47,073 bases of DNA from Gammaproteobacteria bacterium (GTDB lineage Bacteria; Pseudomonadota; Gammaproteobacteria; SZUA-140). A model generated the notes under the pieces. That model did not search any database. It had not been told where the DNA came from and worked only from the letters and a program-made list of their open reading frames with translations. Numbering within the stretch: the first letter of the stretch is position 1; each line of letters begins with the position of its first letter. The position numbers and the translations under genes are program-made. This document shows positions 1 to 47,073 of the stretch, one piece after another. The stretch lies in contig QIGV01000083.1 of assembly GCA_003230085.1 (NCBI GenBank), positions 1-47,073 on the forward strand, given 5' to 3'.

Positions 1-359
1 AGGAATCAATGAAGCCGCTGGTGCTCCATGATGTCGCCGAGGCTGTTAGTATGCATGAATCGACAATATCCCGCGTAACCACTGAAAAGTATATGCATAC
101 TCCAAGAGGTGTATTTGAGCTTAAATATTTCTTTTCCAGTCACGTCAGTACAGCTGCTGGTGGAGAGTGTTCGGCTACAGCAATCAGAGCCCTGATCAAG
201 AAAATGGTGGCTGTAGAGGACCCGAGCAAACCGCTTAGTGATAGTAAGATAGCTCATGAGCTGGAGCAGCAGGGGATAAATGTTGCGCGTAGGACCATAG
301 CGAAATACCGCGAGTCACTAGTGATTCCGTCCTCCAGCGAGCGTAAACGCTTAGTATGA
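1..359 (+). CDS. rpoN: RNA polymerase sigma-54 factor, C-terminal fragment
   Basis: The reading frame is open from the left edge, so only the last ~118 residues are present; an internal ATG at base 9 is not the true start. The fragment carries the DNA-binding part of sigma-54: the helix-turn-helix segment with [14 protein letters not shown], the conserved [11 protein letters not shown] stretch, and near the end the RpoN box ([10 protein letters not shown]), which reads the -24 promoter element. The ending SSERKRL is typical of the family. Sigma-54 directs RNA polymerase to -24/-12 promoters that need AAA+ activators. The genes that follow (hpf, ptsN, hprK, rapZ) are the usual downstream neighbours in proteobacteria. 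Confidence 0.97.
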
Positions 360-374
360 AATGAGAGTATAATA

Positions 375-674
375 ATGCAGATAAATATTACAGGACATCA
401 TGTTGAAATTACCCCCGCACTACGTGATTATGTCACAACAAAATTTCAGAAAATCAAGCGCCATTTTGATGGTGTTGCCAACGCCAATGTAGTACTGGCC
501 GTTGAGAAAATGACCCAGAAAGCGGAATCTACCATCCACGTGCGTGGAAATGACTTGTTTGCGAATGCCGAGGCAGAAAATATGTATTCGGCTATTGATG
601 CATTGGTGGATAAACTGGATAGGCAGTTAATAAAGTATAAAGAAAAGCAAACGGATCACCACCGCAAGCATTAA
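375..674 (+). CDS. hpf: Ribosome hibernation promoting factor (HPF/YfiA family, short form)
   Basis: This 99-aa protein begins MQINITGHHVEITPALRDYV, the standard start of short HPF proteins. The family binds the 30S subunit across the mRNA/tRNA channel and promotes 100S dimers in stationary phase. The length fits the short form, with no C-terminal dimerisation domain. It starts 15 bp after rpoN, which supports co-transcription, and is followed closely by ptsN. Nothing unusual is seen. Confidence 0.95.
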   Translation: MQINITGHHVEITPALRDYVTTKFQKIKRHFDGVANANVVLAVEKMTQKAESTIHVRGNDLFANAEAENMYSAIDALVDKLDRQLIKYKEKQTDHHRKH

Positions 675-693
675 TGCCTGTTAGCATGGAATC

Positions 694-1179
694 ATGGTGA
701 TGATCGCACTTGACGAGACTATTAATAAGGACCGGATTGCCTGTTTAAACAAGGTTAGCAGTAAAAAGCGTGTGCTTGAAGAATTAAGCAAGTTATTCAT
801 AACTGGAGATACTGAGCTGGTGGAACATGAAATCTTCAGCAGCTTTTGTGATCGTGAGCGTCTCGGTGGAACCGGTTTGGGGCATGGTGTAGCGATACCA
901 CATGGACGGCTGCCTGGCATTGAGCAAGCAGCATGCGCGCTAATAAAACTTAATGAAGGTGTCGATTACGATGTCGTTGATAAGCAGCCAGTAGATTTGA
1001 TCTGTGGCTTGATCGTGCCTGAGGAATATACTGATGAGCATCTGGTTATTCTTGCAGCCCTTGCAGAAATGTTTAGTGATGAAGCGATTTGCGCCAAAAT
1101 GAGGGCTTCTAAAAGCTCCCAGGAGCTGTATGATTTACTGATGTCGTGGCAACCGATAAGAAAAAAAGCAGCTGTGTAA
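694..1179 (+). CDS. ptsN: PTS IIA-like nitrogen regulatory protein (EIIA-Ntr)
   Basis: The 161-aa protein has the EIIA-fructose/Ntr signature GLGHGVAIPHGRLPG; His70 in IPHG is the expected phosphorylated residue and His64 its partner. EIIA-Ntr takes phosphate from HPr (or NPr) and acts as a regulator, in other species of K+ uptake, sensor kinases and (p)ppGpp metabolism, rather than in sugar transport. An in-frame ATG two codons inside the given start (MIALDE) is an alternative. It lies 20 bp after hpf in the rpoN operon. Its phosphorelay partners HPr and EI are encoded 2.5-5 kb downstream. Confidence 0.94.
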   Translation: MVMIALDETINKDRIACLNKVSSKKRVLEELSKLFITGDTELVEHEIFSSFCDRERLGGTGLGHGVAIPHGRLPGIEQAACALIKLNEGVDYDVVDKQPVDLICGLIVPEEYTDEHLVILAALAEMFSDEAICAKMRASKSSQELYDLLMSWQPIRKKAAV

Positions 1180-1236
1180 TATCTTTTTAGTCGCGCAGTC
1201 ATTGTAGACACTTAATCCTGGTAGCTTGCTGAATAT

Positions 1237-2196
1237 ATGGACCTCATACTCACTGCAGGTAATATATTCAAAATCCATCAGCACAAGCTTGCCCTCAAGT
1301 GGGTGGCGGGGCAGGCAGGCGAGGCTCGGGCAGTTCAGGTGCAAGATGTGGAAACTGCCAAGGACTCCCCCTGGGGGGCGTGGGTGGGGCATTTGAACCT
1401 GATTCATCCTAACCGTATTCAGATACTCGGTACTGCGGAAATACAGTATCTTGAAAATCTCGGTAAAAACTCCCACGAAGATGCTATCCAGCAGTTGTTT
1501 ACTAATAGCCCGGCACTTGTAGTAATTGTCGATCATTGCAAGATAGGCAAAGAATTTATAAATTGCGCTGAAAAGACAGCCACACCGCTGTTGTCATCAC
1601 CATTGCCTTCTCACAAAATTATCAGTCATCTTCAGTATTACATCTCCAGTCAGCTTGCAGATAAAATCACCTTGCATGGTGTATTTATGGAAATTCTGGG
1701 AATAGGGGTGTTGATTACAGGTGAAAGCGGGATCGGTAAAAGTGAGTTGGCACTGGAATTAATCAGTCGTGGGCATCGCCTGGTCGCAGATGATGCGCCG
1801 GAGTTCTCACGACTAACGCCTGATATTCTGAGTGGATACTGTCCAACACCTTTACGTGAATTTCTAGAGGTGCGTGGACTGGGAATTTTGAATATACGTG
1901 AAATGTTTGGCGATAGTGCTATCAAGCCAAGCAAAAACCTCCGTCTGATAATTCACCTGGAACGCATGGATGATCAGGCGCTACGCAGTATTGACCGTCT
2001 CAATGGCAGTAAACAGATACTGCCTTTGCTGGAAGTCGAGATTCCACAAGTTACTTTACCGGTAGCGCCTGGACATAATCTTGCCGTACTTGCTGAAGGT
2101 GCGGCCCGTAATCATGTGCTCTATCAGCGGGGATATGATGCAGTCCAGGCTTTTATCGAACGGCAAAGACTACTGATGACAGAGGGAGAGCAGTGA
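1237..2196 (+). CDS. hprK: HPr kinase/phosphorylase
   Basis: The 319-aa length matches the family. A P-loop, GESGIGKS (residues 162-169), follows the family segment GVFMEILGIGVLITG, and RGHRLVADD plus the C-terminal signature LEVRGLGILNIREMFG are present. The enzyme phosphorylates HPr on Ser46 with ATP or PPi and removes the phosphate with Pi; the HPr encoded downstream has the matching Ser46. The stop overlaps the rapZ start by 4 bp (ATGA type), indicating translational coupling. In proteobacteria without sugar PTS permeases this enzyme is thought to set the HPr phosphorylation balance rather than classical catabolite repression. Confidence 0.96.
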   Translation: MDLILTAGNIFKIHQHKLALKWVAGQAGEARAVQVQDVETAKDSPWGAWVGHLNLIHPNRIQILGTAEIQYLENLGKNSHEDAIQQLFTNSPALVVIVDHCKIGKEFINCAEKTATPLLSSPLPSHKIISHLQYYISSQLADKITLHGVFMEILGIGVLITGESGIGKSELALELISRGHRLVADDAPEFSRLTPDILSGYCPTPLREFLEVRGLGILNIREMFGDSAIKPSKNLRLIIHLERMDDQALRSIDRLNGSKQILPLLEVEIPQVTLPVAPGHNLAVLAEGAARNHVLYQRGYDAVQAFIERQRLLMTEGEQ

Positions 2197-3053
2197 AATT
2201 ATTAATTATCAGCGGGTTATCCGGTGCAGGTAAGAGTATCGCACTACAGGCGCTTGAGGATCTCGAGTACTATTGTGTTGATAATCTGCCGCTCGGCCTA
2301 TTGCCGACTTTCGTCCAACAAATGCTCGCCGACACTGCACAACCGCCTGAACAAGATATTGCGGTAGGCATTGATGCACGTAATATCACCGATGAACTGC
2401 TTCATTTTGAAGAGACATTGAGCGTCTTGCGTGAAGAAGGTGTGGAATTCGAGGTAGTATTTCTGGATGCTGATGACGAAATCCTGCTGAAGCGTTTTAG
2501 TGAATCACGCCGTAAGCACCCCCTGACAAATGACCAGACAGCGCTGGCTGATGCCATCAAAATAGAGCGGAATCTGTTGAAATATGTCTCAGTAAATGCC
2601 GATTTATATCTGGATACAAGTCACCAAAATGTGCATGAATTAAGAGCCCTGATTCGTGAGCGGGTTGCACACAAGCCATCGTCAGAGTTGTCAATACAGT
2701 TTCTATCATTTGGCTATAAAAATGGTATACCCGTTGATGCCGATTTTGTATTTGATGTTCGTTGTCTACCTAATCCTTACTGGAAACCTGAATTGAGAGC
2801 GTTCAATGGTAAAGATGCCAAAGTGGTTGAATTTCTGGAGCAGGAGGCGGACGTAGTGCAGATGTATAAAGATATCAAGACATTTTTAGAACGCTGGCTT
2901 GTAAAATTTGTTGCGGATAATCGCAGTTATTTGAGTGTGGCAATTGGCTGTACAGGAGGCCAGCATCGTTCAGTCTATCTTGTAGAAAAATTGGCTGGAA
3001 AATTTAAAGACAATCATGACCATATACAGATTCGCCACCGGGATGTAACATGA
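2193..3053 (+). CDS. rapZ: RNase adapter / nucleotide-binding protein RapZ
   Basis: The 286-aa protein has an N-terminal P-loop, GLSGAGKS (residues 8-15), and the C-terminal signature GCTGGQHRSVYL, both diagnostic of RapZ (YvcJ/YhbJ). In Escherichia coli RapZ presents GlmZ sRNA to RNase E and senses glucosamine-6-phosphate; in species lacking that sRNA the role is less clear. The gene overlaps hprK by 4 bp and overlaps the next gene by 4 bp, so the three are probably translated together. Length is normal (E. coli 284 aa). Confidence 0.95.
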   Translation: MKLLIISGLSGAGKSIALQALEDLEYYCVDNLPLGLLPTFVQQMLADTAQPPEQDIAVGIDARNITDELLHFEETLSVLREEGVEFEVVFLDADDEILLKRFSESRRKHPLTNDQTALADAIKIERNLLKYVSVNADLYLDTSHQNVHELRALIRERVAHKPSSELSIQFLSFGYKNGIPVDADFVFDVRCLPNPYWKPELRAFNGKDAKVVEFLEQEADVVQMYKDIKTFLERWLVKFVADNRSYLSVAIGCTGGQHRSVYLVEKLAGKFKDNHDHIQIRHRDVT

Positions 3054-3460
3054 CTGTTGGTTTGCTCATTGTCACGCATAATCTAATTGGATCGGAGTTG
3101 CTCAACACCGCGATCTCTATGTTGGGAAAATGTCCGGTGAATGCGGAAGTGATAGCAGTAACGATGGCATGTGATCCGGAAGAGGTGTTGCAGCAGGCAA
3201 AACAGAAAATCGAGTTGCTGGATCAGGGTGCCGGCGTCATCATCCTTACCGATATGTATGGATCCACTCCGGCAAACGTTACCAAACTGTTGCAACACGA
3301 TTCTACCCGCATCGATGTTATTACCGGGATAAATCTGCCTATGGTGGTGAGGTTGCTGAATTATTCCTCACTTGACCGAGCGCAAATGATTGAAAAGGCT
3401 CTTAGTGGTGGCCGCGAAGGTATTTTTGCCTGCAAAATTTTGGACGATGAAACAAGCTAG
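3050..3460 (+). CDS. PTS EIIA component, mannose family (regulatory)
   Basis: This 136-aa protein matches the EIIA-Man domain alone: it starts MTVGLLIVTHN, placing His10 at the phosphorylation site as in ManX, and has the ILTDMYGSTPANV segment typical of the family. No EIIB, EIIC or EIID gene is nearby, so it probably acts as a phosphorylation-dependent regulator rather than in mannose uptake. It overlaps rapZ by 4 bp. A 138-bp gap with no recognised element separates it from ptsH. Confidence 0.9.
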   Translation: MTVGLLIVTHNLIGSELLNTAISMLGKCPVNAEVIAVTMACDPEEVLQQAKQKIELLDQGAGVIILTDMYGSTPANVTKLLQHDSTRIDVITGINLPMVVRLLNYSSLDRAQMIEKALSGGREGIFACKILDDETS

Positions 3461-3598
3461 CCCTGGCACAGTTGCATTCAGAACTCCAGGGATTGTATGC
3501 GCCAAGGCTCAGTTTCCAAAAAGCCTGCTGGCGTATCTATCGGTCTGATCTCCCGACAGCTTACTGAATATGAGTTTATCAGGATTATTTAGTCAGAT

Positions 3599-3868
3599 AT
3601 GATTCGCAAGGAAATCGTTATCATCAACCGACTCGGGCTTCATGCCCGGGCCGCCGCCAAACTGGTTACATTGGCCTCTGAATTTAATAGCGACATTCAG
3701 CTGGAACGAGGCAAAAAACGGGTCAATGGCAAAAGCATCATGGGTGTGATGATGCTGGCAGCGGGGCAGGGATCAACTATCGGAGTAATTGTGGATGGCC
3801 CCGATGAGAAAGATGCAATAGACGGTATTGAAACTTTGATTCAACAGCGCTTTGGGGAAGACGAATAG
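3599..3868 (+). CDS. ptsH: Phosphocarrier protein HPr
   Basis: The 89-aa protein has RLGLHARAAAKLV with the EI-phosphorylated His15 and NGKSIMGVMML with the regulatory Ser46, the HprK target. HPr passes phosphate from EI to the EIIA proteins encoded upstream. The ribosome binding site is weak (an AGGATT about 10 bp upstream), but the start is fixed by homology (MIRKEIVIINRLGLHA). It is unusually separated from ptsI by a 270-bp inverted-repeat element. Confidence 0.95.
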   Translation: MIRKEIVIINRLGLHARAAAKLVTLASEFNSDIQLERGKKRVNGKSIMGVMMLAAGQGSTIGVIVDGPDEKDAIDGIETLIQQRFGEDE

Positions 3869-3928
3869 ACGCTATTTAACAGAGATTCCTGAAGGATATG
3901 AACCCACTATCTATATGCCGTCAGTTAA

Positions 3929-4198
3929 CTAGTGTAGTGTCCTATATTGTTTGGCGATTTCAGAGGCCCACAAATGACTCAATACAAGGCGCAGTCCGCA
4001 GTTAATGGTTGTTCCCTTAGCAAGGGCGGCAACGCAGTATTGAGTCATTTGTGGGCCTCCCTTCGGGCGCGGCGAGATGCCGTCACCTGCGGTGTTGCGT
4101 TCCTTGAAAAGGGCATGCCATTCCCTGCGGAACGCGCCTTGCAGCTAACGGCTTCTCGTCGCGCTGAAAACGTCAAACAATATAGGACACTACACTAG
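3929..4198. mobile_element. MITE-like element with 24-bp perfect terminal inverted repeats between ptsH and ptsI
   Basis: The ends at 3929-3952 and 4175-4198 are perfect reverse complements over 24 bp, beginning CTAGTGTAGTGTCC. Inside, a second perfect 23-bp inverted pair (3963-3985 and 4037-4059) and smaller hairpins make the element highly foldable. There is no transposase: the only long frame inside (84 codons) has no recognisable product. Both ends finish in CTAG, fitting insertion at a TA within CTAG as seen for IS630/Tc1-like elements, but the family assignment is inference. Transcripts from ptsH to ptsI must run through it. Confidence 0.85.
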
Positions 4199-4210
4199 AG
4201 AAAATAATCT

Positions 4211-5950
4211 ATGGGATTGGTCGTTAATGGTATTAGTGTTTCCAGAGGGATCGCCATCGGCAAGGCACACCTCCTTAAGCGCAATGAGCTGGAAATTACC
4301 AGGCATATAGTCCCCAAACTTCTGATCAACGAGGAAATTACACGTTTCAAGGTTGCCCTCAAAAAGGCCCGACGGCAATTAATAGCAATCCGGGACCGTA
4401 TTCCAAAGCATACCCCTGCCGATATTGCCGGGTTTATCAATGCACATCTGCTGATGCTTGAAGATGCTGTGCTCACTGAAGCACCTGCCGTCATTATCAG
4501 GGAGAAGCAGTGTAATGCAGAGTGGGCCTTGAAAACCCAATGTGAAACGCTAGTTAATGTTTTTGAGGAAATGAACGACCCATACCTGCGTACCAGGCAG
4601 GATGATATCAATTATGTGGTTGACCGAATCCTGCGTAATTTGATGGATGCCAATGATTATCCTGCGGGCAGAAAACACCATGAATTTAAGATGCGAATCG
4701 TTATCGCCGAGGATATTTCTCCGGCAGAAATCCTGATCATGTACCACGATGGTGTGGCGGGTTTAGTGACGCGTTACGGTGGCCCAAATTCCCATACTGC
4801 AATTCTGGCACGCAGTCTGGGAATTCCGGCAGTGGTGGGAGTGCCGCATATTCAGGATTTCATTCTTATGAATGAGATGGTGGTACTTGATGGGAAGCGT
4901 GGCATGATTATGGCGCTACCCATGCCTGTTGAGCTGAGTTTTTATCGTGGTCAACAGCGTGAGGAGAAACGCCGCTTACAGGTGCTAAAAGGGCTTAAGG
5001 AACTGCCATCCAGGACCCGTGATGGTGTTACCGTGCAACTCATGGCTAATGTAGAAATACCGGAAGATATCCCGATTATCAAAAAGGTAGCTGCTGCAGG
5101 TATTGGTCTATATCGAACAGAGATGTTGTTTCTCAATTGCAAAGAGCCTCCAGGTGAGGAAGAGCAGTTTCAGAACTATCGAAAAATTGTGCAGGCAATG
5201 AAGGGCGCGCCGGTCACTATCCGAACACTGGATCTGGGTGGCGATAAGCCACTGCAAGAGTCTCAGCGGCGCTATGTTGCTATGACTAATCCCGCGATGG
5301 GATTACGGGCGATACGCAGCTGTTTGAAAGAACCCGAAATTTTCATTGCCCAGATACGTGCCATCTTACGGTCCTCTGCCTACGGCCAGGTAAGGATGAT
5401 GATACCCATGCTCTCCACCCTGCAGGAATTAAGGCAGGTTTTGAGCCTGGTTGAAGAACAAAAGAAAAGGCTGCGCAATCAGCGCAAGTCGTTTGATGAG
5501 AACATGAAGATAGGCGGCATGATTGAGATACCGGCCGCTGCCATGACGGCCTATGCATTTGCTAAACGCCTGGATTTTCTCTCTCTCGGGACCAACGATC
5601 TGATCCAGTATTCCCTTGCAGTTGATAGACTTGATGAGGAAGTGAATTATCTCTACGACCCCCTTCATCCTGCAATTCTGAAATTAATCCGAATGACCAT
5701 CGTGGCTGGACAGAAAGCCGGTATTCCTGTGGCCATGTGTGGAGAGATGGCTGGAGATGCACGTTATACACGTTTGCTTTTGGGCATGGGCTTAAGAGAA
5801 TTCAGTGCCTATCCCGCTACGCTGCTGGAGATAAAAAGTATCATTAACGCTAGTCAAGTCACAACACTTGAAAAGCATACTAAAAAAATTCTGCGCGCTG
5901 AAACCCAGGAAGATATCATCACAATGGTTGAGACATTAAATGCGCTTTAG
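4211..5950 (+). CDS. ptsI: Phosphoenolpyruvate-protein phosphotransferase (PTS enzyme I)
   Basis: The 579-aa length is normal for EI. The phosphohistidine motif GGPNSHTAILARSLGIPAVVG places the active His at residue 195, and the PEP-binding domain shows IRTLDLGGDKP, LSLGTNDLIQYSLAVDR and VAMCGEMAGD with the catalytic Cys at about residue 510. EI uses PEP to phosphorylate HPr. The start lies only 12 bp beyond the inserted repeat element, so the native ribosome binding region may have been replaced; the AGAGAAAATAATCT before the ATG is a poor Shine-Dalgarno. The next gene, mgtE, begins 23 bp downstream. Confidence 0.96.
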   Translation: MGLVVNGISVSRGIAIGKAHLLKRNELEITRHIVPKLLINEEITRFKVALKKARRQLIAIRDRIPKHTPADIAGFINAHLLMLEDAVLTEAPAVIIREKQCNAEWALKTQCETLVNVFEEMNDPYLRTRQDDINYVVDRILRNLMDANDYPAGRKHHEFKMRIVIAEDISPAEILIMYHDGVAGLVTRYGGPNSHTAILARSLGIPAVVGVPHIQDFILMNEMVVLDGKRGMIMALPMPVELSFYRGQQREEKRRLQVLKGLKELPSRTRDGVTVQLMANVEIPEDIPIIKKVAAAGIGLYRTEMLFLNCKEPPGEEEQFQNYRKIVQAMKGAPVTIRTLDLGGDKPLQESQRRYVAMTNPAMGLRAIRSCLKEPEIFIAQIRAILRSSAYGQVRMMIPMLSTLQELRQVLSLVEEQKKRLRNQRKSFDENMKIGGMIEIPAAAMTAYAFAKRLDFLSLGTNDLIQYSLAVDRLDEEVNYLYDPLHPAILKLIRMTIVAGQKAGIPVAMCGEMAGDARYTRLLLGMGLREFSAYPATLLEIKSIINASQVTTLEKHTKKILRAETQEDIITMVETLNAL

Positions 5951-5973
5951 CCCCGGACAGAGAAAATCTCATC

Positions 5974-7329
5974 ATGCAAACGACTGGCGATAAAGAAAAA
6001 CACCAAAAACGGTTGCACACATTCACCGAGGCATTGGCAGGCGGTACGCTTGCCAGTGTAAAAATAATGTTGAATGGGTTGCATCCAGCTGAGATCGCCC
6101 ATGTGTTGGAATCGTTGCCTGCTACAGAGCGCGAGCTTCTGTGGGAAATGGTGGATGAAAAGCTGGGCGGCGATGTATTACTGAACGTCAATGATGAAGT
6201 CCGTGCCAGTCTGATTCGTGATATGGAGCCGCAGGAGCTGGTGGCTGCAGCAGAGGGTCTGGAAACTGATGATCTGGCTGATTTTCTCACAGATCTGCCC
6301 GATGTAGTCATCCATGAAGTACTGCAATCCATGGATGAGCAGGACCGCCACCGTCTGGAATCCGTGCTGCCCTACCCGGAGGATACCGCTGGCGGGTTGA
6401 TGAATACCGATACGATTACGGTACGGCCTGATGTCACACTGGATGTTGTACTGCGTTATTTGCGTCTCCGTGGCCACCTGCCGGAAATGACTGACAACTT
6501 ATTCGTGGTCAATCGCAAGGACCGATATCTGGGGAAATTGCCTTTGACGGTACTGTTGACTCAGCCAGTCAGTTTGACAGTTTCTGAGGTGATGGCCAAA
6601 GATGAGGAGCCGATTCTGGCCTCCATGTCAGCCAGCGATGTAGCCACCCTGTTTGAGCATCATGATTTAGTATCTGCGTCCGTTGTGGATGAAAGCCGTA
6701 AATTACTGGGCAGGATCACCATCGATGATGTTGTAGACATCATTCGTGATGAAGGCGAACATTCCCTGTTGAGTATGACGGGCCTTGATGAAGAGGACGA
6801 CATGTTTGCACCCATTGCGGTCAGCGCCCGTCATCGTGGTGTGTGGCTGGGTATAAACCTGTTGACCGCTTTTCTTGCTTCAGGGGTAATCGGCCTATTC
6901 GAAGATACCATCGAAAAAGTGGTTGCCCTGGCGGTGCTGATGCCAGTGGTTGCCAGCATGGGTGGAATTGCCGGTAGCCAAACCCTGACGCTGGTGATCC
7001 GCGGTATCGCGGTGGGCAAGATCGGCGGATCGAATGCCCGCAAGCTGTTAGTCAGGGAACTTGCCGTAGGTCTGCTCAATGGTTTGCTGTGGGCGGCGGT
7101 AGTGGCGGCGATTACGGTGCTATGGTTCGGGGACTTCCAGATTGGCGCCATTATCGCTTTTGCCATTGTGGTCAACCTGGTCGTGGCGGCGCTGGCGGGT
7201 GTACTCATCCCGATGGTGATGCGTAAGTTTGGCGCTGATCCTGCCCTGGGCGGCAGCGTATTGCTGACAACGGTAACCGACGTGGTTGGTTTTATGGCTT
7301 TTCTGGGACTAGCAGCGCTTTTTCTATAA
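5974..7329 (+). CDS. mgtE: Magnesium transporter MgtE
   Basis: The 451-aa protein has the MgtE layout: an N-terminal superhelical domain (HPAEIAHVLESLPATER, about residues 30-130), a CBS pair (about 135-260, with LPYPEDTAGGLMNTD at the linker), a plug helix, and five C-terminal membrane helices with the pore segment VLMPVVASMGGIAGSQTLTL. The family conducts Mg2+ and is gated by cytosolic Mg2+ bound to the N and CBS domains. MgtE after ptsI is a recurrent arrangement in gammaproteobacteria. The last 6 bp overlap the 3' end of the convergent gene on the other strand. Confidence 0.94.
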   Translation: MQTTGDKEKHQKRLHTFTEALAGGTLASVKIMLNGLHPAEIAHVLESLPATERELLWEMVDEKLGGDVLLNVNDEVRASLIRDMEPQELVAAAEGLETDDLADFLTDLPDVVIHEVLQSMDEQDRHRLESVLPYPEDTAGGLMNTDTITVRPDVTLDVVLRYLRLRGHLPEMTDNLFVVNRKDRYLGKLPLTVLLTQPVSLTVSEVMAKDEEPILASMSASDVATLFEHHDLVSASVVDESRKLLGRITIDDVVDIIRDEGEHSLLSMTGLDEEDDMFAPIAVSARHRGVWLGINLLTAFLASGVIGLFEDTIEKVVALAVLMPVVASMGGIAGSQTLTLVIRGIAVGKIGGSNARKLLVRELAVGLLNGLLWAAVVAAITVLWFGDFQIGAIIAFAIVVNLVVAALAGVLIPMVMRKFGADPALGGSVLLTTVTDVVGFMAFLGLAALFL

Positions 7330-9312
7330 GCGTTCTAGAGGCTGCTTTTCAAGTAATAGATTCCCGACCTCATCCGTGATACAGGTCCAGCCTGGTGCGA
7401 TAAAACTGGTCGATATGGTTTCCGTCACTAGTGCCGGACCAGAAATTTTGCAATGCGTATTGAGATGATCGCGCCGGATTATTTTGAGCGGCTCATCTGA
7501 CCCATAGAACGATGCATATTCGATAGCTGCTGGATGGTCATCCTTCTTTTTGATCCATGGCGGCAGTCTGAGATCGGGAGCAGGGCCGCACACGCCGACC
7601 CTGATGTTGACCAGCTCAACCGGGGAGGGCAGGCGATGGCCATAATGCTGCTCATGGGCTGAATGAAAAGCGTCCTGTGTATTCCTGATATCCTGCCACG
7701 GAATATTGAGCGTATAGGACTGTCCCAGATAGCGCAGATCAACGGTACGTGCCACACTGATTTCATCTTTGGGTATCCCCTCCAGGGCGAGCTCATGCTG
7801 GCCCTGCTTGGCCAGGGTATCAAATTGGCTGTTGATCCGTTTATTTGAGCCACTCTGTAACAGGCTGGTACAAGTGCGTGACAACTGACGTGAATGCGGC
7901 GCAGCCAACATCCCCAGGGCCGACAAGACGCCTGCATGAATGGGCACCAGCGCCTGATTCATGCCCAGAATCTCGGCCAGGGCGCAAACATGCAATCCAC
8001 CGGCGCCGCCGAATGATACCAGGGTAAAGCCCCTCGGATCATGACCGCGTTGTATGGAAATCACCCGTAACGCGTTTGCCATATGTTCATTGGCGATCTG
8101 AATAATACCTTGTGCGGTTTCTTCAATACTAATATTCAGTTGCTGGCCAATAACCTCCAGGGCCTTGCGTGCTTCGCCGACATTGAGTGTCATCTTGCCA
8201 CCAAGAAACTGATCAGTACGTAATCTGCCTAGTACAAGATTGGCATCGGTTACCGTTGCCTGAGTACCACCAAGTCCATAGCAGGCTGGCCCTGGCTTGG
8301 CGCCGGCTGATTGCGGCCCTACCTGTAACAGGCCACCAGCATCGAGACTGGCGACAGACCCGCCTCCAGCGCCGATGGTGTGCATATCCACCATAGGGAC
8401 CGCAACCGGATAGCCACCGATATGGCCCTCGTTAGTGAGTATCAGATCACCATCGATAAGCGCGACATCGGTGGATGTCCCACCCATGTCAAAACTCATT
8501 AGGTGTTCACGGTGTGCGGCTGCGGCGACTAAGCGAGCGCCCTGAAGGCCTCCTGCAGGTCCTGATAACAGCATGTGAACTGCCTGTCTGGCGGCCCGAG
8601 GGGCAGAAATAACGCCACCAGAGCTTTGCATTACAATCAGTTGGCCGGTGAGTAAGTGCTGCGACAAACGCATCAGATATTGTTCGACGATAGGGCCTAT
8701 CCAGGCGTTCAGCCAGGTTGTGATGCCGCGTTCATATTCCTTATACTCCGGCAAAATTGCTGACGATCTGGAAATAAAAATACCGTCGGGTATGATTGCC
8801 TCTACAGCCTTTTCAAAGTGATCATCGAAGAATGAAAACAGCAGGTTGATTGCCACCGCACGGGGTTGCAGAGACTGGATGGCGCTACGCAGGGAAGATA
8901 GCTCAGCATCACTGAGCGGTTCCACTACTTTCCCTTCGGCATCCAGCCTGCCCCCGGTTTCCAGGCACAATTCCTGTGCTACAGGAGGTTCAGTGATGGG
9001 CGGCTGTAGTTCATAGAGCTCACGGCGTGCTTGCCTGCCGATGGACAATAGATCACCCAAACCATAGTTGGTAATAAAGACCGTCCGCACCCCTTTGCCT
9101 TCCAGTACGGCATTGGTGGCTACAGTGGAACCGTGAATGATCGTCAGTCGCTCTGGATCCAGGCCCAACTCCTGGATGCCCTGAATAATGGCCTGTTCCG
9201 GCGCCTCGGGGGTGGAGAGTATTTTATGGGTGCGAAGACACTGACCATCGTACAGCACAAAATCTGTAAAGGTCCCACCGGTATCCACACCGAGCATGAT
9301 GGTTTTATTCAT
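7324..9312 (-). CDS. Hydantoinase A / 5-oxoprolinase-type ATPase (HyuA family)
   Basis: The 662-aa protein opens with the actin-fold ATP motif LGVDTGGTFTDFVLYD and continues with SGPAGGLQGARLVA, MSFDMGGTSTDVALIDGD and GAGGGSVASLDAGG, all standard for the ATP-dependent hydantoinase A / N-methylhydantoinase subunit. The family hydrolyses cyclic amides (hydantoins, 5-oxoproline) or, with partners, carboxylates ketones. Normally HyuA works with a HyuB subunit of 500-600 aa; none is found in this window. The substrate therefore cannot be named. The gene is convergent with mgtE (6-bp overlap), and a palindromic repeat lies upstream of its start. Confidence 0.88.
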   Translation of the reverse strand: MNKTIMLGVDTGGTFTDFVLYDGQCLRTHKILSTPEAPEQAIIQGIQELGLDPERLTIIHGSTVATNAVLEGKGVRTVFITNYGLGDLLSIGRQARRELYELQPPITEPPVAQELCLETGGRLDAEGKVVEPLSDAELSSLRSAIQSLQPRAVAINLLFSFFDDHFEKAVEAIIPDGIFISRSSAILPEYKEYERGITTWLNAWIGPIVEQYLMRLSQHLLTGQLIVMQSSGGVISAPRAARQAVHMLLSGPAGGLQGARLVAAAAHREHLMSFDMGGTSTDVALIDGDLILTNEGHIGGYPVAVPMVDMHTIGAGGGSVASLDAGGLLQVGPQSAGAKPGPACYGLGGTQATVTDANLVLGRLRTDQFLGGKMTLNVGEARKALEVIGQQLNISIEETAQGIIQIANEHMANALRVISIQRGHDPRGFTLVSFGGAGGLHVCALAEILGMNQALVPIHAGVLSALGMLAAPHSRQLSRTCTSLLQSGSNKRINSQFDTLAKQGQHELALEGIPKDEISVARTVDLRYLGQSYTLNIPWQDIRNTQDAFHSAHEQHYGHRLPSPVELVNIRVGVCGPAPDLRLPPWIKKKDDHPAAIEYASFYGSDEPLKIIRRDHLNTHCKISGPALVTETISTSFIAPGWTCITDEVGNLLLEKQPLERL

Positions 9313-9340
9313 AATGACTACAATAATAATTCACTGTATT

Positions 9341-9602
9341 GTTAATTCTCTCTACCCCTCAAGGGGGTACTAAAAAGAGTTCCTATGGAGGGTGTCACAA
9401 AAAATTTTATTTCCTTCCCCCTCCGGGGCTCTTTTCAGTACCCCCTTGAGGGGTGGAAGGCTAGGATGAGGGAATAAATAAAATAATGTCTTATCTTTAA
9501 TTGACCCCCTCTCCCCAGCCCTCTCCCGGTGGGAGAGGGGGCTTTTGCTGCCCTCCATAGGGGCTCTTTTTAGTACCCCCTTGAGGGGTAGAGGGTGTTA
9601 AC
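9341..9602. repeat. Compound palindromic intergenic repeat (REP-like)
   Basis: The outer arms (9341-9394 and 9549-9602) are imperfect reverse complements, each containing a CCCCTCAAGGGGGTACT-type core. A third copy of the core (9422-9460) lies inside, as does a GC-rich hairpin of the type CCCTCTCCCGGTGGGAGAGGG (about 9519-9540). The element fills the gap between the hydantoinase gene and the ABC cluster and has no coding potential I can support. It resembles extragenic palindromes that are multicopy in many proteobacteria. Confidence 0.75.
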
Positions 9603-9711
9603 AGGGCAGCAGAGACATTGTTTACTCATTGAATTTGCAATAATGTTTCATTACCATACCGGCAGTTTCTAATGAATTCACATCATTTTTCAAATACGGA
9701 CAGCTTGCTCT

Positions 9712-10695
9712 GTGAATGATAACAGCTTGGTGAAGGTCGAACAGCTGTGCCGGTATTACGGTGCATTATGCGCTGTCAATAATATCAGCTTTGAGATTCA
9801 GCGCGGTGAGGTGCTGGGTTTTCTGGGGCCCAATGGCGCGGGTAAATCGACTACCATGCAAATGATCAGCGGCAATCTCGCCCCGAGCGCCGGGCAGATC
9901 CTGATCCATGGTATGGATATCCTGGATCAGCCCAGGCAAGCCAAGGCGCATTTGGGTTATTTACCCGAACAGCCTCCCCTCTATCGCGAACTGACAGTAG
10001 ATGAATATCTTGCCTACTGCGCGCGGTTGAACCAGATCAGTCGCGCAAAATGTCGCAGCGCCGTCAATGCTGCCAAAGAACGTTGCGGTCTGACCGCAGT
10101 TGGCAAACGGCTGATTGGTAATCTGTCAAAAGGTTATCAGCAGCGGGTGGGGATAGCCCAGGCGATTATCCATACCCCCGACGTGATTATCCTGGATGAA
10201 CCGACAGTGGGCCTGGATCCTATCCAGATACGTGAGATTCGCACCCTGATCCGGGATTTGTCCCGGGAGCATAGTGTCATTTTATCTACCCATATCCTTC
10301 CCGAGGTACAGGCGATCTGTGACCGGGTGCTGATTATTAGTCAGGGTGAGTTGGTGATGGATGATACCATTGCAGGTATGCAGCGCCGTATGGAGGCAAC
10401 TGCTCTGATTGTTGCCTTTCGCCAGCCGCCTGCGCCTACAGTGCTTGAGTCTATTGAGGGGGTTGAGACTGTCGAAGCGCTGGATAAAGGGCGCTTTCGC
10501 ATCCACTACCTTGCGGGTCAGGATCCTGCCGATACCATTGTTAAGAGTGCCGTTGCCGATGGATGGGGATTGATTGAACTGACGCCGGAGCGCATGTCTC
10601 TGGAGCAGGTATTTATCAATATAACCCGGACAGAACCTACCACAACAGAAGATGAAACCGCCCAGCTTGAAGCGGGAACAGGAGGGGTGGCGTGA
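9712..10695 (+). CDS. ABC transporter ATP-binding protein (GldA/NatA-like)
   Basis: The 327-aa protein has Walker A GPNGAGKST, signature LSKGYQQRVGIAQAI, Walker B VIILDEPTVGLDP and the H-loop ILSTHI, so it should hydrolyse ATP. The start is a GTG with a poor ribosome binding site; a second GTG six codons later is possible. It overlaps the permease gene by 4 bp. Together with the next three genes it forms a GldA-GldF-GldG-like set plus a DUF4340 protein, a gene order common in gammaproteobacteria that do not glide. The substrate is unknown; roles in cell-surface function are proposed for relatives. Confidence 0.9.
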   Translation: MNDNSLVKVEQLCRYYGALCAVNNISFEIQRGEVLGFLGPNGAGKSTTMQMISGNLAPSAGQILIHGMDILDQPRQAKAHLGYLPEQPPLYRELTVDEYLAYCARLNQISRAKCRSAVNAAKERCGLTAVGKRLIGNLSKGYQQRVGIAQAIIHTPDVIILDEPTVGLDPIQIREIRTLIRDLSREHSVILSTHILPEVQAICDRVLIISQGELVMDDTIAGMQRRMEATALIVAFRQPPAPTVLESIEGVETVEALDKGRFRIHYLAGQDPADTIVKSAVADGWGLIELTPERMSLEQVFINITRTEPTTTEDETAQLEAGTGGVA

Positions 10696-11453
10696 TGATG
10701 TTTGTTATTGCGGGGAAAGAAATACGGTGCCTGTTTCTATCGCCACTGGCCTGGACCATTTTGGCGGTAGTACAACTGATACTGGCCTATCTTTTTTTGT
10801 CACAGATCGATTTTTTTCTCCAGATACAACCACGTCTGGCAGGAATGGACGACGTCCCAGGGGTAACCGAGATTATTATCGCCCCCTTGTACGGGAATGC
10901 AGCGGTGATATTGCTGTTGGTGGTGCCAATGTTGACGATGCGCCTGGTCAGTGATGAACGGCGTAACCGTACTCTCAGCTTGATGTTCTCAGCGCCGGTG
11001 ACAATGACCGAGATTATTCTAGGTAAATTTTTGGGCTTGTCAGCTTTGTTGCTGATCATGTTATTGATGATTACTTTAATGCCGCTGGCATTGATGGCCG
11101 GAGGCAGCCTGGATTATGGTGTGTTGGCCTCATCCGTTTTGGGTTTGCTGCTGTTGCTGGGAAGTTTTGCGGCCATCGGATTATATATGTCAACCCTGAC
11201 AGCCCAGCCCACCATTGCTGCGGTCAGCACCTTCGGTGTGCTGCTACTGCTGTGGATACTCGACTGGGCTGGCAGTGGTCGCAGCAGCGAAACCGCCAGT
11301 GTGTTTGGCTATCTTTCCATATTGCGTCATTACGAGCCCTTACTGAAAGGCGTTTTTAATAGTACGGATATTATTTATTATCTGCTCTTTATTCTGACTT
11401 TTCTGATCCTGAGCATCCGCCGCCTGGATGCCGAACGCCTGTTGAGCCGATGA
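10692..11453 (+). CDS. ABC-2 type transporter permease (GldF-like)
   Basis: This is a 253-aa hydrophobic protein with about six membrane helices, including VTEIIIAPLYGNAAVILLLVVPMLTMR followed by the conserved cytosolic-side SDERRNRTLSLMFSAPVT, which is typical of ABC-2 permeases of the GldF/NosY type. It is overlapped by its ATPase gene upstream (4 bp) and overlaps the GldG-like gene downstream (4 bp), so the transporter is made as a coupled unit. I cannot infer the transported molecule. Confidence 0.88.
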   Translation: MMMFVIAGKEIRCLFLSPLAWTILAVVQLILAYLFLSQIDFFLQIQPRLAGMDDVPGVTEIIIAPLYGNAAVILLLVVPMLTMRLVSDERRNRTLSLMFSAPVTMTEIILGKFLGLSALLLIMLLMITLMPLALMAGGSLDYGVLASSVLGLLLLLGSFAAIGLYMSTLTAQPTIAAVSTFGVLLLLWILDWAGSGRSSETASVFGYLSILRHYEPLLKGVFNSTDIIYYLLFILTFLILSIRRLDAERLLSR

Positions 11454-12883
11454 AAGTCACCCGCCGCTCCCGACGATGGATGCGTTTTCAGAACCACATT
11501 TTTCTATTGCTGCTGTTGGTAGTGGTGGGTCTGTTGGCCTGGTTGAGCACCCGTTATAATTATCAGGCTGATTGGACAGCAAATGCTCGCAATACCCTGT
11601 CTAGCGCATCTACGGCATTGCTTGAACGTTTCAGGGGTGAAATAAAGATCACCGCCTATGTGACCGAGGATAAATTGTTACGCAAACGGATAGCTGAGTT
11701 GGTGGGGCGCTATCAACGTTATTATCAGGATATTGAGCTTGTATTTGTCAACCCGGACCTGGAACCCCAGCGAGTGCGGGATCAGGGGATCACCATGAAC
11801 GGTGAGCTGGTAATCGAATATGGCGGGTTTAGTGAAAAACTTCGCGACCCGAGCGAGCGAGGGTTGAGTAATGCACTACAGCGCGTTGCCCGCGGTGGTG
11901 AGCGGCGCATCACTTTCCTGGCGGGTCATGGGGAGCGAGCGTACCAGGGTCGCTCCGGTTTTGATATCAGTAACTGGGCGGTTCAATTAGAAAACAAGGG
12001 GTATTCGCTGGGCTCGCTTAACTTAATTGAGCAACCGGATATTCCAGACAATATATCAATGTTGGTCATTGCTGACCCCCGGGTTGATCTTCTGGTGGGC
12101 GAGGTTGAAATGATTCGTCGTTATGTTGATGGAGGCGGAAATCTGTTGTGGCTGCAGGATCCCGCTGCAGTGGGTGGGGAACTCCATGGCCTGGCGCCTC
12201 TCGCCGAAAGCCTGAATATTCACTTTCAGCAGGGTATCGTCGTCGATCCGAATGTCTCCCAGTTGGGAGAATTGCTGTTTGGTTCAAATGACCCTCGCAT
12301 AGCGCTGGTGCCCAGTTATGACAGCCATCCAATCACCGAAAATTTTAATTTAAATACCCTGTTTCCCGTTGCTGGCGGCATTGATATCATGGAAGACTCT
12401 ACCTGGAGTAGCGCGGCATTCCTGAAAACACTCTCCAATACCTGGCTTGAAACGGATGAGGTGGTCGGGACTGTGAGCTTTGATATTGGTAAAGATACTA
12501 CTGGTCCGATAACACTGGGTGTGGCACTGTCACGTCCTCTCGACAAGCTGCATGGCGACGATATCCCCACCTCTGATGTTTTACTGCCAGATGAAACACA
12601 GCAGAAGAATGGCGAGCAGCGTGCGGTTGTTATTGCCGATGGTGATTTTTTATCCAATGCCTTTCTTGGCGCCAGCGGTAATCTTCAGTTGGCGATGAAC
12701 ATTACCAACTGGCTGAGTAGTGATGATGAACTGATCACTGTTCCGGCCCGGATAGCGCCGGATACATCTTTGGAGCTGTCCGATACGGCGATCGCGGTCA
12801 TTGGTTTTGGTTTTCTGGTGGTCTTGCCTTTGGGGCTGCTGGGTAGTGGTTTGCTTATCTGGTTCCGGCGCCGCAGACGTTGA
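11450..12883 (+). CDS. GldG-like ABC transporter auxiliary protein
   Basis: The 477-aa protein has an N-terminal membrane helix (about residues 15-35), a large periplasmic region of the GldG/ABC_transp_aux type (TARNTLSSASTALLERF, FLAGHGERAYQ, VIADPRVDL) and a C-terminal helix followed by a positive tail (WFRRRRR). In Bacteroidetes GldG is part of the gliding ABC transporter; in proteobacteria the role is unknown. The periplasmic region resembles IFT52/GldG domains thought to bind ligands or protein partners. It overlaps the permease gene by 4 bp, and the next gene follows 28 bp downstream. Confidence 0.85.
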   Translation: MKVTRRSRRWMRFQNHIFLLLLLVVVGLLAWLSTRYNYQADWTANARNTLSSASTALLERFRGEIKITAYVTEDKLLRKRIAELVGRYQRYYQDIELVFVNPDLEPQRVRDQGITMNGELVIEYGGFSEKLRDPSERGLSNALQRVARGGERRITFLAGHGERAYQGRSGFDISNWAVQLENKGYSLGSLNLIEQPDIPDNISMLVIADPRVDLLVGEVEMIRRYVDGGGNLLWLQDPAAVGGELHGLAPLAESLNIHFQQGIVVDPNVSQLGELLFGSNDPRIALVPSYDSHPITENFNLNTLFPVAGGIDIMEDSTWSSAAFLKTLSNTWLETDEVVGTVSFDIGKDTTGPITLGVALSRPLDKLHGDDIPTSDVLLPDETQQKNGEQRAVVIADGDFLSNAFLGASGNLQLAMNITNWLSSDDELITVPARIAPDTSLELSDTAIAVIGFGFLVVLPLGLLGSGLLIWFRRRRR

Positions 12884-12911
12884 TAGTAACCAGCCTGTAT
12901 ATCTCACCAGG

Positions 12912-13775
12912 ATGAGCAAAAAAATATGGCTTAATCTAGGTCTGCTGCTTCTTGTGGCCGGGCTTGCATGGGTGGCCTATCAGGAGCCCGGTCTTGATGC
13001 GCCAGACAGCAGGACCCATCTGACCCAACTGACCCCGGAACAGATCACACAAATTTCCATCAAGCGTGCTGGCAAGGAGGCCCTGTTGTTCGTCAAGGAA
13101 AACGGTTGGCAAATGCATGCGCCTGCTAATGTCCGGGCCAACCAGTTTCGCATTGATTCAATACTCAAACTGGTCCAGGCGGAATGGCGCGGGCAGTTTG
13201 ATGTGGCCGACCTTGATCTGGCGAAATATCAGCTGGATGATCCTCTGGTCAGGATAACATTCAATAACATCGAAATTGACTTTGGCGGGAATGAGCCGCT
13301 CAATCGCGACCGATATGTCAGGATGGGCCGCTATGTCTACCTAATCAATGACACACTGTACTATCAGTTGCTGGCTGGCCCCGAGACATTTATTGCGCTG
13401 ACATTGCTCCCTCCCGGTAGCATTCTGGTGGGGATAGAACGGCCTGATCTGACGATCGAAAATGAACAGGGACGCTGGATCGTCAAGTCTGGGAAAGATA
13501 GCCTTACCCCGGAGCAAATCAACAAACTGGTGGATGATTGGCAGAATGCTCAAGCGATTCGAGTCAGTCGTTATGAAAACGAGGCGACGCAAGGCGAAAT
13601 CATACTTCGCCTTGCAGCTCAACCCGGCGAACTCAAATTTGTTATCCTGCAGCGAGATCCTGAATTGGTAATAGCACGTGAGGATACTGGAATGGCTTAT
13701 CACTTCACTATGGAGCAGACAAAGAGTCTGCTGTCTATGAATACTGTAGGCTCTGCGTCTGGGATCGCAGAGTAG
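12912..13775 (+). CDS. DUF4340-type membrane-anchored protein
   Basis: The likely start gives 287 aa beginning MSKKIWLNLGLLLLVAGLAW, a single N-terminal signal/anchor helix. The rest is a periplasmic beta-rich region with internal duplication (ITQISIKRAGKEALLFVKENGWQM and LTIENEQGRWIVKSGKDSL both look like the DUF4340 unit). A longer frame opens upstream inside gldG, but its extra residues are out of character and overlap coding sequence. DUF4340 proteins are the standard fourth member of GldA-F-G-like operons and probably form a complex with the GldG-like protein. Confidence 0.82.
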   Translation: MSKKIWLNLGLLLLVAGLAWVAYQEPGLDAPDSRTHLTQLTPEQITQISIKRAGKEALLFVKENGWQMHAPANVRANQFRIDSILKLVQAEWRGQFDVADLDLAKYQLDDPLVRITFNNIEIDFGGNEPLNRDRYVRMGRYVYLINDTLYYQLLAGPETFIALTLLPPGSILVGIERPDLTIENEQGRWIVKSGKDSLTPEQINKLVDDWQNAQAIRVSRYENEATQGEIILRLAAQPGELKFVILQRDPELVIAREDTGMAYHFTMEQTKSLLSMNTVGSASGIAE

Positions 13776-13810
13776 TATCAACTATAGCTATCTGAATTAA
13801 ATCCATTTCC

Positions 13811-13890
13811 CAGTGGAGGGTGTTGTAAAAGGTTTTCGTTTCTTCTCCCACCGGGAGAGGGGGCTTTTGCGACACCTTCCGGTGGGAAAG
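13811..13890. repeat. GC-rich palindromic repeat
   Basis: An inverted structure pairs GTGTTGTAAAAG (about 13819-13830) with CTTTTGCGACAC (13864-13875) and encloses a CTCCCACCGGGAGAGGG hairpin. It is of the same general type as the repeat at 9.5 kb and lies between the ABC cluster and mutM, where it could also act as a transcription barrier. Confidence 0.65.
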
Positions 13891-13931
13891 GGCGCGTATT
13901 AAACAAATGACCGCTCAGTCCTGGAACCCCC

Positions 13932-14747
13932 ATGCCTGAACTTCCCGAAGTAGAAACCACCCGTCGCGGGATTGAGCGTCATATATCGGGCAAAAGTATC
14001 ATTCGGGTTGTGGTGCGCAATGCCAGCCTCCGGCAGCGGGTGCCGCTGCGACTGGCCAGGGAACTGCCGGGGCATGTATTCAGGGGTGCCGGCCGGCGCG
14101 GTAAATACCTGCTATTACGGACCGATTGCGGAACGGTGATTGTGCATCTCGGGATGTCAGGTAGTTTGTGTGTGGTCGGCAAAGAGACGCCGCCGGGAAA
14201 ACATGATCATGTCGATATTGAGCTGGAGTGCGGCCGATGCCTGCGCTTCACTGATCCCAGGCGTTTTGGACTGGTGCTCTGGACACGTAGTGATCCTCTC
14301 AAGCATCCTTTATTAAAACACCTTGGCCCTGAACCGCTAGGCTCAGAAATCAACGGGGCCATTCTTTATGCTCAATCCCGTGGCCGCCGCATTGCCATCA
14401 AGCAGTGGATAATGGATGCGCGCGTCATGGTTGGTGTTGGTAATATTTATGCTAATGAGGCCCTGTATGCCGCAGAAATTAATCCGCTGCGGGCGGCGGG
14501 CCGGATTTCGCTGCAGCGTTATTGCCGGTTATTGGAATGCATAAAAGAGATCTTGCAACAGGCCATTAATCTGGGTGGCACGACACTGCGTGACTTTACT
14601 AATAGTGAAGGACAGCCGGGCTATTTCAGACAGGAGTTGTCTGTTTACGGTCACGAGGGTGAGTCCTGCTCAAAATGTGGCGCAGTCATTCGCAGAGTCA
14701 GCCAAGGGCAACGGTCGACGTGGTATTGCGTGCGCTGTCAGCGTTAA
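13932..14747 (+). CDS. mutM: Formamidopyrimidine-DNA glycosylase (Fpg)
   Basis: The 271-aa protein begins MPELPEVETTRRGI; Pro1 (after Met removal) is the catalytic nucleophile and the adjacent Glu is the acid. The helix-two-turn-helix segment VGVGNIYANEALYAA is present, and the C-terminal zinc finger has four cysteines (CSKCG...CVRCQ). It excises 8-oxoguanine and formamidopyrimidines and nicks the abasic site. It stands alone between two repeat regions. Confidence 0.97.
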   Translation: MPELPEVETTRRGIERHISGKSIIRVVVRNASLRQRVPLRLARELPGHVFRGAGRRGKYLLLRTDCGTVIVHLGMSGSLCVVGKETPPGKHDHVDIELECGRCLRFTDPRRFGLVLWTRSDPLKHPLLKHLGPEPLGSEINGAILYAQSRGRRIAIKQWIMDARVMVGVGNIYANEALYAAEINPLRAAGRISLQRYCRLLECIKEILQQAINLGGTTLRDFTNSEGQPGYFRQELSVYGHEGESCSKCGAVIRRVSQGQRSTWYCVRCQR

Positions 14748-14764
14748 ACATGAGTCAAAGCAGG

Positions 14765-14945
14765 TATGTTCTTGAAATCCTCTTGAGGGTGCCCTGGAGG
14801 TATTTTCCATCCATGATCACTGCTGTCCCGTGAACTCCCTCTCCCATAGGGAGAGGGTTGAGGTGAGGGGATCATGATAGGTAACTCATTGTTTAATTTA
14901 TCCCCTCATCCTAACCTTCTCCCGCAGGGAGAAGGGATAGCTACG
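14765..14945. repeat. Palindromic repeat pair downstream of mutM
   Basis: Two GC-rich hairpins of the type CCCTCTCCCATAGGGAGAGGG (about 14831-14849) and CTTCTCCCGCAGGGAGAAG (about 14919-14937) face each other in inverted orientation with GAGGGGAT/ATCCCCTC arms between them. The rest of 14748-15068 shows no gene. It belongs to the same repeat class as the other palindromes in the window. Confidence 0.65.
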
Positions 14946-15068
14946 ATAATCGAAATGTATGAATTCATGTCTTCAGTGCACTCGACCAAGCTGATAGCTC
15001 ACTCAATCAGAGAGTTACCGCACATTACGGTTTCCTTAACGGGACAGCTGTGATCCATGATATAAATC

Positions 15069-16553
15069 TCACGGGTTCCGGTTTTGATTTTCTGGCGCCA
15101 TGTCGGTAGCGGAAGTCTCGTCAGCCTCTCCTGTTGCATCCTGACCAGGCTTCTGGGGAACAACCTTGACAATCACACCCTGAGTGTTGAGCTCAGCTGT
15201 CTTTGTATACCCGGCAAGCAGCGCGATCTGACGTGCTAGCGCTTCATTTTCAGGTGCATAAGGATTGAAAATGAGGTGGGTGATGCCATTGATCGAGGTC
15301 AGAAACGACTCGCTGTTCATTCCTTCTGCTGGAGGTAGTGGAAAAGTACGCCGTTTGCTGGCAATCATGGTGCGTCCTGGCCATTCGCTGGCAATCTGAA
15401 AAGGGATGTCGGGATCTTCCGCCTCCTGGGATAGTGTGCGGATCAGCAAATCCTGTTGGCTGAGCTGGTTTTCAGCGATGGCCTGACTACGCCCTTTGTC
15501 GATGATCATGGATGCAGTTGATAACACAAAGATTACCCCCAGAACGATGCCTCGGGTGCGTATCAGGCCTCCTTGTCCAAGTGACTGATTGAACTGTACT
15601 AAATGATAGGTGCCGCGTAGCAGGACCAGAGTGATCACGAGTAGTGTCCATGAACTGTCAGCCGCCAGCAGCCCGATCAAAATTCCACCCAGTAGCATCG
15701 ACCCGAGCAGGTTTTCTAACAGAAATTGTCTGTCACGCCATATGGTCAGAACCAACAGTACAGTAATGATAGTGCCTGCTGTCCAGTTAGGTGTGCCGGT
15801 AACGCCGGTGATGGATTGAAATGTCTGGGCCAGCGACAGCGCGGGATTGATGAACCAATCTATCGTTTGCCAGCCACCACGCATGATCAGTATGGTGCCT
15901 ATTACCAGGATCAGACCGATATAAAGGTGCTGCTTCTGTCGTTCGCCGGTCGGGTTTTTATGCCAGTGCCAGGCAAGTGCAAGAGGGAAGGCCAACCCTA
16001 TCGGGTGGATGGTGACAGTGACTCCCACCCAGAATAATAGAATAAAAAACCATCCACCCAGGGGCAGCTTGAGTTTCCGATAGCGCATATCGAGCCAGGC
16101 GCCCACACAAAAAGTCAGCAGTAGAAATACTCCCATTCCGATGGCGTCGATCTGGTTGATAAACAGGGGGAAGACCAGTAAGAGCGCACATGCGATAATG
16201 GCGCTTTCCTGGTCGGCATATTTCTCGTTCCAGTGATACAGCATGGTGACAACAAGAAAAGCCAGTAACATGGTATAAATTTTTGCGGCAATCATACTGC
16301 CAGTCCAATAAAGTCCTAGCGGCATAAATATAAGAGCGCGGAAGTCAGGAATGCCCAGCGTGACGACGGGGTTCAGGATGCCGTCCGCGATAGACCAGTT
16401 GAGTAATAATCCTCGTGCGGCGCCTTCTTCCAGGCCATAGGCGTCAAGTCTGACCAATCCGAATCCCAGTAGACTGGCGCCCCAAAAAAGCAGGACGAGC
16501 ACACCCCAGTAACGATCCAGTAGAGATTGTGCGGATGATTTCAAGTTTTTCAT
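15069..16553 (-). CDS. Polytopic membrane protein, possibly GT-C glycosyltransferase-like
   Basis: The 494-aa protein has about 11 predicted membrane helices from residue 15 to 360, then a soluble C-terminal domain of about 130 aa with a Pro/Glu/Asn-rich end. The first periplasmic loop contains LDAYGLEEGAARGLLLNW, in the place where GT-C family enzymes carry an acidic motif, and the overall shape resembles PMT/ArnT-like proteins, but I do not recognise it firmly. No good ribosome binding site precedes the ATG. It is transcribed alone, away from the respiratory genes. Confidence 0.6.
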   Translation of the reverse strand: MKNLKSSAQSLLDRYWGVLVLLFWGASLLGFGLVRLDAYGLEEGAARGLLLNWSIADGILNPVVTLGIPDFRALIFMPLGLYWTGSMIAAKIYTMLLAFLVVTMLYHWNEKYADQESAIIACALLLVFPLFINQIDAIGMGVFLLLTFCVGAWLDMRYRKLKLPLGGWFFILLFWVGVTVTIHPIGLAFPLALAWHWHKNPTGERQKQHLYIGLILVIGTILIMRGGWQTIDWFINPALSLAQTFQSITGVTGTPNWTAGTIITVLLVLTIWRDRQFLLENLLGSMLLGGILIGLLAADSSWTLLVITLVLLRGTYHLVQFNQSLGQGGLIRTRGIVLGVIFVLSTASMIIDKGRSQAIAENQLSQQDLLIRTLSQEAEDPDIPFQIASEWPGRTMIASKRRTFPLPPAEGMNSESFLTSINGITHLIFNPYAPENEALARQIALLAGYTKTAELNTQGVIVKVVPQKPGQDATGEADETSATDMAPENQNRNP

Positions 16554-17095
16554 TTTAATAATAATTTAGCAAAATATTATTGATTATGGTGACGAGTCAA
16601 GCCAGTCGCTTAGACAGGTTTCTTTATGCCTCACCTGGGCAAGCCATGGGCTAAGGTGGGGGATTATAGCGGAGCGCGCGAGGCATGTCATGATGCCGGA
16701 AATGAACCTGTAGAGAATACATGATCATTGATAAGCTGTTTAATAATATTATGATTAATCTATATAAATCCTGATGGCAGTATTTCCAGACGGACCTTGG
16801 AGTGATGCTGCGGAAAATAAGTCAAATCATGGGGTACTATTTGGATGTGCTTGCAATGCTATTAGGAGTCATGTTTAATGACACATACAGCCTGCGGGTT
16901 TACCGATTGAACAAATGTGAACACTCTTTCGGTAGAGAAACAATCATTTGATTGGGGGCAGGAAATTGTTATACTCAGCGCACTCACGTACAATTGTGCG
17001 TTGGTTAAGTTTAAAAAAACCTCGTCTGGCCTGGGATTCCTGAATCCTGCAACAGATGAATAATAAATAAACTAACATTGAGATGGAGGTGACCC
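16554..17095. other. Intergenic region with divergent upstream sequences
   Basis: This is a 540-bp non-coding stretch between the minus-strand membrane protein gene and the first plus-strand gene of the respiratory island. It is relatively AT-rich. Apart from the promoter at 16948-16975, I see no gene, RNA structure or repeat that I can support. Confidence 0.6.
16948..16975 (+). promoter_or_regulatory. Probable sigma70-type promoter for the cytochrome c4 region
   Basis: TTGATT and TATACT are spaced by 16 bp, close to consensus. It lies 120 bp upstream of the 31-aa minigene and about 390 bp upstream of the cytochrome c4 gene. Confidence 0.5.
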
Positions 17096-17191
17096 GTGCT
17101 TTTAGATACCGGAGGTGTGGTAACGATTTATGCGCTGTGGTTCGTAGCAGCGTTCATACTGGCAGCATTAATTCTGAAAATTAATTCGTAA
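17096..17191 (+). CDS. 31-aa single-helix membrane miniprotein
   Basis: A GTG start is preceded by a strong ribosome binding site (GGAGGT, 5 bp spacing). The product, (M)LLDTGGVVTIYALWF..., is one hydrophobic helix from about residue 8 to 27 and ends LKINS. Its size and shape resemble small oxidase subunits such as CydX or CcoM, but I see no sequence identity that would name it. It lies just upstream of a cytochrome c4 gene and downstream of a good promoter, which supports a respiratory role. Five other miniproteins of this kind occur in the island. Confidence 0.65.
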   Translation: MLLDTGGVVTIYALWFVAAFILAALILKINS

Positions 17192-17362
17192 GTTTAAAAA
17201 CGAGTTCAGTAGGCTTCTAACGATCGAGTGGCTGGAACTGCGGTGCAGCAAAGCGAAATGGTCTTCTAGAAGATTGACACTTGAAAGCTGAAAACAAAAT
17301 AGCAGTCAAGGTTGAGATTTAAAAAACAATAGCAAGTATAAAGCGGGAGGAGGGGTCTGCAG

Positions 17363-18151
17363 ATGCAATATGCAAAATCAGTTGTTATAGCGGTTGCCAT
17401 GATCATTGGAGTTGCGTTTACCGCAAGCAATGTAATGGCTTCGGCAGGGATGTATTCCAAGGGAACAGGCGATAAAGCTAACGGCGAAAGCATTTTCAAA
17501 AACGGTAAGGGTGATGTGCCGGCGTGTACCACCTGTCATGGTGAGAACGGTACCGGTAATGATGACTTAGGCACGCCGATGATTGCCGGTCAGTTTTACA
17601 GTTTTCTGTTCAAACAGTTGGAAGACTTCGCGGCAGACAAGCGTGAAGATACGACCATGTTTGTGATGAATGCCAATGCCAAAGGGTTATCCCAACAGGA
17701 CAAAAAGGATGTCGCTACCTATCTGGCTGCGTTGAGGCCTACTGACCTTGGGTCAGACCTTGCAGCGCTGAAGGAAGCGGGCACCGAAGTCGGGCTAGTC
17801 TACAAAGGACGTGCCCTGGTTGAGTATGGCAGTCCAGTCAGAGGTGATGGTTACGATGCACCCAAAGATCTGGGCAGTCCCGGCAAGGGTATTCCAGCCT
17901 GCAAATCCTGTCATGGTTATGCAGGACGGGGTGCACCACCGGTCTACCCGATGATTGGCCAGCAACGATATGTTTATCTGATTAGCCAGTTGAAGAAATG
18001 GCGTGATGGCAGCCGGGCAAATGATCCGATGGGTCAGATGCAGGCAGTAGCCCAGAGATTATCAGATGAGGACATCAACAATGTTGCTGCCTACCTGACG
18101 AATGCAAGCCCCTTATCGAACGGTAACTTCTTCAGACCCTATTCGCACTAG
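17363..18151 (+). CDS. Diheme cytochrome c4, periplasmic
   Basis: The 262-aa protein has an N-terminal signal peptide (hydrophobic residues 5-24, cleavage near VMASA) and two heme c sites, CTTCHGENGTG (Cys55, Cys58, His59) and CKSCHGYAGRG (Cys180, Cys183, His184), in two similar domains. The following AGQ, MIGQQRYVYL and MQAVAQRLSDEDI segments carry the likely Met ligands. Cytochromes c4 donate electrons to cbb3 oxidases in Neisseria, Vibrio and Pseudomonas, so this is a credible electron donor for the divergent oxidase encoded 7 kb downstream. A GC-rich hairpin with a short T-run follows. Confidence 0.93.
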   Translation: MQYAKSVVIAVAMIIGVAFTASNVMASAGMYSKGTGDKANGESIFKNGKGDVPACTTCHGENGTGNDDLGTPMIAGQFYSFLFKQLEDFAADKREDTTMFVMNANAKGLSQQDKKDVATYLAALRPTDLGSDLAALKEAGTEVGLVYKGRALVEYGSPVRGDGYDAPKDLGSPGKGIPACKSCHGYAGRGAPPVYPMIGQQRYVYLISQLKKWRDGSRANDPMGQMQAVAQRLSDEDINNVAAYLTNASPLSNGNFFRPYSH

Positions 18152-18206
18152 CTGCAATATTCTGAAGTCTGAGCCTTTTGTAAGTAACTTTGCAGGCTAG
18201 AAAATG

Positions 18207-18236
18207 ATGAGGGCGGGTAATACCGCCCTCATTTAT
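18207..18236 (+). terminator. Rho-independent terminator after cytochrome c4
   Basis: A stem of about 10 bp (ATGAGGGCGG / CCGCCCTCAT) with a 6-nt loop is followed by TTTATTA. It separates the c4 gene from the next cytochrome gene. Confidence 0.75.
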
Positions 18237-18388
18237 TAGCGGACTGCACCGGAAATATTATCCATTCAACGTCTGAGTGTCAAAATGCATGATCCAGCCT
18301 GCTCAGGCCAGCCATAAGACTGTAGGTCAAAGCGCCATCTGCCTCTGCCTATAGCCAATCTTACAGTCCACACCTAGGTAATCTGATT

Positions 18389-18982
18389 ATGAGTCTTAAG
18401 CAACCCCTGAAATCCGGTGAGAGAATCTTGTTTATCATCTTCGGTGTGTTTTTCGTGCTTGCGGCGATTGGTTATGTCGTCCTGGAGAGTATTCGTCTGA
18501 GCTCGGATGAGCCGATGTTTGAGCAAACAACATTCTTTGATTTTTCCGAGGACGGCTTGCTTGGCTCAACGATCTACCGGAAGGCCAATTGTAATGCCTG
18601 TCATCGCGCACTGCGATCAGGAACCAGCATGGGACTCTCGCTGGATGGGTTGGGATCAAAGTACTCAGCCGAGCGTATTGAGAATTTTTTACATGAGCCG
18701 CAGGAGTATTATCACGGTCCAACCATCGATCATGGTTATCCCCCCAAAGAGGCGGCATACGTGTCAAGAATGTCAGACGAGGACCTCCGTCTCATGGCCG
18801 TTTTTATTTCGGAACTCAAGGCAAATCCGGGCTCCTCAGTGGCCAAAATGCCGCCACCAGGCCGCTCAGAATTTATCGATGCGATGGTAGGTTCTTTTGC
18901 TCCGCAGGAATGGAAAGATAAATATAAGGATATCAGAGATAAACAGCCGGAGGAAAGTGTGCCGGAGACTGCTAATGAGTGA
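18389..18982 (+). CDS. Membrane-anchored monoheme cytochrome c
   Basis: The 197-aa protein has one N-terminal transmembrane anchor (about residues 13-33, FIIFGVFFVLAAIGYVVL) and a periplasmic heme c domain with CNACH (Cys68, Cys71, His72). Candidate Met ligands are Met128 (SRMSDEDL) and Met154. The SDEDLRLMAVFISELK helix is the usual C-terminal helix of class I cytochromes c. Its last 8 bp overlap the next gene, a four-helix b-type-like membrane protein, so the two are likely a pair passing electrons between a membrane heme and a periplasmic acceptor. It is similar in layout to the cytochrome at 29.1 kb. Confidence 0.88.
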   Translation: MSLKQPLKSGERILFIIFGVFFVLAAIGYVVLESIRLSSDEPMFEQTTFFDFSEDGLLGSTIYRKANCNACHRALRSGTSMGLSLDGLGSKYSAERIENFLHEPQEYYHGPTIDHGYPPKEAAYVSRMSDEDLRLMAVFISELKANPGSSVAKMPPPGRSEFIDAMVGSFAPQEWKDKYKDIRDKQPEESVPETANE

Positions 18983-19505
18983 GCCGTGGGAGCATGAGCG
19001 GGAACTGGAGTATCGCCGCTATACTCTCTGGTTCATCTATGCCTGCATCACGTACAGTATTATCGGGTTTACCTGGGGCGTACTGATGGGAGGGATTGCC
19101 GAGTTCCGCTATTTCGTGGATCATCGCATACATGGCAACCTGATTGTTCGGGCGCATACCCATATTAACCTATTGGGCTGGGTCGAGATGGCGATTTTCG
19201 CATCAGTCTATTATATCGTACCTCGTCTGATTAAAAGACCTATCTATAGTTTGCGCCTGGTCAAGGTCCACTTCTGGATTCATAATGTAGGTCTCGTTGG
19301 CATGGTGGTGTTTTTTACGCTTGCGGGTGTGGTTGGCGGTCTTTCAGGTCAGACCATGGCACTTGAGGAAGTCGAAAAGATGGTACGGCCGATACTCGCG
19401 ACGATGGGGATATTTGGCAGTCTGGTGTTATTGGCTAATTTCATCTGGGCATATAATCTATACCGGACCTGTAGAGGTTGGGAAAAAACCTATGAACAGT
19501 CTTAG
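18975..19505 (+). CDS. Four-helix heme-copper oxidase subunit I-like protein (mini-CcoN)
   Basis: The 176-aa protein has four membrane helices. Its middle reads VRAHTHINLLGWVEMAIF (His61, His63), then YIVPRLIKRPIYSLRLVKVHFW. This follows the C-terminal part of CcoN, where HVH ligates hemes b3 and b and is followed by a GALGWVG...YYLVP...YSLRL...HFW pattern. The CuB histidines (H in WxxHN, and the HH pair) and cross-linking Tyr are absent, so oxygen or NO reduction is not expected; at most one or two b hemes are bound. It overlaps the upstream cytochrome c gene by 8 bp. A second protein of this kind is encoded at 41.3-41.9 kb. Confidence 0.75.
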   Translation: MSEPWEHERELEYRRYTLWFIYACITYSIIGFTWGVLMGGIAEFRYFVDHRIHGNLIVRAHTHINLLGWVEMAIFASVYYIVPRLIKRPIYSLRLVKVHFWIHNVGLVGMVVFFTLAGVVGGLSGQTMALEEVEKMVRPILATMGIFGSLVLLANFIWAYNLYRTCRGWEKTYEQS

Positions 19506-19998
19506 AACAATTATTTTCACAATCAGCTTGGTAACCCTGCTGACTGCCTGTCTGGCACCGCCGGAGGGAAGGCTGCGGGTTGGTGCGCAGGCGCCCAATC
19601 TCAAGACCCTCACCCTTGCCGATGTCGGCGGTGATTTCAGTCGCATTACCACATACCGCTATCCAGATGAGCGCATGTACCAGTATTCATTGGACGAAGC
19701 CCTGAAGCTGAACAAGACGATACTGCTTGAATTTGCGACACCGGGGCATTGTACTGTCTGTGATAAGCAATTGCAGATGCTAAAGGCATTGATGGAGAAA
19801 TATGAGGACGATGTCCTTTTCCTGCATATGGATCAGTACCAGAACGCTGGGGCCTTTATTGCCTATCAGGTCAAAGGTGATCCATGGACCTTTATCATCG
19901 ATGCCAAGGGTGTTGTACGGTTTAGACGTCCTGGGCGTATGCTATACAACGAAATGGAGCCGGCGTTAAAACGGATTTTAAATCAAGATCTGGGATGA
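19492..19998 (+). CDS. Thioredoxin-like lipoprotein
   Basis: The 168-aa protein has a lipoprotein signal (LVTLLTAC, Cys20), then a thioredoxin-like domain with a CxxC in GHCTVCDKQLQML (Cys87, Cys90) and a cis-Pro-like segment GDPWTFIIDAKGVV. It could reduce or deliver metal to heme/copper sites, as Sco and ResA/TlpA-type proteins do in oxidase assembly, but it lacks the Sco CxxxC spacing. It overlaps the end of the mini-CcoN gene by 14 bp, so it is probably coupled to it. The start was chosen because the longer upstream frame lies inside the preceding gene. Confidence 0.75.
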   Translation: MNSLRTIIFTISLVTLLTACLAPPEGRLRVGAQAPNLKTLTLADVGGDFSRITTYRYPDERMYQYSLDEALKLNKTILLEFATPGHCTVCDKQLQMLKALMEKYEDDVLFLHMDQYQNAGAFIAYQVKGDPWTFIIDAKGVVRFRRPGRMLYNEMEPALKRILNQDLG

Positions 19999-20002
19999 TC
20001 GC

Positions 20003-20461
20003 GTGACAAGCAAGACACACCGCTACGAACTGATTCAGGATAGAAGGGGTATGGCGTGGGATTTGCTTCTCTATGTGCCCACAGTCATCGCTTTGTTTTC
20101 CATAGGCATTCAATTATGGTTTGGAGCACAACATAATTGGTCGTATTTGCTGGTATTTCTAGCCTTCCTGTTTTTCTTCATCGGCGCCAATCGCATTCTC
20201 AAAACCCGTCTTATGATCTTGCCTTCTGCAACGACCGCGCTTGAGATTGACCAGAATCGCATTATTCTGGAACAAAAGGGCGGTGCTCATTTAGTATTGA
20301 TTAAAAACCTGAAATTCTTTTCCGAGGTTGGCGGAAAGACATTTGCCCTGACGGGAATGGATGGCAGCGGCAAAAAGCAGCAATCAATTTTTCATCTTGG
20401 TCAGTTTCCGGATGAGACGAGGTTCAAGGATGCCAAGGCCCGTCTTGAGGTCTATCGCTGA
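20003..20461 (+). CDS. Two-helix membrane protein with PH-like cytosolic domain
   Basis: The 152-aa protein starts with GTG only 4 bp after the lipoprotein gene. It has two close membrane helices (about residues 22-42 and 46-62: LLLYVPTVIALFSIG and YLLVFLAFLFFFIGA), then a beta-rich soluble part (ALEIDQNRIILEQ, LVLIKNLKFFSEVGG) of the kind seen in bacterial PH-like proteins. The function is unknown. It is the last gene of the cytochrome c / mini-CcoN / thioredoxin set, followed by a long hairpin. Confidence 0.6.
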   Translation: MTSKTHRYELIQDRRGMAWDLLLYVPTVIALFSIGIQLWFGAQHNWSYLLVFLAFLFFFIGANRILKTRLMILPSATTALEIDQNRIILEQKGGAHLVLIKNLKFFSEVGGKTFALTGMDGSGKKQQSIFHLGQFPDETRFKDAKARLEVYR

Positions 20462-20479
20462 ATTCTCCATATTGCCTTA

Positions 20480-20525
20480 GCAGGCTGTTGAAAAAGTCTC
20501 AGGTGAAGCTTTTTCAACAGCCTGC
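20480..20525. terminator. Perfect 17-bp hairpin between convergent genes
   Basis: GCAGGCTGTTGAAAAAG at 20480-20496 is perfectly complementary to 20509-20525, with a 12-nt loop. It lies between the 3' ends of two convergent genes and may act as a bidirectional terminator, although there is no T-run outside the stem. The GGCTGTTGAAAAA sequence also looks like the end of some insertion sequences, so a short mobile palindrome is the alternative. Confidence 0.6.
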
Positions 20526-20536
20526 CAGGTATAAGC

Positions 20537-21658
20537 TTAGCGGGTAATCGCAAGCGAGTATGGCCCAAGGTCAGACTCAAATGGCGAATGATCCTGTTGT
20601 ATCAGCCTGCCTGAAGCCGTGTCAATCTCATAGGCGGAAATATTGGCCGCGCCATTATTGGCAACATAGAGATGGTGATTGCTGGGGCCAACCACGACAT
20701 CATAGGGATACCAGTCCGTTGGGTAGGGTGAATCCTCGATTTCAGAAATCACACCACTGTCTGCATCAAGTTTGAAAACCGTAATGTCATGCCCCGCCCA
20801 GTTTACAACAAAGACATAATTTTCATCTGAATCGACTGTAACGGAATAGGGTTTTGCGCCGGCAATGAATGGTGAGCCTGGAATGCTCTGTAACTCACCG
20901 GATGATGTGATGGCGAATGCCGATATCGTTGTTGTGCCGTAATTAGCGACATAAGCAAAACGACTGTCGGGCGTGATGGCGATATGGATGGGGTTGGCAT
21001 CTGTCTTGACGGCAGAGCCTGTGGAGACCAGGGCACCACTATCTTTGTCGACGCGAAAGATGCTGATGCTGTCCCCATAAAAATTAGCCACCAGTGCAAA
21101 TTGGCCATCGGGTGTTAATGTAATGAAGATAGGATGTTTTCCACTGAGCGCACTGTTGCCGGTATCCTGCAAGCGGCCATTGGTCGGGTCGACCCTGAAA
21201 ATCCGGATGAGTTGGTCGTCCTCATTGGCTACATAGATAAATTTACCGTCAGGAGAAATCGTAATTGCATCAGGGTAGCGACCTGCAGGAAACGGTGACC
21301 CAGGGACTGGTTTAAGGGTGTTATGTCGCTGATCAACAACAAAGGCCGAAATAGTATGGGTGCCCTGATTGCTGACATATACATATTCACCGCCAGGGGA
21401 AACGGTTACTGAGACAGGGAATTGCCCGGTTTTAAAGGGTGCTCCTGCCAGCGGAATCAATCCGCCTTGTTTTTCGTCCAGTCGATAGGCGGACAGGTCG
21501 TGCCCGGCCTGGTTTGCCGAAAAGACGAACTGGTGATTGGAAATGTTTTTACTGACAGCTGCGGGCTTGACTGCATAAAGCGATGTGCTAAGCAGTAGTG
21601 CTCCTGCAGCCAGGGTGATCATAGTAAAGAAATTGTTCACATAAAACGTGTTCGACAT
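20537..21658 (-). CDS. YVTN/lactonase-type beta-propeller protein, exported
   Basis: The chosen start (MSNTFYVNN, 373 aa) follows a strong AGGAGGG. Then comes a signal peptide (FFTMITLAAGALLLSTSLYAV) and about seven repeats with the pattern FVYVAN..., for example PDGKFIYVANEDDQLIRIF and PDSRFAYVANYGTTTISAF. This is the YVTN / 6-phosphogluconolactonase fold. Periplasmic members have varied or unknown roles, so a lactonase activity should not be assumed. It is convergent with the preceding gene. Confidence 0.8.
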   Translation of the reverse strand: MSNTFYVNNFFTMITLAAGALLLSTSLYAVKPAAVSKNISNHQFVFSANQAGHDLSAYRLDEKQGGLIPLAGAPFKTGQFPVSVTVSPGGEYVYVSNQGTHTISAFVVDQRHNTLKPVPGSPFPAGRYPDAITISPDGKFIYVANEDDQLIRIFRVDPTNGRLQDTGNSALSGKHPIFITLTPDGQFALVANFYGDSISIFRVDKDSGALVSTGSAVKTDANPIHIAITPDSRFAYVANYGTTTISAFAITSSGELQSIPGSPFIAGAKPYSVTVDSDENYVFVVNWAGHDITVFKLDADSGVISEIEDSPYPTDWYPYDVVVGPSNHHLYVANNGAANISAYEIDTASGRLIQQDHSPFESDLGPYSLAITR

Positions 21659-22132
21659 ATTCTCCCTCCTGAATTCAGGTGCATTCCTTTCTCCACGGCG
21701 GATCAAAGCGCGAGGATATAAACCCAGCAATCGAGTGGCTTGTTAGCGCCGATTATTAGCCACAACGCTGCTGTCAGATGGTATTTGAACTGAGATTTTC
21801 TACTGTATCCGCGATCTCCAGAGCCATGGTTCTTGTTAATTTTTCGCTTGTTCCCTGCCGCGTATGGAGCGCGAGTTTTTACAGCCATCTGCCTGATGCC
21901 GGGGTTATACGTCCCCTGGTCTGGGCAGATGAACCACCGCGCTAAGCATCAAGGTTTCAACAATACGAGCTATTGCGGATGATGTCCTACTAAAATACTA
22001 CAGAATTAGCTGGCTGACAAATGTGCAATATTGCAGAAAGAAATCTATTTTGCCTTTTTAAGGGCGCACATATTAAATATATGGGAGGCAGTGAAGCAAG
22101 CCGCCAATTCATTGCTTCACTGCCGAGCCAGG
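21659..22132. other. Intergenic region with a hairpin
   Basis: A 474-bp stretch lies between two minus-strand genes. A 13-bp inverted repeat (22087-22099 / 22112-22124, GGCAGTGAAGCAA type) sits right after the stop of the CBS-domain gene and could terminate its transcript. A 61-codon minus-strand frame around 21.7-21.9 kb has no recognisable features. Confidence 0.5.
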
Positions 22133-22729
22133 TTACTGTGCGACGAGGACCTTTCCCAGTTCGGCAAAGGTTTTGGCTATATCTGCCGGCTCGATTGGCA
22201 CGCCGATCTGTTTGCCGATCTGTGTGGCAGAGAATATGCCGCAGATCATTGCGTTAGCTTGATCCGGGCTACCACAGATGACCAGCGCATGGTGCCTGCC
22301 CTTGCTGATCAGGTCCTCGACAATATCGCCTACCCTCGCACTTTCAACATCGTGAAGGCTCAGGGCTTCAAGGCTGTTGGTTGGTGTCATAATGTCGCGA
22401 ACCTGAATATCGTTGCGTGTGCCGCCGACCTTTTGAATATGCAGCATGGGTTTTTCGCCGAGGATATCTCTGGATGTAATGATTCCCAGCACGATACGCT
22501 GTTCGTTAATTACGAGCAGGAGACGAACATTATTTCGGATCATGTGCTGGTTGCAATCCTCTAGCAGTGTATCCGGGCGTGTTTTGATTGCTTTTGTTTT
22601 TCGTAGGTCGGTCATCACCTTGATTGCCGGGTCTTCAACCGTAACTTGTTGAGTCTCTGAAGCGGGCTGACAGAAGGTCATGTTCTGGTCTAATTTTGTT
22701 GTACGCAGTGACTGGTATTTTTTTGCCAT
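22133..22729 (-). CDS. CBS-domain pair protein
   Basis: The likely start (MAKKYQSL, 198 aa) has GGAG at good spacing; a longer frame adds 15 residues. Two CBS motifs are visible: IKTRPDTLLEDCNQHMIRNNVRLLLV...GIITSRDILGE and VRDIMTPTNSLEAL...ALVICG...GIFSATQIG. CBS pairs bind adenine nucleotides and regulate partners; standalone forms often act in signalling or redox control. A hairpin lies downstream. A plus-strand frame over the same region is a shadow of this gene. Confidence 0.82.
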   Translation of the reverse strand: MAKKYQSLRTTKLDQNMTFCQPASETQQVTVEDPAIKVMTDLRKTKAIKTRPDTLLEDCNQHMIRNNVRLLLVINEQRIVLGIITSRDILGEKPMLHIQKVGGTRNDIQVRDIMTPTNSLEALSLHDVESARVGDIVEDLISKGRHHALVICGSPDQANAMICGIFSATQIGKQIGVPIEPADIAKTFAELGKVLVAQ

Positions 22730-22975
22730 TTCAAACTCCATTGAATAATACGTTGTTATAGGTTTATTCCACACAGTGTGATGTCAGGGATAAACCGCAT
22801 CATACATACCCATTAGTATCCTGATAAACGATTATATTACAGACCCAGTGAATTAGAAATTACCGAGGATGTGACGTTCGCCAGTAGTTTGTGTGATTTT
22901 GTTACAGAAAAAACCTGGAATCCATGTTTCAATTGCGCACATATTAATCAATAACTATTTCAGGAGGTGATTATC

Positions 22976-23461
22976 ATGACAACACTGGCCATAGTAGAGC
23001 CCTCTGTGATGCAAAACATGGGGTTATTCGACAGGTTGTTTCGTCTGGCACTGGGTATTGCAATGATTACATTTGCCTACTACTTCGCCGTTTACGCGGG
23101 TTTTACATCCGCAGGGTGGGGTGGTTATGCCATGCTGATTTCTGTCTATCCAATTCTTACCGGCGCGCTGGGATGGGATCCCTTCTACGCGATGTTCAAG
23201 GTCAAGAGCTGTAGTTTAACGGGAAGAAACCGTTGCGGCACCTTGCCCTATGAATTCAAGGCGATGACCGGCCATGCGCCGGAGGTGTGCGAGATTGACA
23301 GTGAGCATAGTCTGGAATCTTGCCATGATGCCGGTGTGACGAAACCGCACCATAAATACTGGCGCATCAATCAAGACCCAATGATCTATCCTAGTGACGC
23401 CGACTGGGATGAATTTCTGGAAAGGCAAAGGACGCGGGACAAAAAAGCTGCCTCCCAATAG
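22976..23461 (+). CDS. DUF2892-type membrane protein with Cys-containing tail
   Basis: The start is set by a strong CAGGAGGTG, giving 161 aa. The N-terminal half, MGLFDRLFRLALGIAMITFAYYF...YPILTGALGWDPFYAMFKV, is the DUF2892/YgaP transmembrane hairpin. The remaining ~80 residues are soluble with Cys residues (KSCSLTGRNRCG, APEVCEID, LESCHDAG) and His-rich KPHHKYW, which could bind a metal. YgaP-type domains are often linked to rhodanese or sulfur metabolism, but no rhodanese domain is present here. The gene ends just before a strong bidirectional terminator. Confidence 0.75.
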   Translation: MTTLAIVEPSVMQNMGLFDRLFRLALGIAMITFAYYFAVYAGFTSAGWGGYAMLISVYPILTGALGWDPFYAMFKVKSCSLTGRNRCGTLPYEFKAMTGHAPEVCEIDSEHSLESCHDAGVTKPHHKYWRINQDPMIYPSDADWDEFLERQRTRDKKAASQ

Positions 23462-23500
23462 ACGGCGAGGAGATTAGCAGCGCCAGGATCTATCTGAATA

Positions 23501-23547
23501 GCACCCACCGGCGACAGGAAGTCGCCCGGTGGGTGCTTAGTCGTTTT
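23501..23547 (+). terminator. Strong terminator between convergent genes
   Basis: GCACCCACCGGCGAC pairs with GTCGCCCGGTGGGTGC with one extra base, and is followed by TTAGTCG and seven Ts. It overlaps the stop codon of the minus-strand gene at 23537. Confidence 0.85.
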
Positions 23548-23815
23548 TTTGATTCGCTCTTCTTGCGGCGGACGACTGGTGAGCGCGCCTGCGCTTGATA
23601 ATATCCCAGGCCAGAAATGCGAGTATGGTAGCCCCGATTAAAACGGCGCTTACCATGACGGTCTTCTCGGTACGCTCACTGACCACGCCGCCGATAAACA
23701 TATGGACCGTATAGGCCAGCATGGAGAGCGTACTGAAGCCCACCAGGCCATAAATAAAAATCTCTTTGATTAGCATCTTGTTCGCATTGTTTGATAACGC
23801 TAGTAAGTCTCGCAT
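23537..23815 (-). CDS. Small two-helix membrane protein
   Basis: The product (92 aa from MRDLLAL; a start at MLIKEI would give 79 aa, and the open frame extends further upstream) has two membrane helices, IFIYGLVGFSTLSMLAYTVHMFIGG and VMVSAVLIGATILAFLAWDII, and a basic tail (KRRRAHQSSAARRANQ). No family is recognised. The long leader of the open frame is poor coding sequence, hence the shorter choice. Confidence 0.55.
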   Translation of the reverse strand: MRDLLALSNNANKMLIKEIFIYGLVGFSTLSMLAYTVHMFIGGVVSERTEKTVMVSAVLIGATILAFLAWDIIKRRRAHQSSAARRANQKND

Positions 23816-24284
23816 ATCCCGCACGCACGTCAACAGTATTTTTATAGCATATATGCAGATGATGGCCTGATTATATTTCGGGCAGGCACCAGGCCCTGCT
23901 TTGTTGATAATTTTGATCAAGTTTAGGTGCTGTATTCAGGCAGGCCCAATAATTGCCTATGGTGTCTTCAGATCACTATTTAAAGTGTTATGACAATTAC
24001 TAACATATTGATTTTTTGTTTAATAATGTCAGTCTATTGATACCCTGTGAAGCGTGTTAACAGGCTTGGGTCGGTGGTTCAATACAGCAGTATTTAAAAG
24101 CAATCTTTTGGTTGCAAAATATTCAATTAGGTCTATACTTTATTGCTATGTGGAAAGTCATGTCTGACGAATCGCATGATAATAACCAAGTGACGAACTG
24201 AGCTGTAAATCAAAGGGTCGTTATTAAGGTTGGAAGCCGGGATAACCGGTTAATAATAAAATAACTTATGAAAGAGGGGGGAAG
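23816..24284. other. Upstream region of the oxidase operon
   Basis: A 469-bp AT-rich stretch with no gene precedes the oxidase core genes. It contains the promoter at 24112-24139 and a 150-bp leader. I looked for FNR (TTGATNNNNATCAA) sites and saw none with both half-sites. No riboswitch fold is recognised in the leader. Confidence 0.55.
24112..24139 (+). promoter_or_regulatory. Sigma70-type promoter for the oxidase core operon
   Basis: TTGCAA, 16-bp spacer, TATACT. The first coding sequence begins about 145 bp downstream, preceded by AAGAGGGGGG. Confidence 0.6.
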
Positions 24285-24575
24285 ATGGAAAACAAGCTCA
24301 CCTTAGGACGTATATTCTTTGCACTACTCATTCCTGCATTTACGGTAGGGATGGGAAATGGCAGTGTATTCGGTGCTGCTGTAATGTGTGCAGTCGGTCG
24401 TGGACCATTTGAAAGCTGGGGCGGTTGGGGTGCAGAAGCCTACGATCCGGCGACATTCTCGGGGTTTGTTGATTCCATGATGCTGGCATTCGGCTTGGCA
24501 TTCTCGGTGATAGTTTATCTCGGAATGTCACGACATGGTGCGCTCGAGGCCAAGGGCGATAATACCGGCTGGTAG
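24285..24575 (+). CDS. Small two-helix membrane protein, first gene of the oxidase operon
   Basis: The 96-aa protein has a strong ribosome binding site (GAGGGGGG). Two hydrophobic stretches, IFFALLIPAFTVGMGNGSVFGAAVM and FVDSMMLAFGLAFSVIVYLGM, flank a loop rich in Gly, Trp and Phe (GRGPFESWGGWG). I do not recognise a family. Its position ahead of the tiny membrane protein and the CcoN-like subunit makes it a likely subunit or assembly factor of the oxidase. Confidence 0.75.
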   Translation: MENKLTLGRIFFALLIPAFTVGMGNGSVFGAAVMCAVGRGPFESWGGWGAEAYDPATFSGFVDSMMLAFGLAFSVIVYLGMSRHGALEAKGDNTGW

Positions 24576-24660
24576 CAGCAGGGTTGGAAAGGATTCGCAG
24601 AAGATCCTGTTTCAACGTTTTCTATAACGATTAGATTTGAAATTTAAGTGGGAGGTTAAT

Positions 24661-24750
24661 ATGGCTGCATTTGCCGGCACGTGTGGAGTGATTCTCGCAT
24701 TCTCAAGCATGTGGTTTTCTTATTATCTGATGACAAAGATGGAAGAGTAA
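24661..24750 (+). CDS. 29-aa single-helix membrane miniprotein
   Basis: An ATG is preceded by GGGAGG at good spacing. The product starts MAAFAGTCGVILAFSSMWF and ends MTKMEE: one hydrophobic helix with a short acidic end. It lies between the 96-aa protein and the CcoN-like subunit, 79 bp before the latter, within the same apparent operon. The size is that of CydX/CcoM-type small oxidase subunits; homology cannot be judged from so short a chain. Confidence 0.7.
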   Translation: MAAFAGTCGVILAFSSMWFSYYLMTKMEE

Positions 24751-24829
24751 GCGGCTATAACAGCCACTTGCTTATTGCATTGATAACAAAATTTACAAGA
24801 AAGTAATATATTATAGGAGGGCTTGAAGG

Positions 24830-26239
24830 ATGCTGTTTAAATATCTAACGGCGAAAAGCGAAGACATCCCACCAGGGACAGCAACAATCTACTTCGGTTT
24901 TTCGTCAATACTGTGGTTTGTTATAGGGACCGGCTTGGGTTCCTTCAATGCTGCCAAGCTCGCATTCCCGGATTTTGTAACGGGAACCGAGCTTTTTGCT
25001 TTTGGGCATATGCGGCAGGTTCATGTGCTTGCGGTGATTCTGGGCTGGATATCAATGGCCTTCGCAATGACCATGATGTATATGACGCCAGCGCTGGGTA
25101 ACACTAAGTTATGGTCGGAAAAGCTGGGCGTTTGGACGTGCTTGCTGTGGAATGTAGGCTTGTCGCTTGGCCTGTTCCTGCTTTGGTTGGGCATAACCTC
25201 CGGGCGTGAGTACTCAGATCTGATCTGGCCGATTGATCTAGTGATCGTGTTTGGTTTGCTTGTGCCTCTGGGTATCAATGTCTGGATGACCATCGCACAG
25301 CGCAAGACCCAAGGTATCTACATTACTAACTGGTTCTTTGGCGCGTGTATCTTTATGACTATCATTGTCTTTCTGGTAGGTAACTCGCCCGAGATGTTCA
25401 ATCTGACCGGTCTGACCGAGGGCTATCTGACCTTTTGGTTTGCGCATAATGTGCTGGGATTATGGATCACGCCAGTGGCGGCGGGTATCGCGTACTATAC
25501 GATCCCCAAGATTACAGGCAATCCGCTGTATTCTCACCGTATCGGCCATTTGCACTTCTGGGCGATTATTGCCTTCTACTCTACACCGGCTTCACATCAC
25601 TTGCTGTCTGCGCCGTTGCCGGAGTGGCTGAAGTCCTTTGCTTCAGTGGAAGGGGTATTGATCCTGATTCCTGCGGTTGCTTTCGTTGCTAATATCCTGC
25701 TGACCATTAAGGGTAGATGGAGCCTGTTTGTCGAGAATATCGAAACCAAATTCTCTATTACAGGTGTGCTACTGGCTATTCCTCTGAATATGCAGGGTGG
25801 CTTCCAGCAGACTCGCGCTATCAACTGGTATATCCACGGCACTGGCTGGATTGTAGCCCACGCCCATCTCGCTTTACTGGGTATGTCCAGCTTTCTTGAG
25901 ATCGCGGCGGTCTACTTCGGTTTGCAGCAGATGCTGAGGAGAAAACTCTACTCTCTGGCGCTAGCAAACTTCCATTACTGGTTCGTGATCATCGGCTTCT
26001 GTATCTACTGGATTTCGATGACGATTGCCGGCCTGATTCAGGGTGGTGGTAAGATCTACGAGGTACCATATATCGACGTGGTCATCGCAGAACATCCCTA
26101 CATGATCGCGCGCTGGGTCGGTGGCACGATGGTATTTACCGGTAACGTAGTCTGGTTATACAACATGTACATGACTGCAATTGAGGGCACCGCTGTACCC
26201 AAAGGCCGCTATGCACATGAAATGGCATACGAGAGATAA
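24830..26239 (+). CDS. Divergent cbb3-type (C-family) heme-copper oxidase catalytic subunit, CcoN-like
   Basis: The 469-aa, 12-helix protein aligns by eye almost residue for residue with Pseudomonas stutzeri CcoN. Present are the low-spin heme b ligand His65 (GHMRQVHVLAVILGW), CuB ligands His206 (FWFAHNVLGLW) and His256-His257 (ASHHLLSAPLPEW), the cross-linking Tyr250 six residues before the HH pair, and His344/His346 (IVAHAHLALLG) for hemes b3 and b. The Tyr and absence of a FeB glutamate set argue for an O2 reductase, not a NO reductase. Unusually, the conserved Glu323 of CcoN is Gln322 here (LNMQGGFQQ), next to a Trp-rich NWYIHGTGW. A strong AGGAGGG precedes the start. The operon encodes a CcoO-like partner but no CcoP. 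Confidence 0.93.
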   Translation: MLFKYLTAKSEDIPPGTATIYFGFSSILWFVIGTGLGSFNAAKLAFPDFVTGTELFAFGHMRQVHVLAVILGWISMAFAMTMMYMTPALGNTKLWSEKLGVWTCLLWNVGLSLGLFLLWLGITSGREYSDLIWPIDLVIVFGLLVPLGINVWMTIAQRKTQGIYITNWFFGACIFMTIIVFLVGNSPEMFNLTGLTEGYLTFWFAHNVLGLWITPVAAGIAYYTIPKITGNPLYSHRIGHLHFWAIIAFYSTPASHHLLSAPLPEWLKSFASVEGVLILIPAVAFVANILLTIKGRWSLFVENIETKFSITGVLLAIPLNMQGGFQQTRAINWYIHGTGWIVAHAHLALLGMSSFLEIAAVYFGLQQMLRRKLYSLALANFHYWFVIIGFCIYWISMTIAGLIQGGGKIYEVPYIDVVIAEHPYMIARWVGGTMVFTGNVVWLYNMYMTAIEGTAVPKGRYAHEMAYER

Positions 26240-26310
26240 AATACCGGGCCTTTTTAAAGTAATAGTATTTGATGCAAAATAAGTGACTGCATCAAACCCT
26301 TAAAAAACAT

Positions 26311-26336
26311 CCCACCGGCCAATTGTTGCCGGTGGG
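26311..26336. promoter_or_regulatory. Intra-operon hairpin between CcoN-like and CcoO-like genes
   Basis: CCCACCGGC (26311-26319) pairs with GCCGGTGGG (26328-26336) around an 8-nt loop. No T-run follows, so it is more likely an mRNA-processing or stabilising structure than a terminator, perhaps allowing different subunit amounts. Confidence 0.55.
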
Positions 26337-26371
26337 AAAGGGTAATAAAAAAACTAGGGGAGGAAGTATAA

Positions 26372-27328
26372 GTGGCTTTTCAAAATTATAAGCTAGGATG
26401 TGCGGGTATTGGCGGGATGTTAGGTTTGTCGATGTCGATTACCTTGTTTTTTCCGAGTTTTGATTTCATTTCAGCGGAATCTACTTGGATAGGCCTGGAT
26501 AAGGCATTATCCAATGGGCGCACAATGGGATTTTCTTATGAAGACCCATTGGTGCTGGGTTGGGGCAAACCTTTAACGGTCATTCTGGACAAAGACCCGA
26601 AGACAGGCGAGGCGATTGATCCGCCGGTGCGTGCCTATGTCTACACACCGGGTACGCCGCTGGCATCACCGATTAACCACCCTAATAATCTTGGTCCTAC
26701 TGTAAAGAGCCTGGGTATTAGCAAGGGTATGATTGATCAGGCGAGCAAGGCTGAGGGTGCCGTATTTACCATCAGTTACGCGGATGTCGATGGTGAAGAA
26801 TGGGCCTATCCCGAGCTTGCCTCGGTAACTCGAGGATGGTCAGTCGATGCGACGCTGGCGACTGCAGGTGACGAAAATACCCGCTATGTAGGAAAGGGCA
26901 AGACTGTCTATACCACAGAACAGTGCTGGTGGTGTCATACCTTACTACCGGAGCATACCCAGGATTGGCAAGTATTTGGGTGGCCTCCTTATCAGGGCGA
27001 CATGAATGGTGAGATGCCAACCTCGTTTGGCTCTGACCGCAAGGCGCCGGATCTTCTTCATGTGGCATCCAGAAATTCTTCACGTGAATGGATGATGATG
27101 CACTTCTTCAACCCAAGGTTGGTTCAGCCAAACTCCATCATGCCCCGTTTTGACTATCTATGGGGCAAGAACGACGTTAATGGTGATCCCATTGACTATG
27201 CCAAGTGGCGCAAGGAGTATAATGCCTACCGCAAGGGTGAAGTCGCTTATCCACCAGAGGTACCAGAATATGGGCGGGATACTGAAATTCGCGCCTTGAT
27301 CGATTGGGTATTAACCAGCTTAAAATAA
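26372..27328 (+). CDS. CcoO-like membrane-anchored monoheme cytochrome c subunit, enlarged
   Basis: This 318-aa protein starts with GTG after AGGGGAGG. It has an N-terminal anchor helix (LGCAGIGGMLGLSMSITLFF), heme site CWWCH (Cys185, Cys188, His189) and downstream CcoO features: SDRKAPDLLHVASRNSSREW and FFNPRLVQPNSIMPRF with the axial Met257. Canonical CcoO is about 200 aa with the heme site near residue 70; here some 110 extra residues sit between the anchor and the heme (KPLTVILDKDPKTGEAIDPP, GEEWAYPELASV). It follows the catalytic subunit and is most likely its electron-entry subunit. Confidence 0.88.
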   Translation: MAFQNYKLGCAGIGGMLGLSMSITLFFPSFDFISAESTWIGLDKALSNGRTMGFSYEDPLVLGWGKPLTVILDKDPKTGEAIDPPVRAYVYTPGTPLASPINHPNNLGPTVKSLGISKGMIDQASKAEGAVFTISYADVDGEEWAYPELASVTRGWSVDATLATAGDENTRYVGKGKTVYTTEQCWWCHTLLPEHTQDWQVFGWPPYQGDMNGEMPTSFGSDRKAPDLLHVASRNSSREWMMMHFFNPRLVQPNSIMPRFDYLWGKNDVNGDPIDYAKWRKEYNAYRKGEVAYPPEVPEYGRDTEIRALIDWVLTSLK

Positions 27329-27343
27329 TCGGGGGAAATAATA

Positions 27344-27997
27344 ATGGCTTGGAAAATGGATAACCCTCTTTACAGTATGTCAAGTGAAGAGGATAACAGA
27401 AAAACTATCGAGCTCTGGGAGTTTCAAAAGTATGGTGGTCTGTGGGAGGGCAATAATCGTTTGCCGTATCCTTTCACATGGTTGATTGCGCTGATCATCC
27501 TGACTTCGTTCATGTTGACCATGCCCATCTGGGGACAAAGGCCGAGTGCTGAATTATATGCACCCATGGTCGAGCTCATGGATTCACCGGAAGTCCAGCA
27601 ACTTGCCACCGGCCCGGAGAAAATTGCTTATCTGACCGAGAGAGCAATGGAAGTTCATAAAGGAGCAAAAGATTCCAGATTGCCGGGAATGCTGGATAGA
27701 CACCCCATTATGTGGGAAGATCTGCAACTCGCCGCACCGGCAATCAGAGAGATTGCTGCTGGTGGTGGTGGTACCTATGGTCTTGAGAGCTTCAATGTCA
27801 TTGGGGACCAGGTTGTGCTGGGCAACTTTTCTGGAAGCTACCGGCCTGATGGCAAACGTGAGCGCGTTCAACCCTGGTTTGATAAGGGTTTTGTGATCGA
27901 CATGTTTTACGTAAGCTATTTCGTACTGGCGATGCTGCTAGTCATTAAGCGCTTGCCGCACTTCTCCAACAAACCCGACATGACAAAATCAGCGTAA
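27344..27997 (+). CDS. Two-helix oxidase-associated membrane protein (PxWGxRP / PWFDxG family)
   Basis: The 217-aa protein has helices near residues 46-62 (FTWLIALIILTSFMLTMPIWG) and 186-205 (VIDMFYVSYFVLAMLLVI), with a ~110-aa periplasmic segment between them. The motifs LPYPF, PIWGQRP and PWFDKG recur in the 141-aa protein encoded at 36 kb, where they appear as IPYWF, PFWGVRP and PWFDWG. The two are therefore paralogues, the other lacking most of the middle segment. It starts 15 bp after the CcoO-like gene. It probably fills the place of a third subunit; no heme motif is present. Confidence 0.75.
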   Translation: MAWKMDNPLYSMSSEEDNRKTIELWEFQKYGGLWEGNNRLPYPFTWLIALIILTSFMLTMPIWGQRPSAELYAPMVELMDSPEVQQLATGPEKIAYLTERAMEVHKGAKDSRLPGMLDRHPIMWEDLQLAAPAIREIAAGGGGTYGLESFNVIGDQVVLGNFSGSYRPDGKRERVQPWFDKGFVIDMFYVSYFVLAMLLVIKRLPHFSNKPDMTKSA

Positions 27998-28019
27998 TAG
28001 AAACTAGGAGAACGATCAA

Positions 28020-28184
28020 ATGATAGACGTAGATTATCCACCACTGATTTTTGCAGTACTCATAATACTGGTGCTCATCATACCTGCGTGGTTTGGTTTC
28101 ACGATGGTCGATAAGTTCTGGGCGAAAAACAAGGCCGAGGAAGATGCAAAGACTGAACATGGCCAGGATGACGTTTTTAACTAA
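28020..28184 (+). CDS. 54-aa single-helix membrane protein, last gene of the oxidase core operon
   Basis: An ATG is preceded by TAGGAGAA. The product begins MIDVDYPPLIFAVLIILVL, has one helix (about residues 9-30) and a charged tail (KFWAKNKAEEDAKTEHGQDD). This is the shape of CcoQ/FixQ-type small subunits, but the helix is followed by a longer acidic tail and I see no sequence match. It is 22 bp after the two-helix gene and just ahead of the operon terminator. Confidence 0.75.
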   Translation: MIDVDYPPLIFAVLIILVLIIPAWFGFTMVDKFWAKNKAEEDAKTEHGQDDVFN

Positions 28185-28527
28185 AAACTAAATGCTTGGC
28201 TATTGGCTGGCTACCAGCTGGCTATAAGAAAGATAAGATGCCGCTAGATAGCGGCATCTTTTTTTATTTATAATAGATCTTTTTGTATACACCTCTTTTT
28301 CTTGGTAACAGGTTGAATAATCTATTAAACATATGATTGATGTCGCTTAGTCATTTTATTGAACAGACTACACCCATACCCTGCTTTACGCTACAATACT
28401 CACTAGCCAGTATAGTGCTCGCATAAATGGAGTAGGATAAAATATCAGGGATGTTTCCTTCCCCGGTCTTTCTGAGAATAAGCAGAGATCGTCAGTTTAC
28501 ACAGTTGTCTGTAGGATAATATTGTTA
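28185..28527. other. Gap between core and accessory oxidase operons
   Basis: It holds the terminator at 28235-28265 and about 260 bp of AT-rich sequence that must include the promoter of the accessory gene set. I could not pick a promoter with confidence, and there is no coding potential. Confidence 0.5.
28235..28265 (+). terminator. Rho-independent terminator of the oxidase core operon
   Basis: An 11-bp stem (AAGATGCCGCT / AGCGGCATCTT) with the 4-nt loop AGAT is followed directly by a T-run. Confidence 0.92.
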
Positions 28528-28854
28528 ATGTTCCTTGATTTGTTAAGTACGTTTTTTACCAGTAGTGAAATCACCCGATTTATCTCTATACTGGCGCAGT
28601 CTGATGATGGTAATAAGCTGTGGGGTATGGATCTCAGTATTGAAAGTCTCCGCTCCCAGGGGACTAGTACATTTATTTTTGGGTTCTTAATTGTTTCACT
28701 AATTATCTATGCCATCATTATTTTTCTCTATTTACCCAAGGGTAAAAATACTTTAAAAACGGGTGAGAAATATATGCTTGGCGCTATTATTATGAGTATA
28801 GTTATCGCAATATTTTTTGGTTATCTCCAGCTGATTGACGGCTACCTGGTTTAA
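28528..28854 (+). CDS. Small membrane protein, first gene of the accessory set
   Basis: The 108-aa product starts at the ATG (MFLDLLSTFF); an in-frame TTG two codons earlier is less likely. Two clear membrane helices, TFIFGFLIVSLIIYAIIIFLYL and YMLGAIIMSIVIAIFFGYLQL, follow an amphipathic N-terminal segment. There are no heme or metal motifs and I recognise no family. It is 17 bp upstream of the CcoS-like gene and has a TAGGAT ribosome binding site. Confidence 0.7.
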   Translation: MFLDLLSTFFTSSEITRFISILAQSDDGNKLWGMDLSIESLRSQGTSTFIFGFLIVSLIIYAIIIFLYLPKGKNTLKTGEKYMLGAIIMSIVIAIFFGYLQLIDGYLV

Positions 28855-28871
28855 TAAAAGAGGATCATTTC

Positions 28872-29159
28872 ATGAAACAGTTTGTTGAAAATCTGCCGGA
28901 TGGCTGGACTATATATTTATGGATAGTGGTCGCAGCAGGTATTCTTATCGCTGCAGTTTTTGGTCTGCGCTGGGCGGCAAAGAATGAGCAGTTTGATGAA
29001 GATATTAAATACGTTGTGTTTGATGAGGATGACAAGGATAAAATGGACGAGGATGAATTCAAAAAGATGCAGGAAGTCCATAAAGAACAGGAAGCGTTAA
29101 GGGAAAAATATCTTAAAGAGAAGGCTGAGAGACTCACAAAAAAATATGAGAAGCGGTGA
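28872..29159 (+). CDS. CcoS-like oxidase assembly protein with charged extension
   Basis: The 95-aa protein has one membrane helix (LWIVVAAGILIAAVFGL) followed by WAAKNEQFDEDIKYVVFDED. This matches the CcoS signature of a helix, then W-x(2-4)-QFDD...ILFDDD. CcoS is needed for cofactor insertion into CcoN. Here the protein continues with about 45 residues that are Lys/Glu-rich and probably helical, absent from ordinary CcoS (50-70 aa). It overlaps the next cytochrome gene by 14 bp. Confidence 0.75.
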   Translation: MKQFVENLPDGWTIYLWIVVAAGILIAAVFGLRWAAKNEQFDEDIKYVVFDEDDKDKMDEDEFKKMQEVHKEQEALREKYLKEKAERLTKKYEKR

Positions 29160-29628
29160 AAAGAATATCTATATCGTTATTGCTGTTCTGGTGATTGGCA
29201 TGATTTCTTATCGGGGATACCAGGAAATAACAGACCCGGACCTGGGCATCCCTTTTTATACCACGGCATCGCCCGAGCTGAAGCAAACTGCTGACAAGAT
29301 ATACAAAGACAATAAATGTTCGGATTGTCATTCACTATGGATGATCAGAAACATGATGGCGAGTGTACCAGCGCCGCCACTAGACGGAATAGGTGATATC
29401 AGGAACGAGCAATGGTTCTACGATTATTTGTCCTCAGAGAATCCTCAGACGATCTTGCCTACACGTTTGAATGCTACTTATAAGATGCCATCCTATGCTC
29501 ATCTTCCAGAACAGGACAGGCGTACTCTTGCAGCCTACCTGGCCAGTTTAAAGGTAGAAGACTGGTATCTTGAGGAAACAAAAAAAAGGGAATATGAAAA
29601 ATTAACTGGCAAGAAGTACCCTCAATAA
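29146..29628 (+). CDS. Membrane-anchored monoheme cytochrome c
   Basis: The 160-aa protein has an N-terminal anchor (IYIVIAVLVIGMISY) and one heme c site, CSDCH, at about residue 58. The later YKMPSYAHLPEQDRRTLAAYLASL holds the likely Met ligand (MPSYAHL) and the C-terminal helix. It could be a second electron-entry cytochrome, taking the place of CcoP, which is missing. It overlaps the CcoS-like gene upstream and ends 1 bp before the next start, so translation is probably coupled. Confidence 0.88.
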   Translation: MRSGEKNIYIVIAVLVIGMISYRGYQEITDPDLGIPFYTTASPELKQTADKIYKDNKCSDCHSLWMIRNMMASVPAPPLDGIGDIRNEQWFYDYLSSENPQTILPTRLNATYKMPSYAHLPEQDRRTLAAYLASLKVEDWYLEETKKREYEKLTGKKYPQ

Positions 29629-29629
29629 T

Positions 29630-30127
29630 ATGATCACGTTCAAAATTACCTGGGGAGATGTAGGAATAGGCACGGTCGCAGTACTGGCTGGTTCGCTAGT
29701 GATCTATTTGGGTGACATGATGCTGGGAGTGAACCTGGAGATGTTTTACGGAGTGTCTACCTATAGCCCGCTCTGGGTGGTAGATCTGTTCCTGGTGACA
29801 TTTGTGGGGGGGGTCGTTGTTTCACTGATATTTGGTCTGGGGGGAAAGCTTCTGGCGCATCTGGCGCCATTGCCGGTGCGCATCGCAAGCTATATTGAAA
29901 TCAATAACCTTCCAGAACCGCCAGAAATCGGTACGCTCTTGCCCGTAAGCTACTGGTTGCTCATACTAATTATGGCTATGGAATTCTCGGCTGTCGGCGG
30001 TGTTGTGGGCGAGATCCTGGTTAAAAAAACCTATGGCAGAACTGATAAGAGGCTGCTTCACAAGAAATACCAGAAAACGTCACAGAAATCCGAAACAGGT
30101 ACGACAGCTGCCAAGGATAACCAATGA
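29630..30127 (+). CDS. Membrane protein with three helices, unknown
   Basis: The 165-aa protein has hydrophobic segments at about residues 13-33 (GTVAVLAGSLVIYLGDMML), 48-72 (VVDLFLVTFVGGVVVSLIFGLGG) and 106-128 (YWLLILIMAMEFSAVGGVVGEIL), and a basic C-terminal tail. No known motif is seen. It lies between the cytochrome c and the SUMF1-like gene, overlapping the latter by 4 bp. It is probably part of the same complex; a scaffold role is only inference. Confidence 0.7.
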   Translation: MITFKITWGDVGIGTVAVLAGSLVIYLGDMMLGVNLEMFYGVSTYSPLWVVDLFLVTFVGGVVVSLIFGLGGKLLAHLAPLPVRIASYIEINNLPEPPEIGTLLPVSYWLLILIMAMEFSAVGGVVGEILVKKTYGRTDKRLLHKKYQKTSQKSETGTTAAKDNQ

Positions 30128-31188
30128 TGAGTTTTACATACTCACGAAAAATTACTGTTACAAAAGACCAGATTGCACAAAGACGGCGGTTTTTGGGGGC
30201 AACACTTGTCACCTGCATGGTCCTTTTGCTCATCGGTGGGACCATACATGTGATAACACTGGGAACGAACCGCATGAACGATATGCGCGGCAAGGTTGCT
30301 TATGATATCGACAAGCTCGATTCAAAATTGCGTGCAGCGGGTGAGGATCTGGTGCTTCAGTCAGACCACGAGCTAGGTGTCAGGCAGATAAATACCTACA
30401 CCGTTGCTGAGGCAAATGCGTTGCTTAGTCAGGAGCAGTGGGTTGAACTGGACAGTATGGTAGACATCCCTGCCGGGGTATTTATCGTGGGGACTGACTA
30501 CAGGCGTGCTGATGTTCAGGACCAACCCCAGCACAATGTTGAGCTGGGTGCCTACAGGATTGATAAATATCCGGTCACCAATGCACAGTTTGCGCGGTTT
30601 ATCGCTGCAACAGGCAGTCGGCCACCGATTCACTGGGAAAATGGTAAAATACCGTCGGGTCTTGAGCTACATCCAGTGACTATGGTGTCCTGGTACGATG
30701 CTTTGAATTACGCCAACTGGGCTGGAAAGCGCATGCCAACCGAGGCTGAGTGGGAAAGAGCCGCCAGAGGGACAGATGGGCGCCGCTGGCCCTGGGGTAA
30801 TTCGATGGATCCGCAACGGCTGAATACTTACTATCAAGTTGGTTCGACGACAAAGGTAGGCAGTTATCCGTCCGGCGCAAGTCCCGAGGGTGTGATGGAC
30901 CTGGCCGGAAATGTAAGTGAATGGGTTGCTAATGATTTCCTGCCCTATCCAGGGTCAGCTGCGCCGGACGAAATTTTCCAGGCTAAAATGCCGGAAGTGC
31001 CGGAATCCCCTGCGGAGAGATCGATGAAGTTAGTGGATTTTGTCAGCACCAGGGAAAAATATAAAATTCTACGGGGTGGTTCCTGGAAAAGCGATCCATT
31101 TTCGACTTCAGGCTATCATCGTAATTTCTCGTGGCCGAATTACGCTTCAAACTTTTTCGGGTTCAGAAGTGTGCAGGATGTTCAATAA
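30124..31188 (+). CDS. Membrane-anchored SUMF1/FGE-fold protein without catalytic cysteines
   Basis: The 354-aa protein has one N-terminal helix (FLGATLVTCMVLLLIGGTIHV) and then, after a ~80-aa spacer, a complete formylglycine-generating-enzyme-like domain: DKYPVTNAQFARFI, HPVTMVSWYDALNYANWAGKRMPTEAEWE-type core (about residues 183-215), GVMDLAGNVSEWV, ILRGGSW and FFGFRSV. In true FGE the segment after RGGSW carries two copper-binding Cys; here it reads KSDPFSTSGYHRNF, so no enzymatic oxidation of sulfatases is expected. The closest analogy by role is NirV beside copper nitrite reductase. It overlaps its neighbours by 4 and 11 bp. Confidence 0.88.
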   Translation: MMSFTYSRKITVTKDQIAQRRRFLGATLVTCMVLLLIGGTIHVITLGTNRMNDMRGKVAYDIDKLDSKLRAAGEDLVLQSDHELGVRQINTYTVAEANALLSQEQWVELDSMVDIPAGVFIVGTDYRRADVQDQPQHNVELGAYRIDKYPVTNAQFARFIAATGSRPPIHWENGKIPSGLELHPVTMVSWYDALNYANWAGKRMPTEAEWERAARGTDGRRWPWGNSMDPQRLNTYYQVGSTTKVGSYPSGASPEGVMDLAGNVSEWVANDFLPYPGSAAPDEIFQAKMPEVPESPAERSMKLVDFVSTREKYKILRGGSWKSDPFSTSGYHRNFSWPNYASNFFGFRSVQDVQ

Positions 31189-31435
31189 AACAATGTACAG
31201 ATTATTAATACTGTTGTTATTAATCGGACAGACTCCGCTAGCCAGCGCAGCGGACAGTTACCGTTGGCTGCATGTCACCATCGATACACCCTGGGCCATA
31301 TTTATTTTCTTGCTGCCAATGGTGCTGATACCCATTGTATTGATGGCTATTCTTCACTGGAAATTTGCTTTTAAATCAGCCGCAAAAGCTGATGAGGTAA
31401 ATGTAAAGGAAGAAGCTAAAAATAAAGGAAATTAA
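31178..31435 (+). CDS. Small exported membrane protein
   Basis: The 85-aa product overlaps the end of the SUMF1-like gene by 11 bp. A signal sequence (LLILLLLIGQTPLASAA) is followed by a short periplasmic stretch (DSYRWLHVTIDTPW), a membrane helix (FIFLLPMVLIPIVLMAILHW) and a Lys/Glu-rich cytosolic tail. An alternative ATG is four codons downstream. It has no known family. Its overlap puts it in the accessory operon. Confidence 0.7.
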   Translation: MFNKTMYRLLILLLLIGQTPLASAADSYRWLHVTIDTPWAIFIFLLPMVLIPIVLMAILHWKFAFKSAAKADEVNVKEEAKNKGN

Positions 31436-31643
31436 AGAGGGGGTATTTAATCGCTAACAATTGTCGCGCGATTATTTTAAGGAACCTCTGATACCGACTG
31501 CTGGATTCTCCGTACACTGACTGATGATGGCCCTCTGCCTGTGCCAGAAGGTCTGCTGCACGTGCTCGACGAAGCAGTGTTTCAAAAATTAATGGATTAT
31601 ACATGGTCTTAGTTTGCTTATGATTACCAGGAGATCTGTCTTT

Positions 31644-32051
31644 ATGATAACGATAGCGAAAACCGGATGGATAACTGGCACCCCCAGGCAGGGCACTATC
31701 ATATGGTATTTTTGTGTCCTGCTATTGGTAGGAGTCGGTCTTGCGGGTTCGGGTGTGTCCCGTGCCGCAGAAGGCCCCGTCGATGATGGTTCAAGCGTGA
31801 TGCAGGTTTTTACCGATCTGGAGAAAGGCGAAAGCGATCTGGTAAAAATAGCGATCGAGAAAAAGCGCCTGGTCCTGTTTACCATGGGCATATTTCTGCT
31901 GCTTGGTGTGATAGCAACCGCGAGCTTGGGTGTGGCTATGGTGCTGTTTGGCAAACAGGTCTTTATCGCTCATATGATCTGCGCCGGCTTTTCCGTATTT
32001 CTTGCCATTGCCCATGCAGTCACAGCGATGGTCTGGTTTTTTCCTTTTTAG
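31644..32051 (+). CDS. Small membrane protein with signal peptide
   Basis: I chose the ATG with CAGGAG at 9 bp, giving 135 aa (a longer frame with TTG/ATG starts 30 bp earlier). It has a signal-type helix (FCVLLLVGVGLAGSGVSRAA), then about 35 polar residues, then two helices, LVLFTMGIFLLLGVIATASLG and FIAHMICAGFSVFLAIAHAVTA, with His residues (His109, His123 approx.) that could bind heme but with no recognised motif. The preceding 208 bp (31436-31643) are non-coding. Confidence 0.65.
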   Translation: MITIAKTGWITGTPRQGTIIWYFCVLLLVGVGLAGSGVSRAAEGPVDDGSSVMQVFTDLEKGESDLVKIAIEKKRLVLFTMGIFLLLGVIATASLGVAMVLFGKQVFIAHMICAGFSVFLAIAHAVTAMVWFFPF

Positions 32052-32128
32052 GGCCACGGGCAGTCTTTTAGTAGCAAGTTATCGTCAATGAATAGACCCC
32101 CGATATTCAATAATCCTTGATTCGGTAG

Positions 32129-34756
32129 TTGGGAGTGGGCCTGATTTCTCGTAATCGCTGGATATGGATGCTGCTTGGCCTCTATTTTCTCTCTGGTATC
32201 GCAGGCGTAACCTATGAAGTCTTGTGGGTGCGAATGCTGTCAATTCTATTCGGTGCCAGCATATTCGGTATCATTATCACCCTGGCAGCCTTCATGTCTG
32301 GTCTGGGATTGGGAAGTTTTGCAGGGGTATGGATAGGACGAAAATTTTCTAATCCACTCATCTGTTTTGCTTTGCTTGAGGGCGCCGTTGCCCTGTTCGC
32401 ATTGATGATGCCCTGGCTGTTTGAGTCAGTCGACGCATTACTGGGCCAGATTGCTATCCATGAGTCCCTGTCCGTATGGTTTGCCTGGCAATCCGTAGTC
32501 GCTTTTACAATTCTTTTTATCCCCGCTCTGGCGTTGGGCATGGGTTTCCCATTAATCTTAAAGTGTTTTGAAAAGACATCGGTCAGCCTGGCAGTGATCT
32601 ATGGTCTGAATACCCTGGGCGGGGCTATCGGTGCACTGTTACCTTTGCTATTACTGCCCGCCCTGGGTTGGGCGTTATCCATACAAGTCATTGCCATGAT
32701 GGGCATATTGATAGCAATTGTGGCGTATGTGATTGCGGTGGTGGTAAGACCCGCTTACCATTCTGAGCTAGAAACGAAAATTTCATTCAGACCGGCATGG
32801 TCAGCACTGCTGTTGTATGCCGGGATCGGCGCAGCCGCCTTAATTCTCCAGCTTGGTTGGACCAGACTTTACGGGATGATATTGCTGCGCACGGAATACG
32901 TGCTCGCCATTATACTGTTCATCTTTCTGGTGGGCTTGGGAATGGGTAGCCTCCTGGCCAAGCGGATTCCGCCTTCCCTGGGTTTGGGTTGGTTTCCCTG
33001 TCTTGCCAGTCTATTTGCTGTGCTGAGCCTGTGGGGGTTGCCCGCATTGGCGGAGTGGGCGGACTACACTCAGTTCAATTCTTTAGGTGAGGCGATGACT
33101 TTTCAGGCGCTCGCACTGGCCCTGCTAACTTTGCCAACGACGCTGATTCTGGGCGCCTGGTTGCCACTGCTAAGTCATCATCTGGCCCGAGGTGATTCAC
33201 GAGCAGGCACCGCAACAGGCGCCTGGCTCTATGGCGCCAATTCAATTGGTGCAGCATTCGGTGTGCTCATTGCTGGTTTTTTACTAGTGCCCTATATGGG
33301 GACGACAGCAACCATCATTCTGGCCGCCCTCATACTTTTTGCTTGCGGCATGAAGTGGTCTGGTTTGCACTGGGGCTGGTTGTTTGCGCCACTGCTGGTT
33401 GCAATCGCATACCCTGTAGCGTCATTACCGCCGGTTAATCGCTTGCTGCCCAAGGCCCATGCCGATAGTCGGGACTTGTTTGTACAGGAGGACATCCTTT
33501 CTATTACGCATGTCGTCGAGCAGCCGGATGGTCAACGCCTGCTATTATCAGATCTACGGCGCATGGATGCCTCATCAGAGCCTACCGCTGTAGAGGTGCA
33601 AAAAAATCAGGCACGTCTGCCACTGTTGCTACATCCGCAGCCACGCACTGTCTTGTTTCTGGGATTGGGCACCGGTATCACGGCGGCCGGCTCACTAAAT
33701 TTCCCGGGGCTGTCAGCCGAGGCGGTGGAATTATCCGCTGGCGCTATTCTGGCAGCGGACAGGTTTTTTGCCCCTGTGAATGAAGGCGTTATGGACAAAA
33801 TTCGGGTGACTCATGATGACGCCCGACGTTTCCTGCGCGCAGGGGCAAAACGATATGATGTCATTGTCGGTGACCTCTTTCATCCGGACCTTGTCGGTCG
33901 CAGCAATCTACTTTCGGTGCAGCAATTCAGGCGGGCGTACCAGCGGCTCGAAGAAAATGGTCTATTTGTTCAATGGCTGGCACTGAACCAGTTTGACCTG
34001 CGTTCTCTTGAAACAGTGATGCGTAGTTTTAAACAAGTTTTTCCCCGCGCATCAATTTTTATAGATGGCTTTAGATTAGCAATGGTAGGTCCTCGTGAAG
34101 AACTGGCAGGTGCCCCTGCCATGTTAGGCAATCTGGATCGTATGCAGGCATCACAGCAGTCGGCTGCTACCGGGGGAGAAGGTGCCTGGACCTGGCTGGG
34201 AAGGTATTGGGGGCCGATGTGGGTTGGTGATGGGCCTGTTCAGGATGAGTGGGCGCCGCGAATAGAATTCAGCCTGCCTCAATTACACTATACCCAGGCA
34301 CATGATATGAGCTTATTGTTGAAACGCTTGCTTCAACAAAGGCCGCCCGTGGAAGAGGCAGGCAGGATGCTCAGAGTACCACTCAAGGATAAGGAAGCGT
34401 TTGAGCGTGCCTATATCGCATCTGAATTGGCTATGCGCAGTCTGGGCGCTGCGCTGAACGAGCAGTCGCTGGAAGCGCAGAAATTGATACGTTTTGCCTA
34501 TGATGCAAACCCAAAAGATCGCTGGGTCAGTTTTGATCTCGCGGACAAGTTGTTTGCTTCTCTGGCGCGGGTGACTGATAAAGGTTTTGACAGACGTGCT
34601 GCCTTGTTGAGGATACTATCAATCCGGCCGGATCATACCGCTGCGGTCAAAGCGTTGTGGCAACTCGAAATGGATGCCGGCAATCAAGAAAAGGCAGATG
34701 ATTATCGAATTTACTTGCGCGAGTTGAGTCCGCTGGACCGGCAGATCCCCGGGTAA
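32129..34756 (+). CDS. Fused polytopic membrane / spermidine synthase-like methyltransferase-fold protein
   Basis: This is an 875-aa protein with about 14 membrane helices over residues 10-440, arranged as two halves (GVTYEVLWVRMLSILFGAS is the family start), then a spermidine synthase-like Rossmann domain (TVLFLGLGTGITAAG, AVELSAGAI, VTHDDARRFLR, YDVIVGDLFHP, GLFVQWLALNQ), and a C-terminal helical region of about 130 residues, perhaps TPR-like. The acidic residue after the Gly loop (AVELS) fits substrate binding. True polyamine synthesis is doubtful for these membrane-fused forms. The start is a TTG or the GTG two codons later; both are weak. A terminator follows the stop by about 70 bp. Confidence 0.82.
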   Translation: MGVGLISRNRWIWMLLGLYFLSGIAGVTYEVLWVRMLSILFGASIFGIIITLAAFMSGLGLGSFAGVWIGRKFSNPLICFALLEGAVALFALMMPWLFESVDALLGQIAIHESLSVWFAWQSVVAFTILFIPALALGMGFPLILKCFEKTSVSLAVIYGLNTLGGAIGALLPLLLLPALGWALSIQVIAMMGILIAIVAYVIAVVVRPAYHSELETKISFRPAWSALLLYAGIGAAALILQLGWTRLYGMILLRTEYVLAIILFIFLVGLGMGSLLAKRIPPSLGLGWFPCLASLFAVLSLWGLPALAEWADYTQFNSLGEAMTFQALALALLTLPTTLILGAWLPLLSHHLARGDSRAGTATGAWLYGANSIGAAFGVLIAGFLLVPYMGTTATIILAALILFACGMKWSGLHWGWLFAPLLVAIAYPVASLPPVNRLLPKAHADSRDLFVQEDILSITHVVEQPDGQRLLLSDLRRMDASSEPTAVEVQKNQARLPLLLHPQPRTVLFLGLGTGITAAGSLNFPGLSAEAVELSAGAILAADRFFAPVNEGVMDKIRVTHDDARRFLRAGAKRYDVIVGDLFHPDLVGRSNLLSVQQFRRAYQRLEENGLFVQWLALNQFDLRSLETVMRSFKQVFPRASIFIDGFRLAMVGPREELAGAPAMLGNLDRMQASQQSAATGGEGAWTWLGRYWGPMWVGDGPVQDEWAPRIEFSLPQLHYTQAHDMSLLLKRLLQQRPPVEEAGRMLRVPLKDKEAFERAYIASELAMRSLGAALNEQSLEAQKLIRFAYDANPKDRWVSFDLADKLFASLARVTDKGFDRRAALLRILSIRPDHTAAVKALWQLEMDAGNQEKADDYRIYLRELSPLDRQIPG

Positions 34757-34823
34757 CTCCCTGAGCCCGTGACTTAACAAGCGTTGCATTCTAAATCTGT
34801 GCAAATAATATTGCGTGAGACGT

Positions 34824-34853
34824 AAAAAAAGCCTGCATAGGCAGGCTTTTTTT
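34824..34853. terminator. Bidirectional Rho-independent terminator
   Basis: GCCTGC/GCAGGC stem with a 4-nt loop, flanked by seven As and seven Ts, so it can stop transcripts from both sides: the large plus-strand gene and the small minus-strand gene. Confidence 0.9.
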
Positions 34854-34908
34854 CGATCATGATAGCGGCATTATGTTCTGCCGCTGTTTCCGTGTGGCAC
34901 GGAAATCC

Positions 34909-35040
34909 TTAGATTTCCCCGCGGGATTTGCGCTTGCTAACGTCTACCAAGCCGATGTTCGTGAGGATAATACCCAAGGTAATCAGAAATCCGAATACAA
35001 ATATAGGTACCAGTAGATTTATGCCGAGTTCTTCAACCAT
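34909..35040 (-). CDS. 43-aa single-helix membrane miniprotein
   Basis: On the minus strand the ATG has a very strong GGAGGGG eight bases before it. The product begins MVEELGINLLVPIFVFGFLI, has one helix (about residues 8-30) and a basic tail (VSKRKSRGEI). The bidirectional terminator is just downstream. It fits the pattern of the other miniproteins in this island. Confidence 0.75.
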   Translation of the reverse strand: MVEELGINLLVPIFVFGFLITLGIILTNIGLVDVSKRKSRGEI

Positions 35041-35386
35041 TCCTTCACCCCTCCATATTTTAATAACATCCCCTTCTTGATAGGGGGAATCTCAAGCATC
35101 CAATATAGCCAATATCACGGCAAAAGGCAAACACAATTTCATTGACTATGTAAACTCTAATTCCATACAAAATCAATATGTTATTGCGGCCTTTATATTC
35201 AGATATAGGCACTTGCAACCTCAGATATGTTTGTATAAAGTATGCTGAGTACTATAGCGTTCTGATTGAACTGAACCTGATGCTTTTGAACTGTAGTCAC
35301 TTCTGGTTAAAAGGGGATGGCGTGGGTTGGGGAGGGTGTCATGTACTGGAAAAAATATAATTAAATTAAATAAAGGGGTACACAAG
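35041..35386. other. Divergent intergenic region between two miniprotein genes
   Basis: A 346-bp AT-rich stretch carries the start regions of the 43-aa (minus) and 26-aa (plus) miniproteins. A possible plus-strand promoter, TTGACT with an ATACAA about 17 bp later (around 35145-35173), is weak. A 60-codon frame here has no coding character. Confidence 0.45.
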
Positions 35387-35467
35387 ATGAATCTGAATTT
35401 CCTGCTTCTCCTGTTTGGTATTGCGATCGTTATTTTTGTATTATTGCCTTTATTGGCGCCAGGCTAG
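35387..35467 (+). CDS. 26-aa hydrophobic miniprotein
   Basis: The ATG is preceded by AAAGGGG at 9 bp. The product is almost entirely one hydrophobic helix, MNLNFLLLLFGIAIVIFVLL then PLLAPG. It is the smallest candidate gene in the window. The clean ribosome binding site and its place among other such genes are the only support. Confidence 0.55.
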   Translation: MNLNFLLLLFGIAIVIFVLLPLLAPG

Positions 35468-35507
35468 GCTATACTTCGCCCCTTTTTTTGCTTTCTAGCC
35501 GGCTAGG

Positions 35508-35906
35508 CTAGAGAGCTCCAGGGTTCAGAGGGAAGATTAATAGTCCTTCCCTGTTGTCATACTCAATTTTGACAGTGAGTATATCGTTTAGGGGATCCTT
35601 AACGATGGTGGCGCGTCGGTAGACACCGACATGACCATCCTGTATGCCTTGATGCCATTTTCCCGTATTATTGATCCGTAATGATACGATCAGGTCACTG
35701 GCCGGACGTCTGGGTGGGCGCGTTGCAATGATCAGAAATTCATTCATGCCCTTTTCTACGCGGCTGGGACGCGTCTCCATAGTGATCTTGATATCTTCCC
35801 AGTTTTGACTGGGATAGACTTGCACATCACTTGGCGCGCATCCGGAAAATACCAGGAATAAACTCAGGAGAATTATCAGCCAGACGAATCTGTTTGCGCG
35901 ATTCAT
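35508..35906 (-). CDS. FixH/YtkA-like lipoprotein
   Basis: The 132-aa protein has a lipobox (LVFSGC, Cys at about residue 23) and then one small beta-sandwich-like domain (TRPSRVEKGMNEFLIIATRPP, DLIVSLRIN, GHVGVYRRA, ILTVKIEYD). This resembles the YtkA-like/FixH domain found with copper oxidases. It lies downstream of ccoG in the same direction, after the two-helix gene. The FixH link is moderate; the lipoprotein call is firm. Confidence 0.65.
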   Translation of the reverse strand: MNRANRFVWLIILLSLFLVFSGCAPSDVQVYPSQNWEDIKITMETRPSRVEKGMNEFLIIATRPPRRPASDLIVSLRINNTGKWHQGIQDGHVGVYRRATIVKDPLNDILTVKIEYDNREGLLIFPLNPGAL

Positions 35907-35978
35907 AAGTGTGTGTTGACCTTCCGTGTATCGGATGTTGTGATAGGGTTTTAATGTACTGTTCAGTGCAGGGTGGTA

Positions 35979-36404
35979 CTACGCGCTACCAGCGGTTTTT
36001 CTGTCGACCTTGTCTTTTTCCTGCTGTTCTTTCTTTTCTTCCTGGGCGACTCGATAATCCACCAGATAATAAATTACGGCAGCCATACTGGTCACCCAGG
36101 CCGCGCCGGCCGGAATCCCCCAATCAAACCAGGGCCGCTCAAATCCCGGGCGCACACCCCAGAAGGGGAAGGTGAGTCCGATAGCGACAAGCAGAAGGAT
36201 GATAAACAGCGCGAAGAACCAGTAGGGGATCTTGTGGTCCGATTTCTCGGACATGTATTCGACCATCTCCCAGTCTTCCAGGCCTCGTTTATCAAACCTG
36301 TCGCTTTCGTCTTTATAACCCAGGTTACCCTTGCGGTCTTCCCCCCATTGTACTTCTTCAATGGCGTCGACCAGTGGTTCTTTGCTTTCTTGTAAATCAG
36401 TCAT
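35979..36404 (-). CDS. Two-helix oxidase-associated protein, short paralogue
   Basis: The 141-aa protein has helices at about residues 62-80 (FFALFIILLLVAIGLTFPFWG) and 95-112 (AAWVTSMAAVIYYLVDY), with an acidic N-terminus and a Lys/Glu-rich tail. Motifs IPYWF, PFWGVRP and PWFDWG match the 217-aa protein of the oxidase core operon, but the ~110-aa middle segment is missing. It is 12 bp downstream of ccoG. This supports a shared job with the CcoG/FixH-like genes in oxidase biogenesis or structure. Confidence 0.72.
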   Translation of the reverse strand: MTDLQESKEPLVDAIEEVQWGEDRKGNLGYKDESDRFDKRGLEDWEMVEYMSEKSDHKIPYWFFALFIILLLVAIGLTFPFWGVRPGFERPWFDWGIPAGAAWVTSMAAVIYYLVDYRVAQEEKKEQQEKDKVDRKTAGSA

Positions 36405-36416
36405 GTCAATAACTCT

Positions 36417-37727
36417 CTAACGTACATAGTGTTGGAAATCATAATTGTCTTCCCAGCCATCCTGTGAAACAGCGGTAACCTTGATGGTATAAAGCCCACT
36501 GTCAAGCGCCTCATTGATGTGCAGGTTGAGATCCTTGCGAGTCGCGGTTTCAAAGGATATCTGGTCGGCTTCCAGTTGATACATCTCGTCGGAGATGCCA
36601 GATACCGAAAATTTTACAGTTGCCGGTTCATAACGTTTATTGGCGATATTGATGCGGTAATTCTGTATTCTATCACCATGCAGGATATCAGCGCGATACA
36701 CCGATATATGATAGGGATCATAACTGATCAGTCCCCATGTAAACATGCTGAATCCCACCACGAAGATCGGCAAGATCCAGGTAGCTCGGCTCTTGAATGA
36801 GGTCAGACTGACCCGACTCTTGATCTCCTCCTTATCTGTTCGTTTACCGAACTTGTAGTGCAGGAGCCCTTTGACATTGTATTTACTGTATAGGCTGTCG
36901 CAAGCCGAGATGCATTCTCCGCAATTGGTACAACTATCATAGGTTGCAGTGTTGCGCGGGTCTATATCCACGGGACAGACGGTTGTGCAAAAATTGCAGG
37001 TACTACATTCCTCCCCTCGCTGCGCATCATATTCGATGTGCAGGGTATCCCGGGTCTTGAAAAGGAATTGCCAGATGCGATAAATACACATGTAGCGGCA
37101 GACGTAATGTCTCACCACGGCAATGTTGGCAAATGCGATAAATACGAAAACGGTATATATCCAGTACAGGGAGCCCGCTAGTCTGGGGTCTTCCTGCAGG
37201 GTTATAAAGGACCACATAGCGCCGGGTGGGAAAAAATACAGCAATGGCAGCAGGGAGACAAGCATTGACATGCCAAGAATGTTTAAAAAAAGGAAAAACC
37301 AGTTTCTTATTTTGTCCTTACCGGAGGAGACATGCACGTTTGAATCATCATCGCCCCAATTGAGGAGGGCCTTTTTACCCAGTAACTTCGAGGTTGTTTT
37401 ATTGGCCCAGGTTGAAACAGTATTTTGCGGGCAAGCCCAGCCGCAGAATACTGTTCCCATGGATGAGTACAGGAGAATGAATGTGCTGGCGAGGGCAAGC
37501 CAGAAGCCAAAAACAATGAAAAAGTCAGAGAACCAGATCTGATAATTGAGGATGACAAAACCGGAAGCAAGGTCGATGCGGAAAAGTCCTGTCATTGGCA
37601 CCAGTACCAGCAGCGCCAGAAAACCTATCCGTGAAGCCTGACGTACCCACGAGAGTTTAGGCGCCTTTATCTCCTGAATGATCGGGATATCTTTGAATGT
37701 TGTATTGCTGCTCACTGAATCATCCAT
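36417..37727 (-). CDS. ccoG: Cytochrome c oxidase accessory protein CcoG (RdxA/FixG)
   Basis: The 436-aa protein has the standard layout: N-terminal helices with TVFCGWACPQNTVSTW, two 4Fe-4S ferredoxin motifs (CSTCNFCTTVCPVDIDP and CTNCGECISACDSLY), and a C-terminal Ig-like FixG domain. CcoG reduces Cu(II) to Cu(I) for cbb3 oxidase assembly. The start was taken at the ATG; a TTG one codon earlier is possible. It is divergent from the lipoprotein gene at 37955. Finding ccoG here supports a C-family oxidase as the product of the island. Confidence 0.95.
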   Translation of the reverse strand: MDDSVSSNTTFKDIPIIQEIKAPKLSWVRQASRIGFLALLVLVPMTGLFRIDLASGFVILNYQIWFSDFFIVFGFWLALASTFILLYSSMGTVFCGWACPQNTVSTWANKTTSKLLGKKALLNWGDDDSNVHVSSGKDKIRNWFFLFLNILGMSMLVSLLPLLYFFPPGAMWSFITLQEDPRLAGSLYWIYTVFVFIAFANIAVVRHYVCRYMCIYRIWQFLFKTRDTLHIEYDAQRGEECSTCNFCTTVCPVDIDPRNTATYDSCTNCGECISACDSLYSKYNVKGLLHYKFGKRTDKEEIKSRVSLTSFKSRATWILPIFVVGFSMFTWGLISYDPYHISVYRADILHGDRIQNYRINIANKRYEPATVKFSVSGISDEMYQLEADQISFETATRKDLNLHINEALDSGLYTIKVTAVSQDGWEDNYDFQHYVR

Positions 37728-37954
37728 CAATATGATTAATCCCGGTCTAATGTTGCGTCACAAACCTTTACTCGGGATTGGCCACGGTGTAAGTTATCTT
37801 CCAGACTGCTGACTGTTCTTAGAGCCAGCGGGGCTATACGCACTTACTTTGGGTGACCCTCTGAGATTATATCCCATGACGCACCCACGCGTTATAAAAT
37901 TTGGCCTGAAACCGTTTCTGAGGGGAAATTTTAACATTAATTTGGAGTTTAGTC

Positions 37955-38377
37955 ATGCCTACACAGCGCATACCAGCCATGTTGCCGGCTTTATTGTTGC
38001 TACTTATAGTCACGCTTTCGGGATGTGGAGCGGCCGGTCTGGCAGGACCGCCAGCCGAACAGGTTGGGGAATTATTCTACGAGGCCTTGAAAAAAGGTGA
38101 TTTTACTGCTGCTGCAGATTTATATGTGCAAAAAAGGCCCCGCGCTGAGATTGTTCAGGAACTGGAAGAATATCAACAACGGCTAGGTGATCTAAAAAGC
38201 TACAAGATGAAAGATATGGTTGTCAGCACGGTCTTTAGCGGCGTTCGTTATATCCTCAGGTATAAAACTCAATACACCCAGCGTAACTTGACGGAAGGCC
38301 TGATTATGTTTCAGTCGGTTTCCGATGATTTCATCCGCATTGAAATCCGTAGCGTGCAGACCAGAAGGCCTCATTAG
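37955..38377 (+). CDS. Lipoprotein with small alpha/beta domain
   Basis: The 140-aa protein has a lipobox (LLLIVTLSGCG, Cys at about 24) followed by PPAEQVGELFYEALKKGDFTAAADLY, which has the look of an NTF2-like/DUF4019-type domain, and a beta-rich end. The function is unknown. It is convergent with the vWA gene (1-bp gap) and divergent from ccoG. Confidence 0.65.
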   Translation: MPTQRIPAMLPALLLLLIVTLSGCGAAGLAGPPAEQVGELFYEALKKGDFTAAADLYVQKRPRAEIVQELEEYQQRLGDLKSYKMKDMVVSTVFSGVRYILRYKTQYTQRNLTEGLIMFQSVSDDFIRIEIRSVQTRRPH

Positions 38378-38378
38378 A

Positions 38379-39143
38379 TTACTTAAAGTTCAGGTTGAGC
38401 ATTTTACCTCCGGTTTTCGATGCGAGGGTTCGGTATTCCTCCTCCGTTGCCTTGTCCAGGCGTCCCATCGGCAAAGTGAAGACCGGACTGGGGATCCCGG
38501 TGTAGTGGATGACATCATCTGAAGGTTCATCGCCAATCAGCATATACGCGCCTGGGATGGGTGCTTCACGGGCCGCTACGCGGAATGCGCGACCGATGGT
38601 TTCCCGGTTTCCCACAAAAGGCGCTTCACTCATCAGATTATCAAACATTTCTGCCATCGTGCCCGTGCTGGTGACGGCCCTGTTATCGGAAAACCAGGTG
38701 ATCGCGGTCAGATGCTTTTTGGCACGAATCACAATCAGGCGCAACACTGGCACCAGAAAGATCGAGACACCATGCATGGATCCCGTGGCGTCTACAACCA
38801 GGTGAATATCCTCGCCTGGTATGTCCTTCAGGCCTTCGATGAACAGGTTGAAATCCTTGCGCCCGACGCTGGCTGAGTCCAAAATGGTTTCCAGCTGCGT
38901 CTCAGGGTCAGTGATGATGATACTGCCCAGGCTTTTTTTGAGCTGCTCCCTGTCAGACTCAGAGAGTTGTAGCATTTCACGCAGTTTTTCTACTTCATTT
39001 TTCAGCTGGGGCAGTTCTTTATCTTCCGCAAGACGGGAGGAAATCAGGATGATGACCAGCAGGAAGATAAACGTTGCCAGCATGAGCAGGGCCACATCGG
39101 AAAAGATTTCATGGATATTGGGCGAGCTGCGTTTGCGAGCCAT
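38379..39143 (-). CDS. MotB/ExbD-like membrane helix fused to a von Willebrand A domain
   Basis: The 254-aa protein starts with a MotB-type N-terminus: IFSDVALLMLATFIFLLVIILI, with an Asp at the start of the only membrane helix, as in the proton-carrying Asp of MotB/ExbD. A coiled-coil-like stretch follows (LPQLKNEVEKLREMLQL), then a vWA domain with a MIDAS-type motif (LVVDATGSM, and IGDEPSDD as the later acidic site). The usual C-terminal OmpA-like peptidoglycan-binding domain is absent. It is 28 bp downstream of the MotA-like gene, and the pair looks like a proton channel whose output is a vWA domain outside the inner membrane. Confidence 0.75.
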   Translation of the reverse strand: MARKRSSPNIHEIFSDVALLMLATFIFLLVIILISSRLAEDKELPQLKNEVEKLREMLQLSESDREQLKKSLGSIIITDPETQLETILDSASVGRKDFNLFIEGLKDIPGEDIHLVVDATGSMHGVSIFLVPVLRLIVIRAKKHLTAITWFSDNRAVTSTGTMAEMFDNLMSEAPFVGNRETIGRAFRVAAREAPIPGAYMLIGDEPSDDVIHYTGIPSPVFTLPMGRLDKATEEEYRTLASKTGGKMLNLNFK

Positions 39144-39171
39144 TACGAGATCTGTTTGCTTGTGTGCGCGT

Positions 39172-40182
39172 TTAATTGCGTAAGGCGCGGCGTAGTTTGC
39201 CCCACCATGAACGATTGATCTTGTTGATCATGCGCATTTCATTTTTAAGGAGGTCTGAGTAGTACATCTGTAGCACAACAGAATCTCTGAGTGTTTTCTC
39301 CCTGTCATCTTCATCGTTAAGCTGATTGAGTTTTTTGGCTTCGTCGTGAAACTCGTGCATGGCCATCCTGGTATCATTCAGCGCGGCGCGCAATATCTTG
39401 ACGTTGGCGCCAAAGCGCTCGATCTCTGTGTTGAGGACGCGCATATCTCTTTCAAATGAGGGTTTGATATCCGATGCACAATAGACCATGCAGATTTTCT
39501 TGACGATGTCGGAAAGGTTGTCTATGCCGCCATCCGTGATCAGGGCAAAAACACGCAGCAGAATCCCGCCCAGGACCGAGCCGAGCAAAGTGGTATAGAA
39601 TGCCGTGCCCATGCCGCTCATAGCCCGCCTCAATCCATCAATCAGGCGGCTCTGGTCATGCCCCAGGGCATCGAGGGAAGTTGTCAGGCCGGTCAGTGTC
39701 AGGGTGAGGCCGATAACCGTACCGATCAGTCCCAGCGTGATTAGCAGATTACCCATCACTTCCACCACATGACTTTTGCGGTGGTAGTCAGCAAGCTCCA
39801 CATCAATCAATGATTCAATATCCGGCTGGGCATTTTTTTCCAGAATATCTTTGAGCGACAGGAAAAAACGCTGAATAGCATGGCGATCATTTTGGGGCTT
39901 TACGCCATGTAGGCTTTCCGTTTTAGCAATGTCCCCGAATTTTACGGCCTGCATGGCTTCATTGGTGATGGACAGGGTGAGAGAAAGACTGATGGCGATT
40001 CCCACGGCGAACATGATTATGATGACCCAGGTAATTTTACTCTGGTCTTGCTTGATATATCCCCAGATATCGGTATCCAGGTAGAGAAAAAAATAGATCG
40101 CAATTGCAGTTGATGCCCAACCCAGCCAGAGCAGGATAGTTCTATAGGTCTGTTCGTGTACGAGTTGTCTACGTTGGGCCAT
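39172..40182 (-). CDS. MotA/TolQ/ExbB-like proton channel protein
   Basis: The 336-aa protein has two N-terminal helices (TILLWLGWASTAIAIYFFLYL and WVIIIMFAVGIAISLSLTL), a cytosolic stretch, then the family core LLITLGLIGTVIGLTLTL and GMGTAFYTTLLGSVLGG, with conserved Gly, Thr and Pro-poor TM3/TM4. A long C-terminal helical tail (about residues 240-336) is polar. The start is the ATG; a TTG two codons earlier is less likely. It is the upstream partner of the vWA gene. Confidence 0.8.
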   Translation of the reverse strand: MAQRRQLVHEQTYRTILLWLGWASTAIAIYFFLYLDTDIWGYIKQDQSKITWVIIIMFAVGIAISLSLTLSITNEAMQAVKFGDIAKTESLHGVKPQNDRHAIQRFFLSLKDILEKNAQPDIESLIDVELADYHRKSHVVEVMGNLLITLGLIGTVIGLTLTLTGLTTSLDALGHDQSRLIDGLRRAMSGMGTAFYTTLLGSVLGGILLRVFALITDGGIDNLSDIVKKICMVYCASDIKPSFERDMRVLNTEIERFGANVKILRAALNDTRMAMHEFHDEAKKLNQLNDEDDREKTLRDSVVLQMYYSDLLKNEMRMINKINRSWWGKLRRALRN

Positions 40183-40412
40183 TAACAATCTTTCGCATGT
40201 GCGCTAAACCAGGACGCCATGACAAGTTTTGTGAAAAAGTGGCTATGGCTTTATACAGCAGGCCGAATCAATACCTTGCTCATATTGCCACACTAGAGGG
40301 AGGGTGACTCCGGTTTACCAGTGTTCAATAACTACAAATTTACAAGGGATATACTCCGCTAATCTGAAGATGTTTTCAAGCGTGGCGCAATTGATTTTAC
40401 AGGAGCAGGACT

Positions 40413-40449
40413 AAAAAAAAGGCCAGATATGATCATCTGGCCTTTTTAT
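40413..40449. terminator. Bidirectional terminator
   Basis: AAAAAAAAGGCCAGAT pairs with ATCTGGCCTTTTT around ATGATC. It separates the miniprotein gene at 40478 from the MotA-like operon, with T-runs on both sides. Confidence 0.88.
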
Positions 40450-40477
40450 TGATGCGGTGTTTTTTAGTCTGGAGGAT

Positions 40478-40591
40478 TTACATTGCTATCCTGGTGGCTA
40501 CGCCAAAGAGTAAAGCTCCCCAAATAAGCGCAACGCCGACGATAATTAATCCATCCATTTTGCTAATGTCTATCCAGTTATCTCCACTCAT
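40478..40591 (-). CDS. 37-aa single-helix membrane miniprotein
   Basis: A minus-strand ATG is preceded by GGGAGGAGA. The product begins MSGDNWIDISKMDGLIIVGV and then one helix (LIIVGVALIWGALLFGVAT). It has a good promoter-like sequence upstream and a bidirectional terminator downstream, so it may be a monocistronic gene. This makes it a better-supported member of the miniprotein group. Confidence 0.75.
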   Translation of the reverse strand: MSGDNWIDISKMDGLIIVGVALIWGALLFGVATRIAM

Positions 40592-40656
40592 ACGATGTCT
40601 CCTCCCGGTTCAAATGTTGTTTTTGTCTTACGCTTTTTGACTCAAAATGTGAGATG

Positions 40657-40686
40657 ACTATGGCATATATTGAGCGATAAGGTCAA
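40657..40686 (-). promoter_or_regulatory. Possible promoter of the 37-aa miniprotein gene
   Basis: Read on the minus strand, TTGACC, an 18-bp spacer and CATAGT. It is about 66 bp upstream of the ATG. Confidence 0.4.
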
Positions 40687-40811
40687 CAATTTTAGTGGGC
40701 GGCTCGTAAAATCAGGGCATTATAACCACTTGATAATTAAGGTTATTGGCGTTGCTTATGTAGCCTATATTTCCTACGTTGTAGGTAAGGTACTGTTTTT
40801 TCTTTGTCCTT

Positions 40812-41351
40812 TTAGTTACCTGCAGATTTCCCGGCGCCACGACGCTGTTGCAAACGTTTACTTAATCGGGGGCTTACCCGCCAGTGACGCAATAGCAGAA
40901 TTTTATCGCCTCCCCGTTCTTCGCAGCAAACTGGGCAGGTCAGGTGGCATAGATAGAGATCTTTGGGTATCCGCCCTTCCTCCATTAAGTCCATTTGCAT
41001 TCCCCTGACCGGGTTGCTGAGCATGCTGACATTGCCATGGTGCAGAAAAGCCCTGACCATATAAGGGCTTGGGAAATTATGGACATGGCGGGACATTGAT
41101 GGGGCGTCCTCCAGAAGTCTTGTGATGGAGCCGCGCAATACCCCCGAACGCGTCAATATCAGCCTGGGCCAGGGCTCTTTGAATTGCAGTGCATCAATAG
41201 CCGCCTGCTGGCGTTGCAGGTATATCTCATAAGCGAGTGGCATATGTATCAGCATGGGTATGGGCAGCGTGTGTATTCGGAAGCCACCAAGATCGATATC
41301 GGTATCATGCCAGTCGGGATACGCCGGCGGGCAACCGCAGTTAAGGGTCAT
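40812..41351 (-). CDS. Unknown Cys/His-containing soluble protein
   Basis: The 179-aa protein is not hydrophobic. It has an N-terminal CGCPPAYPDWHDTD and a C-terminal CHLTCPVCCEERGG; the seven cysteines and nearby His could bind a metal cluster or form disulfides. Between these lies FEPWPRLILTRSGVLRG-like sequence of no known family. Its first 11 bp overlap the end of the mini-CcoN gene, so the two proteins are probably made together. Confidence 0.65.
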   Translation of the reverse strand: MTLNCGCPPAYPDWHDTDIDLGGFRIHTLPIPMLIHMPLAYEIYLQRQQAAIDALQFKEPWPRLILTRSGVLRGSITRLLEDAPSMSRHVHNFPSPYMVRAFLHHGNVSMLSNPVRGMQMDLMEEGRIPKDLYLCHLTCPVCCEERGGDKILLLRHWRVSPRLSKRLQQRRGAGKSAGN

Positions 41352-41865
41352 GCTGTTGGGAAAATACTGCCTTGGCCGTCAGAAAAACATTGGTAAAAAA
41401 TACCCAGAATCCAACACCCATGATGGTCGAAACTGTGGCGATTATCGGTCCGTAATAGGCATGAAGCTGATCGGCTGCCAGCGAGTTGTCCAGCAACAGG
41501 TACTGACCTTCGCGGATTCCGAAATACAGCAAGGTTGAATAGAAACCAGTAATGCCGACGACGGTCCACCAGAAGGAATGATTGACCATGCGCTGGGAAT
41601 AAACCGGTTTTCCTGAAATTGCCTGAAATAGATAGTAGGTGACCGCCATACAAAGTAAAACAACGCCGCCGACGACATTGATATGGGCATGGGCCAGCGG
41701 GTCAATCATATGCCCGGGGCCGCCATAGGGGCTTCCAATAGAGTCCAGCCACGCACGCACGGGTGGCAAAATCTGGATGACACCGTGCACGGTTCCAATG
41801 AAGAAAAACAGCGGTGAGGCCACGAGATATTTCAGCAGGATGCGTTGGTCTGGCAGTGATGACAT
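41341..41865 (-). CDS. Four-helix heme-copper oxidase subunit I-like protein (mini-CcoN), second copy
   Basis: The 174-aa protein has four membrane helices. The first contains His27 (FFIGTVHGVIQIL), and the second begins DPLAHAHINVVGGVVLL with His59 and His61, the HxHxN pattern of heme-copper subunit I. KPVYSQRMVNHSFWW follows, matching the YSLRL...HFW part of CcoN. CuB ligands and Tyr are missing. It is a diverged relative of the 176-aa protein at 19 kb, with a different N-terminus. A terminator separates it from the dynamin-like gene. Confidence 0.75.
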   Translation of the reverse strand: MSSLPDQRILLKYLVASPLFFFIGTVHGVIQILPPVRAWLDSIGSPYGGPGHMIDPLAHAHINVVGGVVLLCMAVTYYLFQAISGKPVYSQRMVNHSFWWTVVGITGFYSTLLYFGIREGQYLLLDNSLAADQLHAYYGPIIATVSTIMGVGFWVFFTNVFLTAKAVFSQQHDP

Positions 41866-41950
41866 GGGTGACTATCAGTAAAACTATGGCTATTTATAAT
41901 TATGTGCTACGGGGGGCCCATTCTGAATCCCGGGAAGTTTTGTCGCAAGA

Positions 41951-41980
41951 AAAAAAGCCCGGATCAAACCGGGCTTTTTT
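41951..41980. terminator. Bidirectional terminator
   Basis: AAAAAAGCCCGG and CCGGGCTTTTTT flank a 6-nt loop. On the minus strand it ends the dynamin-like gene's transcript before the mini-CcoN promoter region. Confidence 0.88.
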
Positions 41981-42053
41981 CCTCAATTCTCGATTAGTCT
42001 AGCGAATCTCATCAGGTGGCGCAAGCAGCGCCAGGTTTACAAAACCCTGGGAC

Positions 42054-44090
42054 TTAAACCGCTTCCCTGCTTTTCATAGGCTCTGTATCGATATCCGGAT
42101 TTTGTGAGGGAGCGCACTCTTCCAAAGTCTGCTGCATTTGTTTCAATGTGCTCACTTTGGCTTCCAGGTCGCGTTGTTTTTGTTGCAGGAGTTTGTGTTG
42201 GCCTTCAACGCTGTTTTTTGATTCTCTGATCTTGCTCAGCGTTTTCATATGCTGCTCAATACCCTTACGTTTATCCTGAATCTGGCTCACTAGCGGGTTA
42301 ATGAGTTCCTTCATCCAGGTATCCGCCTCTTTATTGGCATCGATAAATATCTGGCGCGCATGGCTGACCAAAGAGATAAAAAATTTCTTCACGACAAAGC
42401 TTTGTTCGCTCATGGTGGTAAAGCTGCTGTTACGGAATTCCTCCGATTTCAGGTAGAGCTGATCCAGGTCATTGCTGAAGATATGAAGCGGAAATTCTCT
42501 TGGTGGGGGGATTTTCAGGCCAAATTCTTTGTTGAATTTCTGATAGATATTATCAACCAGCGCCCGGGTTTCAACGGATTGGCGGCTGATGATCTGCATT
42601 GCGTCGCGCAGACTATCAAAAAACACCAACATACCGTTTTTAATCCCCCCGGTGGTCCAGCTACCGGACATGGACTTGCGGGTTCTCTCAATTACCCTGT
42701 CAATCGCATTGATATCCAGAGCATTGAACATACTTTTGGCTTGTAGCGCCAGCTTGCGCCGGTTGAGCTGGAAGCTTTTGACACACTCATAATATACGGC
42801 CTTCTTTTCCTTGGCTTTTTGCAACAAGTGCTGCACAACTTCTTCATTATTACCGCGCAGGGAGGCAAGTTCATTGACCTGCTGTTCAAGATCTTCCATT
42901 TGGTTGGCCAGCGGCGCATAGGCATCTGTGATCAGGATCTGGACCCCAGCAACCGTGTTTTCCCAAATAATATTTTGTTTGTCAGGCAGAATTTCATTGG
43001 CTAGCAGGTTTTCCAGGGCGATCAGGTTACTTCGTGCCAGCAATTCATGGTCGTTTCGGGTTTTGGCAAGCAGTGCCTTTTGGGCGGATACCGGGAAAAC
43101 ATTTTTTGAATCGATACCCAGCAGGTTGGCCGTTGCTTTGCATTGTTCAGCGATGGTGAATGCGACCTCTTCAGTCTCTTTCATCTCATCCCACAGGGTG
43201 TCAATCTTGTTGAGTACTGCCACTAACCCTTTTTGTTTATTGTTGCGGAACGCCACGATGTGATTTTGCCACATATCAAGATCACTGCGGGTTACTCCGG
43301 TATCTGCGGAGAGTACAAATATCACAGCCTGGGCGCTGGGTAGCATGTTCAGGGTCAATTCCGGTTCACTGCCCAAAGCATTCAGACCCGGTGTATCCAG
43401 AATCACCAACCCCTGTTTTAGCAGGGTATGAGGGAAGCTTATCAGGGCATGACGCCACACCGGGATTTCTGTCTGTGGTGGTGGCGCATCAGGGTCATCA
43501 CCTGTGCCCTGAGTGTTATTAGCATTGAAACTATCTGTATTGAACAAGCCGAGCTTCTCGGCATCTTCTTGGGAGACCATTTTTGTCTTGACGATCTCAC
43601 GAAAGGTTTCCGCCATTTGTTCTGGCGCATCGATATTCAGTGGCAGGTTGGTCCAATAGTTCTCCTCGTTCTTTAACTCGGAGAGGCTAATATCGCTTAG
43701 GCGGGTCTCGATCGGTAGTAGCTTGATATAGGCTTCATCTACTTCCAGGTCATAGAAGAGCTCGGTTGGGCACATGGTGGTTCGCCCGGCATCTGAGGGT
43801 AGTAGGCGACGTCCGTATTCGGCAAAAAATATAGCATTGATCAGCTCAGTCTTGCCGCGTGAAAACTCAGCAACAAAGGCAATGCTCAACTGGTCGTTAT
43901 TCAGTGCCTTGATGGCGTCGTAGATACGCAGCTCGAGCTCAGGATTTGCCAGGTCATGCTGGTTCAACCAGACATGGAACTGATTGATCGTCGTGGTGAG
44001 CGCTGCCTTCCAGTCGGCAAAGGCCTGCATCTGGCCCTTGAATTCCGCTTCCTGCAGGCCAATATTCATTTTTTGTATATTTGTCGCCAT
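42054..44090 (-). CDS. Bacterial dynamin-like GTPase
   Basis: The start MATNIQKMNIG (678 aa) has AAGGAAAC upstream; an 18-codon longer frame starts before it. The GTPase domain has G1 AEFSRGKTEL (about residues 74-83, first Gly replaced by Ala), G2 region RTTMCPTELFY, G3 VILDTPGLNALGSE and G4 NKID. Helical regions follow, including long coiled-coil stretches near the end (KLLQQKQRDLEAKVSTLKQM). Bacterial dynamins remodel membranes or repair them. The protein has no obvious membrane helix. It stands alone between terminators, near but not clearly in the respiratory island. Confidence 0.85.
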   Translation of the reverse strand: MATNIQKMNIGLQEAEFKGQMQAFADWKAALTTTINQFHVWLNQHDLANPELELRIYDAIKALNNDQLSIAFVAEFSRGKTELINAIFFAEYGRRLLPSDAGRTTMCPTELFYDLEVDEAYIKLLPIETRLSDISLSELKNEENYWTNLPLNIDAPEQMAETFREIVKTKMVSQEDAEKLGLFNTDSFNANNTQGTGDDPDAPPPQTEIPVWRHALISFPHTLLKQGLVILDTPGLNALGSEPELTLNMLPSAQAVIFVLSADTGVTRSDLDMWQNHIVAFRNNKQKGLVAVLNKIDTLWDEMKETEEVAFTIAEQCKATANLLGIDSKNVFPVSAQKALLAKTRNDHELLARSNLIALENLLANEILPDKQNIIWENTVAGVQILITDAYAPLANQMEDLEQQVNELASLRGNNEEVVQHLLQKAKEKKAVYYECVKSFQLNRRKLALQAKSMFNALDINAIDRVIERTRKSMSGSWTTGGIKNGMLVFFDSLRDAMQIISRQSVETRALVDNIYQKFNKEFGLKIPPPREFPLHIFSNDLDQLYLKSEEFRNSSFTTMSEQSFVVKKFFISLVSHARQIFIDANKEADTWMKELINPLVSQIQDKRKGIEQHMKTLSKIRESKNSVEGQHKLLQQKQRDLEAKVSTLKQMQQTLEECAPSQNPDIDTEPMKSREAV

Positions 44091-44295
44091 TGTTTCCTTT
44101 CCATTTACTCCCGCACAGGCTGCAGCCGTGCCCGCGATATGCACTTCATAGATATCGGAAAAATTACGAATTCTATGAATGTTTCACCTAAAAAGTGTGA
44201 CATCGGTTATAAAATTACTCGCCAGTCTTTGGCCTCAGTAGAGTGTCATCTGACGAAGTAACGTTTAGCGCTCTCTAATACATTGAATTTATTTA

Positions 44296-44601
44296 TTATT
44301 TATGCTCCATAAGGCGTTTAATATCAGCGGGTACAAATCTGGGCAATTGAATCCTGACGCGTTTGTTCCGGCCCGTTTGCCCTGATAACAAGCAAATATC
44401 GGACCGGGGCGTCTTAAATAGGCGGGATAGATAGAGGATCAGGTGTGCATTGGCCTGGCCATCGACAGGCGGCGCAGTAATTCTGATTTTGAGGCGCTGA
44501 TTGTGGAGCCCGACGACTTCATCCCTGCTGGCCCGTGGCTGGAGCCGGATATTCAAAATCAGATCTTTATTGATCCATTCGATGGCGGGTGGTGTGGCCA
44601 T
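44296..44601 (-). CDS. DUF167 / YggU family protein
   Basis: The 101-aa product starts at MATPPAIEW; a TTG four codons earlier is less likely. It shows the family pattern IRLQPRASRDEVVG, LKIRITAPPVDGQANAHLI and LLSGQTGRNKRVRI. The biochemical role of DUF167 is unknown. No partner gene such as yggT is adjacent in this window. Confidence 0.92.
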   Translation of the reverse strand: MATPPAIEWINKDLILNIRLQPRASRDEVVGLHNQRLKIRITAPPVDGQANAHLILYLSRLFKTPRSDICLLSGQTGRNKRVRIQLPRFVPADIKRLMEHK

Positions 44602-44664
44602 GACTGTGTGCAAGAATGATTGTATTTTTTCACCACGAATACAGAATATAAAGCTTAAAAAACC

Positions 44665-44785
44665 TTGGTATTAATTCCCTCTCCCTCCGGGAGAGGGTTA
44701 GGGAGCGGGAGTCTAATAGATTGTTTTTGTATCTATTCATCCCCTCACCCCAGCCCTCTCCCGGAGGGAGAGGGGGTATTTGAAA
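44665..44785. repeat. Palindromic repeat pair (REP-like)
   Basis: Two hairpins of the CCCTCTCCCGGAGGGAGAGGG type (about 44678-44697 and 44754-44774) lie in opposite orientation, flanked by GGTTAGGG / CCCCAGCC and ATAGAT / ATCTAT arms. It is the same class of repeat as those at 9.5, 13.85 and 14.85 kb. Confidence 0.75.
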
Positions 44786-44802
44786 TACTTTAAGGAAGAA
44801 AT

Positions 44803-47073
44803 TCAGAGCTTAATCTGAGAAGGCCGTTGCAAACGTTGACGTCGGTATTGCCAAGCCAGCCACATCAACAGTAACAGCAGCAGTCTTGCATCTATAGTAC
44901 CGATGCCGCCGTTACTGGAATTGCCGTTATCCGGGTCTTCCAGATCCGGGTCTGCCATTTGGATCGTGCTGTTCGCGGAGTCGCTATTGTTAGTGGTATT
45001 GATTTCACTGTTGGTGAATACACTGGCTGTGCTGGTAATTGTCCCGGGTTGCGTGGGCATCACATTGACACTCACCGAGAAGACTTCCGCACCGGCAACG
45101 ATGGCGCCAAGATCACAACTAACCGTATTCAGCGAGAGTGCGCAAGTACCTTGAGCGGGGGTGGCGGACTGGAATGTGACGTTTGAGGGGAGAATGTAAG
45201 TCCAGGTTACATTGTCGGTATAGAGCGCGCTGGTATTCGTAATGTTGGTCGCAAATGTCAGCAGTTGATTCTGAAAGACAGGTTCCGGAGTCACTGCTGC
45301 AGAGAGTGCCAGATCCGGGCGTCCACTGGAAAGAATAGTGGCATTATCTCCGACCACAGCAAACAGTTGCGTATTCCAGGCTGCGGCCAACAGATTTTGG
45401 TCAGTGGCTTCTTGAAATGAAATAAAGCTGTTGTCGGTGACGTCCAGGCTGGATAGGACAATACCGGCGTCAGCCGTCATCAGGTACTGTGTGCCATTCC
45501 ACTTCACATCATGAAGATTCAGCGTTGTACCAGCGTTGACTAAAGACCAGCTCACACCATCTGTGCTGGTAATGACCGTGCCGGTGTCGCCTACAGCGAC
45601 TAATTCAGAGCCACCTTTGATGATGCCATTTAATACCCGAGACGTTCCTGAAGTTCGTACGGTCCAGGTCACGCCATCAGGGCTGGTGATCAATGCGCCA
45701 TTCTCACCGACGACCACATAAATCGCATTGCCGCTATCCCAGGCCGCCGCAGTGAGTCTTGCGGCGGTATTGCTGGTTCGCAGGGTCCATGTGATCCCAT
45801 CAGAACTGGTGATCACAGTGCCAGCATCGCCGACGGCGATAAATTGGCCGTTGCCGCTGGTGATGCCGTTCAGTATCTGAGTCGTTGCAGAATTACCGGT
45901 TTGATTCGTCCAGGCTAGACCATCCGGGCTGGTGATCACGGTGCCGGCATTGCCCACGGCGACGAAGGAAGGGTTACCCCAGGCAATCGCATTTAATGGA
46001 ACCATGGTTGTGGAACTGGCGGTCTGATCTGCCCAGGTAGCACCATCCGGGCTGGTGACCACGGTGCCAAGATCGCCGACCGCAACAAAAGTGGCATTCC
46101 CCCAGGCAGTGCCCAGTAAGTGAGCGGATTGCTGGGTGACATCGGTAGAAACAGCGGTCCAGGTAATGCCATCCGGGCTGCTCAGTAGTGTTTCCTTGCC
46201 TGTCGCAATGTACTGGCCATTGATTGCATTCCAGACAACGCCCTGTAGTTGGGCTGCGGTATTCGAGACCTCAATGTTCCAGGTCTCGGCATCCGGGCTG
46301 GTCATGATAAAGCCATTGGTGCCAACACTGACATACTGGCCATTGGTGTCATCCCAGGTTATTTCATAGAGTGTTTGTGTCGTGGGCGGGTTGGGGCTGA
46401 GGTTTACAGGGGGCGCCCAACTGAAGCCATTATTACTCGTCAATACGGTACCACTGCTACCGACCGCAACATATTCCATCCGCGTCCCGTTCCAGACCAG
46501 GCCGCGCAAAATGAGGCTGGCCGTATCCTGGTGTCGTATTGCCCAGGTGATCCCGTCCGCGCTGGTCAAGATGACGCCGGAGCTGCCCACGGCAACGAAT
46601 TGCTTGAAAGTATCGTTCCAGATGATCCTTCGCAGCAGTGCGCCGGTACCCGAATTCCGCGCTGTCCAGGTCACGGCATCCGGGCTACTTAGCAGTACAC
46701 CCTGGGAGCCAACGGTCACAAACAGGGAAAGGTCCGGGCTCCAGGCAACACTAAAAAGTCCAAGTCCGTTGCTGACACCGGTGGTCTGGAACGTCCAGTT
46801 GTCGCCGTCCAGACTGGTGATCACGAGACCGCGATCACCGGAGATGACATACAGCGGGTTGGTCGCCGAACCATTCCAGGTAATGCCATAGAGTTGGTAA
46901 AGTACGTCTATCGACTGGGCTGTCCAGTTTGTGCCATCGCTGCTGGTCATGATCATACCGCTGGACCCGGTGGCAATATAGCGGCTACCGTCCCAGAGGA
47001 TTTCCTGTAGCTCGTTAAAATCAGGTACCGGGTTGACCGAAGTCCACTGCGTGTTGGCGGCATGAGTGGTGGC
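44803..47073 (-). CDS. Large repetitive beta-propeller-like exported protein, C-terminal part (5' end outside window)
   Basis: The frame is open to the right edge: 756 codons are present and the N-terminus lies outside the window. About 14 repeats of 40-45 residues share the pattern W(N/G)...YVAVG..GTVLTSPDG(I/V)TW, which resembles Ycf48/BNR-type propeller blades and could make two seven-bladed propellers. A DUF11-like domain follows (LTFATNITNTSALYTDNVTW), then a linker and a C-terminal tail of the GlyGly-CTERM/JDVT-CTERM type: GGIGTIDARLLLLLLMWLAW followed by YRRQRLQR. The tail suggests surface sorting by a rhombosortase-type peptidase. Nothing shows what it binds. Confidence 0.8.
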   Translation of the reverse strand, partial: ATTHAANTQWTSVNPVPDFNELQEILWDGSRYIATGSSGMIMTSSDGTNWTAQSIDVLYQLYGITWNGSATNPLYVISGDRGLVITSLDGDNWTFQTTGVSNGLGLFSVAWSPDLSLFVTVGSQGVLLSSPDAVTWTARNSGTGALLRRIIWNDTFKQFVAVGSSGVILTSADGITWAIRHQDTASLILRGLVWNGTRMEYVAVGSSGTVLTSNNGFSWAPPVNLSPNPPTTQTLYEITWDDTNGQYVSVGTNGFIMTSPDAETWNIEVSNTAAQLQGVVWNAINGQYIATGKETLLSSPDGITWTAVSTDVTQQSAHLLGTAWGNATFVAVGDLGTVVTSPDGATWADQTASSTTMVPLNAIAWGNPSFVAVGNAGTVITSPDGLAWTNQTGNSATTQILNGITSGNGQFIAVGDAGTVITSSDGITWTLRTSNTAARLTAAAWDSGNAIYVVVGENGALITSPDGVTWTVRTSGTSRVLNGIIKGGSELVAVGDTGTVITSTDGVSWSLVNAGTTLNLHDVKWNGTQYLMTADAGIVLSSLDVTDNSFISFQEATDQNLLAAAWNTQLFAVVGDNATILSSGRPDLALSAAVTPEPVFQNQLLTFATNITNTSALYTDNVTWTYILPSNVTFQSATPAQGTCALSLNTVSCDLGAIVAGAEVFSVSVNVMPTQPGTITSTASVFTNSEINTTNNSDSANSTIQMADPDLEDPDNGNSSNGGIGTIDARLLLLLLMWLAWQYRRQRLQRPSQIKL

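Follow-up and report, generated by a model that had tools for sequence, protein, structure and literature searches.

The closest described relatives of the protein studied here are the catalytic subunits (CcoN) of canonical cbb3 oxidases, represented by the P. stutzeri structure 3mk7 and the equivalog family TIGR00780. A hydrogen bond linking the haem His ligand to a highly conserved Glu, cited without a residue number, has been put forward to explain the low haem b3 potential of cbb3 oxidases (PMC8398457), and their K-like proton pathway consists of a few polar residues leading to the cross-linked Tyr (PMC8780969). Ca. Tenderia electrophaga possesses a "complex IV-2", separate from its one canonical ccoNOPQ, whose expression ranks with the highest in the organism (PMC5371394), and Zetaproteobacteria and S. 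lithotrophicus are reported to have two phylogenetically distinct cbb3 forms (PMC7029218, PMC8788666). The reports on Tenderia complex IV-2 and on the cbb3 forms of Zetaproteobacteria and Gallionellaceae (PMC5371394, PMC7029218, PMC8788666, PMC10734462) cover organism groups that also carry the glutamine-type protein described below; in the accessible parts they deal with expression and phylogeny and make no mention of the residue change. NorB of the cNOR enzymes (3o0r, 4xyd) shares the overall fold and the haem ligands and lacks the cross-link Tyr.

The window (the whole stretch of DNA that was analysed, 47,073 nucleotides) is part of a 2.9 Mb MAG that is 81% complete. Its family is treated as Tenderiales on the basis of the literature and of a related biocathode MAG. 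The window carries a ccoN-like gene whose product has Gln where canonical CcoN has Glu. Close homologues are here 103 distinct sequences with 58-95% identity to the window protein. The gene and the codons discussed below are as follows.

24830..26239, + strand: ccoN-like catalytic subunit (haem-copper subunit I, 469 aa), from PF00115, the P. stutzeri CcoN match and model superposition
25535..25549, + strand: codons of His236, Gly239 and His240 (Tyr237, Ser240 and Ile241 in P. stutzeri CcoN, by alignment)
25577..25600, + strand: Tyr250 (cross-link Tyr position) to the CuB ligands His256-His257, conserved without exception in the canonical, distant Gln-type and close sequences
25775..25777, + strand: codon of Ala316 (Tyr317 in P. 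stutzeri CcoN), Ala in 103/103 close homologues
25793..25795, + strand: codon of Gln322 (CAG; Glu323 in P. stutzeri CcoN, by ungapped alignment), Gln in 103/103 close homologues
25859..25867, + strand: His344 and His346, ligands of haem b3 (proximal) and of haem b respectively; counterparts of P. stutzeri His345/His347 by alignment

Family membership and the metal site

The ccoN-like open reading frame has an ATG start with an AGGAGG-like ribosome site just before it. Its product belongs to the haem-copper superfamily, scoring 246.7 bits against PF00115 (cut-off 34.8) and carrying six His ligands. The top PDB matches are all cbb3 CcoN (E 4e-62 to 2e-42), P. stutzeri CcoN (3mk7) among them with 30% identity and a phmmer E of 4e-62. 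An AlphaFold2 model of the protein (pLDDT 85, pTM 0.88) superposes most closely on cbb3 CcoN (Z 47.5-48.7; 3mk7, Z 48.6 over 445 residues), compared with Z 40-42 for cNOR and about 36 or less for A-type oxidases. Membership of the C family (cbb3-like) is indicated by Tyr250 in 103/103 close homologues, by a PF02433 partner (54.5 bits) and by the presence of 3mk7 in the best superposition group. The protein falls outside the canonical CcoN equivalog, reaching 224.5 bits against the TIGR00780 (NCBIfam) cut-off of 583. The family of the gene is already present in published reports and is a variant of cbb3-like oxidases.

With canonical CcoN the protein shares the fold, the haem b/b3 and CuB ligands, the cross-link Tyr position and a FixO-type partner. 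The ligands His65, 206, 256, 257, 344 and 346 are all retained, together with Tyr250, which is the cross-link Tyr by position and for which the covalent bond is predicted. The CuB pair His256/257 corresponds to P. stutzeri 257/258 and the haem ligands His344/346 to 345/347; between the CuB pair and the haem His-x-His there are zero indels, with a spacing of 88 residues in either protein. Gln322 lies opposite Glu323 of 3mk7 in the ungapped phmmer alignment and in the multiple alignment of CcoN-like proteins. These alignments confirm the original prediction that Gln322 stands in place of Glu323 of CcoN and that the metal ligands, the Tyr250 position and the spacing to the haem ligands are as in P. 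stutzeri. Its description of an otherwise complete active site is correct as far as metal coordination and the cross-link Tyr are concerned; several positions that are invariant across canonical CcoN are changed.

A sequencing or alignment error behind Gln322 is ruled out by the invariance of this Gln in 103 distinct homologues from many assemblies and by the ungapped alignment.

Distribution of Gln and Glu at position 323

Besides the family of the window itself, Zetaproteobacteria and Burkholderiales host close homologues, the latter with a Ferrovaceae MAG among them. When 398 genomes of the phylum (Pseudomonadota) were sampled, the hits at E <= 1e-75 came from the window's genome and 41 genomes (three families); matching genomes are identified as Zetaproteobacteria by way of named loci such as L073-L079. 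A more distant set of CcoN-like proteins (Burkholderiales, Alphaproteobacteria and others) was drawn partly from genomes of this phylum and partly from plasmids of Paracoccus, Rhizobium, Paraburkholderia and Komagataeibacter. These proteins are about 27-34% identical to the window protein and share with it Gln323, all ligands and the cross-link Tyr position.

Position 323 is Gln in 103/103 close homologues and in 16/16 of the more distant proteins examined, whereas it is Glu in 32/32 canonical CcoN, P. stutzeri included. The question whether Gln marks a group is thereby answered by a complete Gln/Glu split, and none of the 32 ordinary CcoN sequences carries Gln. The residue was originally read as a single substitution within a CcoN; it is instead shared, without exception, by an entire non-canonical assemblage. 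Thus the interpretation given at the time stands as regards a Gln group and a plausible effect on the b3 potential, and falls as regards a lone substitution. A quirk of one protein is likewise ruled out, Gln being present in all close and distant Gln-type sequences. Several Zetaproteobacteria have one Gln-type and one Glu-type copy each.

Among the outgroups, position 323 is occupied by Trp in two cNOR (3o0r and 4xyd), by Gly in a Legionella NOR-like protein and by Ser or Thr in A-type oxidases, the Haloarcula row being unaligned there. Because the NOR proteins have Trp or Gly and the A-type oxidases Ser or Thr, Glu would be a special trait of canonical cbb3. Within the sample Glu323 appears restricted to canonical CcoN, and Gln is probably the normal state of non-canonical CcoN-like proteins, with no recent loss. 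The Glu partner of the haem b3 His would then be, in this sample, a property of canonical CcoN and not of all cbb3-like oxidases, and LNxQGxF may serve as a sequence marker for the Gln-type oxidase clade.

Some distant Gln-type proteins have features of their own. An N-terminal extension, CcoS-like by eye, is present in L143:3516-5207, L178:2425-4116 and L125:1548-3206. The protein of L174 (Rhizobium sp. CC1099 plasmid, match 3001-4338) combines Gln at 323 with the His202/Gly203/Tyr208 signature described for Nitrospina gracilis cbb3 subunit I (PMC3578206); it is likened to the Nitrospina-type subunit I through this published signature, and that type has other residues around CuB.

Phylogeny

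A tree was calculated with IQ-TREE, with the position-323 column and the Tyr317/Ser240 columns excluded. The canonical (Glu) rows and the window's clade are each recovered as monophyletic with 100/100 support, and the tree shows a single Q/E change. The distant Gln rows are monophyletic in 26% of bootstrap trees, their placement is partly unresolved, and they may not form one clade. When the tree is rooted with NorB/CtaD, Gln is at the base and the Gln rows are paraphyletic; the direction of the Q/E change is only a lean, because these outgroup branches are very long and the root is unsure.

Replacement of Tyr317 and Ser240

Further residues that are invariant in canonical CcoN are changed in the window protein: Tyr317 to Ala316, Ser240 to Gly239, Tyr237 to His236, Trp253 to Thr252, Thr321 to Asn320 and Glu125 to Asp130. 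Ala316, His236 and His240 are each found in 103/103 close homologues and Gly239 in 102/103, and canonical CcoN has Y, S and I/V at the sites of His236, Gly239 and His240. The window's clade has also gained Glu274 (102/103 close homologues) and retains the equivalents of Tyr223, Asn289 and Thr293. We take Tyr317 and Ser240 to be residues of the single K-like proton pathway of cbb3. At these two positions the clade does not conform to canonical CcoN, with Ala in 103/103 and Gly in 102/103.

Tyr317 is kept in 32/32 canonical and 16/16 distant Gln-type sequences, and Ser240 in 15/16 of the latter, so that the distant set, unlike the window protein, has both residues with one exception. Because the distant Gln-type proteins keep both, the paired loss is specific within the sample to the clade of iron and electrode oxidisers. 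An altered proton route is probable, since the window's clade alone in the Gln assemblage has replaced Tyr317 and Ser240. The fixed loss of these residues, which was absent from the original prediction, is a larger departure than the Gln. An open literature search on Glu323, Tyr317 and Ser240 of cbb3 found no paper. In one clade of the sample the polar proton-input Tyr and Ser thus seem dispensable, and a natural enzyme without the Glu, the Tyr and the Ser offers a test of what O2 reduction and pumping need.

Gene cluster

The ccoN-like gene lies in a cluster with the following genes.

17363..18151, + strand: di-haem cytochrome c (CTTCH, CKSCH), candidate electron donor; two PF00034 domains, in 34/61 loci
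18389..18982, + strand: mono-haem cytochrome c (CNACH), conserved upstream gene, also in Zetaproteobacteria; PF00034, in 42/61 loci
18975..19505, + strand: half-length COX1-like protein, conserved upstream of ccoN by gene order; PF00115 profile positions 303-415 only
26372..27328, + strand: ccoO-like subunit with one CWWCH haem motif and a long extra domain before the FixO part; PF02433, 54.5 bits
27344..27997, + strand: membrane protein of 217 aa with no haem motif, encoded by the third cluster gene and conserved in the loci
29146..29628, + strand: membrane-anchored mono-haem cytochrome c (CSDCH); PF00034, 30.2 bits

Downstream of ccoN the order is CcoO-like protein, 217-aa protein, small membrane protein, mono-haem cytochrome c, FGE-domain protein and others. 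Over 61 loci, ccoN is present in 61, the ccoO-like gene in 60 and the 217-aa gene in 56. The cluster (ccoN, ccoO-like gene and c-type cytochromes) is conserved in Tenderiales and Burkholderiales, where the orthologue of the CSDCH cytochrome c is clear, and occurs in a shorter form in Zetaproteobacteria; the downstream half was not found in the Zetaproteobacteria stretches examined. The CcoO-like protein scores over the PF02433 cut-off and under that of NCBIfam ccoO. The 217-aa protein, which has no Pfam match and no CxxCH, is possibly an additional subunit. In contrast to canonical cbb3, no CcoP-type di-haem subunit was seen among the window cluster proteins scanned: no FixP_N domain scored over cut-off in these ten proteins, and the membrane-anchored cytochromes of the cluster are mono-haem. 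Complex IV-2 of Ca. Tenderia electrophaga is a candidate counterpart of the window cluster.

Proposed function and alternatives

In our view, the ccoN-like gene probably specifies the catalytic subunit (subunit I) of a C-family-like cytochrome c:O2 oxidoreductase, divergent and without CcoP, in iron- or electrode-oxidising Proteobacteria. Ten family genomes are at least 90% complete; eight of these encode no other full-length PF00115 protein and lack cytochrome bd subunit I, which makes the ccoN-like protein the best terminal-oxidase candidate. It is likely the sole terminal oxidase of many relatives, although MAG incompleteness weakens this argument. These eight near-complete genomes, with no other full-length haem-copper or bd oxidase, also speak against an NO reductase derived from the C family, a reading that we regard as quite improbable. 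Such an activity would fit the position of cNOR as second-best structural neighbour group (Z 42), and nitrogen oxide reduction is possible for C-family enzymes (PMC8780969). However, the cross-link Tyr position, at which NorB has no Tyr, holds Tyr in 103/103 close homologues. Genes resembling copper nitrite reductase (NirK) occur in about half of 20 family genomes, every match being below the family cut-off, yet G003, G012 and G014 (91-99% complete) all carry the Gln-type gene and have no NirK-like match. Matches to cd1 nitrite reductase (NirS) in the family are partial and mostly weak, several lie inside very large frames, and none is convincing. In distant Gln-type operons with identified neighbours (L186 and the Paraburkholderia plasmid L169), ccoO and mono-haem cytochrome c genes are present; one distant Gln-type operon has a P-type ATPase gene. 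O2 reduction is favoured over NO reduction because the Tyr is retained, the gene stands alone in the sole-oxidase genomes, the Nir evidence is weak and the distant operons are cco-like.

Retention of every catalytic ligand would also be expected of an ordinary cbb3 oxidase in which neither Gln nor the other changes affect function, their roles being taken over by water or nearby residues. The distant Gln-type proteins point the same way: because they keep Tyr317 and Ser240 and lie in cco-like operons where examined, a Gln by itself would probably still allow the oxidase to function. Neutrality of all the changes is nevertheless unlikely in our view: Gln, Ala316, Gly239, His236 and His240 each occur in 102 or 103 of the 103 diverse homologues, a fixation suggestive of selection rather than drift, and the ccoN equivalog score (224.5 against 583 bits) argues in the same direction. 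Least probable of all, and very much so, is a non-respiratory haem-copper paralogue acting as an O2 sensor, electron valve or reverse-flow enzyme. Loss of the presumed K-pathway residues could be tolerated under slow turnover, but in most near-complete relatives the protein is the sole full-length haem-copper subunit. If it equals Tenderia complex IV-2, it is moreover among the most expressed genes (PMC5371394).

What the analysis establishes directly is the sequence, alignment, distribution, phylogeny, gene order and modelled fold; that the enzyme reduces O2, how electrons reach it, the shift in potential and the change of proton path are inferred. Electrons would enter from periplasmic c-type cytochromes, be relayed by the CcoO-like mono-haem subunit to haem b, and continue to haem b3/CuB with the cross-linked Tyr, the predicted site of O2 reduction. 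Gln322 would sit at the site of the canonical Glu that hydrogen-bonds the haem b3 proximal His; the unnumbered, highly conserved Glu of the published rationale is presumably Glu323. With a neutral Gln, the proximal His would have less imidazolate character and haem b3 a higher potential, an effect that is plausible by transfer from canonical cbb3. A raised potential would suit an oxidase fed by high-potential electrons, and protons would enter by an altered route with the new His236 and His240 nearby. We suggest only tentatively, with the balance somewhat against it, that this oxidase lineage combines re-routed proton input and a high-potential haem b3 as an adaptation to high-potential donors. 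The Gln-type enzyme would then tie oxidase tuning to Fe(II) or cathode oxidation. No Gln-type enzyme with measured properties was found in the literature searched.

Other genes in and near the cluster

The half-length COX1-like gene upstream of ccoN (18975-19505, + strand) has a counterpart at 41341-41865 (- strand); each encodes about 175 aa and matches PF00115 at positions of about 303-415 only. Two such genes are present in most family genomes, and the one conserved upstream of ccoN has an AHTHINLLGW-like motif. The FGE-sulfatase-domain protein inside the oxidase cluster (30124-31188, + strand) is membrane-anchored and found in 49/61 loci. Just downstream of the cluster, an 875-aa membrane protein (32129-34756, + strand; 43/61 loci) resembles a spermidine synthase fusion by eye. 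A CcoG-like protein is encoded at 36417-37730 (- strand), scoring 126.6 bits against a family cut-off of 316.7, and a small membrane protein at 35979-36404 adjoins its gene.
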